64,000 nt of DNA, taken from assembly GCF_002259415.1 (NCBI RefSeq), contig NZ_NPFY01000011.1, positions 1 to 64,000 of the forward strand, read 5' to 3'. The position numbers were made by a program, and so were the translations under genes. The DNA comes from Rhodococcus sp. 14-2470-1b. GTDB taxonomy: Bacteria > Actinomycetota > Actinomycetes > Mycobacteriales > Mycobacteriaceae. How positions within the stretch are numbered: position 1 is the stretch's first letter; each line of letters opens with the position of its first letter. Under the pieces are notes generated by a model. It was not told the origin of the DNA. It saw nothing but the letters and a program-made list of their open reading frames with translations, and made no database searches. Shown here piece by piece: positions 1 through 64,000 of this stretch.

Positions 1-81
1 CGGGACAAGCTGCTTGCTGATGCCGACCGTGATCGGATGTAGACGCGAGCCCGTGCCGCCCGCCAGAATGATTCCCCGCAT
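1..81 (-). CDS. rmlA: Glucose-1-phosphate thymidylyltransferase, N-terminus only (cut by window edge)
   Basis: The minus strand opens with ATG at 81 and encodes 27 residues before the window ends. They contain the nucleotidyltransferase signature [11 protein letters not shown] followed by the conserved SKQLVP segment, which are the nucleotide and sugar-phosphate binding elements of RmlA/RfbA. The enzyme makes dTDP-glucose, the first step to dTDP-rhamnose, so it fits the neighbouring polysaccharide locus. It is divergent from the FrhB-like gene at 227, leaving about 145 bases for both promoters. The family call rests on the N-terminus alone. Other sugar-nucleotide pyrophosphorylases share the GGxGTRL motif, but SKQLxP favours the thymidylyl type. 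Confidence 0.85.
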
Positions 82-226
82 ACCGGGAAGTCTCCCAGAA
101 AAGACGAAGATTTGCTCATTTACTTCCCCGTGCTCCGAACATCAAGGACGCTGATCCACCCACCGATACTCAAGCCCGTAGACTAAGCGGTACCAACGCA
201 CAGTAGCCAATGTTAGGAACCTACTC

Positions 227-1453
227 TTGCCCAAGGACTCGCTTCTATCGGCTGTATCCCGCGTCGTAGAGAACGGCAACTGCACAGGTTGCGGAGGCTG
301 CGCAATGATTTCCAATAGAATCACTATGGACCTGAGCACCGATGGCTTCATGCGCCCGATAGTTGAGCGACTGAACCCCCAGCAGCAATCCAATCCACAG
401 GAGATTCTACAATTCAAGAAGACTTGCCCAGGATCAACGATGACTGCACCCAACGACGAGCAGCTACAAAAGGACGATATATTTGGCGCTTACGTATCTA
501 GCTGGGTCGCGTGGGCAGTCGATCCACAGATCCGCAATGCCGGCAGTAGTGCGGGCGTGTTAACCGCGTTAAGTAATTGGCTGATCTCCACCGGCAGGGT
601 AAATTCCGTCAAAGCCAGTGCCGAAGGACAGAGTGACCCCCGAAGGACCGTCCCTCTAACGATCACGTCCAGGGAAGAAGCACTAATTGCAGCAGGATCT
701 CGATACGCCCCTGTCGCAAACTTATCTAATCTAACTCGCGAAGACTTTAGAGATTCTGCCATAGTTGGGAAACCGTGCGAAGCATCTGCAATTAGACAGT
801 ACGCGGATGCCCTACAAATCCCGAAGGAAGACCGTCCGATCGTGATGTCGTTCTTCTGCGCGGGCACTCCGAGCCAACATGCAACCAACGCGCTGGCGGA
901 ACTGCTCGAAGCTCCCGTCGACGAGATTGAATCCCTACGTTACCGCGGTAACGGATGGCCAGGAGAATTCACGATAACGCTCACGAGCGGCGATAAGAAG
1001 ACAATGTCATACGACAAGTCATGGGGAAAGCATCTCGGCCGAACCGTCCAATGGCGTTGCAAGATCTGCGTAGACGGTACAGGTGGCCACTCCGACATCG
1101 CAGTCGGGGACTATTGGGAAGTAGACCAAAAAGGATATCCAACCTTCGAAAATGCTGACGGCAGATCGGTTGTAATCGCTCGCACAGCAAGAGGAGACGA
1201 ATTGCTACAACTTGCCGCCAATACCGGAGTAATTGTCACACAACCACTTAATTTAAGCCACGTTGCGGCAGTACAGCCATTACAGACTGACCGCAAGCAG
1301 ACACTGGCAGCAAGGCTCGCAGGACGACGAATCGCAGGGAAGCAAATACCACGCTATCGTGGATACGGCCTAATTCGGATTGCTAAAACCACCGGCAAGC
1401 GCAATATTCGTGCGTTTGCCGGCACATTTGTCCGCACACGGCAAGATCGCTGA
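227..1453 (+). CDS. FrhB-like (coenzyme F420 hydrogenase/dehydrogenase beta subunit family) iron-sulfur protein
   Basis: This 408-residue protein has a ferredoxin-like C-x2-C-x2-C cluster at residues 19, 22 and 25 with a further Cys-Pro at 67. A GKPCEA segment lies near 181. A second motif, CKICVDG with DIAVGDYW, spans about 278-297. These are the landmarks of the FrhB N- and C-terminal domains, which bind FAD and iron-sulfur clusters. In polysaccharide loci such genes often accompany pyruvyl transferases, and one lies nearby (3428-4555), but their reaction there is not established. The TTG start at 227 is preceded by AGGAAC at 215-220. It is the only rightward gene in the locus and ends 18 bases from the flippase stop. 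Codon use is AT-rich, suggesting transfer. Confidence 0.8.
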   Translation: MPKDSLLSAVSRVVENGNCTGCGGCAMISNRITMDLSTDGFMRPIVERLNPQQQSNPQEILQFKKTCPGSTMTAPNDEQLQKDDIFGAYVSSWVAWAVDPQIRNAGSSAGVLTALSNWLISTGRVNSVKASAEGQSDPRRTVPLTITSREEALIAAGSRYAPVANLSNLTREDFRDSAIVGKPCEASAIRQYADALQIPKEDRPIVMSFFCAGTPSQHATNALAELLEAPVDEIESLRYRGNGWPGEFTITLTSGDKKTMSYDKSWGKHLGRTVQWRCKICVDGTGGHSDIAVGDYWEVDQKGYPTFENADGRSVVIARTARGDELLQLAANTGVIVTQPLNLSHVAAVQPLQTDRKQTLAARLAGRRIAGKQIPRYRGYGLIRIAKTTGKRNIRAFAGTFVRTRQDR

Positions 1454-1471
1454 CTAACTGTTAAGCGACCG

Positions 1472-2746
1472 CTACACCCCACCTCTTAAACACAGGTTGA
1501 TCGAGGCCTTCACGTCCGCAGAATTGATTCGCAACACTGAAGGACCGATCCTTAAAGCCGCGAGACTTGAGAAAAACGTGACTACCCACCCCAATAAGAT
1601 TCCGATAGCAGCACCAACTGCACCTAAATGAGTCGACACAGCAAAAAGCCCCACAAGCGATACCAAAACACCACCGATCTGACAAATACTCATTGTCACT
1701 CCACGACCTTCCGCGCCTAACACCTGTGTTGACACATAGTTTCCAACCAGAACGGGAGAACCAGCAATGAGAATTAGAGCCGGGTGAACTGAACCATCGA
1801 ACTCCGCGCCAAATAGCAGCGGAATACCGGACGGAGCGAAAAAAGCAAGTACCATGCCAACAAGCACACCAAGATAGATAGCCGTCCTTATGGCAAGTCT
1901 TCGCACATGGATGAGTCGATCTGGTGGCGATGAAGCCACACTCTTAAATACCGCGGAACCAATTGCATATCCACCCGCAAGTGGTATCGCAGCGAGCGTC
2001 ATCGCCACCGACAAAAAACCCGTCTCGGTTGTACCGATCACAACTGCTGCAAACAGGAGCACAACAGTATTACTCGCTGTTTCGGCAATCTGACTCCCCG
2101 CATATCGCAGACCCCGACGTCCGACGAAGAGCATCGATGCACGGGGACCGAAAACCGGGACGCAAATCTGAGTTACAGCAATTATAGATGCGGCGGCCGT
2201 TCCAATGATGTACGAGATGAGCAGAAACGTTACAGTTACATCTGAGAAGATCCAGCATCCGATAACCAATGCGGCTGTAACACCAGGCTGAATGAACTGC
2301 AAAATCGCAATCTTGGTGAACTCCCCTCGACTAATCATCCCGCTTTGGACACTCAACACGATGATAAAAAGCGCAGACGTACCCATAGCGATACAAAAAA
2401 CTGAGCGGTCTCCTTGCGTGAGCCCTGGCAGAAGCAGAACAGAGACCAGCACCCCAAACGCGAACGCAGGACCTACTAGCAACATAGCAATTAGATAAGA
2501 TACTCTGATGACGGGCTCCAACGCACCAACGGATGCCATACGCCGAATTGCCATAGGGATTCCCAGACCCATCACGACCGGCGCGAGGCTAATCGCCGCA
2601 AGACACGTCGCATAGACACCACGACCATCGACACCCAATTCCCGAGATATAATTGGCGCAGTGCCTAAAGATATCAGCATAATGGCAATACGGCTTACAG
2701 AAATAAGTAGCGGTGAATTAGTGATTCGAGTTTTTCCTAATGACAC
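1472..2746 (-). CDS. Polysaccharide flippase, Wzx/MATE-like (oligosaccharide flippase family)
   Basis: This protein of about 424 residues is almost entirely hydrophobic, with roughly 12 membrane segments beginning near residue 14. It has the N-terminal SRELGVDGRGVYA segment typical of Wzx-type polysaccharide exporters. The expected role is to flip the lipid-linked repeat unit across the membrane for polymerisation. I chose the GTG at 2746 because it lies 16 bases after the upstream acyltransferase stop and places the first helix normally. Longer starts (ATG at 2785 or 2794) would overlap that gene and add polar residues. It is the last gene of the leftward operon and converges on the FrhB-like gene. 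Codon use is AT-rich. Confidence 0.85.
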   Translation of the reverse strand: MSLGKTRITNSPLLISVSRIAIMLISLGTAPIISRELGVDGRGVYATCLAAISLAPVVMGLGIPMAIRRMASVGALEPVIRVSYLIAMLLVGPAFAFGVLVSVLLLPGLTQGDRSVFCIAMGTSALFIIVLSVQSGMISRGEFTKIAILQFIQPGVTAALVIGCWIFSDVTVTFLLISYIIGTAAASIIAVTQICVPVFGPRASMLFVGRRGLRYAGSQIAETASNTVVLLFAAVVIGTTETGFLSVAMTLAAIPLAGGYAIGSAVFKSVASSPPDRLIHVRRLAIRTAIYLGVLVGMVLAFFAPSGIPLLFGAEFDGSVHPALILIAGSPVLVGNYVSTQVLGAEGRGVTMSICQIGGVLVSLVGLFAVSTHLGAVGAAIGILLGWVVTFFSSLAALRIGPSVLRINSADVKASINLCLRGGV

Positions 2747-2762
2747 AGTTTGATCGCAATCT

Positions 2763-3434
2763 CTACTGGGTTTTCTCGTCCACATTTTCACCATCGAGAT
2801 ACATCTTGACGTCGCCTGGGCCACGCATCCAGTATTCGCTACGAATAATCTCTTCGATACGTGTATGACTAAACCGATATCTGATAACTCGAGCCGGATT
2901 ACCCGCCACGACTGCAAATGGAGGTACATCTTTGGTCACAATCGAACCTGCACCGATAACCGCACCTATGCCGATAGACCTACAACCTGGCAAAATTATC
3001 GAATTCGCGCCAATCCAACAGTCATGTCCAATTACACAAGCAGTCCTGTCCACATCCCGCGATCTATCTACAAACCCGAGTGCCGGGTTGTACCAGAAGG
3101 GATGCATGCTCACACTATCTAAAGGGTGTGCCGCGCCAATCCTCCGTACGCCTGGACCGACTGATACATATCGACCAATTATTGTGTAAGCATCTGCGAA
3201 ACCCGGATGCAAGAGAGAACCATAACTGAAGTCGCCGACTGTAACCTTGAAGTAGTCGCGAAGAACTTCTCGCAAGCTCGTAGATAGCATAGGTCCGCCT
3301 TCGAGTTTGACAGCTATCGCCAAAACCTTCGACCTGACAGGAAGCCGCAAATAGTTCGATACAACAAACCGCCCAAAGACAGACGACCGCATACCGCCAG
3401 GCTGAACCTGTTTAACTCCCCATCGTTCTAACAC
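2763..3434 (-). CDS. CatB-like hexapeptide-repeat acyltransferase (polysaccharide O-acetyltransferase)
   Basis: A 223-residue left-handed beta-helix acyltransferase. The [14 protein letters not shown] segment (about 101-114) carries the likely catalytic His of the xenobiotic acetyltransferase type. Hexapeptide turns run through [15 protein letters not shown] and [17 protein letters not shown] to the family ending [14 protein letters not shown] near 174-187. It probably acetylates the repeat unit using acetyl-CoA (inference from context). The GTG start overlaps the stop of the pyruvyl transferase gene by 7 bases, so the two are probably translationally coupled. An internal ATG (residue 15) is a possible alternative start. 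Confidence 0.85.
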
Positions 3435-4555
3435 ACCGATGCACCGTATACCGCGTCAGTGATGGACGTCCATTGAGGTGCCTCAATGAAAGCCCTGATT
3501 TTGTTCTCTGCCTCCGAAGCGGCTGAAGCGACAGTCCTTTGTAGTTCAAGGAACACCGTTTCCTCAAGCATTCTCAACGTTTCGCCCACCGGATCGTCAG
3601 AAGTACTCAGATCAATTGTTGTCTGCCAGCCAATCGATTCCATTAGCGGCGCAAACTTTCGTGAGTATGACCAAGGAATCGCCACAGTACCAACGGCAAG
3701 CGCGTTAATAGCCGAATGCATTCGTGAGCCAACCAGGACTGCGCTATTGGCCAGAATACTTCGCACGTCCGCCAGGTCAGCAGGGATCAGGACTTCAACG
3801 TCGGACTTCGATGCCGCGGCGGCTGATTTTACGGCAGGAACATCATTATCCGCCAAAGGTGAATCCAGCACATGAGCCAACAGGCTGACGCGGCGACCTG
3901 CCAGTGTCAATTCATTTATGAGATTCAGCACATTTGTTCTGTACGATCGAAAGTCCACGTGCGGGTTTTCGTTCCAAAGCAGACCAGAAACGTTAAGCAC
4001 TACGTCGTAACGGTCGCCCCGGTCGTGCTTACTTAGCGCAAATGCCATATCAGTTGACTCGATATCGGTATTACGTCCAAGAATCCGAGAGTTACGACTG
4101 CTTTCTGGGTCGCGGGTGCAGACTAGCGCACTTTTACGCAACATCGACGTTGCCACTCGCTTACCGACCCATGTCCTGAATGGGCCGATCGTTTGCGGGG
4201 TCATCACTACGGGACGGCACGCTTTCCCTGCAGCAATTCTTACATATTTCATTAGCAGCAACCTACGCAACCCGTAGATATCGGTAAAGCTGTCACCGCC
4301 ACCTGTGTCCAGTATCAAGTCAAAGTCCCTAAAGAACGCGGTCATTCCACCAGGCCGTCCGCACAGATCTCGTATCATGGCGGCGCGAGTGAGTGGGGTG
4401 TCCCGCGTGTTATGGGTATGGAAGACGACATCGCACCCACCCCAGATTTGTTGGACTGCAGATCTTGCGCCACTGGCGAGTGCTTGCAAGCCCAAGTTCT
4501 CAGCCCGAGGATCCGCCCATAAAACTAAGACTCGAATATCCTTACGTTCTTTCAT
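3428..4555 (-). CDS. Polysaccharide pyruvyl transferase family protein
   Basis: A 375-residue member of the pyruvyl transferase (WcaK/CsaB-like) family. Visible landmarks are the N-terminal [18 protein letters not shown], the GGGDSFTD motif around residue 85, TPQTIGPF, and the C-terminal half with [13 protein letters not shown] and IPWSYSRKF. Such enzymes transfer pyruvate from phosphoenolpyruvate to a sugar as a ketal, giving the polymer an acidic group. The ATG at 4555 follows AGGAG with ideal spacing. An upstream start at 4630 would only add a low-complexity extension inside the previous gene. It overlaps the polymerase gene end by 14 bases. The FrhB-like protein in the same locus may act with it (inference). 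Confidence 0.87.
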
Positions 4556-5978
4556 TAGAAACTCCTGACGTATCATCGATAATTGATTTATGGTCGACGC
4601 GCTTCTCACCGATAATTTCCGAACATGCACTCGGGGAAACTATTTCGCGCAAAGCGTTCCTCGACTTCCAGTCGTAAAGCGATACGATTCCAAGATAGAA
4701 CCAAACAATTGATCCAAATTGAGTGATCAGCGCGACGGTAAACAGGGCTGGGACAACAGCCAACAGGCCAACCGCGGCGGCAGAAGATGTACGACGAGCG
4801 ACTTTTAGAGCCAGCCAGACGCACCCTGCCAATGCAAACGCCGCAATAGCGTAACCAAAGCTCACACCGAGCAGCACAAAAGTACTATCGATTGATTTGA
4901 AGCCTTGAAAATAGAAGACACCTGGCGACGGCTCTGCGTACCCCGACGCGAGACCAATAGGGTTCATCGACGGTATCAAGTCGATCAGCGTAACCCGGTA
5001 GTCCGAGGATATCGTGGCACGTCTTCCTTCTTCAGCGAAAACCGACATGACCTGCGGGACTGCGAACCACGCCACAACCCCGAGAACAAGAATTACCGCT
5101 AATTTACCCCGCGTGCGATTAGTCTCCGAGTAAAATACGAGCGATAGAACAACTGCGATGACCGCGGTGAGCATCCCCGATCGGCTAAACGAAGCCACCG
5201 TGCCCGCAACCAACAACGCTGCCATCGTGACTCGATACAGCGGTCTGAGGCTGCACGCGAACACCATCGGTATTGCCATCGCAAGCGAGCACCCCAAGGC
5301 TATCGAGTGACCAAAGGCCCATTCGGCGCGAACGATTCCACCGCGCTCCTGCTCGTGTCCCCACGCAAGATATTGAGTATTATTCACAGCCCAGCTGTAA
5401 TAGGGGTTCCAGTCAAATATGAATTCAATGACCGCACAGGCCGCAGCTGCAGAGAAGACAATTGCAATCGTGCGATATGCGAACTCAAGACCCGCACGCT
5501 GGACTAGCAATCTGCCCAGAACGAAGGAAAGGAGCCATTGCGTTATTACGTTTGTTACATCACCGGGGCGCGATAGTCCGAGCAATCCGCAAATTAAACA
5601 CAATCCGCATACCAAAAGCACTGCAGTGTCTATTCTTGACAGTCTCCACGGGTTGCGAGCGAATGCCCCGCCCAGCACGACAAGTCCAGCGAGCGAGCTA
5701 GCGGGCAAATAGAATGGGTTGTCAACTCCAATCCAGAATGGAACGAAGCAGCACACTACGAGCCAAAATGTCAGCGCAAACTTAGGATGTGTTACTGATA
5801 ACGAGAATATGGCAATAGCCGAGATAATCGCAAGTGCAGCGAGCCAGCCCATTAGGGCTGGTAGCAGAAACGAGAAGAACACAAGCGCAATCACCCAGAC
5901 CGCAGCCCATCGTTTACCACTTGGCGAAGAGGATTTAGGTGTCCAGTTTGGTGCCCAGTGTACGGTTTTCACCTCCAA
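4542..5978 (-). CDS. O-antigen ligase/polymerase-like membrane protein (Wzy type)
   Basis: A 478-residue protein with about 10-12 predicted membrane segments and a large extracytoplasmic stretch (about 320-370, rich in charged and aromatic residues), followed by YRVTLIDLIPSMNPIGLASG. This is the usual layout of the O-antigen ligase/Wzy domain. It would polymerise repeat units delivered by the flippase. A block with ...SFSRSGMLTA around residue 265 matches the conserved region before the large loop. It overlaps the GT2 gene by 10 bases and the pyruvyl transferase by 14 bases, consistent with a tight operon. Family sequence conservation is low, so the call rests on topology and locus position. 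Confidence 0.8.
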   Translation of the reverse strand: MEVKTVHWAPNWTPKSSSPSGKRWAAVWVIALVFFSFLLPALMGWLAALAIISAIAIFSLSVTHPKFALTFWLVVCCFVPFWIGVDNPFYLPASSLAGLVVLGGAFARNPWRLSRIDTAVLLVCGLCLICGLLGLSRPGDVTNVITQWLLSFVLGRLLVQRAGLEFAYRTIAIVFSAAAACAVIEFIFDWNPYYSWAVNNTQYLAWGHEQERGGIVRAEWAFGHSIALGCSLAMAIPMVFACSLRPLYRVTMAALLVAGTVASFSRSGMLTAVIAVVLSLVFYSETNRTRGKLAVILVLGVVAWFAVPQVMSVFAEEGRRATISSDYRVTLIDLIPSMNPIGLASGYAEPSPGVFYFQGFKSIDSTFVLLGVSFGYAIAAFALAGCVWLALKVARRTSSAAAVGLLAVVPALFTVALITQFGSIVWFYLGIVSLYDWKSRNALREIVSPSACSEIIGEKRVDHKSIIDDTSGVSNERT

Positions 5979-6952
5979 TCCTCCTTAAGAATTTCACGCG
6001 CAAAGAATAAGAACTTAATGTAACCCGGATCGGCGGTGGGTCGTTTTCGTCTGAACACAGCTTTCGCTCCGAAAGAATATGCCCTCGTAAGCATCCCTGC
6101 AAAGAAAACATACTTCCAAACAAAGTTCTGAACTGCAGAATGCGAGATATCGGACTTGTAGAGCTCGTATAAATTTGTCATCCAGTCTGTACTCGGCAAT
6201 TTCTGTACGGATCCGCTGCTTTTTCCAAGACCATGCACGCCCACCGCGTCGGCACTCAGCACTACAGCTAGGCCAGACCTATGAACTCGCAAGCAGAATT
6301 CGACATCCTCCGCGTACATGAACCACCGCTCAGTAAGGCCGCCCTGCGCGGTCCAAACCGACCGTGGAACCGCCATGCACGCACCCGAGACCCACTCGAC
6401 GGGAGTCGTTTGGAAGTTCTCTCGTCTTAAGATGTACAATCCGCGCAACCCGTGGTTGTCTGGTGAAATCCTTGATAAACCAAAGTAGTGACAGAAAACA
6501 CGCCACAGCGATGGTTTCATTCCCGCCTCACGGACTGCAAGGTTCAAGCCAGGATGTTCGAGCAATGGTGCGATCACGCCGATGTCGGGTCGCCTCAACA
6601 ATGTGTCGCGGAGAATTAGTATGTTTTTGACATCAACTATCGCGTCGGGATTGAGAAGAAGAATTACCTCACCGTTTGCGATACGAGCGCCCGCGTTGAC
6701 GGCTTTCGCAAACCCGTTGTTAACATCGCTTCTGATCAGATTTACCGATGGGTATGCCTCTGCAACGTGTTGCGCCGTACCGTCTTGCGAGGCGTTGTCG
6801 ACAACAATTATTTCTATGGCAGAAACGGAAGTCAACGGTGAAAGGCTATGTTGGAGCAACTCACGACTGTTGTAGGTCACCATCACGACCGACACTAGTT
6901 CGCTTCTCGTAGATTCAAGAAGTGGTTTCGAGGATCCAGGCTGATCGATCAA
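5969..6952 (-). CDS. Glycosyltransferase family 2 (rhamnosyltransferase-like)
   Basis: A 327-residue GT-A glycosyltransferase. The nucleotide-sugar binding start VSVVMVTYNS lies near residue 20, followed by EIIVVDNASQDGT (about 46-58), NNGFAKAVNAG and LLLNPDA in the DxD position, and later ERWFMYAEDVEFCLR with the catalytic-base type Glu-Asp pair. The arrangement resembles WbbL-type rhamnosyltransferases, which fits the rmlA gene at the window edge, but the donor cannot be fixed from sequence. The C-terminal 60 residues are hydrophobic and basic and probably associate with the membrane. It starts 6 bases after the GT4 gene stop. Confidence 0.88.
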   Translation of the reverse strand: MIDQPGSSKPLLESTRSELVSVVMVTYNSRELLQHSLSPLTSVSAIEIIVVDNASQDGTAQHVAEAYPSVNLIRSDVNNGFAKAVNAGARIANGEVILLLNPDAIVDVKNILILRDTLLRRPDIGVIAPLLEHPGLNLAVREAGMKPSLWRVFCHYFGLSRISPDNHGLRGLYILRRENFQTTPVEWVSGACMAVPRSVWTAQGGLTERWFMYAEDVEFCLRVHRSGLAVVLSADAVGVHGLGKSSGSVQKLPSTDWMTNLYELYKSDISHSAVQNFVWKYVFFAGMLTRAYSFGAKAVFRRKRPTADPGYIKFLFFAREILKEDWR

Positions 6953-6958
6953 TTACAC

Positions 6959-8131
6959 TCACCTTCGACCTTTGTCAATGCCGCTCTTACGAGATTTCAG
7001 TAGCTGAGCGACATGTCCAGCTATCTCCTTCCGGTACCGCTGAACTCCGAAGCGGTCGACGGCGCTTTCGTAAGCGTAATCGGCAATTCTTAATGCATCA
7101 GCCCAGTTGTTAATCACATGCGATACCGACGCCGCAAGCGCGTATGGGTCGCCCGCAACGGTCAGGCTTCCGGTATGGCCGTCTTCGACGATCTCCGACA
7201 AGCCCTGGACATTGGTGGCAATCAACGGCCGGTTAGCGAGTTGAGCCTCAACCGCGACGTTTCCGAACGGCTCCGCGAGAGAAGGCACCAAGATGATGTC
7301 GGCATCTCTTAGCTTTGTTTTGGCGTCCTCCACGTATCCCGCGAACACTACCCTGCCTGATAGGTCTGGCTTGAGCGCCCGTCGCTTTAGTTGTGATTCG
7401 AACCATTCATAGCCAGGAAAACTGTCACCATAGAGAGTAATTTCGACGTTGTAACCTTCGGCCACCAAGAGGCCTAATGCGTCAAGGGCGATGTCGGTAC
7501 CTTTACGGGGTGATAACCGCCCAACCAGCGCTAATCGGTACACGCCCTTGCTCGGCGCAGCCGGGGCTGGCTTGACGTCGTCGTGCGATATCCCGTTGTA
7601 AATGACGACTGCACGGTTTTTTAGCGCTGGGAAAGTGCGGACGATCACACGGTACGACGCCTTGCTATTTATGATTAAAGCCCGACAAAGTACCAATGGC
7701 AGAAGCAGCGCTCGGGTCAGGGTCTTGTTGGTTAGCTCTTCCGCTTCATGAACGTGACAGATGACGGGCACTCGGCAGATACGTCCAACCAGAAACCATA
7801 CGGGGGCCGTGATTGTGTTGGCGTATATGACGTCAGGTTTGACTTGCTTTAAAACTGCCGTAAGCGTGATGACTGCAATCACGCTCTGGACAGCGTACTT
7901 GGGGAGCCCTTTCACTGTCAGGTGAGACTTCCGACTAACGGGGAAGTCCATGACTTTCGTGGTTGCCCCTCGTTGGCGGATTAATCTCTGGAGTGGACCA
8001 ACTGATGGCAGCACAACAATGACCTCGCAGTTGAGTTCGACCAAGGCATCTATGGTCTCCAGAAGCTGCAAGTCTGATCCATAAAGGTCTGGCGAGGGAT
8101 GAGATACGAGTATTTTGCGTGCTGCTGCCAT
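6959..8131 (-). CDS. Glycosyltransferase family 4 (GT-B fold)
   Basis: A protein of about 390 residues with the N-terminal acceptor domain starting KILVSHPSPDLYGSDLQLLE and the C-terminal GT1/GT4 nucleotide-binding domain: LVGRLSPRKGTDIALDAL near 220 and the E-x7-E motif EPFGNVAVEAQLANRPLIAT near 305. It should add one sugar to the lipid-linked repeat unit on the cytoplasmic side. The ATG at 8131 overlaps the preceding acyltransferase stop in a TGATG junction. A longer start at 8176 would run back into that gene and adds no recognisable sequence. Confidence 0.87.
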   Translation of the reverse strand: MAAARKILVSHPSPDLYGSDLQLLETIDALVELNCEVIVVLPSVGPLQRLIRQRGATTKVMDFPVSRKSHLTVKGLPKYAVQSVIAVITLTAVLKQVKPDVIYANTITAPVWFLVGRICRVPVICHVHEAEELTNKTLTRALLLPLVLCRALIINSKASYRVIVRTFPALKNRAVVIYNGISHDDVKPAPAAPSKGVYRLALVGRLSPRKGTDIALDALGLLVAEGYNVEITLYGDSFPGYEWFESQLKRRALKPDLSGRVVFAGYVEDAKTKLRDADIILVPSLAEPFGNVAVEAQLANRPLIATNVQGLSEIVEDGHTGSLTVAGDPYALAASVSHVINNWADALRIADYAYESAVDRFGVQRYRKEIAGHVAQLLKSRKSGIDKGRR

Positions 8132-8826
8132 CAGCGCGCTCTCAGGAACTTTGCTGGGACTCCTCCATAGATGCAATTCTTCTCATAATCCCCCGCGATC
8201 ACAACGGCGCCTGCGGCTATTATGCAGCCGTCCCCGATGCGCGCACCGTCCAGTACTGTGACGCGCGCTCCAATCCAGCAGTCGTTGCCGATCGTGATAC
8301 CAGAATGGCTTACACCCTGTTCACGAATGGGTATTTCTAGCGAGCTAGAGTTGTGATTTTCTGAATGAAACGAGCAGAAGTTCCCTACGATTGTGTTGTC
8401 ACCTATTTCTATGCCGCCGGCGCATCCGTAGAACGAATCTGTCCCGAGCCCGACATTGTCGCCCGCTGTAAGACCCATACCCAGGTGCTTCAGGCTTCCG
8501 ACGCATTCGATGCGGGTGTTCTTTCCAACAGTTGTGTTCCTTCCGAGCGATACACCTTGTGACGACATCGCGTCAATGAACGAACCGTCGTCCAGAGAGA
8601 CGCCCGGAGACACGGTAAGTCTACGTTTCCCTCGAAATCGGACGTTCCGACCGACAAAGGGTGAGCCATTTATTTTCTTGAAACTAACGACCCCCCTGAC
8701 ACGCATTGCAAGCCGTCGGACAAGTTCGCTTATCAAATAGTCAGTGTGGATCTTTGGGTCTACAGTATATTCGTGGCCCTTTACGGCGGTAACAAGTTTG
8801 TTGAACCATCGCTCAGTGAGGCTCAT
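8131..8826 (-). CDS. Hexapeptide-repeat acyltransferase (WbbJ/LbH type)
   Basis: A 231-residue protein whose middle and C-terminus form a left-handed beta-helix. Repeats run from VGRNVRFRGKRRLTVSPG to GSFIDAMSSQGVSLGRNTTVG, and a typical ending DCWIGARVTVLDGARIGDGC leads to YGGVPAKFLRAR. The FHSENHN segment near 150 carries the His commonly catalytic in WbbJ-like O-acetyltransferases. It is the second acyltransferase of the operon, so the polymer is probably decorated at two positions (inference). It overlaps the glycosyltransferase genes on both sides by 1 and 4 bases. Confidence 0.85.
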   Translation of the reverse strand: MSLTERWFNKLVTAVKGHEYTVDPKIHTDYLISELVRRLAMRVRGVVSFKKINGSPFVGRNVRFRGKRRLTVSPGVSLDDGSFIDAMSSQGVSLGRNTTVGKNTRIECVGSLKHLGMGLTAGDNVGLGTDSFYGCAGGIEIGDNTIVGNFCSFHSENHNSSSLEIPIREQGVSHSGITIGNDCWIGARVTVLDGARIGDGCIIAAGAVVIAGDYEKNCIYGGVPAKFLRAR

Positions 8827-9944
8827 GCGTAGCGTCCCTTGCCGTGGCTATTCAAAGATGTTAGTGCGTCAACGTACTTTCTGCACACCTCGTCCCACCC
8901 GTAAAACTTTTGAGCACGTTCGACAGCTGCAGCGCTCAAAGTCAGCTGTTGTTGGCGATCTACCATCAGTAGCTGAATCATGGATGCGATGGCAGTCGCG
9001 TCGGGTGAAACGAATAGCCCGGCGTCTCCAATCACTTCACGGTTGTAGACCGTGTCACGGGCAACTATGGGCGCGCCGCATGCCATTGCCTGCACTAATG
9101 CCGGATTAGTACCTCCCACACTGTGGCCATGAAAGTAGGCGCCGGCGTGTTTCCACAAAGAGAACAATCTTCGGTCGTCGCTCACATGACCAAGCCAATG
9201 CACACGAGGAGACCTGTCCGCGAGACTCTGCACAGTTTGTTCTAACTGGCCGCCGTAGCCCGAACTGCCCACTATTACGACGTCGTGTCTTTGACTTAAA
9301 TCTTCTGCGGCCTTTACAAATTCTGCCACTGTGTTTTCTGGCACGAACCGTGCGACCAACAGAACATAGGTGCCCGCGCGGAATTCCGGGTCATCATCTG
9401 AAAATGGCGCTTCGTCGCCTCCGTACGGTATGAAGTGTCCGTCCCTGCCAAATTCGACCGACCATCGACGTTTGATCTCGACGGAGTCGCAGATGATTTC
9501 GTCAGCGAATCGCGCTGTTAACTTGGCTCCTGAATGGAAAACTTTCTTGGCCGTCTTACCCCACTTTTCGCGTTCCCATTCCATTCCATCAACATTTACG
9601 ATCGTCCGCACACCGCGAAACCGGAGAGCAGGTAAGAAGAACCCGTTTGCTACGTTCATCACCAACGCCACGTCCGGCTTTTCGTACGCGGTGTGCGCAC
9701 AGTTGGTCAGGCCGCTCGTTAGAGTTGAAAGAGACTTGGTCTCAACCCCTGGGATGACGATTGACCTTACACGTTCATCCCGGTTTGGATCATCTGCCCG
9801 AATTGCGCCTTTTCGGCCGTAAACCGATACTGCCCAGCCCTCGTCTGCCAAATATGGCGCTAAACGTCTGACAAGCGTCTCGAAGCCGCCGTAGTAGCTT
9901 GGATATCCCCGAGTACCGATAATTGCCACTTCTTTTGCGGTCAT
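8823..9944 (-). CDS. DUF1972-domain glycosyltransferase (GT4-like)
   Basis: A 373-residue glycosyltransferase. It begins KEVAIIGTRGYPSYYGGFET, the hallmark of the DUF1972 N-terminal domain found in rhamnosyl- and related transferases. Its C-terminal GT-B nucleotide-binding domain has LLVARFVPENT near 190 and HGHSVGGTNPALVQAMACG near 275. It probably adds the second sugar after the initiating transferase, since it is the first glycosyltransferase gene after that enzyme (inference). Its stop overlaps the acyltransferase start by 4 bases. It starts 66 bases after the sugar transferase stop, and the AT-rich composition begins about here. Confidence 0.87.
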   Translation of the reverse strand: MTAKEVAIIGTRGYPSYYGGFETLVRRLAPYLADEGWAVSVYGRKGAIRADDPNRDERVRSIVIPGVETKSLSTLTSGLTNCAHTAYEKPDVALVMNVANGFFLPALRFRGVRTIVNVDGMEWEREKWGKTAKKVFHSGAKLTARFADEIICDSVEIKRRWSVEFGRDGHFIPYGGDEAPFSDDDPEFRAGTYVLLVARFVPENTVAEFVKAAEDLSQRHDVVIVGSSGYGGQLEQTVQSLADRSPRVHWLGHVSDDRRLFSLWKHAGAYFHGHSVGGTNPALVQAMACGAPIVARDTVYNREVIGDAGLFVSPDATAIASMIQLLMVDRQQQLTLSAAAVERAQKFYGWDEVCRKYVDALTSLNSHGKGRYA

Positions 9945-10010
9945 TTCCGACTTTCGTACGTTGACAGGTCTAATTTTCCGGTCTAGCGGTTCGTGGCGTA
10001 TCGAAATACT

Positions 10011-11519
10011 TCAATACGCGCCGTCGCTGCTGACAACTGCTTTTACAGTTTTCGCGATAATCAGAAGGTCACCGACCATCGACCAGTTCTCCACATAAGA
10101 GAGATCAAGCCTCACGGTCTCTTCCCAGGAGAGATCGCTCCGTCCGCTGACCTGCCAAAGTCCTGTGATGCCAGGCTTCACCAACAATCTGCGACGAACC
10201 TCGCCGTCGTAAGTCTCGACCTCACGACGCAGCGGCGGTCGCGGTCCAACCACGCTCATCTCACGCTTCAACACATTCAGGAACTGGGGTAGCTCATCGA
10301 TGCTGAAGCGGCGCATGAACTTACCGACCGTTGTGACACGCGGGTCGTCGCGCATCTTGAAGAGCACGCCACCCTCGCTCTCATTCTGCGCGAGGAGCGC
10401 GTCCACCTGCTTGTCGGCATACTGCACCATGCTGCGGAACTTGATCATGGCGAAGGGCTTGCCGTCGATACCCATTCGTTCCGATTTGTAGAACACAGGT
10501 CCGCGACTCGTCAGCTTCACCGCCAGCGCTGCTATCAGTAAGATCGGTGCGATCACGATCAGTACAGCAGTGGCGAAAACCAAGTCGAAGGCAGTCTTGC
10601 TGAAACGCGTCGCACCGTTGTACTGAGGCTTTTCGACGTGGATGAGCGGGAAGCCTGCAACGGGGCGCATCACCAATCGCGGGCCGGCCACGTCAACCAC
10701 GCCAGGCGCGACCACGAGGTCCACGTTCTTCTTTTCGAGGTCCCAGACCATCTTGCGGATGCCTTTGGTACCAAGGTGCTCAGTGGCGGTCACGGCGACG
10801 GTGTCGGCGCCGGACTTTTCGATTGCGTCGACCACGCTGTACTCGTCACCGAGGATCGGGATCTCGAAGCCGTCGACCGTGATGGCATCGCGCTCGGGCT
10901 CGTAACCGGGCAGGCACATTCCCACCACGCTGTAGCCGGCGGCGGGGTTCCGCTCGAACTGTTTTGCCATCGACACTGCCGCCTTGCGGCTTCCGACAAT
11001 CAGCACGGCCGTCTGATATTGACCTTTACTTCGCTTCGCGGCGACAGTCTTCCGCCACGCCCATCTGCTGAGCAGGAGACCGAGGAGTCCAACCGGCAGC
11101 GCGATCGCCAGATACAGCCGCGCGATGTCGATCTTGAACAGAAGCGAGAGAATCGCGATGACGCCGAACAGTCGGAACGTCGCGGACACGATACGGCGGT
11201 ATTCTTCCGCGCCGTTGCCGATGACCCTGGGCGAGCGGGTACGGAAGATCGCGAGAAACGAGATCCAGATTGCTGCCAGCAAGACCGACACTCCGGTGTA
11301 GCTAGCGAAGGCGCGTGCTCCCTCGGACTGCAGCTCGCCGAACCTGATCAATTGAGCTGCCGCGACTGCAGCGACGACAACAACGACGTCCGTAACACGA
11401 AGCCTGTCGACGTACTGATGCTCCCAGACACGGCGCGAGGTAAGTCGTCTCTCACGCTTCGGTGCCTTCTGTAGCGTGCCCCCGCCCGGAGTCCGCTGCA
11501 CTGATCCGATAGTTGCCAC
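10011..11519 (-). CDS. Exopolysaccharide polyprenyl glycosylphosphotransferase (initiating sugar transferase)
   Basis: A 502-residue polyisoprenyl-phosphate hexose-1-phosphate transferase. Four or five membrane segments occupy roughly residues 30-155. A Rossmann-like central domain (VLIVGSRKAAVSMAKQF near 170) follows, then a further membrane segment near 310. The C-terminal catalytic bacterial sugar transferase domain holds RRFSIDELPQFLNVLK, VGPRPPLRREV and LVKPGITGLWQVSGRS. It loads the first sugar phosphate onto undecaprenyl phosphate at the inner membrane face and so starts repeat-unit assembly. It is the first gene of the leftward operon. Its GC-rich composition is like the rest of the genome, unlike the following eight genes. 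Confidence 0.93.
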   Translation of the reverse strand: MATIGSVQRTPGGGTLQKAPKRERRLTSRRVWEHQYVDRLRVTDVVVVVAAVAAAQLIRFGELQSEGARAFASYTGVSVLLAAIWISFLAIFRTRSPRVIGNGAEEYRRIVSATFRLFGVIAILSLLFKIDIARLYLAIALPVGLLGLLLSRWAWRKTVAAKRSKGQYQTAVLIVGSRKAAVSMAKQFERNPAAGYSVVGMCLPGYEPERDAITVDGFEIPILGDEYSVVDAIEKSGADTVAVTATEHLGTKGIRKMVWDLEKKNVDLVVAPGVVDVAGPRLVMRPVAGFPLIHVEKPQYNGATRFSKTAFDLVFATAVLIVIAPILLIAALAVKLTSRGPVFYKSERMGIDGKPFAMIKFRSMVQYADKQVDALLAQNESEGGVLFKMRDDPRVTTVGKFMRRFSIDELPQFLNVLKREMSVVGPRPPLRREVETYDGEVRRRLLVKPGITGLWQVSGRSDLSWEETVRLDLSYVENWSMVGDLLIIAKTVKAVVSSDGAY

Positions 11520-12136
11520 CGACTCCCCCTCCTCACTCTGCTCCCGCAGCTCGAAGGCCGGCGGACTGTCGTCAATGAACCGTGGTTCGACACATCTGCA
11601 CTGACGTGAGGGAACCGATCGCTACCTGCCCGCTGCTCGAGCATTCAAATTTTCGCACGCAATCGGAAAAGCGACTCTCCAAGTGGGTCACATCACAGAA
11701 TGATTACGCCGACCCAACTGGTTTACCACACCCGCAATCCCGCCCGTGGGCAAGTTTGTGAGATTTCCCGACGCGAAGTGCATCGACAAGAATTCAACTT
11801 TCGTTACACCAAGCTCGGCCATAGACCACGTTTTGTGAGTCTCACTGTGACACAACAGAAGTCTGCGTAAATTTCACAACTTCGACTTGGTGAGCCAGCT
11901 GATTTACATCGCCGAAACATGCAAGTGCGCCTGATTTTTACACAGGCCACTCAAATGCTTTGACAAACCTTCCTTGCGGCGCGCGGTTGCGCACAAGCGG
12001 TCATTGTGCCGGTTTTGCATGTCCCGCACAAACGTCGAATGGAAATTTTTAATTCACATGAATGACGCTGGTTTCAGGCAATCTTCAAAACCCGAGTTCA
12101 GCGTCTCGAACGGGCTGAAACAAGCACGAAGAACGG
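11520..12136. promoter_or_regulatory. 617-base gene-free leader between UDP-glucose dehydrogenase and the polysaccharide operon
   Basis: No convincing gene lies here. The stretch 11640-12060 is AT-richer than its flanks and, by position, should hold the promoter and a long leader for the leftward polysaccharide operon. A perfect palindrome GTGAGTCTCAC lies at 11835-11845. Its GTGAG half recurs in a TTTGTGAG direct repeat at 11755-11762 and 11832-11839. Both are candidate binding sites. No promoter hexamers could be fixed by eye. Confidence 0.4.
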
Positions 12137-13459
12137 TTACGGACGCCCTAGCCCGCGGTAAGTCCATCCCGCGGCTCGCCACTCGTCCGGGTCGAGGCAG
12201 TTCCGTCCGTCGATCAAGGTTTTCGACCGAACCACTCCATCGAGGTCAGCCGGCTTCAGTGCCTTGAACTCTTTCCACTCGGTCAGGACAAGCACAACGT
12301 CAGCACCCTCACACGCCTCGAGCGCCGTCGTGCTGTACGACAAGGTCGGGAACAGTGCACGTGAGTTCTCCATTGCCCGTGGGTCGAAGACATTCACGGA
12401 TGCGCCCTGAAGCTGGATCTGACCAGCCACGTTCAGGGCGGGAGAGTCCCTTACGTCGTCGGAGTCGGGCTTGAAGGCTGCTCCCAGGACAGCGACACGA
12501 GCACCAAGCAATGACCCGCAGGCCTCCCGAGCAAGCTCCACCATGCGCGTCCGTCGACGCATGTTGATGTTGTCCACCTCGCGTAGGAACGTCAGGGCCT
12601 GATCAGCACCGAGCTCGCCAGCGCGAGCCATGAAAGCTCTGATGTCCTTGGGAAGGCAACCACCGCCGAAGCCGATGCCCGCATTCAGAAACTTGCGGCC
12701 AATCCGGTCGTCGTGGCCGATCGCATCCGCCAAAACCTTCACGTCGGCGCCCGAGGCCTCGCACACCTCTGCGATTGCGTTGATGAACGAGATCTTGGTG
12801 GCCAGGAAGGCGTTGGCCGACGCTTTGACCAACTCCGCCGTGGCCAGGTCGGTGACCAAGAACGGGATCTGCTCGTCGAGAAGCTGGGCGTAGACCTCAC
12901 GAGCCAGTCCCTCTGCCCGTCCCGGACGGTCCCGGTCCACACCGAGGACCATCCGATCGGGGTGCAACGTGTCCTGCACGGCAAATCCCTCGCGGAGGAA
13001 CTCCGGATTCCACGCGACCTCGACATCATCACCAGCCGGTGCAAGTTCGCGAGCACGGGCGCCGAGCCTAGACGCTGTTCCGACGGGAACCGTCGATTTT
13101 CCGAAGATGACTGCCGCTCTGGTAAGCAAAGGCGCAAGAGTCTCGATCACGGAGTCGACGAACTTCATGTCCGCGGCATACTCACCACGCTTCTGTGGAG
13201 TCCCGACACCCAGAAAGTGGATGTCAGCGAATTCCGCGGCTTCGCTGTATGACGAGGTGAAGCGCAGTCGACCCGCGGCGATATTGCGCTGAAGGACTTC
13301 CTCTAGGCCAGGCTCGTAGAAGGGGACCTGGCCGGCTACGAGCTTGGCGAGCTTCGACTGATCGGTGTCGACACCCAGCACGTCGTGCCCGAGCTCGGCC
13401 ATGCACGCCGCATGGGTCGCGCCCAGATACCCGATCCCGAAGACTGTCACTTTCGCCAT
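12137..13459 (-). CDS. ugd: UDP-glucose 6-dehydrogenase
   Basis: A 440-residue member of the UDP-glucose/GDP-mannose dehydrogenase family. The N-terminal NAD-binding domain begins VTVFGIGYLGATHAACMAEL. The catalytic cysteine motif GIGFGGGCLPKD lies near 255. The C-terminal UDP-binding domain has VLGAAFKPDSDDVRDSPAL near 320. It oxidises UDP-glucose to UDP-glucuronate with two NAD+, supplying acidic sugar for the polymer. The ATG at 13459 follows GTGGGGAA at good spacing. A start at 13525 would add 22 residues that lack family similarity. It lies upstream of the polysaccharide operon in the same direction but is separated by 617 bases, so it may have its own promoter. Confidence 0.93.
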   Translation of the reverse strand: MAKVTVFGIGYLGATHAACMAELGHDVLGVDTDQSKLAKLVAGQVPFYEPGLEEVLQRNIAAGRLRFTSSYSEAAEFADIHFLGVGTPQKRGEYAADMKFVDSVIETLAPLLTRAAVIFGKSTVPVGTASRLGARARELAPAGDDVEVAWNPEFLREGFAVQDTLHPDRMVLGVDRDRPGRAEGLAREVYAQLLDEQIPFLVTDLATAELVKASANAFLATKISFINAIAEVCEASGADVKVLADAIGHDDRIGRKFLNAGIGFGGGCLPKDIRAFMARAGELGADQALTFLREVDNINMRRRTRMVELAREACGSLLGARVAVLGAAFKPDSDDVRDSPALNVAGQIQLQGASVNVFDPRAMENSRALFPTLSYSTTALEACEGADVVLVLTEWKEFKALKPADLDGVVRSKTLIDGRNCLDPDEWRAAGWTYRGLGRP

Positions 13460-13731
13460 TGCATTCCCCACTTGTCGACGCACTGCACAGGACTGCCTGA
13501 TATCCGCTACGGCCCCCGTCAACACATCCGGTCTGGAACAAGGCGCGGAGGCGCACGTCGCAATACGACTACAGCGGTCGACACGGACGGTGAAGGCAAC
13601 GTGGACGCGCGACCAACTCGGGTGGTCGACTCAACGAATTGGGCGGTTATGAATCATCACGATTGCAACGGTGGCCCTACTGTGCAGGTTGCCGGAGTAT
13701 GAGCACTCCCCAGCCGAAAAGAGGTGACACC

Positions 13732-13983
13732 ATGTCCGATGCCCCGCACACGCACATCGAAGACGACGTCCAGATCCTCGTTCGGCTGTGTGGCTACTCC
13801 CCCGACCATGCCCGCGCGGAACTGACTGCCTTCTCCTACCGCGAGCGAGCCGGGTTGATCCCTGTCGGGGATGCGCTCGCGACTCTCGCCCGTACACCGG
13901 ACGAAGGCAACGCCGTCGGTAATCGTCGGCGTTGGCGGGATGCCCTCCGGGGCTCGGCCGCCGCAGGCGAACTGGCAGCGTGA
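13732..13983 (+). CDS. Small hypothetical protein
   Basis: An 83-residue soluble acidic-to-neutral protein starting MSDAPHTH, with no membrane segment or signal peptide. The ATG at 13732 is preceded by AGAGGTG at good spacing, which favours it over the in-frame ATG at 13639. The middle contains a helical ARAELTAFSYRERAGL segment, and the C-terminus is basic (GNRRRWRDAL). I do not recognise the family. It ends about 100 bases before a cobalamin riboswitch that reads in the same direction, and nothing links the two functionally. Confidence 0.6.
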   Translation: MSDAPHTHIEDDVQILVRLCGYSPDHARAELTAFSYRERAGLIPVGDALATLARTPDEGNAVGNRRRWRDALRGSAAAGELAA

Positions 13984-14081
13984 CGAGGCTCGCTACCGGC
14001 GTCGCCCAGCCGTGATAGTTCCAGCGGTAGACCGTCGCCGGATCGGCTCAGGCCTGGGGCGCAATGGTAAATTTCCTCCGC

Positions 14082-14240
14082 CAGCAGACTGCCTGGGAAC
14101 AGGTGGTCAGGGAATCCGGTGGGAATCCGGAACTGACGCGCAGCGGTGAGATGGACCGGCGGGGCGACACGCCACTGAGCACGAACGCTCGGGAAGGCGC
14201 CTCGTCGGGATGAATTCGAGTCCGAAGACCGGCCGGCAAC
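14082..14240 (+). ncRNA. Cobalamin (adenosylcobalamin/B12) riboswitch
   Basis: The conserved core elements appear in order. GGGAATCCGGTGGGAATCC is at 14110-14128, followed by CTGACGCGCAGCGGTGA. GCCACTG is at 14171-14177 and GGGAAGGC at 14191-14198. The B12 box AGTCCGAAGACCGGCC is at 14219-14234. It lies directly upstream of a BtuF-like binding-protein gene, the expected target. In this family, B12 binding to the RNA lowers expression of transport genes. Edges are approximate. Confidence 0.94.
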
Positions 14241-14273
14241 GCTTCGCCGAAGGCGGAGTGTTCATACCGAGAC

Positions 14274-14293
14274 GGACTCCGCGACCCGAGTCC
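14274..14293 (+). promoter_or_regulatory. Hairpin in the riboswitch expression platform
   Basis: GGACTC (14274-14279) and GAGTCC (14288-14293) form a 6-bp stem with an 8-base loop, 22 bases before the ATG at 14316. There is no U-tract, so control of translation initiation is more likely than termination (inference). Confidence 0.5.
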
Positions 14294-14315
14294 CCGACGA
14301 AGCGAGCGTTCCTGC

Positions 14316-15323
14316 ATGCGCATGGCCACACCCAGATTCACCACCACCGTTCTCGCCGTCCTGATCGCCGGATCGGCAGTTGCCTGTTCCTCTGACAGCG
14401 GCGACGCACCCACGGAGAACGACGCCGCCGCGTCTGTGAGCAACTGCGATCGAACGGTCACCATCGACGAACCCATCGAGCGAGCGGTTGCCGTCAACCA
14501 GCCCGCTGCCGAGCTACTGCTCGCTCTCGGCCTCCAGGACCGGATGGTCGGCTACGCAATCAGCGACGACGGTGTGCTTCCCGAGCTCGAAGACGCGCTT
14601 TCACAAGTCGAACCCCTCGATGCCGAGTTCCCGTCGTTCGAAACCGTCCTCGATCGAGACCCGGACTTCGTCTACGCCACCTTCGACTACACCTTCACCT
14701 CCGAAGGCATCGCCAGCCGCGACCGGTTCGACGAGATGGGTGTCGCAACCTACCAATCTCCCAGCGAGTGCAGCGGGCAGGAAGCAGAACAGACGCGACC
14801 ACTGACGCTCGACGACCTCTACGCGGAGATCGGTGAGGTCTCCGCTCTGTTCGGGGTCGAGGAACGCGGCGAAGAACTGGTCACGAGTTTGCGCGATCGG
14901 GCTGCCGAGGCGACGACGGATCTCGGTGCCGAAGACGTCAGCCTCGCCTGGTGGTACGCCGCCACCCGCACTCCATACCTCGCGGGCTGCTGCGGCGCGC
15001 CCGGACTCATGACATCGGCGGTCGGCGCCATCAACGCCTTCGCCGACAGCAACCAGTACTGGCCCGAGATCAACTGGGAGGCCGTCTACGACCGCGACCC
15101 CGACGCCCTCGTCCTTGCCGACCTCGACCGCGGTGGCGACGGAGACAGCGCGGCCGCCAAAATCGCGTTCCTCGAATCCGACCCCGTGGCAAGCCAGCTC
15201 ACCGCCGTGAAGAACAAGCGCTACATCATTCTCGACGGCACGACCATGGATCCGTCCATCCGCAACGTCGGCGGCACCGAGCAACTTGCGGACGGGCTCC
15301 GCCGGTTCGGGCTGGCCGGATGA
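14316..15323 (+). CDS. Periplasmic-binding lipoprotein of an ABC transporter, probably for cobalamin (BtuF/FecB-like)
   Basis: A 335-residue lipoprotein with a short basic N-terminus, a hydrophobic stretch and the lipobox GSAVAC (Cys24). The mature part is a class III metal-chelate binding protein: RAVAVNQPAAELLLALGLQDRMVGY near 55-80, PSFETVLDRDPDFVYATF near 105, and a C-terminal IRNVGGTEQLADGLRRF. Two adjacent cysteines at about 226-227 (GCCGAPG) are unusual. The cobalamin riboswitch just upstream indicates corrinoid uptake. No permease or ATPase gene follows, so it must use a BtuCD-type transporter encoded elsewhere (inference). An in-frame ATG at 14322 is an alternative start. No strong ribosome site is visible. 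Confidence 0.87.
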   Translation: MRMATPRFTTTVLAVLIAGSAVACSSDSGDAPTENDAAASVSNCDRTVTIDEPIERAVAVNQPAAELLLALGLQDRMVGYAISDDGVLPELEDALSQVEPLDAEFPSFETVLDRDPDFVYATFDYTFTSEGIASRDRFDEMGVATYQSPSECSGQEAEQTRPLTLDDLYAEIGEVSALFGVEERGEELVTSLRDRAAEATTDLGAEDVSLAWWYAATRTPYLAGCCGAPGLMTSAVGAINAFADSNQYWPEINWEAVYDRDPDALVLADLDRGGDGDSAAAKIAFLESDPVASQLTAVKNKRYIILDGTTMDPSIRNVGGTEQLADGLRRFGLAG

Positions 15324-15514
15324 ACTCACAGGAGATCCTGGCGAGCTGGGACGCGCAGCAAGCTGGCTGCACTCGTCGAAGCAGGACTGCAGCAGAAGAT
15401 CGGGAGGAAGCGGTTGTCCATCAACCGGGATTTCCTCGAACTACTGGTGCGGTCCGAAGAAGCCCAGGTCGAGAGGACGTAGCAAGAAACTTGCCACATC
15501 TCGGGTGCATGTAA
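15320..15514 (+). pseudogene. Possible frameshifted or degenerate small gene
   Basis: An ATG overlaps the binding-protein stop (ATGA at 15320-15323) and reads MNSQEILASWDAQQ before becoming an Arg-rich unlikely sequence that ends at 15514. The +1 frame from 15360 reads KLAALVEAGLQQKIGRKRL and continues convincingly to a stop at 15480-15482. Together this looks like one coupled gene broken by a frameshift near 15360, or two joined fragments. The opening resembles the start of some SAM-dependent methyltransferases, but this is a weak impression. From 15484 to 15690 I see nothing certain; a minus-strand frame without a start runs 15441-15668. Confidence 0.35.
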
Positions 15515-15690
15515 AAATTTCGGCCAAATCTTTGCATGTCATAACCCGGCCGGGCTCGACGTGCAGTTGCGTCGCCTCACGCTGACCGGGCCTTCCATTG
15601 ATTCGCTCTACCACCTGGTGAATGCGCGCGGCCGCCTCACGGAACTTGCGCTCGGCTTCTGCCGGTTACGAGTCCACTACGATGCGAGAC

Positions 15691-15903
15691 ATGTCCGATC
15701 ACAGTGACGCCGCCACCAAAGTCGAGGCCCTGTCCGCTGAGCTACGGCAGTTGGACGAGCGGCGTATCACGATCGGTGCCGAGTTGGTGGACCTGCAGTT
15801 CGGGCTCGACGCCGAAGCGAAGATCGCCGCAACCTCAGTGCTGAACGACGAGTACTTCGGTCGGCTGTTCGCGCTCGCCGACGAGTTGAAGAAGGACCAC
15901 TAG
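15691..15903 (+). CDS. Small coiled-coil hypothetical protein
   Basis: A 70-residue protein starting MSDHSDAATKVEALSAEL. The first 45 residues are a heptad-like helix rich in Ala, Leu, Glu and Arg (ELRQLDERRITIGAELVDLQ), followed by a short acidic C-terminus ending DELKKDH. It is probably cytoplasmic. A start at 15682 (MRD) is equally possible, and the ribosome site is weak for both. It ends 34 bases before a broken acetyltransferase gene in the same direction. The family is not recognised. Confidence 0.55.
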   Translation: MSDHSDAATKVEALSAELRQLDERRITIGAELVDLQFGLDAEAKIAATSVLNDEYFGRLFALADELKKDH

Positions 15904-15937
15904 TACCGACTCACACACAAGACGAGAGGATCCACCC

Positions 15938-16484
15938 GTGGCGACGATCAGGCCCGGAACCGCAGCTGACGCAGGCGAAATCGGTGAGATCTTCAGCGAA
16001 GCATTCGAGGACGATCCGGTGTGGGCGGCGCATCTCCCCGATTCATCGTCCCGTCGTCGCGCACTCGCCGAGTTCTACGCAAGCGAGGTCGAGAGCGAAC
16101 CCGAGCACGTCGATGTCGCAGTCGACGAGGACGGACAGCTGCTCGGCGCACTGATCTGGGAACCTCCCGGCTCCCGCGAAGAATCCGACAGCTTCAGTCC
16201 CACCGAAGCCGGACAGGCACATGATCGAGCGATCGACGATCAGCGGCCTGACGAACCACACTGGTACATCCACGACATCGCTGCCCCCGGCACGAGCCCG
16301 AGGCACCGGAGTCGGCACCACGTTGATTCAGCACCGATTGGACCACGTCGGCTCCGCGCCGGCCTTCCTCGAATCCACGACTCCCGCGAGCCGGAGACTG
16401 TACGAACGCTTCGGGTTCGAAGCCCGCGTCACCGACGACATGATTCCCGGCTCGTCGGCGATGACCCGCCGCCCGTCGAACTGA
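15938..16484 (+). pseudogene. GNAT N-acetyltransferase with a frameshift
   Basis: The GTG at 15938 opens a GNAT domain: MATIRPGTAADAGEIGEIF, then DEDGQLLGALIWEPP, then PHWYIHDIAAPG. At about 16280-16300 the reading frame moves by one. The next frame continues with the acetyl-CoA loop ARGTGVGTTLIQHRL, then SAPAFLESTTPASRRLYERF and GFEARVTDDM, ending at 16484. Joined, the two parts make a complete acetyltransferase of about 180 residues, while the original frame runs into nonsense. Either the gene is inactivated or there is a one-base sequencing error near the GC-rich turn. Confidence 0.82.
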
Positions 16485-16764
16485 GCCACACCTGGTTGTG
16501 CAACGTTCCTCAGCCGAAAGACGTCAGGTGACTGCGCCCTCTGGCTATGAGCAGACTGGCGCTCGTTTACTCGCTCGGAGACCGCGCTGGAGCCCGATAC
16601 GCAGCCGGTAACAATCCGCCGGTTCATGTGCGAAACAAAAGCTTTCAGACTTTTATGCTCGCACCGGTCGCGGGTGCGTGCTGGCTCTGATACCAATGGA
16701 GCCGGTACCGGCAGATCACCGATCTCGCTACCTACACCGACCCCAACTCTCGAGGAGCTCAACA

Positions 16765-16860
16765 GTGTTTTCGTCCAGTGAAATCACCCCTTCCCTTCTG
16801 CTTCTGCTCGCTCAGCTGTTCTCGGGAAGCTCCGACACCGCGCCTACCGGCGAAATCTGA
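16765..16860 (+). CDS. Very small hydrophobic peptide (31 residues)
   Basis: A GTG at 16765 follows a strong ribosome site (GAGGAG at 16752-16757). It encodes 31 residues: a polar start MFSSSEITPS, a run of five leucines then AQLF, and a polar tail ending PTGEI. A strong terminator hairpin begins 17 bases after the stop, so the small gene forms a neat expression unit. It may be a membrane-associated peptide. No family is recognised, and the call rests on the signals at each end. Confidence 0.45.
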   Translation: MFSSSEITPSLLLLLAQLFSGSSDTAPTGEI

Positions 16861-16876
16861 GCGACCGAACACCTGG

Positions 16877-16910
16877 CACCGGCGGTCATCGGCAACGGTG
16901 ACCGCCGGTG
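16877..16910 (+). terminator. Strong hairpin terminator
   Basis: CACCGGCGGTCA (16877-16888) pairs perfectly with TGACCGCCGGTG (16899-16910) around a 10-base loop. A T-rich TTCTCGTTTC follows at 16911-16920. It ends the unit containing the 31-residue peptide. Confidence 0.75.
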
Positions 16911-17012
16911 TTCTCGTTTCTCCCGAGCCACCGAACGCCTCGAGACCCGGATCGCCGGTCCGGGGATAAGCAGGGTGTGGTTCGGTAGCCCGAACGGGCG
17001 CACAGTCGAAGC

Positions 17013-17765
17013 ATGAACTTAGACGGAAACAACACGATCTTCATCCCCGGCGCTACCTCGGGCATCGGCCTGGGTCTGGCCCTTCGACTCCAAGCCGAGG
17101 GCAACACCGTCATCGTCGGTGGACGTCGAACAGCGCTGTTGCGCGAGATCGCAGCCGCCCATCCGGGAATCGACACCATCGAAATCGACACGTCGAGCAC
17201 GGAGTCCATCTCCGCCACTGCAGCCACCCTCACCGAGCGGCACCCGGCACTGAACACCCTGGTCACGATGGCAGGAATCATGGAGCCCGAGAACCTCCTC
17301 GACCCTGCGTCGATCGACGTCGCCGAACGTACGGTCACCGTCAACCTCCTCGGCACCATCCGTCTCGTCCACGCGTTCCTGCCGCACCTGCAGGCCCAGC
17401 CGAGTGCCACGATCATGACGGTCAGTTCCGGGCTTGCATTCGTTCCCCTCCCCGTGACGCCCACCTACAGCGCGACCAAAGCAGCCGTTCACTCGTTCAC
17501 CGAATCGCTGCGCGTGCAACTCACCGAGACCGCTGTCCGTGTGGTCGAGTTGGCACCTCCGGCCGTCCAGACAACGCTCATGGGCCAGGAAGACAGCCCG
17601 TCGGCCATGCCGTTCGACGAGTACCTCGACGAGGTCATGTCCCTGCTCGCCGCGCAGCCCGAGGCCAAGGAAATACTCGTCGAGCGCGTAAAGTGGCTAC
17701 GCAACGCCACTGCCGAAGGCCGTTACGACGAGGTCCTCCAGGCCCTCAGCGGCCGCAGCCACTGA
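17013..17765 (+). CDS. Short-chain dehydrogenase/reductase (DltE-like SDR)
   Basis: A 250-residue classical SDR. The cofactor motif GATSGIG lies near 13-19, GGRR near 37 suggests an NADP(H) preference, VTMAGIM stands in the NNAG position, the catalytic Ser lies in TVSSGLAF near 140, and Y-S-A-T-K near 155 is the active-site pair. The arrangement is that of the DltE-like oxidoreductases of unknown substrate. It is followed after only 16 bases by an MmyB-type regulator in the same direction. That pairing is common in actinobacteria and suggests the regulator controls the reductase. No strong ribosome site precedes the ATG. Confidence 0.88.
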   Translation: MNLDGNNTIFIPGATSGIGLGLALRLQAEGNTVIVGGRRTALLREIAAAHPGIDTIEIDTSSTESISATAATLTERHPALNTLVTMAGIMEPENLLDPASIDVAERTVTVNLLGTIRLVHAFLPHLQAQPSATIMTVSSGLAFVPLPVTPTYSATKAAVHSFTESLRVQLTETAVRVVELAPPAVQTTLMGQEDSPSAMPFDEYLDEVMSLLAAQPEAKEILVERVKWLRNATAEGRYDEVLQALSGRSH

Positions 17766-17781
17766 CACAGATTGCCAGGCC

Positions 17782-18645
17782 ATGCCCCAATTCCAGCAGC
17801 AGCAACTGGGAGCGTTCCTCCGCAACCGGCGTGACCGCCTGCGGCCCGCCGAAGTGGGACTGACCGCCGGTCCGCGTCGTCGAACACCGGGATTGCGCCG
17901 CGACGAGGTGGCGATGCTGGCGACCATGTCGACCGACTACTACGAACGCATCGAGCAAGGCCGGGGACCACAGCCATCCCCGGCCATGCTCGGCGCCATC
18001 GCACGCGCACTACGCCTGACCCTCGCCGAACGCGACCACCTCTACGTCCTCGCCGGACACCACGCACCCGAACCTGCCGTCGCCCTGGGGTTCGCCGACC
18101 CCGGGCTGATGACCGTCCTCGACGCCCTCGCTCCCCGCGTGCCGGCGTTGATCGCCGACGACATGCACAACATCGTCGGACAGAACTCACTCAATATCGC
18201 GCTGCTCGGCAAACTCGTCGGCGAAAGCGGATTTCACGCCAACTTCATCTGGCACTGGTTCCTTGACCCGGACTACCGCGCGCTGTATGCGCCCAACGAC
18301 CGAGACCACCTGAGCCGCAACTACGTCGCCGACCTCCGCGTCGCAGTGACACGGCGGCCCGACGACACCCGTGCAACCAGCCTGATCGACGAGTTACACC
18401 GCGAGAGCGACGAATTCACGCGGATCTGGGAACTCGGCGACGTCGAAACAGCAGCGAAAACCCGAAAGCGGTTGCAGCACCCACGCGTCGGTTTACTCGA
18501 CTGCGAATGCGACGTCGTCATCAGCCCGCCCTCTGGGCAACGGCTCGTCCTCTTCCGCGGAGCGCCCGGCACCGATACCCACGAAAAGCTCGAACTGCTC
18601 GGGGCAATCGGCACGCAGGAGATCGGATCCGCTCGTCTCGATTAG
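17782..18645 (+). CDS. XRE-family regulator with MmyB-type ligand-binding domain
   Basis: A 287-residue regulator. An N-terminal helix-turn-helix (about 10-75) includes LGAFLRNRRDRL, TPGLRRDEVAMLATMSTDYY and ERIEQGRGPQPS, the standard start of MmyB-like proteins. The rest is the PAS-like ligand-binding domain with ADDMHNIVGQNSLNIALLG near 130 and WHWFLDPDYRALY near 157, probably binding a fatty acid or similar lipid (family knowledge). It directly follows an SDR gene, which it probably regulates. Confidence 0.9.
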   Translation: MPQFQQQQLGAFLRNRRDRLRPAEVGLTAGPRRRTPGLRRDEVAMLATMSTDYYERIEQGRGPQPSPAMLGAIARALRLTLAERDHLYVLAGHHAPEPAVALGFADPGLMTVLDALAPRVPALIADDMHNIVGQNSLNIALLGKLVGESGFHANFIWHWFLDPDYRALYAPNDRDHLSRNYVADLRVAVTRRPDDTRATSLIDELHRESDEFTRIWELGDVETAAKTRKRLQHPRVGLLDCECDVVISPPSGQRLVLFRGAPGTDTHEKLELLGAIGTQEIGSARLD

Positions 18646-18748
18646 GTTTATCTCGAACAAGTTCGACAGGAAGCGGCAACCGAGGTCCCGAGCCGTCTAC
18701 GTACTGCGGCCGATGTTCACCGCTGCTACGCAGTTCATCGAGCTCCGC

Positions 18749-19129
18749 TCACGGGAGATAGGGGTGGGTCAGTACTTCGATGAGATGCCCGGACGGGTCT
18801 TCGAAGTACACGCCTATACCGCCATGATGGTGATTGACTCGGCCCTCCTCGGTGTGGTGGGGGTCGGCCCAGAACCTGACTCGTCGATCTGTAAGCCGTG
18901 CGACGACGACATCGAAAAGGTCGTCACTGACGCGGAATGCGTAATGCTGCGGCTGGATTTCCTCGACCGGAGGTTCCGCGAACTGGATCAGTGACCCGTC
19001 GCTGAGCTGCACGTTCGTGAACGGCCCCCACGACGGTGCCTCTGGTAAGTCGAACAACGAACGGAAGAACGAAGCAGATGCCGCTCGGTCCTTCGATACG
19101 ACAATGGTGTGATCGAACGCAACGCACAT
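18749..19129 (-). CDS. VOC-family protein (glyoxalase/dioxygenase fold)
   Basis: A 126-residue vicinal-oxygen-chelate protein. FDHTIVVSKDRAASASFFRS opens the first beta-alpha-beta-beta-beta unit with His7. The second unit has QPQHYAFRVSDDLFDVVVAR, and the ending HHGGIGVYFEDPSGHLIEVL carries the usual metal-site Glu. His, His and Glu positions fit a metal-dependent member, but VOC proteins vary widely and the substrate cannot be named. I chose the ATG at 19129. A longer frame to 19627 adds an Arg/Pro-rich extension without similarity. It points away from the regulator gene at 17782. Confidence 0.85.
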   Translation of the reverse strand: MCVAFDHTIVVSKDRAASASFFRSLFDLPEAPSWGPFTNVQLSDGSLIQFAEPPVEEIQPQHYAFRVSDDLFDVVVARLTDRRVRFWADPHHTEEGRVNHHHGGIGVYFEDPSGHLIEVLTHPYLP

Positions 19130-19539
19130 AAGAGTCTGCCTCCCGGCAGTTCCACGCCTCCATGCCTGACGCTGTCCGTCATCGACACGCGACGCTGGCG
19201 ATGATCTTGCCGATCGGCGCAGGTGTTCGCAACCGCTGCCGAACACAGCCAGCCGAACTCGGATGCGTTCCATCCCGATTCCGAATCGAGAACGTCGGAC
19301 ATCGTCCCCCGAAGGGCCGGCCGGTCGGCGTTGCTCGATCGACGACGCTGTACCAAGATTGCTCCCGTGCCCATCCTTGTAGAACCTTCGCTCCCGGATG
19401 GGGCATTGTCCGGGGTCGCATCGTGTCGCGTTGCGCATACGGCTCGATTTCAGACCGAAGGCGTCCGGCGCAGGTCCGCACGTCACGTAGATGGGTGGCA
19501 TGACATGCACGTACACAGTTTGCTCCGGGGAGACGCACT
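19130..19539. other. 410-base intergenic stretch without a supported gene
   Basis: It separates the divergent VOC and SUKH-domain genes and must hold both promoters. The only coding-like trace is a plus-strand segment near 19369 reading PILVEPSLPDGALSG, which resembles the opening of some GNAT proteins but decays within 20 residues. It may be a remnant. Nothing else was identified. Confidence 0.3.
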
Positions 19540-20928
19540 GTGAAGACGGTGACTGTTGACGTACCCGATGGTTGGTACTCACTGGTATCGACCGGGCACC
19601 GGGTGGACGCGGTTCCCGACCCAGCATCGGTCGTTGCGGCGTCGGATACAGGTGTCAACGTCAGTGCTGCCCGGCCCGGTCAGGTCGCGGTGAGCATCGA
19701 CCTCGCGTACCGTCCCCCGACTGATCACGTTCCGAACGGGTGGACCCTCGAGTCGTCCGGAACATTCATCGCGGCGGCGTTGCTGCGCGTCGAGACGCCG
19801 GACGGCGTCGTGCACGACGAGTTCGCAGACCTTGCGCAGATCATCCTGCCCTCCGAGATCACCTATCGAATGTTTCGACGGTTCCGTGAAGACACTGGTC
19901 TGGAGCAGCATCTCTTCGAGCTCACCCCAGCGATGATGCTCGATCAGGGCCGACCAGCGCGCATCGACGTATCCGCACACGCGTCGCCGAATCCCGACGC
20001 CGAGACCCGATGGCAGGTCGCGTGCCCGACGTCGACACCGGGCGCGTCTGTGCTGACCAGCGGGTGCGAGACCAACCGGGCCGACGCGTTGCACGCCCTG
20101 GTCGACGCCGGCCTTACCTTGTTGCAACGCGAGACGCCCGACGCCGGTCCGTCGGCGCCGATCTTCGTGTCCTTGGGTGCAGAGTTCGCCTGGGTCAAAG
20201 GTTTTGGTGATCGCGCTTTGTCGGACGCGGATCTTGCACAGGTGGTGCTCGACGGAATACAGGGTGAACGGAACCGAGCAGTCGAACGTGTGGCTGCCGC
20301 TGCCATCAGTGCATCACGACCTGCGGTCCGGAATGCGACCGAGCCGTCGAGCGTCGTACGGCAGTGGAAACGGATCACTGCTTGGTTCGAAAAGAATGTG
20401 CCGAGTTACATCATCGAAGGAGCCGGTGAGTCTCGCATTGCCGATGCCCAGAAGCGAACCGGAGTGGAATGGCCGAGCGAGCTCGTCGAACTGTTCCGCT
20501 GCGTCGACGGCCTCCCACGCGAGCCGTGGATGGCGTTGTTGCCCAACTACGAGTTGTTCGGTCTCGATGCGATGCTCGACCAGCGCGAAATGATGACTGA
20601 TATTTGGCAGACCGGTGATGCCGAGAACGATCCCGACCGTGTGATCTCCAAGATCGCAGGCGAATACGCGTGGACCTTCCTCGACGAGTTCATTCCGATT
20701 GCGGGATTGGACGGCTACTTCCTGTTCGTGGACACCAGACCGGGTGAGATGAACGGCTGCATCACTGTGTTCGACAAGGTGAACTCCGATGAGTCCGGGC
20801 CGCAATGGCTTTCCGTTAGCGCGTTGCTCGACGACCTTGCAACGAGTCTCGAGACAGGTGCTCCGTTCGACGGAGGATGGCGTCACGACATGAGCGACGG
20901 CCATTTGCAATGGGAGTTTTCGGCTTGA
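19540..20928 (+). CDS. Hypothetical protein with C-terminal SMI1/KNR4 (SUKH) domain
   Basis: A 462-residue soluble protein with no signal peptide. The first 270 residues are of unknown type and contain two short beta-rich units (MKTVTVDVPDGWYSL; GWTLESSGTFIAAALLRVET). From about 285 a SUKH domain is visible: ESRIADAQKRTGVEWPSELV, LFRCVDGLPREPWMALLPNY, and GLDGYFLFVDTRPGEMNGCI near 388. SUKH proteins include many toxin-immunity proteins, but no toxin gene is adjacent. The GTG at 19540 follows GGGGAGACGCACT. It is followed by a broken membrane protein gene in the same direction. Confidence 0.8.
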   Translation: MKTVTVDVPDGWYSLVSTGHRVDAVPDPASVVAASDTGVNVSAARPGQVAVSIDLAYRPPTDHVPNGWTLESSGTFIAAALLRVETPDGVVHDEFADLAQIILPSEITYRMFRRFREDTGLEQHLFELTPAMMLDQGRPARIDVSAHASPNPDAETRWQVACPTSTPGASVLTSGCETNRADALHALVDAGLTLLQRETPDAGPSAPIFVSLGAEFAWVKGFGDRALSDADLAQVVLDGIQGERNRAVERVAAAAISASRPAVRNATEPSSVVRQWKRITAWFEKNVPSYIIEGAGESRIADAQKRTGVEWPSELVELFRCVDGLPREPWMALLPNYELFGLDAMLDQREMMTDIWQTGDAENDPDRVISKIAGEYAWTFLDEFIPIAGLDGYFLFVDTRPGEMNGCITVFDKVNSDESGPQWLSVSALLDDLATSLETGAPFDGGWRHDMSDGHLQWEFSA

Positions 20929-21003
20929 GCTGCCGCGGGCGCCAGGGCCCTATCCATCCTCCAACCGGTACGCGCGCGGACTGCACCCCGATACGCTGAC
21001 TCG

Positions 21004-21637
21004 ATGGCGCGAAGGACATCGCTCGACAGTTGGGTCTATCGGCGGCTGACGGCCGAGCCGACCCTAGCCAAGCCGCCTGGCCCGATACTCCTGACCTTCG
21101 TGACGGTTGCCGCCGCGGTGTGGATCTGCGTCAAGCGAAACTTCTGGCCGTCGCCGTTCGGCGCGCACACCTGGCTCGACCCGCTACTCGCCCACCTGGT
21201 CGTCCTCGCAGTCCTGGCCGTCACCGGACTGATCTGGGCCATCCGAACCCTGTACGTGCTGGGCCGCGACCGCCGGTGGTCCTGGTGGGTAGTGCCTGCG
21301 CCCATTGTCGTCCTCAGCGCTTTCGCGTTCGTGGTGTGGGGACCTTCCACCACATTCCTCGACAAGCGCGCCGAGTTCGAAGCCATCGCCGTCGACCTTC
21401 GGGAGAACCCCGGCACGTCCCGCGACGAGTTCGAGATCGGGCCCTTCGACATCAGACGCGACCAGCTACACGCCAGGCGAGGTCTACTTCGTCGACAACT
21501 CGACCGTCTTCTTCAGCTTCACGAGCGGCTGGGTGTACTCACCGGACCATCCACCGACCGGATCCTCCAGCGAGGACAGCTCCTTCACTCACCTCGACGG
21601 CCCGTGGTACGAGTACGAATCGGTGTACAGGCTCTGA
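21004..21637 (+). pseudogene. Hypothetical membrane protein with a frameshift
   Basis: The ATG at 21004 begins MARRTSLDSWVYRRL and gives three membrane segments (about 26-44, 60-80 and 95-112), then an extracytoplasmic part FLDKRAEFEAIAVDLREN to FEIGPFDIR. Near 21465 the sensible reading shifts by one base into SYTPGEVYFVDNSTVFFSF, continuing to SFTHLDGPWYEYESVYRL and a stop at 21637. The unshifted frame becomes Arg-rich and runs on to 21711. Rejoined, the protein would have about 210 residues. The family is not recognised. Confidence 0.75.
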
Positions 21638-21667
21638 TCGTCGTCGCGCCCTCGTGCGCTGTCGCGG

Positions 21668-22840
21668 TTATCGGAACGCCGCTTCTCCCGTCATTGCCCT
21701 GCCGATGGTGAGTTGGTGCATCTCCGTAGTGCCCTCATAGGTCAGCACGGATTCGAGGTTGTTGGCGTGCCTCATCACTGGATATTCCAGTGTTATGCCG
21801 TTCGCTCCGAGGATGGTCCGACACGTCCGTGCCACGTCGATCGCTTCGCGGACGTTGTTGAGCTTGCCCGTACTGACCTGCTCCGGAGTGAGACCGCCAC
21901 TGTCCTTGAGCCGACCCAACTGGTACGCCAAGAGATGACCTTTGCCGACCTCAAGCGTCATATCTGCGATCTTGGCCTGCGTCAGCTGATAACCGGCGAG
22001 GGGCTTGTCGAACACTTCACGGGACATCGAGTATTCGACGGCCGTTTCCAGGCAGTCACGCGCTGCGCCGATCGAGCCGAACACGATCCCGAAGCGGGCT
22101 TCGTTGAGACAACTCAGCGGGCCGCGCAAGCCCTGAGCGGTCGGGAGCATCGCCGACGCCGGCAATCGCACACCGTCCAGAACGAGTTCGGAGGTATTCG
22201 ACGCACGGAGCGAGACCTTCTTCTTGATCTCCGGCGCGGAGAAGCCCGGGGTGTCGGTCGGAACGACGAATCCCCGAATACCTTCGTCTGTTTGGGCCCA
22301 GACCACGGCGACGTCAGCGATCGAGCCGTTGGTGATCCACATCTTCGTACCGTTGAGAATCCAGTCGTCGCCGTCTCTCTTCGCATTGGTTCTCATACCG
22401 GCGGGGTTGGATCCGAAGTCCGGCTCGGTGAGCCCGAAACAGCCGATGGCCTCCCCGCGCGCCATGGGCGGCAGCCACGTCTGCTTCTGCTCCTCGCTGC
22501 CCCACCGGTGAAGTGCGAACATCGCCAGTGAACCCTGCACCGACACCAGGCTACGGATACCGGAGTCGACGGCTTCCAACTCCAGGCATGCCAGACCGTA
22601 AGCCGTAGCACTCATCCCGGCACAGTCGTATCCCTCGAGGTGCATTCCCAGAACGCCCAGGGACCCCAGCTCCTTGGCAAGGTCCCGCGCAGGCAGGGTG
22701 CCCTCCTCGAACCACTGGGCGACGTGTGGCCGGATTCGATCCGACGCGAACTTCCGCACCGCAGAACGAATTTCGATCTCTTCGGGTTCGAGAAGCGAAT
22801 CGAGACCGAACAATTTTTCCATCGAGACAAGAGCGGACAA
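21668..22840 (-). CDS. gcdH: Acyl-CoA dehydrogenase, glutaryl-CoA dehydrogenase-like
   Basis: A 390-residue flavoprotein dehydrogenase. CFGLTEPDFGSNPAGMRT lies near 133 and WILNGTKMWITNGSIADV near 158. The end holds LGANGITLEYPVMRH and the catalytic-base segment YEGTTEMHQLTIGRAMTG near 368. The block CLELEAVDSGIRSLVSVQGS closely follows glutaryl-CoA dehydrogenases. That enzyme oxidises and decarboxylates glutaryl-CoA to crotonyl-CoA. A TTG at 22840 with GGAGGAATC just upstream is the likely start. It is the last gene of a leftward operon with a class III CoA-transferase, which supports glutarate use, though other short-chain substrates are possible. Confidence 0.82.
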   Translation of the reverse strand: MSALVSMEKLFGLDSLLEPEEIEIRSAVRKFASDRIRPHVAQWFEEGTLPARDLAKELGSLGVLGMHLEGYDCAGMSATAYGLACLELEAVDSGIRSLVSVQGSLAMFALHRWGSEEQKQTWLPPMARGEAIGCFGLTEPDFGSNPAGMRTNAKRDGDDWILNGTKMWITNGSIADVAVVWAQTDEGIRGFVVPTDTPGFSAPEIKKKVSLRASNTSELVLDGVRLPASAMLPTAQGLRGPLSCLNEARFGIVFGSIGAARDCLETAVEYSMSREVFDKPLAGYQLTQAKIADMTLEVGKGHLLAYQLGRLKDSGGLTPEQVSTGKLNNVREAIDVARTCRTILGANGITLEYPVMRHANNLESVLTYEGTTEMHQLTIGRAMTGEAAFR

Positions 22841-22924
22841 GATTCCTCCGTATGTTGTGCGTTTCGTTCGGCAAGAGAGTTCGCGAGTCTTCGCGTCGGC
22901 GACGTCCGTAATAGGTGACAGTCG

Positions 22925-24103
22925 TCAGAGGTGACGGTCCTCCGAGAATTTGGCCATGACCTCGTCGGTGTCGGCGCCGAGTTCGGGAGGGGCGCTTGCC
23001 ATCGTGGGCCGAACTCCCCCGAAACTGATCGGCGACGCTACCTGCTCGAGCGGGCCGATCGACGGGTGCTGCACGGTCTCCACCATCCCCAATGCTGCGG
23101 TATGCGGGTGTTCGTAGATCTCGTCGAGATGCAGGATCGGCGACACGGGAACCGCATGAGCGTTGAGCTGCGAACACCAGTACTCGACCGACGCCGTGAC
23201 GAACACCGACGACAACTCTTTCTCGAGAGCGTCGCGATTGTCGACACGGTCGCGGTTGTGCAGAAACCGCGGATCCGCCCCCAGATCGTCGCGTCCGATG
23301 GCACGGCACAACTGTCCCCATTGAGTGTCGTTGCCGACTGCGACGACGAAATGCCCGTCCGACGCAGGAAATGCCTGATAGGGAACAAGGTTGAGATGTG
23401 CCGACCCCATGGCGACCGGCCGCTCCCGGGTGGCGAAGTAGCTCGTCGCCCAGTTCACGTGCAGCGCCAATTGGCACTCGTAGAGCGAGGTCGTGACGTA
23501 CTGCCCTCTACCCGTCCGCGAACGTTCGTGCAGAGCAGCGAGAATACCGATCGTGCCGAACAGGCCGGCGCCCAGATCACCCATCGCAAAGCCGGCTTTG
23601 ACCGGCGCGCCGCCCGGCTCGCCGGTGAGAGACATCAGCCCACCTGCTGCCTGGGCGAGAATGTCGTAGCCCGGTTCGTCACGCAGTGGTCCTTCGTCGC
23701 CGAAGGCCGAGATGTGCAACACGATGAGGTGGGGGTGCCGCTCGGACAGTGCTCGGTAATCGAAGATCTTCTGTAAACCACTGCCGGGCTTGAAGTTCTC
23801 GACCACGATGTCGGATTCAGCAAGCATGCGGTGAATCACCGCCTGCCCCTCGTCCGACTTCAGGTCGACCGTAACCGACTTCTTCCCACGGTTGATCGCG
23901 AGGTAATAGGCGGCGTCATCGCCGACGAACGGTGGTCCCCACGCGCGAGTCGGGTCGCCGCCGTCGGGATGCTCGATCTTGGTCACCTCTGCACCCAGAT
24001 CACCCAGGGACATGGTGGCGTACGGTCCGGCGAGGATCTTCGACAGATCGAGCACCTTGATACCGGCCAGCGGTGCCGGCCCCTGACGGGTGGCGTTGTT
24101 CAT
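22925..24103 (-). CDS. Class III CoA-transferase (CaiB/BaiF family), probable succinyl-CoA:glutarate CoA-transferase
   Basis: A 392-residue family III CoA-transferase. It starts LAGIKVLDLSKILAGPYATM and contains GDLGAEVTKIEHPDGGDPTR and NRGKKSVTVDLKSDEG. The nucleophile-region Asp lies in EPGYDILAQAAGG near 160, followed by LTGEPGGAPVKAGFAMGDLG. Human SUGCT and Pseudomonas GcdG belong to this family and make glutaryl-CoA from glutarate. Pairing with a GcdH-like gene favours that reaction (inference). The ATG overlaps the upstream dehydrogenase stop by 4 bases. Confidence 0.85.
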   Translation of the reverse strand: MNNATRQGPAPLAGIKVLDLSKILAGPYATMSLGDLGAEVTKIEHPDGGDPTRAWGPPFVGDDAAYYLAINRGKKSVTVDLKSDEGQAVIHRMLAESDIVVENFKPGSGLQKIFDYRALSERHPHLIVLHISAFGDEGPLRDEPGYDILAQAAGGLMSLTGEPGGAPVKAGFAMGDLGAGLFGTIGILAALHERSRTGRGQYVTTSLYECQLALHVNWATSYFATRERPVAMGSAHLNLVPYQAFPASDGHFVVAVGNDTQWGQLCRAIGRDDLGADPRFLHNRDRVDNRDALEKELSSVFVTASVEYWCSQLNAHAVPVSPILHLDEIYEHPHTAALGMVETVQHPSIGPLEQVASPISFGGVRPTMASAPPELGADTDEVMAKFSEDRHL

Positions 24104-25809
24104 CGCAGCGCACCCACCGTCGAAGCCGCCAAAGAGCTGACGTGCAGTGCGGATTCACGATCGACGGAGGTTCCGTCCGCGACAGCCTCGAGATGGCGCA
24201 GCGCTTCGGCCGAGACGTCGTCCGAACGGTCGAGGTATGCGTTGGCCACCAACAGTCCGCGGTAGTCACCCGTGGTGGTGATGGAATGGTCTGCCAGGTC
24301 GAACAACAAGGTCTGCATGATCGTCTGCGCGAGCGCGTTCGCGTACCGCGCACACCCGGCCTCGGCTGCGTCGTTCGAACCAGCCAACAGACGGTCGCCT
24401 CTCTCGACAAGTTGTTCCCACGCGTCGACCAGAACCGCCCGGCCGTCTGCGCACTCGGATCCGAGGTCGGTCAGCATCGACGTCATGGCGGCGGCAATGT
24501 GCCGGTGCGCGTCGAACTTTCGCAAGCACCGCAACACATCCAGTGCGATGACGTTGCTCGAACCCTCCCAGATGGAACCGAGGTGCGAATCGCGCACCAA
24601 ACGCGCATGCGCCCACTCCTCGATGTATCCGTTTCCGCCCCGCACCTCCATCGCCTCCCCGGTGACCACGCGCGCCTTCTTGCAGATGAAATGCTTTGCC
24701 AGCGGCGTCAGTACGCGAATCAGCTGCTTCGCAGCGGGATCGCCGCCGTCAGCTGACTGCAAGCACTGCGCGCTGTAGCCGACCATCGCCAGGGATGCCT
24801 CCGATTCCAGGCAGAGCTCGAGCAGGGTGGCACGCATCAGCGAATGCTCGAACAGGGGTTTACCGAACACGATTCGTTGACGTGTGTGGTCGACGGCGTC
24901 ACGAACCGACCTGCGCATCAGAGCACTGGCGCGCATCGCATTCGACAGTCTCGACGTGTTGACCATCTCTGCCATCTGCAGAAACCCCCGGTCCAGCTGC
25001 CCCACCTGGAGCGCGAACGCTCCGGCAAGAGTGACCTCGCCACTCGGCATCGACCTGGTGCCCATCTTGTCCTTGAGGCGGTCGATCGTATAGCTGTTGC
25101 GTGTGCCGTCGGCGAGTGTCTTCGGCACCATGAACATGCCCACCCCCCTGGTGGAACCGTCCTCGCCGCCGGGGAACCTGGCGAGCGTCACGATCACGTC
25201 GGCGTCGGGGTTGGACGCGAACCACTTCTTGCCCGTGAGGCGCCATTCACCGTTGCGCGACTCGGCCACGGTCTCGGTCATCGCAATGTCGGTTCCCGCT
25301 TGCGGTTCGGTCATGAACATCGCGCCGGTCATCGAGGTGGCCGGATCGGTGGAAGTGAGACCGTCGATCCACCGATCGAAGACATCAGGATCTCCGAACA
25401 ACTTCAGAACACGCGCTGCTGCGTCGGTCATCGACACGGGGCAGGCAAGGCCGAACTCTGCTTGAACGAACACGTAGGACGCCAAATACTTAACCAAGTG
25501 CGGAGGGGCCGCATCCCAGCCGTGCAATCCTCGGTGCGAGAGAGCCGAGAGGCCGTATCGACTGTAGGCAGCGTCGCACAGTTCGAGATACGCAGGGTGA
25601 TAGTCGATGTCGTCGACACGGATGCCGTCGCGGTCGAACTGGCGGAGCACCGGCGGGTTCTTGTCCGCGACGGCGGCGAGAGCATCGAGTCTCCCCGCCG
25701 CGTCCTCTCCCAGGGTGTCGAGCAGGGCGTCGAGCTTCACTCGATCGTCCCCGTCGGTCCAGCGACGGACAACGGCGTGGAGCGCAGGGTCACGGCGTGC
25801 GTAGTTCAT
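24100..25809 (-). CDS. Acyl-CoA dehydrogenase, AidB-like long form
   Basis: A 569-residue acyl-CoA dehydrogenase of the AidB-like group, longer than the usual 380. An N-terminal helical extension occupies about 1-120. The FAD domain has MTGAMFMTEPQAGTDIAMTE near 160 and WRLTGKKWFASNPDADVIV near 190. ARVVTGEAMEVRGGNGYIEE near 385 and HLGSIWEGSSNVIALDVLRC near 413 follow, then a C-terminal helical tail of about 130 residues. AidB-like proteins often act poorly on normal acyl-CoA, so its step in this operon is unclear. It begins 3 bases after the transporter stop and overlaps the CoA-transferase by 4 bases. Confidence 0.87.
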   Translation of the reverse strand: MNYARRDPALHAVVRRWTDGDDRVKLDALLDTLGEDAAGRLDALAAVADKNPPVLRQFDRDGIRVDDIDYHPAYLELCDAAYSRYGLSALSHRGLHGWDAAPPHLVKYLASYVFVQAEFGLACPVSMTDAAARVLKLFGDPDVFDRWIDGLTSTDPATSMTGAMFMTEPQAGTDIAMTETVAESRNGEWRLTGKKWFASNPDADVIVTLARFPGGEDGSTRGVGMFMVPKTLADGTRNSYTIDRLKDKMGTRSMPSGEVTLAGAFALQVGQLDRGFLQMAEMVNTSRLSNAMRASALMRRSVRDAVDHTRQRIVFGKPLFEHSLMRATLLELCLESEASLAMVGYSAQCLQSADGGDPAAKQLIRVLTPLAKHFICKKARVVTGEAMEVRGGNGYIEEWAHARLVRDSHLGSIWEGSSNVIALDVLRCLRKFDAHRHIAAAMTSMLTDLGSECADGRAVLVDAWEQLVERGDRLLAGSNDAAEAGCARYANALAQTIMQTLLFDLADHSITTTGDYRGLLVANAYLDRSDDVSAEALRHLEAVADGTSVDRESALHVSSLAASTVGALR

Positions 25810-25812
25810 TGC

Positions 25813-27177
25813 TCAGGCCTTTCCGGTGGTGCTGAGTGCCGGTGGTGTCGACGGGTCGTCTGCCGCGATCAGTGCGAGCCGCTTGCCCCGGCGCAGCAGC
25901 GCCGTCATGCAGACAACCGACAACAGGACGTAGAACAGCCCGAGACCGACGACCACCCAGATCGAGCCGGTGGCAGTGAGAAGGAATTGCGAGAGCAACG
26001 GGGCGGTACCGGCGAAGATCGCCGTCGAGAACTGGTAGGACAGGGAGATCCCGGTGTACCGGACGTTGGTCGGGAACACTTGCGCCAAGATGCCCGCGAG
26101 AGCCGCGTAGTACATGGCGTGCGGTGCGGTGGCCAGGATCATGCCGACCATGGCCCACGCCACCGACCCGGTCTGGATGAGGAAGAACATCAGCGGCAGT
26201 AGCACCAACTCGGGCAACAGCATCCATTTGATCGCCCTCGACGGGTCGATCTTGGTCGCAAGGATGGCGCCGAAAGGTTGGATGATGACCTGCGCGACCA
26301 AAGCAAAGGTGATAACCAGGAGAAAATCTCCGCGGTCGAAACCGAGATCCGTCGTCGCCCACGACAACGCGAACGTGGTTTTGACGTACGTGATAGCAAC
26401 GCCGGCGACCACGGCCCCGACGCCCAGGACCAACTCGATCGGGTGCGAACGTAGCACCTGGACCAGCGGCAAACGTGTTCGCTCCTGCTTCGCGACCGCC
26501 TTCTGCATCTCAGGAGTCTCGGAGATGTGCAGACGGATGTAGAGGGCGATGACGACCAGCAGCGCCGACGCGACGAAAGGTATACGCCAACCCCATGATT
26601 CGAAGACGCTGTCCGACATCGCGGTCAAGGCGAGGAAGGCGACGGTCGCCATCAGGTTGCCGACGGGCGAACCCTGCTGCGCGAACGCGCCGTAGAGGAC
26701 CTTCTTCTTGGGTGGAGCGAACTCGGTGGCGATGAGGACGGCACCACCCCACTCACCACCCATAGCGATTCCTTGCACCACACGAAGCGTGACCAGCGCG
26801 ATCGGCGCCCAGATGCCGATGGTCTCGTAAGTGGGTAGCAGCCCTACTCCGACCGTGCCTACGCCCATCATCGCCAGCGTGATGACAACGGCGTTCTTAC
26901 GGCCGAACTTGTCGCCGAAGTGGCCGAAGATTATGCCGCCGAGCGGACGCGCGAGGAACCCGACAGCAAACGTGGCGAAGGCAGCGAGAGTGCCGACCGC
27001 AGGCGAGGCATCAGGGAAGAACAACTTGCCCAGCACAAGCGCCGAAGCGGTCCCATAGATGTAGAAGTCGAACCATTCGATCGTCGTGCCCGCGAATGCC
27101 GTGATGCCGGCCTTGCGCGCCTTCTTCACATCGTGAATCGGCGCCGCGGCGCCGTCACCGTGTTCTGGGAGAGTCAC
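25813..27177 (-). CDS. MFS transporter, metabolite:H+ symporter (MHS) family
   Basis: A 454-residue, 12-segment transporter. It shows EWFDFYIYGTASALVLGKLF near the first helix, the loop signature GHFGDKFGRKNAVV near 85, and GGEWGGAVLIATEFAPPKKK near 140, which marks the MHS group (ProP, KgtP, ShiA-like), whose substrates include carboxylates and betaines. It probably imports the acid degraded by the downstream enzymes, glutarate or a relative (inference). The GTG at 27177 follows AGGA with 7-base spacing. A start at 27237 would add 20 residues without a ribosome site. It is the first gene of the operon and divergent from the LysR gene. Confidence 0.9.
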   Translation of the reverse strand: MTLPEHGDGAAAPIHDVKKARKAGITAFAGTTIEWFDFYIYGTASALVLGKLFFPDASPAVGTLAAFATFAVGFLARPLGGIIFGHFGDKFGRKNAVVITLAMMGVGTVGVGLLPTYETIGIWAPIALVTLRVVQGIAMGGEWGGAVLIATEFAPPKKKVLYGAFAQQGSPVGNLMATVAFLALTAMSDSVFESWGWRIPFVASALLVVIALYIRLHISETPEMQKAVAKQERTRLPLVQVLRSHPIELVLGVGAVVAGVAITYVKTTFALSWATTDLGFDRGDFLLVITFALVAQVIIQPFGAILATKIDPSRAIKWMLLPELVLLPLMFFLIQTGSVAWAMVGMILATAPHAMYYAALAGILAQVFPTNVRYTGISLSYQFSTAIFAGTAPLLSQFLLTATGSIWVVVGLGLFYVLLSVVCMTALLRRGKRLALIAADDPSTPPALSTTGKA

Positions 27178-27335
27178 TCGAGTGTCCTGACGTTGTGATG
27201 GGTGTCCTACTTGTCTGCCGAATGCGATACAGATCACTATTCACGACCGATCTTGTAGAGTCCAAGACGTAATTGAACGCAATTGAGTAGCACACAGTCT
27301 TGATGCTGAATTTGTGCCATTCGCGGGGGGAAAAC
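27178..27335. promoter_or_regulatory. Divergent promoter region of the transporter operon and LysR gene
   Basis: This 158-base gap holds promoters for both directions. A direct repeat AATTGA at 27272-27277 and 27282-27287, spaced one helical turn apart, is a candidate regulator site. LysR proteins usually bind such divergent regions. No hexamers could be assigned firmly. Confidence 0.4.
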
Positions 27336-28265
27336 ATGGAGCTGCGGCACCTCGAGGCGTTTCTCGCCGTTGCTGAAGAACTGCACTTCGGCCGCGCAGC
27401 AGACAGGCTCCACGTCGCACAGTCACCCCTGAGCCAGACGGTTCGCGCACTCGAACGCGAACTCGGCACCGAGTTGTTCACCCGAACCACCCGCTCGGTG
27501 CAGCTCACCGACGCCGGCACAGCACTGCTGGAACCCGTGCGAATGGTCAATGCTCAACTGGATGTCATTCGCAGTGTGGCCCGGTCTGCGCGGACCGGCG
27601 AACTGGGTTCGGTCCGAATCGGCTTCGGTGGAGCGAGCGGCTATCAGGCCCTCTCGCGTCTCGCCCGATCCATCGCGGACACTCACCCGGGTATCGACCT
27701 GCTCCTTCGGCCTCAGATGTACTCGGGGGAAGTCATCGACGGCTTAGCCGACGGCACACTGGACATGGGAATCGTGGGCCTGCCTGCACCGCCTCACCTG
27801 GCCTCCGTGACCGTGAGCGACGAGACGCTCATCTTGGCCGTCCCGGCGGGGCATCGACTGGCCGGGGCGCGTGAGGTCGACCCGGGCGAACTGGTGGACG
27901 ATCGGTTCGTGTTCTATCCGGCAGAGCACGGGTCGATAGTGCGCGCCGCGACACTGGCCATGTGCGCCGACGCCGACTTTCTCCCCACGATCGCGCACGA
28001 GGCACCCGACCCCTACAGCCTGCTCGCGATGGTGGGCGCGGGCGTCGGCGTTGCCGTCGTCGTCGCGTCCACCCGACTGCTCACGATGGACGGCGTCCAC
28101 TACCTCCCGCTGGCCGGGCCTGCGCGCACCCTCCGAATCGGGATGGCCTGGGACCCTGCCAATCCCTCACCCGCACTCCACGGCGCCGTCGATGTCCTTC
28201 GACACTCGTTCGGCGACAACAGAAGTTCCGTACCGCTACCACCGTCACTACCTACACCTCCGTGA
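27336..28265 (+). CDS. LysR-family transcriptional regulator
   Basis: A 309-residue LysR regulator. MELRHLEAFLAVAEEL opens the winged helix-turn-helix (1-60), with GRAADRLHVAQSPLSQTVRA as the recognition region and LGTELFTRTTRSVQLTDAG closing it. A type 2 periplasmic-binding effector domain follows (about 90-300). The ATG at 27336 follows GGGGGGAA. It is divergent from the transporter, dehydrogenase and CoA-transferase operon and is probably its regulator, as GcdR is for gcdHG in Pseudomonas (family knowledge, not shown here). Confidence 0.92.
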   Translation: MELRHLEAFLAVAEELHFGRAADRLHVAQSPLSQTVRALERELGTELFTRTTRSVQLTDAGTALLEPVRMVNAQLDVIRSVARSARTGELGSVRIGFGGASGYQALSRLARSIADTHPGIDLLLRPQMYSGEVIDGLADGTLDMGIVGLPAPPHLASVTVSDETLILAVPAGHRLAGAREVDPGELVDDRFVFYPAEHGSIVRAATLAMCADADFLPTIAHEAPDPYSLLAMVGAGVGVAVVVASTRLLTMDGVHYLPLAGPARTLRIGMAWDPANPSPALHGAVDVLRHSFGDNRSSVPLPPSLPTPP

Positions 28266-28279
28266 ACGGGCCGTTCACG
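28261..28279. repeat. 19-bp perfect palindrome between convergent genes
   Basis: CGTGAACGG, a central G, and CCGTTCACG form a perfect dyad. It covers the LysR stop region and the end of the convergent membrane-protein gene. It may terminate both transcripts or be a protein site. There is no U-tract on either side. Confidence 0.5.
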
Positions 28280-28631
28280 CGGAACCGGTGGGCGATCGCC
28301 CAAAAGATGCCGACGAAGTAATCCCTCCGAGCGCCCACACCCTCGCTGCCATGAAGGTGGCCGAAAGAACAAGCACCACAACGAGAGTTGACGCCACTGC
28401 TACGTACGGCCGGGTGGTGAAGTCGGACAACCATGCCGGTCCCACACCACAGGCCGTCGCCACGATGCCACCGACCGGCAACAGCACGGCCACACGCTTC
28501 GTCGTGCGAGGCCCGAGATCGTCGCCGGTGACACGAAGAATCGACCACACCAACAGCAATGCCGCGCAGAACGCGAGAACCGCCCGGGTTGCCTGGACAG
28601 GCATACGCAGCAGCCCGCTACCGAGCGGCAA
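28275..28631 (-). CDS. Small membrane protein, operon partner of TetR regulator
   Basis: A 118-residue protein with three likely membrane segments (about 12-33, 45-64 and 74-96) and a short polar tail. The start overlaps the end of the TetR gene by 14 bases, so it is probably co-transcribed and coupled. An internal ATG at 28604 would shorten it by 9 residues and avoid the overlap. I do not recognise the family. By position it may share the control of the ketosynthase unit. Confidence 0.6.
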   Translation of the reverse strand: MPLGSGLLRMPVQATRAVLAFCAALLLVWSILRVTGDDLGPRTTKRVAVLLPVGGIVATACGVGPAWLSDFTTRPYVAVASTLVVVLVLSATFMAARVWALGGITSSASFGRSPTGSA

Positions 28632-29163
28632 CGCTCTCGAAGAGCGCTGCAGCTGCGGCGTCGGTTCGGTTTACATCGCCAGTGGCGAACCGGTCGACAA
28701 GAAGACCACGGAATGCCGCGCCCAACACCGTCGCACGCTCCAAGGCATCGTCGAATCCACACCTTCGGAGAGACTCAGCGAGTGCATCGGTGAGCGAATG
28801 CACTGTGGCTGCCGCGAAATCACCGAGCACACCACTGTTGATCGATCCGATTCCGATGACCTGCATCAGGATTCGTGAACTGACGACGTCGTCGCCTACC
28901 GTCATCGATGTCCACAGCTCACTCAGTCGGGTTCGCAGGCCGCTGGCGTCGTGGACGTCGCCGAACATTTCCGAGAATGCGGGTCGCTGACTCGCGAGCG
29001 CTTGCACGATCAGATTCTCGCGCGACTCGAAGTAATAGATCAGCATGCGCGAGCTCGTTCCGAGCGCTGCAGCGAGAGGCCGAAGGGTCAGATTATCGAG
29101 CCCATGCGTCCCGATGTAGTCCACTACCTCGGCGAGGAGTACCGCTCGCTTCTGCTGATCCAT
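28618..29163 (-). CDS. TetR-family transcriptional regulator
   Basis: A 181-residue TetR regulator. The N-terminal helix-turn-helix (about 5-50) reads AEVVDYIGTHGLDNLTLRPL, then AALGTSSRMLIYYFESRENL. The C-terminal domain is helical and unassigned. I used the ATG at 29163. A GTG at 29175 would give VARPMDQQKR and is also plausible. It is divergent from the ketosynthase gene with only about 43 bases between starts. It therefore very likely binds there and controls both genes. TACATGTA at 29196-29203 is a candidate site. Confidence 0.88.
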   Translation of the reverse strand: MDQQKRAVLLAEVVDYIGTHGLDNLTLRPLAAALGTSSRMLIYYFESRENLIVQALASQRPAFSEMFGDVHDASGLRTRLSELWTSMTVGDDVVSSRILMQVIGIGSINSGVLGDFAAATVHSLTDALAESLRRCGFDDALERATVLGAAFRGLLVDRFATGDVNRTDAAAAALFESVAAR

Positions 29164-29206
29164 TGGCCGCGCCACAGGTTGACTGTACCGGTCGCTACAT
29201 GTACTC

Positions 29207-30460
29207 ATGGAACGCATGAGTGAACCGATCGCTACACAAACTCTGGCCCGCAACGCCGTCATCACCGGATACACCGCCACGACAGCGCTGGCGGACGACG
29301 CCGACGAGACCTGGAAGCTGTTGCTCGACGGCCACAGCGGAATCGGAAAGCTGGAACGCGACTTCGTCTCCGAGTACGACCTGCCAGTCCGAATCGGCGG
29401 CGTTCTACAGTTCGATCCGGCCGACCAGTTGACGCGTGTCGAGCGTCGACGGCTGTCGTTCGTCGAACAATTGGCCGTCATCCTCGGCCGGCGGCTGTGG
29501 GTAGACGCGGGACTCGAAGACATGGACAGAGACCGACTGGCAGTCGCCGTCGGAACAGGGCTGGGCGGCGGCGACGCGCTGATCGGCGCGGTCGACGCCA
29601 TGCGCGCCGGCGGACACCGGAAGGTCTCGCCCATGTCGGTTCCGATGGTGATGCCCAACGGGCCTGCCGCACACATCGGCCTCGAGATCGGCGCCAAGGC
29701 CGGAGTATTCACACCCGTGTCTGCGTGCTCGTCGGGATCCGAGGCATTGGCTCATGCATGGCGACTCGTTTCGACCGGGGAAGCCGACGTCGTCGTCGCG
29801 GGTGGCGTCGAAGGGAACATCGACGCGGTTCCCATCGCAAGCTTTTCGATGATGCGAGCGATGAGCACGCGCAATGACGAACCGACGCGGGCGTCACGAC
29901 CGTTCGACCGAGACCGCGACGGATTCGTGTTCGGCGAAGCAGGGGCGCTGATGATCGTGGAATCGGAAGAGCATGCACGCGCACGCGGCGCTCGCATTCA
30001 TGGTCGACTGCTCGGTGCGGGCATCACCTCCGACGGCTACCACATCGTGGCCCCGGACCCGGAGGGCAACGGAATTCGCAAGGCCATGACCAAGGCCTTA
30101 CACGTCGCAGGTCTGGAGAACACGGACATCACGCACGTGAACGCCCATGCCACCGCGACACCGATCGGCGATGCATCCGAGGCCACCGCCATTGCAGCCG
30201 TAGCGAGGCATGCATCGGTCTATGCGCCGAAATCTGCTCTAGGACACTCGATCGGCGCAGTCGGTGCGCTCGAAGCAATCCTGACCATGCTGACCATCGA
30301 GCACGCCGAAGTGCCGCCCACACTGAACCTCGAAAACCTAGATCCAGCAATCGACCTGGATGTGGTGACTCATCGTCGTCAGCAGAACATCGACTACGCC
30401 CTCAGCACGTCCATCGGTTTCGGCGGGCACAACGTCGCGCTGGCGTTCGGGCGGGCGTGA
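29207..30460 (+). CDS. Beta-ketoacyl-ACP synthase II-type (FabF/KasA-like)
   Basis: A 417-residue condensing enzyme. Cys174 lies in [13 protein letters not shown]. The two catalytic histidines are His314 in [11 protein letters not shown] and His347 in [14 protein letters not shown]. The [14 protein letters not shown] segment near 240 and the final [13 protein letters not shown] match FabF/KasA. It elongates acyl-ACP with malonyl-ACP. KasA/KasB-type enzymes extend the meromycolate chain in mycolic-acid bacteria, but here the gene stands alone rather than in a kas operon. An alternative start is the ATG at 29216. The divergent TetR gene is the likely regulator. Confidence 0.9.
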
Positions 30461-30527
30461 GCCCACCGACGAAGACGTTCCGCAATGATCTGTGTAACAC
30501 GCGCCGGCCTCGAACCGACCAAGTGGA

Positions 30528-30965
30528 ATGAAAATGATCCGGCTTGCCCGCTATGCCACCGTCCTCGCTGCCTGCGCAGGCGCGGCGGTGTTCGCTGCCC
30601 CGAACGCGTCCGCAGAGGTCGTCTCACTCGACATCCTCCCCGGGCTGAGCTTCGGACCGACAACCCAGTACGGCGTCGGATGCACCTATGTCGCGGTCGC
30701 TCGAACCGAGAGCTTCTCGGAGCCTCGAACGGACATCGGGCCGATGGATTACAGCATGGTGATGCCCATCGAGGAATTCATGTGGCAGTTCGACGGATAC
30801 TGGTACTCACCAACGATTCTCGGGCACAAGTTCACTCTGGTGACACCCACCGCACCCGGTGAACACTCACTGATGGCCTACCAGACCTCGGCGGGCGGAC
30901 CGATCGCGACCATCGACGTCAACCCTGCAGTTCCGGTGGGTCCCATATGTCTGGTCGCTCCCTGA
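30528..30965 (+). CDS. Small secreted protein
   Basis: A 145-residue exported protein. The signal peptide has a basic start MKMIRLARYA, a hydrophobic core and the cleavage site NASA near residue 29. The mature part is beta-rich, with two cysteines (about 52 and 141) that could form a disulfide, and a segment TPTAPGEHSLMAYQ typical of an immunoglobulin-like fold end. It is probably cell-wall associated or secreted. An ATG at 30534 is the better spaced alternative start. The family is not recognised. Confidence 0.7.
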   Translation: MKMIRLARYATVLAACAGAAVFAAPNASAEVVSLDILPGLSFGPTTQYGVGCTYVAVARTESFSEPRTDIGPMDYSMVMPIEEFMWQFDGYWYSPTILGHKFTLVTPTAPGEHSLMAYQTSAGGPIATIDVNPAVPVGPICLVAP

Positions 30966-31088
30966 GTTGGGCCGATTCTGCACAACGATCCCGTCACAAT
31001 GAACCACCAGGCCGAGCCCACACGTCACACTGAGAAGTGCTCACCCGGGTTCGGGTTCGGGTGCGAGTGCAGCGAGGATCGGAGACTG

Positions 31089-31643
31089 ATGATTCGACTC
31101 GGCAAGGTCGCGGCAATGGTCGCGGCCGCAGTCATGGCCATCTTCGTCGGGTTCGGCGCCGGCGCCGTTGCGCACGCAAACCCGGCCGTCGATCCGGTTT
31201 CGGCCCTGCGCTCGGCCGGCGTACCGGCCGAGATCGCTGCGCTGGCCACCGCGCCCACACCTGTCGCAGGCACCGTCGACACCGTCAACCTCGCCCACCC
31301 GACGGGCGGATTTCCCGGATCGCGGGTCGACGCCGTCATCGATCACTCGGCCCGCTCCATCACCGTCGTGCAGCGCTGGCTGGAGTACGAGCCGTCGGAA
31401 CTCCACGCAGGATGGGTCAACCTCAGGACCGGCCAGTCGGGAATCACCGAATTCCTCGGCACCGCACCAGGAACGATCGACGGCCTCTACCCGACCATCG
31501 ACAGGACCGCCGTATTGCCAACCGGCAGCGGCCCGGTCGTCGTCATGGTCTACGGCCGCATACCAGGATGGTCCGGATTGATCCCCTTGGCGCCCGAATA
31601 CTTCGGCATCCTCACCCCAGCAGTCGCCCTCATCCAGGTCTAG
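31089..31643 (+). CDS. Secreted hypothetical protein
   Basis: A 184-residue exported protein. The signal peptide MIRLGKVAAMVAAAVMAIFV ends at AVAHA near residue 30. The mature part contains the well-formed beta pattern SRVDAVIDHSARSITVVQRW and LHAGWVNLRTGQSGITEF, with no cysteines. The ATG at 31089 follows CGGAGA at good spacing. The frame is open back to 30999, but that part lacks a signal sequence and is unlikely to be translated. The family is not recognised. Confidence 0.72.
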   Translation: MIRLGKVAAMVAAAVMAIFVGFGAGAVAHANPAVDPVSALRSAGVPAEIAALATAPTPVAGTVDTVNLAHPTGGFPGSRVDAVIDHSARSITVVQRWLEYEPSELHAGWVNLRTGQSGITEFLGTAPGTIDGLYPTIDRTAVLPTGSGPVVVMVYGRIPGWSGLIPLAPEYFGILTPAVALIQV

Positions 31644-31828
31644 ACGAGCAGCGCAGTCACGCCGGCGTCACCCTCGAAGTCCCCTCCTCCGCCGAAATAC
31701 GCAATACCGAGCGTGGCTCCTTCGTATCCGAAATCGTCGTCGGGCCCGGTTGTGACCACCGTGTATGCCGCTGCCGAGAATGTCACCACGGCAACGACCG
31801 TCGCGAGAATTGCTGTGCGTGTACTCAT
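31640..31828 (-). CDS. Small exported or membrane-anchored protein
   Basis: A 62-residue protein with one hydrophobic segment (about 6-26, AILATVVAVVTFSAAAYTVV), then a Gly- and Asp-rich tail (DDDFGYEGATL; AYFGGGGDFEGDAG). The acidic, aromatic outer tail suggests a surface-exposed peptide. Its stop overlaps the convergent secreted-protein stop by 4 bases. The ribosome site is weak. A longer frame to 31948 is Arg-rich and not credible. Confidence 0.5.
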   Translation of the reverse strand: MSTRTAILATVVAVVTFSAAAYTVVTTGPDDDFGYEGATLGIAYFGGGGDFEGDAGVTALLV

Positions 31829-31925
31829 GCGAACACCGACCCCGCTGTCTGCACGATGGACTCGCGTCGGTCCACACACGCTGGTTCCCCACCCGAACTC
31901 CGTCGGTAATCGAGTCGACCCGCGG

Positions 31926-32495
31926 TCAGCCGCCTGGAACACGGCCATGAGACATCGCAGTGACGAGCTGGTCGATCACAGCCCGCGTCGCGGCGGGCGA
32001 CGGCGCGTGCGTCAGAAGACCTTCGACGACAAATGTCCCGATGCGGATCATTGCATCTGCCTCCCGCCCGGCGAAGCCCGAGGCGGCTACGTCGACAGCG
32101 AAGATCGATTCGGCATACGCGTGAAAGCCGTTGTGCCATATGTTGATGACATCGGACTTGGTCGCGCGTTCGTGCACGGTGGACACCAACGGACCCACCC
32201 GTTGTAATCGCTCGACAAGCCATTCGAGACGTTCGGCGAGAGGGCGATCGGCGATGTCGGCGTAGTCCGCTGCATCCTCGGCCACGATCGCCGTCAGAAC
32301 GGCGACCAGGATGTCGTCCTTGTCCTCGAAATACCAATACAAGGTGTTAGGCGTGATGCCGACGGCTTTGGCCAATCGACTGACGGATGTGCGCTCGAAA
32401 CCGTCGGTCACGAACAGCTCGCGAGCGACGCCGATGATCTCGGCCCGCTTCGCCTCCCTGTCGTGCAGTCCGCGGTTCTTGGGCATGCCCGACAT
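31926..32495 (-). CDS. TetR-family transcriptional regulator
   Basis: A 189-residue TetR regulator. The helix-turn-helix reads REAKRAEIIGVARELFVTDG, then FERTSVSRLAKAVGITPNTL and YWYFEDKDDILVAVL. The ATG at 32495 (MSGMPKNRG) was chosen, and 32486 is an alternative. It is divergent from the SDR gene at 32564. Two copies of a 19-bp dyad lie exactly between the two genes. It is therefore very probably an autoregulated repressor of the SDR-hydrolase operon. Confidence 0.9.
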   Translation of the reverse strand: MSGMPKNRGLHDREAKRAEIIGVARELFVTDGFERTSVSRLAKAVGITPNTLYWYFEDKDDILVAVLTAIVAEDAADYADIADRPLAERLEWLVERLQRVGPLVSTVHERATKSDVINIWHNGFHAYAESIFAVDVAASGFAGREADAMIRIGTFVVEGLLTHAPSPAATRAVIDQLVTAMSHGRVPGG

Positions 32496-32499
32496 TCTA

Positions 32500-32518
32500 T
32501 CTTGAACGCCCATCAAGA
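32500..32518. promoter_or_regulatory. TetR operator copy 1
   Basis: TCTTGA-ACGCCCA-TCAAGA is a perfect 6-bp inverted repeat with a 7-base spacer, just upstream of the TetR start at 32495. It has the same arms and spacing as the copy at 32531-32549. Confidence 0.75.
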
Positions 32519-32530
32519 CACTGCTACCGT

Positions 32531-32549
32531 TCTTGAAGACCATTCAAGA
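32531..32549. promoter_or_regulatory. TetR operator copy 2
   Basis: TCTTGA-AGACCAT-TCAAGA repeats copy 1 with identical arms and spacer length. The centres lie 31 bp apart, about three helical turns. It ends 14 bases before the SDR start codon. Confidence 0.75.
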
Positions 32550-32563
32550 GACGGGGGCCTGCA

Positions 32564-33361
32564 ATGAGCACGACCGGACGAACAGCGCTGATCACAGGAG
32601 CATCGGCTGGCATCGGCGCGCAATTCGCGCGCCACTTGGCCGCGGAAGGACACAACCTCGTTCTCGTTGCACGTCGCGAGGAACGGCTCGTCGCACTTGC
32701 GGACGAACTGGCGAAGCGGCACGACGTACGCTGCGACGTCGTCGTCGCCGACCTGACCGACAGCAGCGCCCCGCGCACGATCATCGAACGCACGAACTCC
32801 CTCGGCATCGACGTCGACATCTTGATCAACAACGCAGGCATGTCGGGCAACTCGTCGTTCGCGGACGCCCCGTTCGACGCGCTCGCCGCCGAGATCCAGG
32901 TGATGATCACCGCTGTCACCGAACTCGCACACCTGACCGTCCCCGGCATGAAGGAACGCGGATACGGACGGATCGTGAATCTGTCGTCGTTGGCTGCCTT
33001 CATGCCGCCGGCAGCCAGCCTGCTCTACACCGGCATCAAGTCCTACGTCCTCGATGTCTCGCAAGCTCTCGACATGGAGCTTCGTCCGTACGGCGTCCAC
33101 GTCACCGCTCTCTGCCCGGGCTTCACCCACAGCGAGTTCCACGATGTCATGGGGACACGCGATGCAGCCACCTCGAAACTACCGTCGATTCTGTGGCAAG
33201 ACCCCGAAGCCGTTGTGCGGGAAGGCTGGCGGGCAGTCGAGGCGGGCAAACCGGTGTGCATACCGGGCGTCGTGAACAAGGTGACCGCAGCCGCCGCGAA
33301 GCCGATTCCCACCCGGCTCGGGTACTTCCTGGGCAAGACCTTGAACCCGTTCAAACACTGA
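32564..33361 (+). CDS. Short-chain dehydrogenase/reductase (SDR)
   Basis: A 265-residue SDR. The cofactor loop GASAGIG lies near 12-18, with VARREERL following as the NADP(H) selecting region. ILINNAGMSGNSSF lies near 88. The catalytic Ser is in NLSSLAAF near 145, with LYTGIKSYVLDVS giving the Tyr-x3-Lys pair near 158. The C-terminal KPIPTRLGYFLGKTLNPF may contact the membrane. The substrate is unknown. It is the first gene after the double TetR operator, followed after 32 bases by an alpha/beta hydrolase. Confidence 0.9.
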   Translation: MSTTGRTALITGASAGIGAQFARHLAAEGHNLVLVARREERLVALADELAKRHDVRCDVVVADLTDSSAPRTIIERTNSLGIDVDILINNAGMSGNSSFADAPFDALAAEIQVMITAVTELAHLTVPGMKERGYGRIVNLSSLAAFMPPAASLLYTGIKSYVLDVSQALDMELRPYGVHVTALCPGFTHSEFHDVMGTRDAATSKLPSILWQDPEAVVREGWRAVEAGKPVCIPGVVNKVTAAAAKPIPTRLGYFLGKTLNPFKH

Positions 33362-33393
33362 ATCGCTCATCGCGAATCGCAAGGAGATACTCG

Positions 33394-34344
33394 ATGACCA
33401 CCCACGAACGTTCCAAATTCACCCGCACCGAAGCTTCGTTCACCTCCGCCGGTATTCGCTGCGCAGCTACCGTATTTCGCCCCCAGGAAGCGAGCGCAAC
33501 ACCGCTTCCGGCGATCGTCATGGCACACGGATTCGGCACACCCCGGGCAATGCGCCTCTACGCGTACGCGGAACGTTTCGTCGCCGCAGGCTACGTCGTG
33601 TGTGTATTCGACTACCGGCACTTCGGTGACAGCGACGGCGAACCACGACAACTGCTCGATGTACCGAAACAACTCGACGACTGGCGTGCAGCCGTCGCCT
33701 TCACGCGGACGCTCGACGGAGTCGATTCGAGCAGGATCGTCGGATGGGGAACGTCCTTCGCCGGAGGCCACGTACTCACCCTCGCGGGCACCGGCGTCGA
33801 ATTTGCCGCTGTCATCGCGCAGGTACCCCACATCGACGGGATCGCCGCCGTCCGTGCAGTCGGATTCCGGCACACGCTGCGTGTCCTGCCCTCGGCCGTC
33901 AAGGACGTCGTTCGAGCACTTCGCAAGAAGTCACCGCATTACATCGACAGTGTCGGCCTGCCTGGAACGCGCGCTGTGATGGTCTCGCCGGATGCGAACG
34001 CCGGGCGCGATCGGATGATGCAGGAATCCGGCCTCACCCACGGTGACTATCCCCAGACCGTGGCAGCTCGGATTCTGCTGAAAATCGGTTTGTACTCGCC
34101 CGGCCGAACGGCGTCGGCGATCGGCTGCCCCACGTTGGTGCAGATCATGTCCGAGGACACGGTGACTCCCGCCTCGGTCGCCCTCCGTGCTGCGCAGAAG
34201 ATCCGCACAGCCACGGTCCGCACCTATACCGGCGGTCACTTCGATCCCTATGTCGATTTACTCTTTTCGGCAGTGATTCGCGACCAGCTCGCCTTCCTCG
34301 CCGAGAACGTGCCGCTCACTGGGCGCTCAGCCCCCACCGCCTAG
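33394..34344 (+). CDS. Alpha/beta hydrolase (dienelactone hydrolase/acetyl-xylan esterase-like)
   Basis: A 316-residue hydrolase. PAIVMAHGFGTPRAMRLY holds the oxyanion loop near 47. GWGTSFAGGHVLTL carries the nucleophile Ser near 118. Asp in QIMSEDTVTP and His in YTGGHFDPY near 290 complete the triad. AAGYVVCVFDYRHFGDSDGE matches the family. The ATG at 33394 follows AAGGAG. It is second in the operon behind the TetR operators and probably cleaves an ester or lactone in the same pathway (inference). Confidence 0.88.
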   Translation: MTTHERSKFTRTEASFTSAGIRCAATVFRPQEASATPLPAIVMAHGFGTPRAMRLYAYAERFVAAGYVVCVFDYRHFGDSDGEPRQLLDVPKQLDDWRAAVAFTRTLDGVDSSRIVGWGTSFAGGHVLTLAGTGVEFAAVIAQVPHIDGIAAVRAVGFRHTLRVLPSAVKDVVRALRKKSPHYIDSVGLPGTRAVMVSPDANAGRDRMMQESGLTHGDYPQTVAARILLKIGLYSPGRTASAIGCPTLVQIMSEDTVTPASVALRAAQKIRTATVRTYTGGHFDPYVDLLFSAVIRDQLAFLAENVPLTGRSAPTA

Positions 34345-34384
34345 CTGACCGGTTCACCGCTCTCCTTCGTTTCCAGCCGATAAC

Positions 34385-35230
34385 GTGTCGGACATGTCCA
34401 TCGATCAGGTACCTGTAGCGGGCGGGAACATCGCCGTCGAGACTCTCTCCGGCACCACCGAACCCATTCTCGTGGTGCACGGGGTCTCCAGCCAGCGCAC
34501 ACTGTGGGGTTGGCTGCACGCGGAGGCTCCGCACCTGACACTCGTCGCACCGGATCTGCGCGGGAGGGGTGACAGTGCGGACGTCACAGGCCCGTCATCA
34601 CTGGCTCAGCACGCCGAAGACCTGGACGCGGTTGTCGATGCACTGGGCCAGGATGCCGTGCACGTGTGCGGAATGTCGATGGGTGCGTTCGTGGCGGTCG
34701 AGTTCGCAGCCCGCTACCCGTCCAGAGTGAAGAGCCTCGTCCTCGTCGACGGCGGCGTGCCGGTAGGACCGCCCGAGGGTCTGACACGAGAGAACGTTGC
34801 AGCAGTGTTCGGGGACAGGATCGCTCGAACACAGCAGCAGTGGAACAGCGTCGACGACTACATCCAATTCTTGGTCTCGACGTCGTTGCCCCTACTCGAC
34901 CCAGCCGACCCGCTGTTACGTCGGTACGCCGAACACGACCTGGTCGACGGCGCCGTCCGGCTGTCGGCGGATGCAGTCGTCGCAGACGCCACGGACGTGT
35001 TCTTCGGCCACTCGAGGTTCGAGGAACTGACGGTGCCCATTCGATTCCTGCACGCGCAGTGGAGCGTCGGAGCCGATTCTCCGCCGATGTACTCACCGCA
35101 GAACATCGAGGCCGTCGACATGACCTCCGTCCGCCCGTTGGCCGGACTCGATCACGCCGGAACGATCATGACCTCGGTCGGCGCCGCCGCCGTAGGCGCA
35201 ATGATCGACGAGGCGGTGCGGGGAGGGTAA
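34385..35230 (+). CDS. Alpha/beta hydrolase
   Basis: A 281-residue hydrolase. PILVVHGVSSQRTLWGWL lies near 27, VAPDLRGRGDSADV near 54, and the nucleophile elbow HVCGMSMGAFVAVEF near 93 carries the Ser. The usual His is seen in LAGLDHAGTIMTS near 258. The GTG at 34385 or the ATG at 34394 may be the start, and neither has a strong ribosome site. It lies 40 bases after the preceding hydrolase gene and is probably part of the same operon. The substrate is unknown. Confidence 0.85.
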   Translation: MSDMSIDQVPVAGGNIAVETLSGTTEPILVVHGVSSQRTLWGWLHAEAPHLTLVAPDLRGRGDSADVTGPSSLAQHAEDLDAVVDALGQDAVHVCGMSMGAFVAVEFAARYPSRVKSLVLVDGGVPVGPPEGLTRENVAAVFGDRIARTQQQWNSVDDYIQFLVSTSLPLLDPADPLLRRYAEHDLVDGAVRLSADAVVADATDVFFGHSRFEELTVPIRFLHAQWSVGADSPPMYSPQNIEAVDMTSVRPLAGLDHAGTIMTSVGAAAVGAMIDEAVRGG

Positions 35231-35374
35231 TCGCGTGCGATGACTGAGCTCGTCGCGATACTTCTCAAGCACGTTCACGTCGGCGGGTTTGCGGAGACCT
35301 GCAACCGGGCAAGTACCTCCACAGTGAAGTAACTTCGTCACAGCGATACCTAGGCGGTTCGCGGGAGGAACACC

Positions 35375-36592
35375 ATGTCGAGATCGGATCAACGGCCCAC
35401 GCGGGTCCTCGTCACCGGCGCGAGCATCGCCGGACCCACCTTGGCATGGGGTCTGGCCAGAGCCGGATTCGACGTCACCCTTCTCGAGCGATCTCCAGCT
35501 CCGCGCGAGACCGGGCAGAACATCGACATACGCGGACTCGGGCGCGAGGTGATACGTCGGATGGGCGTCGAGAACACCATTCTGGAAAATTTGACCGGCG
35601 AGCAGGGCACGCGGTTCGTCGACCGGCACGGTACGCCCCACGCGGTGTTTCCTCGCGAGGAGGGCCAGGACGGACCGACCGCAGAGATCGAGATCCTCCG
35701 CGGACGGCTCGCACAGATTCTCGTCGACATCGTTCCCCGCGAGGTGGATCAGCGGTTCGGCGACTATGTCGTCGGTGTGGAGCAAGACTCGTCCGGTGTC
35801 GACGTCACCTTCGACGGTGGCGGCGCCGAACGCTTCGATCTTGTACTCGTCGCCGAGGGCCGTAGCTCTCGGACCCGACGCATCGTGTTCGACGACGAGA
35901 CCACGCTGCGGGATTTCGGGGTCAGCATCACGTACGGCACCATCGATCGACTACCCACCGATGTCGATACCTGGGATTGGTGCACTGCCGGCGGAGGTCG
36001 CGTCGCGACGCTGCGGCCCGACAACGAGGGCACGATACGAGCGACTCTGTCCTTCGAATCCGAGCCCTTCGGATTCGAATCCTTACCGGTGGATGCCCAA
36101 TTGCACATCCTGACGGAGCGATTCCGCGGAGCGGGCTGGCAAACCGGACGCATCCTCGACGGCTTTCACGAGCGGCCGCAAGATTTTTACACCCAGCGTA
36201 TGGAACAGGTACTCGTTTCCACGTGGAGCAAGGGCCGCGTCGCGCTCATCGGCGACGCTGCATGGGGATCCGGCCCGACCGGCATGGGCACCACACTGTC
36301 CCTCGTCGGGGCACATATCCTTACCGGCGAACTCACAGCCAACCCCGACAACCATCGAGAAGCGTTCAGCCGCTACGAGAAGCAGATGCGCGCGTACGCA
36401 GACAGCGCGCAAGGAATGCGACGAGGGAGCGCTCGGCTACTCCACCCGTCGTCGAAAATGGGTGTGAAAGCCTTGCATTCGGCATACAAGGTCGCGGCTT
36501 CGGCACCGGTACGCCGGTTCTTTCAAGCCAACCTGCTGACGCACGAGAAGCAGGTTCCGACGCTTGCGGACTATCCGCTTCTGCGCGCCTGA
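35375..36592 (+). CDS. FAD-dependent monooxygenase (PHBH/TetX-like)
   Basis: A 405-residue class A flavoprotein monooxygenase. The dinucleotide motif is VLVTGASIAGPTLAWGLARA at residues 11-30, with Ala and Ser in place of the second and third Gly. LLERSPAPRETGQNIDIRG follows near 36. The DG-type motif LVLVAEGRSSRTR lies near 157, and the second FAD motif GRVALIGDAAWGSGPTGMG near 285. Such enzymes hydroxylate aromatic or polyketide substrates with NAD(P)H and oxygen. The ATG follows GGGAGGAA. It is 27 bases from a MarR gene in the same direction, a frequent pairing. Confidence 0.9.
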   Translation: MSRSDQRPTRVLVTGASIAGPTLAWGLARAGFDVTLLERSPAPRETGQNIDIRGLGREVIRRMGVENTILENLTGEQGTRFVDRHGTPHAVFPREEGQDGPTAEIEILRGRLAQILVDIVPREVDQRFGDYVVGVEQDSSGVDVTFDGGGAERFDLVLVAEGRSSRTRRIVFDDETTLRDFGVSITYGTIDRLPTDVDTWDWCTAGGGRVATLRPDNEGTIRATLSFESEPFGFESLPVDAQLHILTERFRGAGWQTGRILDGFHERPQDFYTQRMEQVLVSTWSKGRVALIGDAAWGSGPTGMGTTLSLVGAHILTGELTANPDNHREAFSRYEKQMRAYADSAQGMRRGSARLLHPSSKMGVKALHSAYKVAASAPVRRFFQANLLTHEKQVPTLADYPLLRA

Positions 36593-36619
36593 TCACCGCC
36601 TGGCCGAAAGGATCGACCG

Positions 36620-37069
36620 ATGTCGACAGTGAGAACCGAAACGCTCGAAGCGCTTCGTCACTATGCGGTGAGCTACCAGGAGTCCGCGTATCAGCTGGCT
36701 CGCTGGATGAACCTGCCGACCAGCGACGGCAACGCGCTCGGCGAGATCATCTGGGCCGAAAACGAAGGCACACCACTGTCTCCCGCTGTGCTGTCAGCCC
36801 GGATCGGGTTGACCTCCGGGGCGACGACCGCACTGATCGATCGCCTCGAAAGGCAGGAGCTCGTGCGCCGCAGCCGGGAAAGCACCGACAGGCGAAGCGT
36901 GGCATTGCGCTCCACGCCGCTCGCGCGCGAACGAATCGACCCGTTCATACGCCGGGCATCCACCGAGCTCGAAACCGCGCTCACCGACTACGACGACACC
37001 ACACTCGTCGTCATCCGTGACTTTCTTCTCCGATTCGCCGCCGTTCTTCCCCGGGAACGACGGAGCTGA
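36620..37069 (+). CDS. MarR-family transcriptional regulator
   Basis: A 149-residue MarR regulator. The winged helix (about 40-105) includes LSPAVLSARIGLTSGATTAL, then IDRLERQELVRRSRESTDRR and SVALRSTPLARERI. It follows the FAD monooxygenase after 27 bases and probably controls it in response to an aromatic ligand (inference). It ends 1 base from the convergent membrane-protein gene stop. Confidence 0.9.
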   Translation: MSTVRTETLEALRHYAVSYQESAYQLARWMNLPTSDGNALGEIIWAENEGTPLSPAVLSARIGLTSGATTALIDRLERQELVRRSRESTDRRSVALRSTPLARERIDPFIRRASTELETALTDYDDTTLVVIRDFLLRFAAVLPRERRS

Positions 37070-37070
37070 A

Positions 37071-38159
37071 CTACACGCTGCCGTTCCGTCTCCGCTGCAG
37101 CACCATCACGCCGACGGCCGATGCGGCGACAGCGACCAACGACGTCGCCCACAGCCATGAATAGGGGGAAGTCAATGCACTGGTCAGGGGGGTGTACGCG
37201 GTCCACCCGTACTGGACGGTGATCGGTACTGCCGCTGCAAGCGGGAGCGCGGTGACGGCAATTACCGTCGCCGGAGCATTCGACGGACGCACCGACGCAT
37301 ACAACATCCCCAACGCCAACGGCACGAACACCATCCCCATGAGGAATACGCCCAACGCCTCGGCGACGACCCCGACAGCCAACAGCGCCAACGCAACCAC
37401 AGGTCGCGACCACCTCCACCCCACCCCAAGACCTGCGAGCAGAGCGGCCAGCAAGATGACGCCGGACTCGGACCCGTACACCGGAGACACCACCGACGCC
37501 AGAGTCACCAGCGCCGCGAGCACCACCATGCCCGTCGACCCGGGCAACACGAACGCCGCACCGACGAACACGACGATCATCAGCAGGGCAAGTGGCCACC
37601 GCTCGAAGAAATCGAACGACGAAGCAGCCACAATGCACGCCGGCAGCCCGAGTCCGGCGACGATGAACCGTCGTCGATCCGCAGCCGTGATCGGGTCACC
37701 TGTTTCCGCCGACTGGAAGAGGCCAGCCCAGAACGCCGCAAGCAACAGCACCGCGAAAACGCCCATCGCGACGTAGTGGGTCGTCGGTACGACCGGCTCC
37801 GGGAGGTAATCGGCATACCGCCGCGGGATCGACTCGAACATCGGTGACAACGCGAAGCCCGCGACGGTGCCGACCACCAACGCGCCCAGCGCTGCTCGGG
37901 TCCCGGCAAGTCCGGAGGCAAGACCACCGACCACCAAACCCGCAGCAACGCCCGTCACCGGTTCCGAGAACGGAACAGCCAGAATCAGAACACCCAACAC
38001 CGCAGCTGCACAAGCAGTTCTGCCACCGAGGACCATAGCCGCCGCGAAAGCCACAACCGCACACACCACACCCGACCCGACACTGCCCTCCATCGTCATT
38101 CGCAGCGCGACGACGAACACACCACTCACCGACGCCAGAACCGCGAGAGCAGGTTTCAT
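37071..38159 (-). CDS. Polytopic membrane protein, paralog of the one at 53956-55215
   Basis: A 362-residue protein with about 11 membrane segments and very little outside them. Two signatures recur in the protein encoded at 53956-55215: an ES-x2-RYADYL segment followed by a helix starting HYVAM near 110, and VQYGWTAYTPLTSALTS near 320, before the last helix. The conserved WTAYTPL loop resembles similar short motifs in actinobacterial integral membrane proteins of unknown function. There is no transporter signature. It is convergent with the MarR gene and divergent from the exported protein gene at 38271. Confidence 0.75.
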   Translation of the reverse strand: MKPALAVLASVSGVFVVALRMTMEGSVGSGVVCAVVAFAAAMVLGGRTACAAAVLGVLILAVPFSEPVTGVAAGLVVGGLASGLAGTRAALGALVVGTVAGFALSPMFESIPRRYADYLPEPVVPTTHYVAMGVFAVLLLAAFWAGLFQSAETGDPITAADRRRFIVAGLGLPACIVAASSFDFFERWPLALLMIVVFVGAAFVLPGSTGMVVLAALVTLASVVSPVYGSESGVILLAALLAGLGVGWRWSRPVVALALLAVGVVAEALGVFLMGMVFVPLALGMLYASVRPSNAPATVIAVTALPLAAAVPITVQYGWTAYTPLTSALTSPYSWLWATSLVAVAASAVGVMVLQRRRNGSV

Positions 38160-38270
38160 GCAGTGACCCTAGCGCGCCGAGCAGAAGCCCCGACGCTGCC
38201 CATTTCCCGATGTACCCGACGGTCCCTCCCTCGCACGATGACCGATACGCGCTGTTCTACGGGCTAAGCT

Positions 38271-39491
38271 TTGCTGGTGCGAGATACCCGGCGACGCGGT
38301 GGCGTGTGGATCGACGTCCTGGTCGTGGCGGCTATAGTGACCGGCGGGACGGCGATTGCCGGTGCGACCAACAACCCACAGCCCGACGCCATGGCGATAC
38401 CTGGCTGCGATGTGGTCCAGCCCGCCCAAGACGGTGTCTCCTTCGCCATCGGCACGTATGGCGGTAAATACGACAATCCTGACTATCCGTGGCTGACGGC
38501 ATCCAAGGCGACGGCGATGTCGGATGCGTTGATCGAATCACTGCCCACTGGAGTCGAACTGCAGTTCGCGGCTCCGTCGACCTCGTTGGTGTTCCAGCCG
38601 ATCGATGTTTATCCGTCCGACGCATCGCTACCGGACGGAATCACCGTCGAGGACATCAGCGGCGACAGCACGGCCTCGGGCATCGTCGAAAAATCCGGTG
38701 TCTCCGCGCGCCTGAGGGTGTCGGTCCAGGAGTGGGACCGCGGGGTACCCGCGTGTGTCGCGGAGCAGCTCGACGAACGAACTACACTCCCCGGCGGTAC
38801 CGTCGTCGACACGTCAGACGCAGTCTCTGTGCTTGACGGCGAGCCGACGCATCGCCGGTATGCAACTGCGTATTTCGCGGACACCATCGTCGGTGCAACG
38901 ATGTCGAACGACGGCGAGAATGCGGCGCTCCCACTCGAGGTCGGCGAGCTCCGAGACATCGTCTCGAATCCGGAATTACGTGTCAGCGCGACGGTGCCCG
39001 ATGGAACTCCGCTGCCGCGTCGTGACTGCGGCTCGTCACGTGAGAACCCTGTTCCGCCTCTGCCGAGGGAACAGATAGAACGCATCGGCAGCGCCCTTGC
39101 CGACCGATGGGCAAGATTTTTCCCCGACGCCCGCACAGACCGTCCGCTGAACGACCTCCTCCCCGGCAGATCCGGCAGTGGAAGTGCCTGCACCAGTGTC
39201 ACTGTCGTGACGCCGTCGGGACCGTCCGAGTTGACCGTGGACATCTCGGTCCAAGAGGGTAGCGCATGGCGTGACGCTGGGGAGTCGAGCAGCCCCAGGG
39301 TGAACGGAACAACTTTGCCCGACGGGGGTGTCGTCACCCGCTGGTCCGACGAGTTCGCCGCCGGTGCACGACCGTCCGAGTACGTGAGCGTGCTCCGGCC
39401 GTCGAACACGCGCGTGCAGTTCGGCTTCGGCGAAGGAATCGATGTCGACACGCTCGTTGCTCTCGCGTCGTCACCGGGACTGGATCTGTAG
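38271..39491 (+). CDS. Exported hypothetical protein, paralog of the one at 40638-41945
   Basis: A protein of about 406 residues with an N-terminal membrane anchor (about 12-30) and a large extracytoplasmic part. It shares IPGCD-x-V-x-P, YDNPDYPWLT..KATAMSDAL, AAPSTSLVFQP, TVVDTSD and LPDGGVVTRW-like blocks with the protein encoded at 40638-41945, so the two are paralogs. Several cysteines are conserved between them. No domain is recognised. The start is uncertain (TTG at 38271 or GTG at 38277). It points toward the propeller gene, with which it converges. Confidence 0.72.
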   Translation: MLVRDTRRRGGVWIDVLVVAAIVTGGTAIAGATNNPQPDAMAIPGCDVVQPAQDGVSFAIGTYGGKYDNPDYPWLTASKATAMSDALIESLPTGVELQFAAPSTSLVFQPIDVYPSDASLPDGITVEDISGDSTASGIVEKSGVSARLRVSVQEWDRGVPACVAEQLDERTTLPGGTVVDTSDAVSVLDGEPTHRRYATAYFADTIVGATMSNDGENAALPLEVGELRDIVSNPELRVSATVPDGTPLPRRDCGSSRENPVPPLPREQIERIGSALADRWARFFPDARTDRPLNDLLPGRSGSGSACTSVTVVTPSGPSELTVDISVQEGSAWRDAGESSSPRVNGTTLPDGGVVTRWSDEFAAGARPSEYVSVLRPSNTRVQFGFGEGIDVDTLVALASSPGLDL

Positions 39492-39543
39492 AAAGCTCCC
39501 GATCGGCATGCCGGGACAGCATGGTCCAAAAACGATCACCGTC

Positions 39544-40641
39544 TCATTCGACGAGCTTGACGATCGAGCTGGAGCTCACGAAGTACACCCCGGATTCCGC
39601 CTCCACAACCGTTCCCGACGCAGTGAACCCGTCGACATCCACTGGCAGTGACCACGCCCAGAACACATCCCCGGTTTCACGGTCAGCAGCGATGATCGAA
39701 CTGCCGTCCTGGGAGTAGACAGTCTGTCCGATCGTCTTCTCGACCGCGTACGGATCCTCCAGCTTCCATACCTCGGTGTCGGAGTCCGTGTCGAAGACTG
39801 TTGTTTGCGAACGTAATTCGAGGCTGTCGACGGCCGATCCCGTCACCGTATCGAAGAACTCGGCGTCGCTACCGAGAGTGATGACGCCCCGATCGTCGTG
39901 CACGTGTATCAATGTCGACTCGATACCGTCCCAGGTGGCGAACCCGGTGACGGGTAGAGACCAGGCGCCGGCCAACGCGTCGACGCTGCCACCGTGCAGG
40001 ACCGATTCACCGTCCTCCGGGTTGCCCTCCAGGATGAACACCGATTCGCCGTCGGACTCGATCCCGTAGGTGAACCAACCCTGCGGCAGGGGAACTCGGC
40101 GCAGGGCCCCATCCTGCGCATCGATGGCGACGATGGCCGGCACGTCCGCGTACGAATCCAGGCACACCAGTTCTCCGCGAGTGAGTCGACTTGCGCAGGT
40201 GTCGACACCTCCGGGCGACGCCGACCAGCGCACGGTGCCGTCACCGGCGTCGATTCCCAGCAACTTCGGCGAATCGAACGAGTACGTTCGTGGGTTGGGC
40301 AAGCCGACGGCGGTGATCAGCACGTCGCCACCGTCGACGACGCCGTAGAGGCTGGAATCGAACAACAGCCCCGCCGAAGGCGCACGCAAGGCTGCGAAGT
40401 CACGCCCGTACGCGGCCGACGCGTCGGTCGACCATTCCGGTGTGTGCGCGGGACCGGGCGAGGCCTCGGTGGTGGTCGCGGACTCCACTTCGCTGTACTC
40501 GGCCCAGTCGCCCACCGACGCATCGTCGGTGGGCGCATCGGGGGTGGTCCGAGTGAGGGCGACGCCCGCTGCCGCGACGGCAGCCACGGCGACCACCACT
40601 GCTACTGCGGTCCGCAGCGTGTCCTTGCGTGCTCTGCTCAC
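39544..40641 (-). CDS. PQQ-like beta-propeller protein, membrane-anchored
   Basis: A 365-residue protein with a single membrane anchor near the N-terminus (about 8-28) and a Thr/Pro/Ala-rich linker to about 75. A beta-propeller of PQQ-like repeats follows, visible in LLGIDAGDGTVRWSASPGG, AIVAIDAQDGALRRVPLP and IIAADRETGDVFWAWSLPVD. Each ends with the dipeptide and Trp pattern of these blades. It probably binds partners outside the membrane rather than acting as an enzyme. The GTG start overlaps the upstream gene stop by 4 bases, so the two exported proteins are translationally coupled. Confidence 0.78.
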   Translation of the reverse strand: MSRARKDTLRTAVAVVVAVAAVAAAGVALTRTTPDAPTDDASVGDWAEYSEVESATTTEASPGPAHTPEWSTDASAAYGRDFAALRAPSAGLLFDSSLYGVVDGGDVLITAVGLPNPRTYSFDSPKLLGIDAGDGTVRWSASPGGVDTCASRLTRGELVCLDSYADVPAIVAIDAQDGALRRVPLPQGWFTYGIESDGESVFILEGNPEDGESVLHGGSVDALAGAWSLPVTGFATWDGIESTLIHVHDDRGVITLGSDAEFFDTVTGSAVDSLELRSQTTVFDTDSDTEVWKLEDPYAVEKTIGQTVYSQDGSSIIAADRETGDVFWAWSLPVDVDGFTASGTVVEAESGVYFVSSSSIVKLVE

Positions 40642-41945
40642 GGCCACTGTCCGATCGGGGTGTTGGCGACGGCGTCGAGCACTTCCGCCGACAGAGGCTC
40701 GGGAAGCGTCAGGGGCGCTCGTCCCCCTGCGGCGATCTCGACCGTCGACCGCGCCGACACCTGCACACCGGACGGGCGAGTGACCGTCACCGATCGCGAC
40801 AACAGCCCGGTACCGTCCTCGGACGTCATCATCTGAGTGATGTCCGTGTCCAGAAACTCGACGACCGATCCGTCGGGCAGCGTTCGGAGAACCGGTAGTT
40901 GGCCGTAAAAGGATGGATCGTAAGGGTCCGGGGCAGTCGGGAGGGGTTGTCCGCCGGCAACCGACACCGCCAATCGAATGGTGCCGTCCCCGACGCCCAC
41001 GTCGGTGCAGATTCCCGACCCGAAACCGTCCGGGACCAATGATCCGATGGGGCGGTCCAACGCCGGTGCGTCCCGAATTGCCGCCCAACTCGCAGTGAAT
41101 GCTGCGTTCGCTGCATCCACGGCCTCGCGGCTCAGATCTTTCACCGTTCCGTCGCCCGGCGGATACACCGAGCAATCGACCTGGAGCACCGGGCTTTCCG
41201 CCGGAGATGGAGCCGACATCGCCAGCTCCGGTATCGAAGCAATGGCCGCAGCTTCTTGTTGCTCCAGCGGCATCGCCGGCGACGAACCGGCACTCTGATA
41301 CACGCTGACGCGCGTGCCGTCCTCGCGATAGGCGGTGGCCGAGCGTGAGTAGGTCCGCACGCCGTCGATTTCGTACCATGAGTCACCACTGTCGACGACG
41401 GTTCCGTCGGCGTCGATATCGCGCCGTTCGAGAGCGCCCGCGACACATGGGGGCACACCATCACTCGACGGCCCGACGTTGACCGACACGAACGCCGTGA
41501 CACCGTCACGCGTCAACTCCGCGTGCGCGGTGGTCATCGGATCGAACTCACTGTCGCCGAAATCGGTGACAGGAGCGAAGTTCAGCGAATTGGAGGGTGC
41601 AGCCACATCGATCTCGACGTCGGCCGGCAATGCTGCCCGCACGGCCTCGGACATCGCCGCGGCCTTGGCAGTGGTGAACCACGGGAAATCAGGATTGTCG
41701 TAGGTGCTGTCCCCTCCGAAGGAAGACGTGGCGAACAACTCGCCCTCGTCCTCCACCGGAGGTTCGACGGTGTCGCACCCCGGGATGTCCGCGGACACGT
41801 CGACCGGCGCGCTGACGAAATTCCCGGTGGTGGACGGACCGGTCTCCCCCGACGGGATGAAGCTTGCGACCACGACTCCCACCGCAACGATGGTGACGAC
41901 CACCGAAATGGTCCTGATTCGATCGAGCAGCCCGCTGTCGGTCAC
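40638..41945 (-). CDS. Exported hypothetical protein, paralog of the one at 38271-39491
   Basis: A protein of about 435 residues with one membrane anchor (about 11-30, ISVVVTIVAVGVVVASF) and a long extracytoplasmic domain. IPGCDTVEPPVEDEG, YDNPDFPWFTTAKAAAMSEA, AAPSNSLNFAPV, GTVVDSGDSWYEI and LPDGSVVEFLDTDI parallel the protein encoded at 38271. No known domain is recognised. The GTG at 41945 is the best start, since the longer frame to 42164 is Arg/Cys-rich. It is coupled to the propeller gene by a GTGA overlap. Confidence 0.72.
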   Translation of the reverse strand: MTDSGLLDRIRTISVVVTIVAVGVVVASFIPSGETGPSTTGNFVSAPVDVSADIPGCDTVEPPVEDEGELFATSSFGGDSTYDNPDFPWFTTAKAAAMSEAVRAALPADVEIDVAAPSNSLNFAPVTDFGDSEFDPMTTAHAELTRDGVTAFVSVNVGPSSDGVPPCVAGALERRDIDADGTVVDSGDSWYEIDGVRTYSRSATAYREDGTRVSVYQSAGSSPAMPLEQQEAAAIASIPELAMSAPSPAESPVLQVDCSVYPPGDGTVKDLSREAVDAANAAFTASWAAIRDAPALDRPIGSLVPDGFGSGICTDVGVGDGTIRLAVSVAGGQPLPTAPDPYDPSFYGQLPVLRTLPDGSVVEFLDTDITQMMTSEDGTGLLSRSVTVTRPSGVQVSARSTVEIAAGGRAPLTLPEPLSAEVLDAVANTPIGQWP

Positions 41946-42081
41946 CGTATGACAGTACCGACCAGTGCTACCGCGACACCGAGCGTGGTCCCACCACATC
42001 GCTCCCCCACGATGGCCTCGAGCGTTGCCCCGACGCACGGCGCCGGAGACCTTCGCAGCACAGTGTGTCCACGCGTTTCCG

Positions 42082-45000
42082 TCACGGACCCTGCAAGTCC
42101 GGTTCATCGCCGGTGATCGGCTCGTACGCGAGAGTCGACACATCGCGGAGCAACTCGGACGCATCGACCATCCCGATGTTCGGGTTGGTGACGAATGCCT
42201 GGACTATCTTCTGCTCGGCCCACATAGCCGGGCTCGCCACGTTGAATCCAGGGAAAGCCAGGATGACAGCGACCGTGTCCTCGTCGACTCGCTTGCTGAT
42301 AGAGATCTGCGCGCCCTTGTCCTGCGGTTCTTCGCGTTCCCACCCGAGCCGCTCCAACGCGAGCAATTGAGAAGTTGCAACCTTGGTGTTGTCCAACACC
42401 GCCAATCCCGAGGACACATCGTCGCGGAAGACGTCCCTGTCCACCTGCTCGAAAGGCTGCACCAGGTGAGCATCAGCGAAGGCAAGTCGCCACAACTCGA
42501 TCTCGACACCCATTGTGACGGGGTGGATGACGAATACGTCGTCGGCGTCGTCGATGCTCAGGTCGGACCCATCCCGACGCACTGCGTTCCGTGAGGCCGA
42601 GAAAGCGAACTGGTCGCCGCTGTCGGTGGACCACACGAGCCGACCCACGATCTGCCATGCCACCGGGTGTCCGACGAGATGCCGTCGAACCTGCCCGTAT
42701 GTCCACCTGCGGCCGGTGACCATGGCGCGTTCGAAGCGCTGGATCAGCTCGCCGCGCGCTGCGTCGAGGTCCCGTCGCAACGTGGTGTACCGCTTGAACT
42801 CCTCAGCCGCTTCATCCGCATCGTCGGGACCTGGCCGCGGCATTCGAGCGCGCGTTTTCCCGTTGCTGTCGGTGATGGCGATCTTCAACGCATGGTCCAG
42901 CGACAACGTGAACGACCTCGACCCATAGTCGAACATCGTTGTGCCGTCGGCGTCGAGGCCCAGATCGGGAATGAGTCGGTCCGCGAGATCGGCCGGGGTG
43001 AGGGCCAGTTCGTCTGCGATCTGCCGAATCCGAGCGTCGGCTTTCGCGCGTAGAGCCGGGAACCGCAACCCCTGCGATATCGCCCAGATGTGTCCGAGCG
43101 CCGCATCGGTTCCGATTGCGGCGAGCACGTCCAACCCCGCCGCTGCTCGCCGGTGTGCGGACTGCAGCGGCCATTTCCGCACGAACGGCGCCAGACGCCG
43201 TGCAGTTTCGTCGTCTCCGACTATTCCGAGCGCGTCCAAGCACCACCGTTGCGCATCGGGACATCCAGCGCTGGACCAACGTTCGAACAGATCCCATGCA
43301 AGTGACTCGAGACTGCCGGGAGCGACGAGCGTGCGAACCACCGCAACGCCGGCATATACCTCGTCCAACTTCGACAACGCGAACATCGTGCAGATGTTCC
43401 CGACCGCCTCCGGAGGCAACGGCTCTTTACTGTCGACCAAAGTGACAGTGGGCAGCAAAGCGGGATCCAGCCATGCGGGCAAGGTAGGTGTTCGCGTCGG
43501 TAGATCGAACAGCGGGTCCGAGTCCACGAACGCGGTGACGGCAGCGGCAGCCGAGGATCCGAACTCGGTCGCTGCCGCAACCAGTGCGTCGCGGTGCCCA
43601 CGCTTCGCGAGCGTGCGAAGTGCTGCGAGGGCAGCTTTCCTCGCATCACTCGATCTCCCCGATGCGGCCACGACTACGACTGGCGCTGCACTGTCGATAT
43701 GCCGATCGAACCACTGCAAGGCGACCGGCCGCATGGCTTTCGAGCCGAGCCAGGTCGCCATAGTCGAAGCCACCGAAGACCCCGTCACCGGCAGCAGCAC
43801 CGATGCGCTGAACGTCGGCCTGGTTACCACCACCCGGAAGACGTAATCCACTGCGTCGTCGCCGAATCGGACCAACAGCCGCCGGAGATCGGCCTCGGGG
43901 CGAAAGATCCAGCGCGGGATCGCGGCGTCGGCAAGCAGCGGTCGTAGTAGTTCTTCTGGACCGCGCGAGATCTCGTACAACTGGTAGGCGTCGGAACCTT
44001 CCGCGACGGGACGGAGAATGTCCGACCAGGTACGACGACCGAGATACATCGGGTAGTCCGGCTCAGGTTCTGCGAAGTGGTCTCGTTCGTCCTGAAGCCA
44101 CGTGACGGTCAACGCATCGCGCGGAGCCTCCAGGTCGAGGACGGGCATGCGGGCTTGTCTACGATCACCCGTCCACGGCGGTTCGGTAAGCAGGGTCGGC
44201 ACGGGGCCCGCCTGCGGTACCGACGGCTCGTTCTCATCGCGGTCCCCGGAAAGGTCGGGGTGGAGCCGTTCGAGATCCAATTTCAGTCGTGCCGCCTTCG
44301 GGCCCGCTGTGGCACCGAGCAAACGGTGAGCGCGGAACGGCGCGGCTTCCATCGCTGCCAGGACAGCGGGCTCGACGTACTTGCGACCGAGACGTTCGAC
44401 CAGTTCGAGGAACCCGTCATCGGTGTCGAACTCGGCGAGAATCGCAGCACATCGCTTCTTGTTCTGCGAGGACAAGTTTCCGTCGAAAAGCTCTCCGACA
44501 AGTGGTTCGACGCCAGGGCCAAGGTTCGCGCAGATCGCGTGCACGAGATTCATCCGCATCCCGAGACTCCACATCGCGTCGTCGCGTGTCCTGTGCGCGT
44601 CGAGTATTCGTTCGACATCACGGGCGGAAGTGACACACGCCAGCAGCGGCATGTGGTCTTGCTCGTGATACCGAGGGAGACCCGAAGCAGCAGCCAAGTC
44701 CTCCTCGACCCAGCTGGACTCGGTCGGCAGGAGGAACGAGATCGACAGGTCACGTGCATAGCTGGCGCCTCTCAGCGTTGCCAGGACATCGACGACGCGC
44801 CGGTACTCCTCGTCCGGCAGTGCGGCGACCGCGGTCCGCACACGAGAGTGCGTGTCTCCTATGCCGAAGTTCAGCATGTCCATATCGCGGCGTCCGGTTA
44901 CCCAGATCGTCAGGACGTTACCGCGAGAACTCCGCTCCGACCTCATGTCGACCCGCATACCGGCCGCGGCGACGATCACTTCGGCAGCGAACGCTGCTCC

Positions 45001-45342
45001 CCTGGTGACGATGACCTCGTCGACGAAAGGAACACTCTGCTTGTAGTTGGTGTGATCGATCGTGGCCCTGAACGCAAAAGCAATGGCGCGCGCTGTTGGC
45101 GCCGTGCCATGCGAATGCGCGTCGAGAAACTCCAGACCCGCTGCAGCCGAGACTGCGTCGGTATCGGGGTGGCGGATGGCGTCGCCGATACGCGTCGCAT
45201 CTCCGACCAGCCCCTGCACGACCGATGACTCCCGCACCCGCACCTTGCTTCTCGCCACCGGAGTCCGGCCATGCACGGCCTCGCCGCGACGCCACCACGC
45301 TGGAGGGACTGCCCAGGGCCGTTCACCGATCGTCACGAACAC
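42082..45342 (-). CDS. DUF4132-domain protein (large, MolR-like)
   Basis: A 1086-residue soluble protein, one of the largest in the window. The C-terminal region carries the DUF4132 features: GRRWTYGQVRRHLVGHPVAW, then GRLVWSTDSGDQFAFSASRN and DDADDVFVIHPVTMG near 920-980. The preceding part is helical and repeat-like, resembling HEAT-type armadillo repeats (LAALRTLAKRGHRDALVAAA). No signal peptide or membrane segment is seen. The family's function is unknown. It stands alone on the minus strand between the propeller group and the serine hydrolase gene. The start at 45342 is not fixed by a clear ribosome site. Confidence 0.8.
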   Translation of the reverse strand: MFVTIGERPWAVPPAWWRRGEAVHGRTPVARSKVRVRESSVVQGLVGDATRIGDAIRHPDTDAVSAAAGLEFLDAHSHGTAPTARAIAFAFRATIDHTNYKQSVPFVDEVIVTRGAAFAAEVIVAAAGMRVDMRSERSSRGNVLTIWVTGRRDMDMLNFGIGDTHSRVRTAVAALPDEEYRRVVDVLATLRGASYARDLSISFLLPTESSWVEEDLAAASGLPRYHEQDHMPLLACVTSARDVERILDAHRTRDDAMWSLGMRMNLVHAICANLGPGVEPLVGELFDGNLSSQNKKRCAAILAEFDTDDGFLELVERLGRKYVEPAVLAAMEAAPFRAHRLLGATAGPKAARLKLDLERLHPDLSGDRDENEPSVPQAGPVPTLLTEPPWTGDRRQARMPVLDLEAPRDALTVTWLQDERDHFAEPEPDYPMYLGRRTWSDILRPVAEGSDAYQLYEISRGPEELLRPLLADAAIPRWIFRPEADLRRLLVRFGDDAVDYVFRVVVTRPTFSASVLLPVTGSSVASTMATWLGSKAMRPVALQWFDRHIDSAAPVVVVAASGRSSDARKAALAALRTLAKRGHRDALVAAATEFGSSAAAAVTAFVDSDPLFDLPTRTPTLPAWLDPALLPTVTLVDSKEPLPPEAVGNICTMFALSKLDEVYAGVAVVRTLVAPGSLESLAWDLFERWSSAGCPDAQRWCLDALGIVGDDETARRLAPFVRKWPLQSAHRRAAAGLDVLAAIGTDAALGHIWAISQGLRFPALRAKADARIRQIADELALTPADLADRLIPDLGLDADGTTMFDYGSRSFTLSLDHALKIAITDSNGKTRARMPRPGPDDADEAAEEFKRYTTLRRDLDAARGELIQRFERAMVTGRRWTYGQVRRHLVGHPVAWQIVGRLVWSTDSGDQFAFSASRNAVRRDGSDLSIDDADDVFVIHPVTMGVEIELWRLAFADAHLVQPFEQVDRDVFRDDVSSGLAVLDNTKVATSQLLALERLGWEREEPQDKGAQISISKRVDEDTVAVILAFPGFNVASPAMWAEQKIVQAFVTNPNIGMVDASELLRDVSTLAYEPITGDEPDLQGP

Positions 45343-45363
45343 ACCCTAGTGTGCCAACTATCT

Positions 45364-46509
45364 TTATATGACCTCTCGACCGCCTGCAGCATACGTCGCC
45401 CGGAGGTACTGCTCGGCACGATCCGAGCCGATGATACCCGGGCCCATTTTGTTCATCATGTACGAGAACGTCATTCGGGTATCCGGGTGCATGACGATGA
45501 GCGATCCGCCCCATCCTCCCCAGAAACAGATGCGCCCGTCCGGGATGTAGGGCACTGTGTCCAGTTGCGGGAGTCCGAAGCCGATACCGAATCTCAGGGG
45601 CACGCCGAGAGCGAGGTCGATTCCGTTGCTCTGCTCCTGGAAGATCAAATCGATCACGTCCGGCCCCAGCAGGCGCACGCCGTCCACTTCACCGCCCCGC
45701 GAGATCACCGACAGGATCCGGGCGACCGATCGAGCATTGCCATGGCCGTTGACCGCACCCATGTCCGCGCGTCTCCAGTCGGGCGTGTTCGCGGACGCAG
45801 CCTGAACGAGTGGGCCGAGGAATGTTCGACGCCTGATCCTCAGCGGATCGGAGTACGTGTCCGCGGCCGGTGGCGGCGGCGGTACGACGTCGGCGATGCG
45901 GTGCCAGTCCTTCTCGTCCGCCCCGATCTGGAAGTCCGCGCCCAGTGGCCCTGCAATCTCGTCGGCGACGAACGAGCGCAACGACTTTCCGGTGACGCGT
46001 CGTATCAGCTCCCCGATCAGATGTCCCTGATCGGCGGCGTGATAGCCGGATGTAGTCCTGGAATCCCACCACGGCTCCTGAGCCGCGAGCTTCGACGTCG
46101 CCAAGTCCCAGTCGTACATGTCCTCGGTGGAGAACGGCCTATCCCACCCGGAGACGCCGGAGGTATGCGACATCAGGTGCCGTACCTCGATCTGGTCCTT
46201 CCCCGCGGCGGCGAACTCCGGCCAGTACTGCGCAACAGGCGAATACGGGTCCAGCAATCCACGATGGATCAGCATCAGCGCCGCCAGACTGGTGACGGTC
46301 TTCGTCGTCGACCAGACGTTGGTGATCGTGTCCTCGGTCCACTCCGTCGTTCGGTCCACGTCGCGGTACCCGCCCCAGATATCGACGACGCGCCTGCCGT
46401 CGATGTCGACGACGACCGACGCACCGAGCTCGTCACCCGAATCGATGTTGGCGGCCAGAGCATCTCGCACACCGCTGAACTCTGCAAGGCACTGCCCGTG
46501 AACCGTCAT
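45364..46509 (-). CDS. Serine hydrolase, class C beta-lactamase/EstB-like esterase
   Basis: A 381-residue serine hydrolase of the beta-lactamase fold. VWSTTKTVTSLAALMLIHRG holds the Ser-x2-Lys pair (Ser67, Lys70). HLMSHTSGVSGWD and SGYHAADQGHLIGELI supply the Tyr motif near 165, and FWGGWGGSLIVMHP is the C-terminal KTG-equivalent region near 335. There is no signal peptide, so it acts in the cytoplasm as an esterase rather than a lactamase. In the cluster it may hydrolyse the ester made by the Baeyer-Villiger enzyme (inference). It overlaps the TetR gene by 4 bases. Confidence 0.87.
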   Translation of the reverse strand: MTVHGQCLAEFSGVRDALAANIDSGDELGASVVVDIDGRRVVDIWGGYRDVDRTTEWTEDTITNVWSTTKTVTSLAALMLIHRGLLDPYSPVAQYWPEFAAAGKDQIEVRHLMSHTSGVSGWDRPFSTEDMYDWDLATSKLAAQEPWWDSRTTSGYHAADQGHLIGELIRRVTGKSLRSFVADEIAGPLGADFQIGADEKDWHRIADVVPPPPPAADTYSDPLRIRRRTFLGPLVQAASANTPDWRRADMGAVNGHGNARSVARILSVISRGGEVDGVRLLGPDVIDLIFQEQSNGIDLALGVPLRFGIGFGLPQLDTVPYIPDGRICFWGGWGGSLIVMHPDTRMTFSYMMNKMGPGIIGSDRAEQYLRATYAAGGREVI

Positions 46510-47129
46510 GCGCGGGCACCCAGAAGGCGGCGAACAGCGAGTTCGACGTAGTTGTCCGCGACGTCCTCGATGCTCAGTTCACCGTCGTCGTGGAACCAGT
46601 TGCTGATTCCGTTCAGCATGTCCGTCAACGCGAACGAGGCGAGCCGCGCATCGGGCACCGTGAACTCACCTGTGCGCATCCCCGCTGCCACCACGTCGCG
46701 CACGCGACGCTGATACTGACGGCGATAGTCCTCGACGATGGCTCGGTGTTCCGTTGTCAACGACGCTAATTCGTGCAAACCGACGATGTACTCGACGCGT
46801 CGAGAATTGAGATGCACCAGATGTGCGCGCACCAGTGAGGACATTCGCTCGGTCGGTGTGCCCGGCGCGTCGAGCAGCGGAAGAGTCTCTTCCACCGGGA
46901 CCTGCGTGACCGTCAGGCAAACAGCGAACAGGATGTCTTCCTTGGACGGGAAGTGGTGATACAGGCTGGCGCCCTTGATGCCCACGGCGTCGGCGATATC
47001 GCGCATCCCGACGTTCGCGTACCCGTCGCGCGCGAAGATCTCGGCGGCTTTCGCCGCGATGTCTTCCTTGCGGCGCCTGGTGCGGATCTGGCGAGGGACC
47101 GCCACCTCCGATTCGTCGGGCGCGGTCAC
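46506..47129 (-). CDS. TetR-family transcriptional regulator (KstR2-like)
   Basis: A 207-residue TetR regulator with a helix-turn-helix at about 18-62: RRKEDIAAKAAEIFARDGYA, then MRDIADAVGIKGASLYHHFP and SKEDILFAV. The C-terminal ligand domain ends FHDDGELSIEDVADNYVELA, as in regulators of acyl-CoA-responsive catabolic genes. It lies inside the operon, overlapping the ligase and the hydrolase by 4 bases each, and is the probable regulator of the divergent monooxygenase and nitroreductase promoters. The GTG start is set by the overlap. Confidence 0.88.
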   Translation of the reverse strand: MTAPDESEVAVPRQIRTRRRKEDIAAKAAEIFARDGYANVGMRDIADAVGIKGASLYHHFPSKEDILFAVCLTVTQVPVEETLPLLDAPGTPTERMSSLVRAHLVHLNSRRVEYIVGLHELASLTTEHRAIVEDYRRQYQRRVRDVVAAGMRTGEFTVPDARLASFALTDMLNGISNWFHDDGELSIEDVADNYVELAVRRLLGARA

Positions 47130-48688
47130 CCGACCTCCGTCGCGACACTCATCTTCCGCAGTTCACGCTTGAGGATCTTGCCCTGCGCATCCACCGGGAG
47201 CTCCTCGATGACGTGCACGGCCTTCGGCGCCTTGTACGAAGCCAGCGACGTCCGGCAGTGCTCGATCAGCGCAACCGGATCCGGCGTCGACCCCTCCGCC
47301 GCGATGACGAACGCCGTGACGGCCTCGGACCAGTACGGATCCGGCATCCCGACGACGGCAGCGCGCAGCACGTCCGGGTGCGCGTGCAGGGCGCGCTCGA
47401 CTTCCTGGGACGACACGTTCATACCTCCGGATTTGATCATGTCCTTCATACGATCGTAGAAGAACAGATTTCCGTCGGCGTCGATGCGCACCATGTCACC
47501 GGTGTGCACCCAGCCGTCTGCGAAGACATCAGCCGTCTTGGCCTCGTCCTTGAAGTACCCGAGCATCACCGACGGTGTCCGGCACAGCAGTTCACCGATC
47601 TCCGCCTCGTTGCCCTCCGCGTCGACCACTTTGATCTCGAGGTGCGTGACCGGCTTGCCGATCCACGAAGCATCACCGCCCGGAATGTCGTCGAGAGTGG
47701 TGAACCAGCCGACCGAACCCAGCTGAGACAGCTCCGACTGACCCCAATACGTTCCCCAGATCGCCTCCGGCGCAGCCTGAGCCCACGCGGTGATGGTGTG
47801 CGGAGAGACCTGACCACCGTAGGTGAGACAGCGTCGTACCTGCCCGACGGCGGCAGGCCCGAAGCTCGCCTCCCGCGCCAGCGCCAGATAGAACGTCGGA
47901 GTCTGCGCGATGACGGAGATGTTCTCGTCGGCGATGATCTGCAGCGACCTCGTCGGATCGGCCGTCGCAGGCAGGACCAGCGTCGCCCCCATCAACGTCA
48001 ACGTCGTCATCGAACCCAAGCCGGCGATGGTGTGGAACGGCATGACGAACAGCCACGTGTCCTCCGGCCCCGTCCGCAGTCCCCAACTCCATGCCGGAGC
48101 CGTCGAGATCAGGAAGTTCCGGTGCGGAATCATCACGCCCTTGGGCGCTGCCTCGGTACCCGAGGTGTAGATGACCATCGCGACGTCGTTCTCGTCCATG
48201 TCGACGTCGGGTTCCGTGGTGGCCGTGTTCGCGGTGAGCTCGTCGTAGTGGGCCCCGAACCCGACGAGCGTCGCGGAATCCGGCTTCACCGACTCGATGA
48301 CGTCGAGGAACTCGGGATCGGCGACGATCACCGTCGGCTCCGCGTGCTCGAGTTGGTGCTTCACCTCCGGCCCCCGGTAGAGCACGTTGATGCCCGTGAA
48401 CGCGGCACCGACCTTGAGCGTGCCGTAGTACGCGACGACGACGTCGACGCTGTTGCGCGCCATCGACGCGACGCGGTCACCGTGCCCGACGCCCAGATCG
48501 AGAAGCAGGTTGGCGAATCGATTGGCGCGTGTGTCGAGGTCCGCGTAGGTGGTGACCACACGGGCACCTGCTGCGTCGTAACTGATGAACGCCGTCTTGT
48601 CGGGTTGGGTTCGCGCGTGGCGACGAAGTTGATCGCCGATGGTCGCGCGGCCGATAGCGGCTCTGTGCTGGGGGGCGGGTCCGGGCAC
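47126..48688 (-). CDS. Acyl-CoA synthetase/AMP-dependent ligase (FadD type)
   Basis: A 520-residue adenylate-forming enzyme. VIYTSGTEAAPKGVMIPHRN is the P-loop-like AMP motif near 172, YWGQSELSQLGSVGW lies near 295 and DGWVHTGDMVRIDADGNLFF near 395. The C-terminal GKILKRELRK carries the catalytic Lys near 510. It joins a carboxylic acid to CoA through an acyl-adenylate. In the cluster it would activate the acid released by the esterase (inference). It starts with GTG, 35 bases after the nitroreductase stop, and overlaps the TetR gene by 4 bases. Confidence 0.9.
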   Translation of the reverse strand: MPGPAPQHRAAIGRATIGDQLRRHARTQPDKTAFISYDAAGARVVTTYADLDTRANRFANLLLDLGVGHGDRVASMARNSVDVVVAYYGTLKVGAAFTGINVLYRGPEVKHQLEHAEPTVIVADPEFLDVIESVKPDSATLVGFGAHYDELTANTATTEPDVDMDENDVAMVIYTSGTEAAPKGVMIPHRNFLISTAPAWSWGLRTGPEDTWLFVMPFHTIAGLGSMTTLTLMGATLVLPATADPTRSLQIIADENISVIAQTPTFYLALAREASFGPAAVGQVRRCLTYGGQVSPHTITAWAQAAPEAIWGTYWGQSELSQLGSVGWFTTLDDIPGGDASWIGKPVTHLEIKVVDAEGNEAEIGELLCRTPSVMLGYFKDEAKTADVFADGWVHTGDMVRIDADGNLFFYDRMKDMIKSGGMNVSSQEVERALHAHPDVLRAAVVGMPDPYWSEAVTAFVIAAEGSTPDPVALIEHCRTSLASYKAPKAVHVIEELPVDAQGKILKRELRKMSVATEVG

Positions 48689-48723
48689 GGTGGGCTCCTG
48701 AGATCTTTAAGTGCGGGGAATCT

Positions 48724-49377
48724 CTACAGTGCGGGGGACAGATCGAACATCGGCTGCGAGAAGGTCTCCAGCGCAACGATTTCCTCGACCGGGCTGCGCG
48801 TCAGCTTCTTCGGGAAGTTCTTCTCCGGGTAGCCGACGGTGATGTGCGCGGCGGTGATGTACTCGTCGGGGATCTCCAGCATTGCGCGGACAGCCGGCTC
48901 TTCGTGACACAGCAGGGTGGTGACGGCCGTCGCGACGCCTTGATCGCGAAGCGCCAGGCACAGGTTCTGCACAGTGGGGTAGATCGACGCACCGCCGACG
49001 ACGGAGAGTCGGCCGAGCTCGTGATCGGTGGGATGAAGCCCGTCCATCGCGGCGCAGACAACCACGATCGCGGGAACCTCCGCAAGGTGACGGGCGAAAT
49101 AGTCCGCATCCTGCACAGTCTTCGGCAAGGCCCCCACCGCGACGGTGCCACCGGTGATGCCGGCGAAGTAGGCGTCCCACATGGGGAGATACAGATCCGC
49201 GAGTGCTTGCTTGCGCGCAGCGTCACGGACGACGATCCACCGGACCGGCTGACGATTGCCGCCCTGCGGACCGAAGCGGGCGACGTCGAACGCGCTCTTG
49301 AACACCTCGTCGGGTACCGGCTCGGTCGAGTAGCGCCGACACGTTCCGGTGGTGCGCATTGCCTCGGTGAGTTCCAT
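48724..49377 (-). CDS. Nitroreductase-family FMN oxidoreductase
   Basis: A 217-residue nitroreductase fold protein. MELTEAMRTTGTCRRYSTEP and SAFDVARFGPQGGNRQPVRW provide the FMN-binding N-terminus. SVVGGASIYPTVQNLCLALR lies near 125 and ITAAHITVGYPEKNF near 175. It uses NAD(P)H to reduce nitro groups, quinones or enones, and the substrate is unknown. The ATG at 49377 follows AAGGGAA. It is divergent from the Baeyer-Villiger monooxygenase gene over a 169-base gap and is first in a four-gene leftward operon. Confidence 0.88.
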   Translation of the reverse strand: MELTEAMRTTGTCRRYSTEPVPDEVFKSAFDVARFGPQGGNRQPVRWIVVRDAARKQALADLYLPMWDAYFAGITGGTVAVGALPKTVQDADYFARHLAEVPAIVVVCAAMDGLHPTDHELGRLSVVGGASIYPTVQNLCLALRDQGVATAVTTLLCHEEPAVRAMLEIPDEYITAAHITVGYPEKNFPKKLTRSPVEEIVALETFSQPMFDLSPAL

Positions 49378-49546
49378 GGGGAGTTCCCTTCGCCTGTCCA
49401 CTGTTAGGTAGTGGTGACAGCATTGTGTGGCGCAAGCCACATTGTCAAGGGTCAAAATCCCACATTGTTCACCTATTGCGTGAATTTGCCTAACTGTGGT
49501 TAGTTTGCGAGAGGCCCGTGCGACTCGTGCCACGAAGGAGGTTCCG
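49378..49546. promoter_or_regulatory. Divergent promoter and operator region with two inverted repeats
   Basis: TGTGGC-GCAA-GCCACA (49426-49441) and CTAAC-TGTG-GTTAG (49490-49503) are perfect dyads between the nitroreductase and monooxygenase genes. They are candidates for the TetR protein encoded at 46506-47129. The second overlaps a possible start region of the monooxygenase transcript. Confidence 0.5.
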
Positions 49547-51451
49547 GTGACCGTCACAGCCCCGACTGCACTGAGAAGAGATCGGCTGGTCCGAGCACTC
49601 GACGCGGCCAACATGCCCAGTCTCGTCGCCGTGCTCTACCAACTCACCGGCGACCGCACGTGGCTCGAAGACCCGTACCGCCCGACGCGCAGCCGCGGCA
49701 TGGACGACAACGACAGCGGTGGGTTCGCGCCCCATGTAGCCGACCTCATCCGGGCTGCCGCACTGGACGCGATCACCGACGGACGACCCCCAGCACTGCC
49801 GACGCCGACGGGAGACGAGTTGGTCGAGATGATCTCCGCCGCCGTCGGCGAATCCATCCCTCCCGAGTTCGCGGAGATGGTCGCCGAGGACATGGGGTTC
49901 ACCTCCGAACCCTCGCCCCAGGATTCTTCTGCGCCTGCGACGCAGTGCGACTTCTCGGTCATCGTCATCGGAGCCGGCGTGTCCGGCATGCTCGCCGCCA
50001 TCAAGCTGCAGGAAGCCGGTATCGAGCACATCGTCCTCGAGAAGAACTCCGACGTCGGCGGTGGATGGCTCGAGAACACCTACCCCGGCGCGGGCGTGGA
50101 CACACCGAGCCACCTCTACTCGTACTCGTTCGCACCGCGGTCCTGGACCACACACTTCGGCAAGCGCGACGAAGTGTGGCAGTACCTCAGTGATGTTGCG
50201 GCCGAAAATGATCTGCGGGAGCGGATCAGGTTCGACACCGAGGTCGACTCCGCCGTGTATCAGCCGGACACACAATCGTGGACCGTCACCACGATGGACG
50301 GCGACACCCTGACGGCCGACATCGTCATCACCGCCACCGGCCAGCTCAATCGTCCCAAGGTGCCGAACATTCCGGGACTGGACACGTTCGACGGACCCAT
50401 CTTCCACACCGCCGAGTGGCCCGAGGGCCTCGACCTGCAAGGCGAGCGGGTGGCCATCGTCGGCACCGGCGCCAGTGCGATGCAGGTACTACCCGCAATC
50501 GCCGAGACCGTGGGGCACGCGACGGTGTTCCAGCGATCACCGCAATGGGTGGCGTCGAGCGACGTCTACTTCGAACCCATCGACGACGACGTCAGCTACC
50601 TCATGGAAGCCGTTCCGCTGTACCGATTGTGGTACCGAGTGCGGCTTGCCTGGAACTTCAACGACCGCGTTCACCCGTCGCTGCAGGTCGATCCCGAGTG
50701 GGAGAACCCGAGCCGCTCCATCAACGCCATCAACGACGCGCACCGCCGCGTCTTCACGAGGTACGTCGAGAAGGAACTCGACGGTAGGCCGGACCTCATC
50801 GAGAAGTCTCTGCCCGACTACCCGCCCTTCGGCAAGAGGATGCTGCTCGACAACGGGTGGTACGCCGCGCTCAAACGCGACAACGTCACGTTGGTGACCG
50901 AAGGAGTCGCATCCATCGGACCGGACTCCGTCGTCGGATCGGGCGGACACGTCGCCGAGGTCGACGTCGTGATCCTCGCGACCGGATTCGAAACTCACAA
51001 GCTGTTGAGCCCCATCGACATTCGAGGACGATCCGGCGTATCGATCAAGGACTTCTGGGGACCCGAAGACGCCCACGCGCACCTCGGCATCACCGTCCCC
51101 GACTTCCCCAACCTGTTCCTCACCTGCGGACCGGGAACCGTGCTCGGTCACGGCGGAAGCTACATCACCATCGCCGAATGCCAAGTGCGTTACATCGTCG
51201 ACCTGCTACGCACCATGGCGGACAACAACATCGGTGCCGTCGAATGCAAACCAGAAGTGGAACAGGACTACGTCCGACGCCACGACGACGCCCATGCCCG
51301 CATGATCTGGACCCACCAGGGCATGGACAACTGGTACCGCAACGACGCCGGCCGAGTCGTCTCCACACTCCCCTGGCGCATCGTCGACTACTGGAACATG
51401 ACACGACACGCAGATCTCGACGACTTCGACGTCGAGAGCGCGAGGAGATAA
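49547..51451 (+). CDS. Baeyer-Villiger monooxygenase, HAPMO-like with N-terminal extension
   Basis: A 634-residue FAD/NADPH enzyme. An N-terminal helical domain of about 130 residues precedes the first Rossmann motif IGAGVSGMLAAIKLQEAG near 141. The BVMO fingerprint F-x-G-x3-H-x3-W appears as FDGPIFHTAEWPEG near 281, and the second Rossmann motif VAIVGTGASAMQVLPAIAE near 302. Length and extension resemble 4-hydroxyacetophenone monooxygenase. It would turn a ketone into an ester for the clustered esterase (inference). The GTG at 49547 follows AAGGAGG with ideal spacing, so the upstream start at 49496 is unlikely. Confidence 0.9.
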   Translation: MTVTAPTALRRDRLVRALDAANMPSLVAVLYQLTGDRTWLEDPYRPTRSRGMDDNDSGGFAPHVADLIRAAALDAITDGRPPALPTPTGDELVEMISAAVGESIPPEFAEMVAEDMGFTSEPSPQDSSAPATQCDFSVIVIGAGVSGMLAAIKLQEAGIEHIVLEKNSDVGGGWLENTYPGAGVDTPSHLYSYSFAPRSWTTHFGKRDEVWQYLSDVAAENDLRERIRFDTEVDSAVYQPDTQSWTVTTMDGDTLTADIVITATGQLNRPKVPNIPGLDTFDGPIFHTAEWPEGLDLQGERVAIVGTGASAMQVLPAIAETVGHATVFQRSPQWVASSDVYFEPIDDDVSYLMEAVPLYRLWYRVRLAWNFNDRVHPSLQVDPEWENPSRSINAINDAHRRVFTRYVEKELDGRPDLIEKSLPDYPPFGKRMLLDNGWYAALKRDNVTLVTEGVASIGPDSVVGSGGHVAEVDVVILATGFETHKLLSPIDIRGRSGVSIKDFWGPEDAHAHLGITVPDFPNLFLTCGPGTVLGHGGSYITIAECQVRYIVDLLRTMADNNIGAVECKPEVEQDYVRRHDDAHARMIWTHQGMDNWYRNDAGRVVSTLPWRIVDYWNMTRHADLDDFDVESARR

Positions 51452-51469
51452 GCGCACACCGGTCCTGGT

Positions 51470-51525
51470 GTAACAGTTGCGCACGCGTGAGCCGGGATCC
51501 CGCCTGACGGGTACGCAACTGTTAC
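51470..51525. repeat. 12-bp perfect inverted repeat with nested dyad after the monooxygenase gene
   Basis: GTAACAGTTGCG (51470-51481) and CGCAACTGTTAC (51514-51525) are perfect complements around a 32-base spacer that contains the palindrome CGGGATCCCG. It lies 18 bases after the monooxygenase stop and could form a large stem as a bidirectional terminator. No U-tract follows. From 51526 to 51849 I see no supported gene. Confidence 0.6.
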
Positions 51526-51849
51526 GGCAGTCCCGGGCCGTTCGTGGGGTAGACCGACAATCCTCATCTGTGGTACCAATTTCCCATGACTTCATTCGAC
51601 ACGTCGAAAGGCGCATGAGCGCCTTCACGTTCACCACCTTCGGTCCCAGCGAACCGGGGTGTAGATCATGAAACTCGCAGAAGCGAGCACGTTCCGCGGT
51701 CGGCGGACATCGGACCGACCTCTTGCGTGGCGAGAAGCGCCCGAATAGACACTGGCTCAGCATATTCGACGCATCACGGTGTAGCGCGCACACCACAGTA
51801 CGACTCGATCCACTCACCGGGCATGCGTCTCCGTCATGACGCATCGACT

Positions 51850-52218
51850 ATGACCCGCGTACAGCACAGAAGCAGGCGACCACGCACGAACAACGGGACC
51901 CTCGACCTGCTCGAGCAGTGGCGCCGACGCGTGGAACGCGTCGAGCGGCGCGTAGCTTTCGAGTGCCGTCCCACATCGAACTTCGATACCTACCCGGCCA
52001 TCGTCGCGGGACCGACCGGCTGTCCCGCATGTGACAGCCCGTTCACGGGCAACGGAACCCGAGACCGCCTCGAACGGATAATGCGGGGCAACAGCCGCAA
52101 AGCCCACCGCCTCAGGGCAGCAGTCACTCATCTCGACGAGAGGTACCGCGAGGCAACGATAGAAGTCGACGCACCTGCCGGGTTGCAATGGTGGGACCGA
52201 CGCTTGCCATGGGCATGA
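51850..52218 (+). CDS. Hypothetical protein with a CxxC pair
   Basis: A protein of about 122 residues, basic and helical. LLEQWRRRVERVERRVAFEC is followed by GPTGCPACDSPF with a C-x2-C pair near residue 74. Then come NSRKAHRLRAAVTHLDERYR and a final LQWWDRRLPW. This pattern of a C-terminal arginine-rich helix ending in tryptophans resembles uncharacterised actinobacterial proteins. It may bind a metal. Starts at 51826 or 51727 are open but less compact, and no strong ribosome site is seen. It is convergent with the lipoprotein gene at 52246. Confidence 0.6.
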   Translation: MTRVQHRSRRPRTNNGTLDLLEQWRRRVERVERRVAFECRPTSNFDTYPAIVAGPTGCPACDSPFTGNGTRDRLERIMRGNSRKAHRLRAAVTHLDERYREATIEVDAPAGLQWWDRRLPWA

Positions 52219-52245
52219 CGGCGCATCAACAGTTTTGGAGTAACT

Positions 52246-53265
52246 TCATTCGGTTCGCGTCAGGATCGACAACACATCGGCGGGGATTGCGCGGTAATAC
52301 CCGAACCCGGTTGCACGTTGACAACCATCGAGCTCGAACGACACGAACGAGCTGCCAGAGCCGTCTGGACGGCGCAATTCGGTCGACGCAATGCGGCTAC
52401 TTCGTCTGTCGCAGGCCGGCGCCAAGGGCGCGTTCGCCACGGATCTCACAGTCGACGCACTGTCCTCTCGGCTGAGCGTCATCGCCTGTCCGACCACCGA
52501 GATAGAGGGGTCGAGGGGCTGTTCGGTCGATGTGGGGACGGTGCACAACTGGAGTTTGTCCACATCGTCCATCGGCATCACCAGGGACGGCACCACAGTG
52601 CTGTCGGGGGACTGTTCGCGTTCCTCGGCGGCAGCTACGTCCTCAGGTGTTGTGTTCTCGAATTCCCATCCATAAGCACCGGCAGCGCACGTGGTGTCGT
52701 ATCGGTCGGTGTAACCGGTCGGGTGAGAGACGCGAGAGACTTCGGTGAGGTCGGCGAGGGCCTCGATCGGTGCGTTCTGAAGTCCGCACGGGCTCGCCGG
52801 CCATGCCGGTCGAAACGCCTTGCCGACGTCGTCGACGAACCACAGACCAACCGGAGGACTCATTGCATACGCACACGACGCCATCACGCCGTCGGGAAAG
52901 CGCTCCGATTTCGCAGAGAACGCAGCATCCACGGCGTCGATGTCACCTTCGAGCCGCACCGAATCCACCGTCATGAACCCAGCGTCGTCGGTGCCACGCT
53001 CGCAGCGAACCACCGCAACAGGCACAAACGCAGCCGGCGGGTATCCCGGAGGCGACGCATCGGACGTCAACGCCGGATCCCACGGTCCCAGGCCGGTCAG
53101 GTCTGTGTAGATGTTCTCCGCCAGACAGTCCGGGGACGAGTCCACCGTTGCGGTCGGTGGTCGGTACGAGACGCTGTCGACGAACGGATTCAGACCAGAT
53201 GAGCACGATGAAGACACCACCGCCAGAACAGCTGCAAGGCACAGGAGAGACCTCACGCTGCTCAT
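52246..53265 (-). CDS. Hypothetical lipoprotein
   Basis: A 339-residue lipoprotein with the N-terminus MSSVRSLLCLAAVLAVVSSS and the lipobox VSSSC (Cys21). The mature part is Pro-, Asp- and Ser-rich with about 8 cysteines, a pattern of disulfide-bonded surface proteins. Recognisable pieces include RCERGTDDAGFMTVDSV and ERFPDGVMASCAYAMSPPVG. No family is recognised. It is distinct in sequence from the exported paralogs at 38271 and 40638. It lies 93 bases from the next small secreted-protein gene. Confidence 0.75.
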   Translation of the reverse strand: MSSVRSLLCLAAVLAVVSSSCSSGLNPFVDSVSYRPPTATVDSSPDCLAENIYTDLTGLGPWDPALTSDASPPGYPPAAFVPVAVVRCERGTDDAGFMTVDSVRLEGDIDAVDAAFSAKSERFPDGVMASCAYAMSPPVGLWFVDDVGKAFRPAWPASPCGLQNAPIEALADLTEVSRVSHPTGYTDRYDTTCAAGAYGWEFENTTPEDVAAAEEREQSPDSTVVPSLVMPMDDVDKLQLCTVPTSTEQPLDPSISVVGQAMTLSREDSASTVRSVANAPLAPACDRRSSRIASTELRRPDGSGSSFVSFELDGCQRATGFGYYRAIPADVLSILTRTE

Positions 53266-53358
53266 GATCGAAGGGTAGTCGCAGACTTTCGTCTTGCCAG
53301 TCGTATGAGGGCGCTACAGGAGCACAACCGAAGGGAAAGGCAGGACGAATACGGGTGC

Positions 53359-53679
53359 TCAACGACCGTTGACGTCCCAGATGTACAGCGTGGGTCCGAG
53401 GATGCCGAAGGGATTCAACAGATGCTTACGCCCCTGCGGATCCAGCTGATACGCCGACGTCTGCCCGTGGAACGACGAGCAGCGGATGTCAGCGGTTCCG
53501 TACGGACTGATCACCGCACTGCGCTCTCCAGTCCACGCATCCAGCGACCAGGGGACCGCGAATTGGTCGCTGCATGGGTAGTCACTGAAACCCGCGTCCT
53601 GCGCCGACGCCGTCGGCGCAAAGAACACACCCAGACCGACAGTGAGTGCACCTGCGCCGAGTACAACCTTGATCCTCAT
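53359..53679 (-). CDS. Small secreted protein with two cysteines
   Basis: A 106-residue exported protein. The signal peptide MRIKVVLGAGALTVGLGVFF ends at APTASA (about 26). The mature part contains CSDQFAVPWSLDAWTGERSA and YGTADIRCSSFHGQTSAYQL, with Cys36 and Cys67 able to pair, and ends with ILGPTLYIWDVNGR. The ATG at 53679 follows GGGAGG at good spacing. Exported size and aromatic content suggest a cell-wall or extracellular protein. The family is not recognised. Confidence 0.75.
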   Translation of the reverse strand: MRIKVVLGAGALTVGLGVFFAPTASAQDAGFSDYPCSDQFAVPWSLDAWTGERSAVISPYGTADIRCSSFHGQTSAYQLDPQGRKHLLNPFGILGPTLYIWDVNGR

Positions 53680-53710
53680 ACGACCTCCCGATGACGAGAA
53701 CGACACGACT

Positions 53711-53926
53711 TCAGCTCGATCCGAACATGATCGGGAACGGGTTGACACCCTTGTCGGCGAGATATCCGAACCACCACAGCCACGACCACACGGGATAGAG
53801 GAAGTCGGGGAGCCACTCGTACTGCGGAGCCGACGGACTGCCGGGACTCGCATTGGCGGGTCCGGACGTGACGACCAGGATCACTCCGATTACACATGCA
53901 ACGAACGTGGCGCGCACCGTATTCAT
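53711..53926 (-). CDS. Very small secreted protein rich in Trp and Pro
   Basis: A 71-residue exported protein. The signal peptide reads MNTVRATFVACVIGVILVVT and ends around ANAS. The mature part is only about 45 residues, with the aromatic run WLPDFLYPVWSWLWWFGYL. This could sit in the membrane or pack on a surface. A GTG at 53932 is an alternative start. It lies next to another small exported protein in the same direction and just after the membrane protein gene. Confidence 0.55.
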   Translation of the reverse strand: MNTVRATFVACVIGVILVVTSGPANASPGSPSAPQYEWLPDFLYPVWSWLWWFGYLADKGVNPFPIMFGSS

Positions 53927-53955
53927 ACTCACGTATCGCCCAGTCCGAATCCGTG

Positions 53956-55215
53956 TTACGAGCCTCCGGGAACCTCACCTACATCCTCAGTGGTGCCGTT
54001 CGGCCGCCCTCGGCGCGCTTGAAGAAGCAGGTACGCCCCCGCCGCGGCCAGGACGGAACCGACGCTGATTGCCGTCGACGTCCACTCCCACCCGCTCGGA
54101 GAAAAGACAGGCGGCACGCGTGTCAGCGGCGTGTAGGCCGTCCACCCGAACTCGGCGACGATCGGGACCGTCACTGCGATCGGGGTGGTCACGGCGATCA
54201 CCGAGGCCGGCGGGCTCGTCGGAAGCAGTGACGAGAAAAGGAGTCCAAGGGCGACGGGCAGGATCACTACGGTGACTGCCGATTCGATGGCGTCCAGCTG
54301 AGAATCGGCGAACAGTCCCATCGCTGCAACCAGCGCGATCAGTAGGAAACCCACTAGGGGAAGCGGACGCCGCCACCCCACCACGACGCCCACGACCAAC
54401 AACGCAACGAACACGACGGCAGAAGCGAATCCCATCGAACCCGTCGTCGGAGCCGCCACAAACGCCAATGCGGCGAGTACAACAGTGCCGGTCGTCCGGG
54501 GCAGAGCGAACGCCGCGCCGACGAGCAACGGCACCACGGCGATGCCCAGAAGCCAGCGATCCTGCATCGCCCCGTCCGCACCGAGCCGGTCCACCGAGCG
54601 TACGAACAGCCAGTACAGAACCAGACCGCCGACGGGGACGAGCACTCCCACGGTCAACACTCGTGTGCGGTGCTGCACCCGCTCGACAACCCCCTCGACA
54701 TTCGAAAAAGCCAACAGAACAGCCAACACCGCAAGAGCTACGAGAATGTAGTGCCCGGATGAATCGTTGGAGAGGTACTCGGCATAGCGGACCGGGCTCG
54801 ATTCGATGTGCGGCACCAGCACCATGCCGGCGAGCACACCGACTACCAACGCGCACTGCATGGTTCGACGATTGCCACAACCGGCGAGCACCGCACAACC
54901 ACCGAGAATCAACCCACCCGCGAGCGCACGCAGATGCATCTGCACGTCGAACGAACCGAAAGATACAGCCGCGAGCAGCACGACGCCGATACCCGTTGTC
55001 GCGTAAAGAGTTCGACGGCCGGTCACGAACACAGCCACCACGACGGCCACGACGGCTGCCACTGTGGCCGCCGCAGCCGCACTTCCGACGAAGACGTCGA
55101 GGCGGTCCCCTCCCGCGACGTACGCGAAGTTACGCGCCGGCGTGACTACCACCGCCCACACTGCCGTGAACGCGCCGACGAAAACGGTCAGGTGAGCGAG
55201 TACGCGGGCTGCCAT
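53956..55215 (-). CDS. Polytopic membrane protein, paralog of the one at 37071-38159
   Basis: A 419-residue protein with about 12 membrane segments. ES-x2-RYAEYLSNDSSGHYI (about 170-190) and VAEFGWTAYTPLTRVPP (about 365) match the corresponding parts of the protein at 37071, and the spacing is conserved. The C-terminal tail is polar and Gly/Glu-rich. It resembles no classified transporter I can name. The ATG at 55215 has a short CTGGA site just upstream. Its neighbours are small exported proteins, so a role in cell-envelope biology is possible (inference). Confidence 0.75.
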   Translation of the reverse strand: MAARVLAHLTVFVGAFTAVWAVVVTPARNFAYVAGGDRLDVFVGSAAAAATVAAVVAVVVAVFVTGRRTLYATTGIGVVLLAAVSFGSFDVQMHLRALAGGLILGGCAVLAGCGNRRTMQCALVVGVLAGMVLVPHIESSPVRYAEYLSNDSSGHYILVALAVLAVLLAFSNVEGVVERVQHRTRVLTVGVLVPVGGLVLYWLFVRSVDRLGADGAMQDRWLLGIAVVPLLVGAAFALPRTTGTVVLAALAFVAAPTTGSMGFASAVVFVALLVVGVVVGWRRPLPLVGFLLIALVAAMGLFADSQLDAIESAVTVVILPVALGLLFSSLLPTSPPASVIAVTTPIAVTVPIVAEFGWTAYTPLTRVPPVFSPSGWEWTSTAISVGSVLAAAGAYLLLQARRGRPNGTTEDVGEVPGGS

Positions 55216-55225
55216 TCCAGAGATC

Positions 55226-55713
55226 TCAGGCGACCGTGAATCTGACAGTATTCGCCAAGGGGTTCAGGTATGTCGTGCTCACCGCGTTGGGCGTGACGAC
55301 GACCGAGCCTCCACCGGATGGCATCGGAAAAGTGACTTCACCGGTCAATGGAACGAACGCCCGGGAATCGAAGGGAAGCAGGATCGACGGATTTCCACTT
55401 CCGGGACCATCCGAACCAGCAGCGGACAAGTAGTTCACTGAGATTGCGTTGTGGCACGGACCGGAGAAGAACGGAAGCACGTGACGCTTACGGTGACTTG
55501 GCCAGGCCTGTCGTGCGGGGTGTGCACAAAACCGGTCAGCTGCCCGCTGCACGGGACCGAGAAATTCTCGCCCAGCGAGTACGCCACCGGTAGTGGCGTG
55601 AACTCCTGGTGATGCGCGTGCGCCACGGCCGGTACACCGACAGCCGACACCACGACTGCGCCGACAATCGCCACCGCCCTCGCCACAGCTGTTCTGATCA
55701 TGAAGGCGGACAT
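55226..55713 (-). pseudogene. Exported protein with a frameshift
   Basis: An ATG at 55713 (or 55701) begins a signal peptide, IRTAVARAVAIVGAVVVSAV, ending at AVAHA. The mature frame SLGENFSVPCSGQLTGFVHT reads to GQVTVSVT, then becomes nonsense and stops at 55435. From about 55490 the next frame reads LPFFSGPCHNAISVNYLSA and continues to the beta-rich end PMPSGGGSVVVTPNAVSTTY and a stop at 55226. Joined, this is an exported protein of about 160 residues with paired Cys. It is either inactivated or shows a one-base sequence error. Confidence 0.75.
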
Positions 55714-55803
55714 TACAGCCTGGGCAAATCCGGCACACCCCGAACTTTGCCTACGCACGCTCGACAGACGGGCAGCTCGGGACCGGCCGGACGCAACAGA
55801 AAC

Positions 55804-55825
55804 GGCCGCCGGAAAACCGGCGGCC
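55804..55825 (-). terminator. Perfect 9-bp hairpin terminator
   Basis: GGCCGCCGG and CCGGCGGCC flank a 4-base loop. On the minus strand it is followed by GTTTCTGTT. It lies 31 bases past the stop of the 47-residue gene and separates it from the broken exported-protein gene. Confidence 0.8.
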
Positions 55826-55856
55826 GGGATACACAAGTCGATTCAGGTGGTCACAA

Positions 55857-56000
55857 CTACGCAGCTGCGACGTCATCCGCGTCGAGAGGCGGAAAAACTG
55901 TGAGGGACCGAGCTTCGGGAGCCAGCCCGAGAATCGATTCCCACCACGCCTGCCGCTGAACGTTTTCTTTCCATACCACTACGTCGTGCTCGTCATGCAT
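55857..56000 (-). CDS. Small hypothetical protein (47 residues)
   Basis: An ATG at 56000 follows a GGAGGGCAAG purine-rich site (spacing 7). It encodes MHDEHDVVVWKENVQRQAWW, then ESILGLAPEARSLTVF and an acidic, Ala-rich end. It is soluble and has no known motif. A strong terminator follows. The frame is open to 56201, but that part is Arg-rich and lacks a ribosome site. It is divergent from the manganese catalase gene, sharing a 244-base promoter gap. Confidence 0.5.
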   Translation of the reverse strand: MHDEHDVVVWKENVQRQAWWESILGLAPEARSLTVFPPLDADDVAAA

Positions 56001-56244
56001 ACGTTTACTTGCCCTCCGCCGTCTTCGGTAGCCGTGTCGCGCAAGTGCAGGAGTGCCCCGAAGACTGCGGTACCAAACCGGACCTCCGGTCGGATGTGAT
56101 GTTTCTCCCTGCCATCCAGGGGTATAGCCGGAGTGCTGATGCATTCCCAGCACGCCTTCGAAGGCGGAGAAGCGACAGTCAAGTCTCGGCGTCGCAGACA
56201 ACCCGATCGTTCACGCTCGATGCACTGCTGTCCTAGGGAGAATC

Positions 56245-57189
56245 GTGTATCTACACACCGAACAATTGATCAACGACATCGCCGTCGACGAGCCGGATCC
56301 GGCCGCTGCCAACGCCCTTCAGGAGGGCCTGGGCGGACAGTTCGGCGAAATGCGCACCATGATGCAATACCTTTTCCAGTCCATGAACTTTCGTGGAGAT
56401 CCGGCATCGAAGCCGTACAAGGACCTGTTGCAGGGCGTCGGTACGGAAGAGATCAGCCACGTCGAACTCATCGGCACCACCATTTCCCGTTTGCTCGACG
56501 GATCCCCCGAATACAACGGCAAGAAGACGGACCCCGTCGACAAGCCCGGAGCCAAGGGCGCGACCCCGCTGAAGATCGCTCTGGACACCAGCAACATTCA
56601 CCACTACCTCGTCGGCGCACAGGGCGCCCTGCCCGTCGATGCCGCAGGAAACCCATGGTCGGGCTCCTACGTCTACAACAGCGGCAACCTCGTGCTGGAC
56701 CTGCTGTACAACCTGATGCTGGAATCGACCGGCCGCCTTCAGAAGTGCCGCATCTACGAGATGACCGACAACAAGACTGCCCGCTCGACGATCTCCTACC
56801 TGATCGTCCGCGACCAGGCGCACGAGAACGCGTTCGCCAAAGCACTGGAAAGCCTGGGCGTGAACTGGGGCTCGGTGCTGCCGATCCCCAAGACCAACGC
56901 GGAACGGTTCCCTGAGGTCAAGAAACTGCTGGACAAGGGCTTGCAGAGCATCCAGTACACCTTCAGCGCCGACGACAAGAGCCAGGCGGCCAAGCTCTAC
57001 CGTGGCGCTTCACCGTCGAACGACGGAACCGAATTGTCCACGGCCATCATGCCGGAAGGCGTCCCCATCAAGATCTCGCCCGAGCGGCGCGAGGAGTTCT
57101 CACCGGGCCTCGACAAGGACCTGCTGGCGCTGATCCAGGCCACCGCCGAGGTGGAGATCGCTGCAGCGAACGACCCGAAGGTCAAGTAA
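56245..57189 (+). CDS. Manganese-containing catalase
   Basis: A 314-residue non-haem catalase. The dimanganese ligands fall at the expected spacing: Glu35 in GQFGEMRTMMQYLFQ, Glu69 and His72 in GTEEISHVELIG, Glu160 in LYNLMLESTGRLQKCR, and His193 in VRDQAHENAFAKAL. These correspond to the five ligands of the Lactobacillus enzyme. It converts hydrogen peroxide to oxygen and water in the cytoplasm. The GTG start follows AGGGAGA. A strong terminator follows the gene, so it is monocistronic. Confidence 0.95.
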   Translation: MYLHTEQLINDIAVDEPDPAAANALQEGLGGQFGEMRTMMQYLFQSMNFRGDPASKPYKDLLQGVGTEEISHVELIGTTISRLLDGSPEYNGKKTDPVDKPGAKGATPLKIALDTSNIHHYLVGAQGALPVDAAGNPWSGSYVYNSGNLVLDLLYNLMLESTGRLQKCRIYEMTDNKTARSTISYLIVRDQAHENAFAKALESLGVNWGSVLPIPKTNAERFPEVKKLLDKGLQSIQYTFSADDKSQAAKLYRGASPSNDGTELSTAIMPEGVPIKISPERREEFSPGLDKDLLALIQATAEVEIAAANDPKVK

Positions 57190-57208
57190 CACAACTGAAT
57201 CAAGACAG

Positions 57209-57244
57209 GTGGAGGCGACGCGGTGACACCGCGTCGCCCTCCAC
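57209..57244 (+). terminator. Strong hairpin terminator after manganese catalase
   Basis: GGCGACGCGGT (57214-57224) and ACCGCGTCGCC (57228-57238) form an 11-bp stem with a 3-base loop. It is extended by GTGGA/TCCAC outer pairs with one bulge, and GTGTTT follows. Confidence 0.8.
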
Positions 57245-57274
57245 GTGTTTCCCCACCACATCACGGAGGTTCGC

Positions 57275-58645
57275 ATGCGACCGAGACGGACCCACGACGA
57301 GGCGATCGACGCGACGCAGGATCGGCAGGACACCACACCTCTCGCTCGCGCGATCAGCGGCAAGATGCTGTTCGTCTTCATCCTCGGCGATGTGCTGGGA
57401 GCCGGCATCTACGCCCTCGTCGGCGAAATCGCGGGAGAAGTCGGCGGCGCCGTCTGGGTCCCCCTCGTCGTCGCCCTGGTGATGGCGATGCTCACCGCCG
57501 CGTCCTATGCAGAACTGGTCACCAAGTACCCCCGCGCCGGCGGCGCCGCCGTATTTGCTCAGCGTGCCTACAAACTCCCGATCGTGTCGTTCATGGTCGG
57601 CTTCTGCATGCTGGCAGCCGGCGTGACCAGCGCAGCCGGCCTGGCACTTGCCTTCTCCGGCGACTACCTGCAGGTCTTCGTGGGCGTTCCCACCGTGCCC
57701 GCAGCACTGGCATTCCTGGTCATCGTCGCCCTCCTCAATGCACGCGGCATCACCGAGTCTCTCCGCGCCAACCTCGTCATGACGGTGGTCGAGGTGTCCG
57801 GCTTGGTCCTGATCATCGCGCTTGCAGGACTGGTGCTCGGGCGCGGCGACGGCGACCCGTCCCGCGTTCTCGAGTTCGACGACAGCTCCACGCCCGCCCT
57901 GGCGGTGCTCGGTGCAGCGTTGCTGGCGTTCTACTCGTTCGTCGGATTCGAGACCTCCGCCAACATCGCCGAGGAAGTGAAGGATGTCCGTCGCGTCTAT
58001 CCGCGGGCACTCTTCGGGGCACTCGCCGCGGCCGGAGCCGTGTACGCACTGGTCGGCCTCGCCGTCACCACCGTCGTACCGCCGGAGGCCCTCGCCGCGT
58101 CGAGCGGGCCTCTCCTGGAAGTGGTCGACGCCGCCGACGCCGGCATCCCCGCGTGGTTCTTCAGTCTCATCGCACTCGTCGCCGTGGCGAACGGAGCGTT
58201 GTTGACCATGATCATGGCCTCACGGCTGACCTTCGGAATGGCTCGCGACGGCCTGCTCCCCTCCGTCCTCGCCAAGGTCCTTCCCGGACGCCGCACGCCG
58301 TGGACGGCAATCATCGCCACCACCGTCGTCGCGATGGGACTCTGCCTCACGGGATCGGTAGCAGCCCTGGCGGAAACCGTCGTGCTGCTGTTGCTGTTCG
58401 TGTTCGTCAGCACCAACGTCGCCGTCCTCGTCCTGCGTCACGACCACACCGGCGAGGACCACTTCCGCGCGCCGACGATCCTGCCGATCCTCGCGCTCGT
58501 GACCTGCGGAGTATTGGCCACCCAGCAATCCGCCGAAACCTGGCTTCGCGCAGCACTACTCCTGGCCGTAGGCGTCCTGCTGTACGTCGTTCGCCGGTTC
58601 ACCACCAACTCGACGACGAAGGGCGTTCCCGCCGAGCGGGTCTAG
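57275..58645 (+). CDS. APC-family amino acid permease
   Basis: A 456-residue transporter with 12 membrane segments and typical APC features. MLFVFILGDVLGAGIYALVG forms helix 1 near 31 with the unwound Gly-rich turn. AASYAELVTKYPRAGGAAVF follows near 75, SFVGFETSANIAEEVKDVRR near 220, and ASRLTFGMARDGLLP near 315. It would import an amino acid or similar metabolite, but the substrate is not predictable. The ATG at 57275 follows GGAGG at good spacing. A start at 57245 lacks that site. It is convergent with the siderophore-binding gene, and their stops overlap by 4 bases. Confidence 0.9.
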   Translation: MRPRRTHDEAIDATQDRQDTTPLARAISGKMLFVFILGDVLGAGIYALVGEIAGEVGGAVWVPLVVALVMAMLTAASYAELVTKYPRAGGAAVFAQRAYKLPIVSFMVGFCMLAAGVTSAAGLALAFSGDYLQVFVGVPTVPAALAFLVIVALLNARGITESLRANLVMTVVEVSGLVLIIALAGLVLGRGDGDPSRVLEFDDSSTPALAVLGAALLAFYSFVGFETSANIAEEVKDVRRVYPRALFGALAAAGAVYALVGLAVTTVVPPEALAASSGPLLEVVDAADAGIPAWFFSLIALVAVANGALLTMIMASRLTFGMARDGLLPSVLAKVLPGRRTPWTAIIATTVVAMGLCLTGSVAALAETVVLLLLFVFVSTNVAVLVLRHDHTGEDHFRAPTILPILALVTCGVLATQQSAETWLRAALLLAVGVLLYVVRRFTTNSTTKGVPAERV

Positions 58646-59706
58646 GTCAGAACCGCAGACAGCTTGGGCACCAGCAAGTCGGCGAGCTCTTCGTGCGCGA
58701 GAGGGCCGACGGACCACGCTCGACCGAAGTGACCCGTGAAGTCCTGACGCTCACCGTTGTAGGTGACAGTGTTGTCGGCCGCCAGGTTCAGGACGACGGT
58801 CCGGTCCTCCTGCACGCTGGGCAATCGCTGGAGCAGGGGGCTCGAATACCAGGCGTCGAACTCCGCCTGGTCGGCAGCCTGATTGGAGATCACGAGAACG
58901 TCGCCGGTCAACGAGCCCAGCAGCTCGTCGCTCAGTTCTCCGTCCTGCGGCAGCACTGCGGCGTTGGTGTTCTCCGCAAATCCGAAGGAGGTCAGCAGCG
59001 CCTCGGGCTCACTGTCGACGGTGTTCATGAAGCCGGTGCCACTGCCGCCTCCCCAGTACACGAGGTAGTCGACGGTCTTGCCCTCGAACTCGGGGTGCTC
59101 GGCGCGGATGTTCTCGAAGGTGGTGCTGTATTCGTCGATGAACTGCTCAGCGCGGTCGGACAGGTCCAGAGCTTCACCCAGAAGACGAAGCCGGTCTTCC
59201 CACAGGGGTGCCTCGATGCCGGCCGGTGCGCCGACGACAGGTGCGATGTCGGCCAACTGCTCGGTGTCCACGGGGTCCGCCGCCAGGGTGTCGACGACGA
59301 GGTCAGGCGTGGTGTTGGCTACCTGTTCCGCCGGATACGCGGTGTCGCCGATGGGCCAGACCGTCTCGATCTCACCCGGGATCTTCTCGACCGCCCACGG
59401 ATAGAAGTCGATCTGCTCGTCGGTCCCCACCGGCGTAACACCCAGTGCAGCAAACAGGTCCGCGTCCCAGGAACTTGCCATCACCACGCGCTCGGGACGC
59501 TCCTCGATCACTGCCGGACCGGTCGCAGTGTCCACGGTGAGCGGATACTCGGTCTTGCCCTCCGGCGCCGGCAGCAAAGAGTCCGCAGCCGCGGTGGATT
59601 CCGCCGCCAAGTCGCTGTTCCCGGAGCACCCCGCAAGAGCGATCACGGTAATCGACGCGACCGCGACACCACGAAGGGCAGCAGACATCCTGGTGGAAAC
59701 GTTCAT
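58642..59706 (-). CDS. Iron-siderophore ABC transporter substrate-binding lipoprotein
   Basis: A 354-residue lipoprotein with the signal VAVASITVIALAGC (lipobox at about Cys27), then a class III binding fold. Visible parts are PERVVMASSWDADLFAALGV near 72 and TPDLVVDTLAADPVD near 135, with a final KLSAVL. It binds ferric-siderophore for an ABC importer. A DtxR/IdeR box covers the region about 50 bases before the start, so iron repression is expected. No permease or ATPase gene is next to it. It stands alone, convergent with the APC permease. Confidence 0.9.
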   Translation of the reverse strand: MNVSTRMSAALRGVAVASITVIALAGCSGNSDLAAESTAAADSLLPAPEGKTEYPLTVDTATGPAVIEERPERVVMASSWDADLFAALGVTPVGTDEQIDFYPWAVEKIPGEIETVWPIGDTAYPAEQVANTTPDLVVDTLAADPVDTEQLADIAPVVGAPAGIEAPLWEDRLRLLGEALDLSDRAEQFIDEYSTTFENIRAEHPEFEGKTVDYLVYWGGGSGTGFMNTVDSEPEALLTSFGFAENTNAAVLPQDGELSDELLGSLTGDVLVISNQAADQAEFDAWYSSPLLQRLPSVQEDRTVVLNLAADNTVTYNGERQDFTGHFGRAWSVGPLAHEELADLLVPKLSAVLT

Positions 59707-59755
59707 CGTGGTGGGATCCTCCGGACTCGTCGAACGCCACAGCGGCGCCCGAGAG

Positions 59756-59774
59756 GGAGGTTAGACTAACCTTC
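59756..59774 (-). promoter_or_regulatory. IdeR/DtxR iron box
   Basis: AGGTTAG-A-CTAACCT (59758-59772) is a perfect dyad matching the core of the TTAGGTTAGGCTAACCTAA consensus. It lies upstream of the siderophore-binding gene, and iron-loaded IdeR would repress it. Confidence 0.85.
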
Positions 59775-59797
59775 CTTAGCTGTCCAGATTGTCGGAG

Positions 59798-60130
59798 TCA
59801 GACCTCGGGTGGCTCGTACTGGCCGTACAACCCGCGAGGCTCACCACGCAGGAACGCCTGATGCTCGGCGTCGGCGCGCGACCGGAGATCCGCGCGACGG
59901 CGCTCCTCGAGCTCGCGTCGAGCCTGACGTTGAACCGCACTGTCCTGAATCAACCACAGCGCGACGGCCAGGATCGCAACCGCACCGAACAACAACCAGA
60001 ACCGCAGAACCAGGCCCAAGGCCATGACGGCCACCAGCAGAGCAGTGACGACCAGCCTGACGTCGCCCGCGTTCCATCGCCACCCGCCCGCGCCGTAGCG
60101 CGAACCGTCGTCGATGGTTCTGCTGGCCAT
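59798..60130 (-). CDS. Small membrane protein with basic C-terminal coil
   Basis: A 110-residue protein. The N-terminal 20 polar residues carry RYGAGGWRWNAGD. Two closely spaced hydrophobic segments follow (about 24-42 and 46-62). A charged helix QRQARRELEERRRADLRSRA leads to the tail YGQYEPPEV. This two-helix plus coil layout is common in actinobacterial membrane proteins of unknown role. The ATG at 60130 has GGGTGA just upstream. It is followed by the iron box and is in the same direction as the PucR gene, with 44 bases between them. Confidence 0.65.
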   Translation of the reverse strand: MASRTIDDGSRYGAGGWRWNAGDVRLVVTALLVAVMALGLVLRFWLLFGAVAILAVALWLIQDSAVQRQARRELEERRRADLRSRADAEHQAFLRGEPRGLYGQYEPPEV

Positions 60131-60174
60131 ATCACCCACGGTACCGGCGCAGACGGAACAGCACCGCCGATCTG

Positions 60175-61317
60175 TTACCTCGATGCGAGATACAGCTCCA
60201 CCAGATCGGTGAAAACAAGAGGGTTGCGCCCGGTCAGCTCGTGAATCTTTCGGGCTCGCAGCGCAACTGTGTTCACGTGTACGTACAGCTCCTTCGCAGC
60301 TCTGGATTGGGACATGTTGCACGTCGCCAACGCCGCGACGGTGTCCATCAGATGATCCAGACCTGCAATCGCCCCCACGCGGGAGTCGACGAAGCGCTCG
60401 CGCACAGCGGCGTCGTTACCGATCAACACATCGAGCAACACATCGCTGTAGCGCAACACGGAGTCGCCGATGTGATTGCGAGCCGCGACGTTCTGTACAG
60501 CCAGTGCCTGAACGTAGGAGCGGTGTCCGGCACGCAGCGTCTGCACTTCGTCTCCGATGAAGATCCCCGCGCAGTCCCCACTCGACCTCAGCAACGAAGA
60601 GAGGCATGCGTCGATTCTCGTCAGCGATGCACTCGTCACCACCGGAATGAACACAGTGACGCTGCCGTCCCCCTCCCAACAGATGACCGGCTCGATTCCC
60701 GCCGCGGCCAGATCGGTGATGACACGACGTCGAAGGCGTTGACTGAGAAGCGGATCCGACCTCTTGGACAAGGCAAAGATGGCGCTGATGTGGGGAAGGT
60801 TCTGATCGACACCGAGGACTCCGGCCCAACGTTCGGCGTCCGCGGGTTCGAGTTCCCAACCGTTGGTGAGCGCTGTCGACAACTCGTTCTCGGCTCGACG
60901 ACTGACAGCCGCGATTGCAGACGATGCCTCGCGATACGCGTCGATCATCGCGTTGGTGAGGGCGTCGAAACAGGACAATGCCAACTCGGTCGCACCGGCC
61001 CCTGAGCCACCTCGGTGAGCATGAAGGACATGCAGCAACATGACCCTTTCGGTGGATCGAAACGCCTGGATGACCGACTCGAGCGGAACACCCTGCTGCG
61101 CGCGTTGCTCTCCCAGCTCACGAGCGTGCTCGAGTTGGTCGGTGCCGAGCGGACTTTCCCGATCGACGCACTCCAGCACCACGACGACGTTCATCCGCAC
61201 GAAATGAGTGAGCTCACCTCGGTCGAACACCTCGCTCGTGTACCCGCGGTACGTGTTCCAGATCAGAGCCACGGCCTCGTCCACCAGACCCTCGATGAGC
61301 TGCTCGTTCAACGCCAC
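60175..61317 (-). CDS. PucR/CdaR-type helix-turn-helix regulator
   Basis: A protein of about 380 residues with an N-terminal helical sensory part and a GGDEF-like central fold. The C-terminal PucR helix-turn-helix reads LMDTVAALATCNMSQSRAAK, then ELYVHVNTVALRARKIHELT and GRNPLVFTDLVELYL. Such regulators usually activate catabolic or transport genes. The GTG at 61317 or 61344 may be the start. A 17-bp palindrome at 61330-61346 lies over the start region and is probably its own operator. It is divergent from the epimerase-EthD-FAH operon, which it probably controls. Confidence 0.87.
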   Translation of the reverse strand: MALNEQLIEGLVDEAVALIWNTYRGYTSEVFDRGELTHFVRMNVVVVLECVDRESPLGTDQLEHARELGEQRAQQGVPLESVIQAFRSTERVMLLHVLHAHRGGSGAGATELALSCFDALTNAMIDAYREASSAIAAVSRRAENELSTALTNGWELEPADAERWAGVLGVDQNLPHISAIFALSKRSDPLLSQRLRRRVITDLAAAGIEPVICWEGDGSVTVFIPVVTSASLTRIDACLSSLLRSSGDCAGIFIGDEVQTLRAGHRSYVQALAVQNVAARNHIGDSVLRYSDVLLDVLIGNDAAVRERFVDSRVGAIAGLDHLMDTVAALATCNMSQSRAAKELYVHVNTVALRARKIHELTGRNPLVFTDLVELYLASR

Positions 61318-61329
61318 AACACCACCATA

Positions 61330-61346
61330 CTGTGGGATTCCCACAG
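61330..61346. promoter_or_regulatory. 17-bp perfect palindrome, candidate PucR operator
   Basis: CTGTGGGA-T-TCCCACAG is a perfect dyad between the PucR gene and the divergent operon. It overlaps the alternative PucR start at 61344. A palindromic site here fits autoregulation and control of the divergent operon. Confidence 0.6.
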
Positions 61347-61440
61347 TCCTCCAGCGATACGACTAGGGAATCGCCTGGTTTTGCGCCGCGTCGATGTGTA
61401 ACAACATGTATGTCGTACGTCACAACGAAAGGAAAACTCA

Positions 61441-62496
61441 GTGAGCATCGTGCACGACACACCGCGAACTCGGACGACTTACGACGGCGTCGACGCCATC
61501 GAGAACGCGCTTGCCGAACCAACGCAGGGCCTGATCGACGCGATGCCATCGATCACGGGTGACATCGCCGTCCTGGGAGTCGGCGGCAAGGTCGGACCCA
61601 GCGTCGCGGTGATGGCCAAGAGGGCGGCGGAAGCGGCAGGCGTCGACAAGAAGATCTACGGTGTCGCGCGCTTCAGCGACCCACACAGCCGCGCATTCCT
61701 GGAACAGAACGGGGTCGAATGCGTGGCCGCTGATCTCACCGATGACGACCAACTCGCGGCGCTGCCGTCCGCGTCGAACGTCATCTTCATGGCCGGCAAC
61801 AAGTTCGGAACCACTGGCAACGAGTCCTTCACCTGGGCCATGAATTCCTACCTTCCGGGACGGGTAGCGAACAGGTTCCGCGACAGCCGCATCGTCGCGT
61901 TCTCGACGCTCGTCGCATACCCCCTGGCCGACGTCGCCACCGGCGGTTCACGTGAGATCGACCCTGTGGGCCCGATCGGGGAGTACGCAGCGTCATGCGT
62001 CGGGCGCGAACGAGTCTTCGAGCATCACTCGCTGAAATTCGGTACACCACTGCTGATCTTTCGGCTGGGTTACTCGATCGAGACGCGCTACGGCGTCCTG
62101 CAGGAGATCGCGCAAGCAGTGCAGGACGGCATCGAAATTCCGTTGGAGATGGGCCACGCAAGCGTCATCTGGCAGCGTGATGTTGCTGATTACGCCATCC
62201 GATCCCTCACCTTGGCCACCTCACCACCGCGCCGTCTCAACATCACAGGACCCGAGATCGTGTCGATCAGATGGCTCGCTCACAAATTCGGCCGGATCCT
62301 GGGCAAAGAACCTCGCTTCACGGGCACCGAAACCGGCACCTCGTACGTGATGGACGGTTCTTCCATCCAGTCGGAGTTCGGCTTCCCGTCGACGACACTG
62401 TCCACCATGATCGACTCCGTCGCGGCGTGGGTGGCGGCCGATGGCGAGACGCTCGGCAAGCCCACGAAGTTCCAACAGCGTCAGGGCAAGTTCTGA
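61441..62496 (+). CDS. NAD(P)-dependent epimerase/dehydratase family protein
   Basis: A 351-residue extended-SDR-like protein. The cofactor region IAVLGVGGKVGPSVAVMAKR (about 42-61) has a modified Gly motif. VECVAADLTDDDQLAALPSA follows near 92 and NVIFMAGNKFGTTGNES near 113. The usual Tyr-x3-Lys pair is not obvious, so catalysis is uncertain and it may use a different base. The GTG start follows GAAAGGAAAAC. It is first in an operon with an EthD-like protein and an FAH-family protein, and its substrate is unknown. Confidence 0.78.
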   Translation: MSIVHDTPRTRTTYDGVDAIENALAEPTQGLIDAMPSITGDIAVLGVGGKVGPSVAVMAKRAAEAAGVDKKIYGVARFSDPHSRAFLEQNGVECVAADLTDDDQLAALPSASNVIFMAGNKFGTTGNESFTWAMNSYLPGRVANRFRDSRIVAFSTLVAYPLADVATGGSREIDPVGPIGEYAASCVGRERVFEHHSLKFGTPLLIFRLGYSIETRYGVLQEIAQAVQDGIEIPLEMGHASVIWQRDVADYAIRSLTLATSPPRRLNITGPEIVSIRWLAHKFGRILGKEPRFTGTETGTSYVMDGSSIQSEFGFPSTTLSTMIDSVAAWVAADGETLGKPTKFQQRQGKF

Positions 62497-63239
62497 TGAC
62501 GACGTTCGCCCGCACCAACAGCCAGAACCGGCCGGACACCGAGGTGAGAGAAGGTTCCTTGATGAACGTCATCGCAGTCGATCGCGAGGACGTAGCCGAG
62601 TTCGACGACTGGTACTCGAGAGAACACTTCCCCGAACGTCTGGCGGTAGGCGGCTTTCGAAACGCACGTCGATTCGTCGAACATCCGGATCGCGGGGCGG
62701 ACCGCGTCGAGTACTTCTCGATCTACGAGACGGATTCGACCGACACACTCACCAGCGACGAGTACCTCGCCGCACTCGACTCGCCCACTCCCCGCACGAC
62801 TACGAGCGTCGGCCTGTTTCGCGAAAACGAACGCACGGTGGGAAGTTTGATCCTTCGAGCAGGAACGGGCCGGACCGGCACCATCGCTCTTGCGCGGATC
62901 ACCTCTCACCGCGAGCACCTCGACGATCTGATCGAGCACCTGTCCAAGGTCGCCCACGCAGTAATCGCCGACGGAGGCGCGGAAGGTGTTGCCTTGTACG
63001 AGTCCGACGCGCGTGCCACGTCCGCAAAGGACAACACCGCCGAGGGTCGGACGGCTGGGCTCACCGGTTCGGCCGAGGACGGCCCAGGTTCACTGTTTCT
63101 GGTAGTGGATCTCCACGGTTCCGTGAATCCACCACGGACGCAGAGCCTCTGCACCGCAGTCGAGCAGATCGGTGCTTCTGTTCGCTGGTCGATGTACCGG
63201 CTGGTGTCCGACCAGACCTCCCACGCAGAACAGGACTGA
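62496..63239 (+). CDS. EthD-like/dimeric alpha-beta-barrel protein (DUF4286-type)
   Basis: A 247-residue protein. The N-terminal half has VIAVDREDVAEFDDWYSREH, then FPERLAVGGFRNARRFVEHP and VEYFSIYETDSTDTLTS, a dimeric alpha-beta barrel pattern seen in EthD and DUF4286 proteins. The C-terminal half is a second, less clear copy beginning near GTIALARITSHREHLDDLIE. Two barrels in one chain would let a monomer imitate the family dimer. The ATG overlaps the upstream stop (TGATG). The catalytic role is unknown, and the context suggests catabolism of an oxygenated compound. Confidence 0.65.
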   Translation: MTTFARTNSQNRPDTEVREGSLMNVIAVDREDVAEFDDWYSREHFPERLAVGGFRNARRFVEHPDRGADRVEYFSIYETDSTDTLTSDEYLAALDSPTPRTTTSVGLFRENERTVGSLILRAGTGRTGTIALARITSHREHLDDLIEHLSKVAHAVIADGGAEGVALYESDARATSAKDNTAEGRTAGLTGSAEDGPGSLFLVVDLHGSVNPPRTQSLCTAVEQIGASVRWSMYRLVSDQTSHAEQD

Positions 63240-63243
63240 AAAG

Positions 63244-64000
63244 ATGCGAATCGCTAATCACGATGGCCGGCTGACGATGCTGACCCGACACGGCGCAATC
63301 GATGTCGCCCGCGCGAGCGACGGTCTGTTCGACCATCGCGTCGAGGCAATCTACGACCGATGGGAGGAATTCGTCGACTGGAGTCGAACGTGCGAATCCG
63401 ATGCTCCTGGTCACCGAGAGCACCCGATCGCGACAGTCGGGCCGATCAGCCCGCGACCTCGGCAGATCTTCGGCATAGGGCTCAACTACGTCGATCATGC
63501 ACGCGAAGCCGGTTCACCCTTGCCCGAGGTTCCGTTGATCTTCACCAAGTTCCCGTCCTCCATCGCCGGGCCCGACGCAGTCATCGAACTCTCCGGCCCG
63601 AGTGTCGACTGGGAGGTCGAGCTCGTCGTCGTCATCGGACGAGAAGCTTCGAACGTATCCGGGAGCGACGCCTGGAGTCACGTCGCAGGGCTCACTGTTG
63701 GACAGGACGTGTCGGATCGAGACGTTCAGCTGCAGGGTAAGACAGCACAATTCAGCTTCGGGAAGTCGTTTGCCAATTTCGCACCGATCGGCCCGGCACT
63801 CGTGACACCCGACGAATTCGACGACCCGAACGAACTGACCCTGAAGTGCTGGATCGGCGACGAACTGATGCAGGACGGCACCTCCTCGGATCTGGTGTTC
63901 TCGGTCGCCGAGCTGATCGAATACATCTCCGCGAAGGTGACCCTCTTTCCAGGGGACCTGATCTTCACCGGAACCCCCGCGGGCGTCGGGTTGGGCCGGA
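63244..64000 (+). CDS. Fumarylacetoacetate hydrolase family protein (3' end cut by window)
   Basis: The ATG at 63244 starts a FAH-family protein that is still open at the window end. Visible are RQIFGIGLNYVDHAREAG near 80, PLIFTKFPSSIAGPDAVIEL and DWEVELVVVIGREA with the metal-binding Glu residues near 122-124, then DVSDRDVQLQGKTAQFSFGK and LFPGDLIFTGTPAGVGLG. This matches 2-hydroxyhepta-2,4-diene-1,7-dioate isomerase-type FAH enzymes that cleave or isomerise oxo acids in aromatic breakdown. It starts 4 bases after the EthD-like gene stop, so it is in the same operon. Confidence 0.88.
   Translation, partial: MRIANHDGRLTMLTRHGAIDVARASDGLFDHRVEAIYDRWEEFVDWSRTCESDAPGHREHPIATVGPISPRPRQIFGIGLNYVDHAREAGSPLPEVPLIFTKFPSSIAGPDAVIELSGPSVDWEVELVVVIGREASNVSGSDAWSHVAGLTVGQDVSDRDVQLQGKTAQFSFGKSFANFAPIGPALVTPDEFDDPNELTLKCWIGDELMQDGTSSDLVFSVAELIEYISAKVTLFPGDLIFTGTPAGVGLGR

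Follow-up and report, generated by a model that had tools for sequence, protein, structure and literature searches.

The 64,000-nucleotide stretch of DNA from Rhodococcus sp. 14-2470-1b that we analyzed, hereafter the window, encodes two proteins, C and B, for which a two-protein complex at the cell surface is well supported by conserved gene adjacency, probable translational coupling, and a natural gene fusion. C and B very probably act as one unit that serves the cell envelope. The first-pass annotation had placed a third gene, A, in this group, and all three genes are present where it located them. None of the encoded proteins, searched singly, reaches the cut-off of any Pfam or NCBIfam family, and dN/dS values of 0.20-0.28 across A, B, and C indicate purifying selection on all three. 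A close relative of the host is Rhodococcoides fascians A44A, in which C is 95.6% and B 96.2% identical. The features of the locus are:

38271-39491, + strand: gene A, encoding a 406-residue paralogue of C that has no propeller partner; a lineage-specific neighbor outside the conserved unit
39544-40641, - strand: gene B, encoding a 365-residue protein with an N-terminal hydrophobic helix and a shortened PQQ/BamB-like β-propeller
40638-41945, - strand: gene C, encoding a 435-residue protein with an N-terminal hydrophobic helix, two predicted tandem PsbP/Mog1-like domains, and four invariant cysteines (C57, C167, C258, and C313)
41859-41909, - strand: hydrophobic N-terminal segment of C (residues ~13-29), read by eye
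41196-41711, - strand: first repeat of C (residues 79-250), from the model, hhalign of the halves, and fold matches
40641-41162, - strand: second repeat of C (residues 262-435), from the same three sources
40638-40641, - strand: GTGA overlap of the C stop and B start codons, with probable translational coupling

C and B are encoded by a conserved gene pair

Of 201 genomes sampled evenly across the family, at least 55 contain C-like genes and at least 48 contain B-like genes, counts that are lower bounds because only the best candidates per genome were scored. In every one of the 48 genomes with B, a B gene lies directly downstream of a C gene on the same strand. Within this draw 53 of 57 B matches adjoin C, at 51 places, with the remaining four B matches being weak, and 27 C matches, some of them fragments, have no adjoining B. 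Sixty-seven named loci, from Rhodococcus, Rhodococcoides, Nocardia, Prescottella, Williamsia, Gordonia, Antrihabitans, and two MAG bins, gave a similar arrangement, with B downstream of C in 56 and no B in 11. One of the named-locus records is labelled Kitasatospora, apparently through mislabelling or contamination. Seven of the 55 genomes with C yielded no B match, and the tree requires at least seven gains or losses of B; together with the 11 named loci that have no B, this indicates that C is able to do without B. Genes beyond the pair vary from clade to clade.

The GTGA junction in the window, at which the propeller gene had been described as coupled to the gene for an exported protein, is typical of the pair. 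Among 51 intact named loci (five of the 56 were excluded for disrupted frames), 37 have a 4-nt NTGA overlap, five have a one-nt overlap, and the other nine have a possible B start codon within 5 nt. The host genome contains no second copy of B at E ≤ 1. A class-wide search of 296 genomes recovered just two weak half-domain matches outside the family (G353 and G362), and no viral relative was confirmed. Two plasmid records carry a relative annotated as 'hypothetical protein'. In the open-access texts that we searched, we found no account of the C-B pair.

In two genomes of the host's genus (G128 and G208), C and B are joined in one 806-residue open frame. The fused protein starts with a single N-terminal helix, followed by two repeats of the C type, a short linker, and a propeller that has no separate helix. 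Because the fusion proteins of the two genomes hardly differ, we count a single fusion event. This natural fusion argues for contact between the ectodomains of C and B and for their location on a common side of the membrane. We infer the membrane topology of the two proteins, their disulfides, and the physical contact between C and B. The first-pass annotation had considered a cell-surface complex of all three proteins plausible; adjacency, coupling, and fusion uphold that idea for C and B, and A, which was not found beside them in the other genomes surveyed, very probably falls away as a third member.

Protein C consists of two homologous halves

C belongs to a family without a name. It carries an internal tandem duplication, with its halves aligning by hhalign at a probability of 97.9 (E 3.4e-13, 101 columns). 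An AlphaFold model of C (pLDDT 85.6, pTM 0.83; residues 1-32 not confident) has an almost identical succession of elements in each half: a helix, long and short strands, and a helix. The four cysteines are invariant in 51 of 51 C sequences. These cysteines, and a single hydrophobic N-terminal stretch that follows basic residues (by eye), fit the original description of an exported or membrane-anchored protein, at the level of prediction.

Comparison of the C model with known structures by VIA-align gave matches with Z scores of ~5-8, none reaching 8, a range in which the tool warns that a match may reflect a common arrangement. Both halves match the small domain of RseB/MucB (Z 7.4-7.8 over 91-98 residues), PsbP, the soluble domain of TiME, and Tsi3. 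An Rv0999 orthologue, Mog1, MTC28 (Z 5.9), and Eag chaperones match the first half only, LpqN matches the second half (Z 6.3, rmsd 3.8, 133 residues), and a match to DcrB spans both. Foldseek returned LpqN, EagT6, PsbP, and DcrB at just E 0.016-0.1; its best rows, to an invasin barrel (E 7.9e-4), are meaningless, with a TM score of about 0.1. We take PsbP, Mog1, LpqN, Eag, and similar proteins to be mostly one PsbP/Mog1-like fold group, characterized by an α/β domain whose antiparallel sheet has helices on its flanks. The halves of C thus appear to fold most like PsbP, Mog1, LpqN, and RseB domains, a likeness at the level of fold only and with Z below 8.

Sequence searches place C apart from these proteins. 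No Pfam family matches A or C at E ≤ 1, and PF10738, the Lpp-LpqN family, was not found among the Pfam matches of 51 C members (E ≤ 0.1). No profile homology of C to LpqN was seen: with 26 LpqN sequences, hhalign gave probabilities of 0.4-0.5% for the two halves. Searching PDB sequences with C gave three weak, chance-like rows, and the C profile gave none. LpqB, a propeller lipoprotein, offers another resemblance, and LpqB/GerMN Pfam domains were absent from C members (E ≤ 0.1) and B members (E ≤ 0.01). Across 61 genomes, LpqN occurs in 4 of 14 with C versus 22 of 47 without C, an opposite trend in a raw cross-count.

Protein B is a shortened PQQ/BamB-like propeller

The B family consists of PQQ/BamB-like propellers, and B is shortened in this clade. 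The PQQ_2 family (PF13360) is matched at E ≤ 0.01 by 41 of 42 B-family members, the exception being the window's own B, and the B-family profile matches BamB at 6.9e-15. At 365 residues, B of the window is ~90 residues shorter than most others (~440-490 residues), with gaps over the late blades in the family alignment, and the short form is common to A44A and the next relative of the host, G056. The model of B (pLDDT 73.7 overall, low confidence within residues 278-339) nevertheless aligns over its length with propellers, including YncE (Z 15.1, rmsd 4.3, 242 residues) and BamB (Z 13.2), and BamB is also its top Foldseek match (TM about 0.35). The identification of B as a β-propeller in the first-pass annotation is therefore borne out by both family and model. 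The N terminus of B is a hydrophobic stretch with no cysteine before residue 100 (by eye), so B lacks a lipoprotein anchor of the BamB type. B further differs from BamB in having an N-terminal membrane helix and in being paired with C.

Genes beside C-B

A gene of the MMPL family lies upstream of C-B and in the same orientation in 10 of the 67 named loci (PF03176 verified on two representatives). Six of these loci belong to the erythropolis group, in which the MMPL gene is 195-330 bp from C-B; in one (L087), only the end of the MMPL gene is on the contig. The other four are in the Prescottella/R. equi group, at a distance of 457 bp in one and 1.8-2.5 kb in three, and in those three a gene that reads as catalase-like stands between MMPL and C-B. 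Of the 51 places in the family draw, 49 were retrieved, and an MMPL gene is upstream at 11 of these, a set that overlaps the named loci, partly on the same contigs. The MMPL proteins of the two groups are only 24-26% identical to each other, and the association therefore probably arose twice. Given the 10 clear MMPL genes of the 5.9-Mb host genome, ~0.04 MMPL contexts would be expected by chance among ~20 independent ones, with both contexts and estimate being rough and made by hand. The MmpL idea predates identification of this neighbor, whose position and length (~740 residues) had already been seen, and the neighbor was tested because it was expected; regulatory genes emerged, unpredicted, from the same listing.

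These regulatory genes were named from reading their sequences rather than by a family scan. A gene resembling an ECF-type sigma factor lies directly upstream of C in two clades, Nocardia cyriacigeorgica (L072, L101) and R. maanshanensis/R. oryzae (L094, L118; ~48% identical). Genes resembling histidine kinases (28-33% identical) are divergently upstream of C in three clades (L082, L113, and L125/L126).

A possible role in envelope export

Envelope export in general is the role that we consider a fair possibility for C-B as an extracytoplasmic complex, if not a probable one. In the proposed mechanism, C would be held by one helix in the cytoplasmic membrane, with its two PsbP/Mog1-like domains outside and probably disulfide-bonded, and B would be held in the membrane likewise, presenting its propeller. 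The two proteins would be produced together from the overlapping genes and would bind each other. Their complex would most likely be a scaffold or accessory of envelope export, with MmpL-type lipid transporters as a possible client, in parallel with the LpqN-family proteins and the propeller MSMEG_5308 that serve MmpL proteins in mycobacteria.

Service specifically to MmpL-type export is a speculative extension, suggested by the fold, the architecture, and the MmpL neighbors in two clades. MMPL neighbors in those two clades only, in the second mostly with an intervening gene, speak against it. Tentatively, C-B could be an unrecognized extracytoplasmic adaptor for MmpL-type lipid exporters in mycolic-acid bacteria other than mycobacteria, in which the PsbP-like domains contact transporter and lipid, the propeller keeps the complex assembled, and different transporter lineages recruited C-B independently.

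Excerpts of the mycobacterial literature describe an interaction of LpqN with MmpL3 and MmpL11, and of LpqT and Mtc28 with MmpL11 (PMC8427324, PMC7458404). As predicted for C, the members of this Lpp-LpqN family (LpqN, LpqT, and MTC28) are envelope-linked and lie outside the cytoplasmic membrane, and a likeness in fold is suggested by matches at Z 5.9-6.3, which is under the level that the tool trusts. C differs from them in the lack of a sequence or profile match, in having two domains, in its membrane helix in place of a lipid anchor, and in its coupled propeller, and the host genome encodes a separate true PF10738 protein. The accessory set of MmpL3 resembles C-B as a whole, with the single-helix protein TtfA and the seven-bladed propeller MSMEG_5308/Rv1057 acting jointly on one transporter and MSMEG_5308 stabilizing the MmpL3-TtfA complex, as the excerpted report has it (PMC6593404). 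Unlike C and B, TtfA (MSMEG_0736) and MSMEG_5308 are not encoded by neighboring genes, judging by their locus tags. The C terminus of TtfA is described in the same excerpts as cytoplasmic (PMC6593404), and TtfA is therefore no direct parallel to C.

Alternative roles for C-B

C-B could instead be an envelope sensor, its domains and propeller reading an outside signal and relaying it to a sigma factor or two-component regulator, as RseB does for RseA. We regard this reading as doubtful, but it draws support from sigma-factor-like and kinase-like genes, which adjoin C just as often as MmpL genes do. The RseB/MucB small domain is among the top fold matches of both C halves, resembling each repeat with Z up to 7.8, and the names of PDB entries matched by the B profile show that propellers also occur in membrane-associated kinases. 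RseB itself is a soluble protein with a large second domain, whereas C combines two small repeats with a membrane helix. Family searches found no signaling domain in C or B, the tails before the helix are just ~12 residues long (by eye), and regulator genes are common, which makes their recurrence in two and three clades weak evidence.

A general factor for the folding or assembly of exported proteins, combining a BamB-like propeller with a chaperone-like domain of the DcrB/Eag type, is an unlikely identity for C-B. The BamB matches of B, by profile and by Foldseek, agree with it, as do DcrB and the Eag/SciW chaperones among the fold matches of C. No gene of an assembly machine recurs beside C-B in the clusters and genes that we read, however, and patchy presence, in 55 of 201 genomes, argues against a core role.

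Gene A is a solo relative of C

The first-pass annotation noted three short blocks common to two exported proteins. The similarity of A and C extends far past these blocks, over 358 residues with 36% identity (E 1e-46), making them full-length paralogues; a profile built from the C family recovers A, and A retains the four cysteines of C. The host genome encodes further members of the C family: contig 12 has one of full length (44%), contig 1 has one of half length (43%), and contigs 13 and 19 carry short fragments. A and B are convergent with a 52-bp gap, which places A outside the C-B operon. In a quick tree of 73 rows with weak deep forks (four of the 67 named loci omitted for broken frames), A and C fall in well-separated clades, which gives no support to a recent tandem duplication of C as the origin of A.

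The expectation that the three genes would occur together in other genomes fails on both sides. The flanks of the 67 named C loci (≤10 kb, less at contig ends) contain no A-like second gene, one split-C locus apart. Of 36 other genomes in the genus, five carry an orthologue of A (61-69%), none with B found within ~4-6 kb, and a half-length paralogue follows A in three of the five, one by a weak match; another genome (G204) retains only a remnant of the end of A. C-B loci that lack A, and A orthologues with no B in those flanks, lead us to reject conservation of A, B, and C as a unit. In A44A, the C-B locus sits in the same wider gene order as in the window with both immediate neighbors differing. 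On one side A is absent, and what remains of it is its final 49 bp plus another piece of 47 bp in front of an unrelated 319-residue gene; on the other side there is no match to the DUF4132 gene of the window (42082-45342), and a different ORF occupies its place. G056 also has C-B and no A. The scar in A44A suggests that A was probably beside C-B in the common ancestor of both strains, yet was dispensable. Purifying selection on A (dN/dS between genomes 0.23-0.28) indicates that it is functional where kept.

Despite the homology of A and C, the selection on A with its four cysteines, and this ancestral proximity, a single surface complex of A, B, and C is highly improbable given the five A orthologues with no B within ~4-6 kb, three of them followed by a half-length paralogue, the C-B loci of A44A and G056 that have no A, and the convergence of A with B. 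A is a separate branch, an old solo cousin of C that adjoins C-B only in this lineage. It may have another partner or none, and would stand beside C-B through lineage history.

Implications for the envelope of mycolic-acid bacteria

C and B belong to unnamed protein families, of which these models are the first structural account. If the sensor reading were true, C-B would be an undescribed kind of envelope sensor. C-B, a coupled and once-fused pair widespread in Rhodococcus, Nocardia, and their relatives whose predicted fold types have been linked to the function of MmpL proteins, offers a tangible candidate for a part in the handover of MmpL-transported lipids across this envelope.

Further copies of the C-B pair

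The gene for the envelope protein C and that for the propeller protein B coupled downstream of it recur elsewhere, and two further loci concern us here:
C12:112102-113439, (-) strand: second full-length C gene of the same Rhodococcus genome, on its contig 12 (locus L174, C12:106000-119000)
G056:C36:12000-20000: second C-B copy in G056, the next relative (locus L185)

The second full-length C gene has lost its B, which is missing beside it at L174 but retained in L077, the counterpart in Rhodococcoides fascians A44A. In the former place of B, a short scar remains, along with a 429-aa ORF (C12:110756-112045) that is unrelated to B, lies on the opposite strand, and had no match in a Pfam search. 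In G056, the copy at L185 looks decayed: C is matched only at its end, and the match to B is split over two frames.

The gene neighbors of locus L109, titled Kitasatospora arboriphila, are those of Williamsia muralis, with which it also clusters in the tree; the record is probably mislabeled or contaminated.

Genes surrounding C, B, and A

One large gene adjoins C in the window:
42082-45342, (-) strand, as C and upstream of it: large DUF4132 protein

At the equivalent place in A44A this gene has no match, and a 263-aa ORF is found there. The place of A, the paralog of C, is taken in the A44A C-B locus by a 319-aa ORF (L064:12599-13558) that by eye resembles a lipoprotein and had no match in a Pfam search. 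Farther away, window positions 1-10000 hold a polysaccharide cluster (glycosyltransferase, Wzy-like, pyruvyl transferase, and sugar transferase genes) with a GC content of 0.51-0.53, versus 0.62-0.66 from 12 kb onward, and this cluster was perhaps acquired.

In two clades, represented by Nocardia cyriacigeorgica (L072, L101) and R. maanshanensis/R. oryzae (L094, L118), a gene that reads as sigma-factor-like lies directly upstream of C, and a YciI-like gene is in the vicinity.
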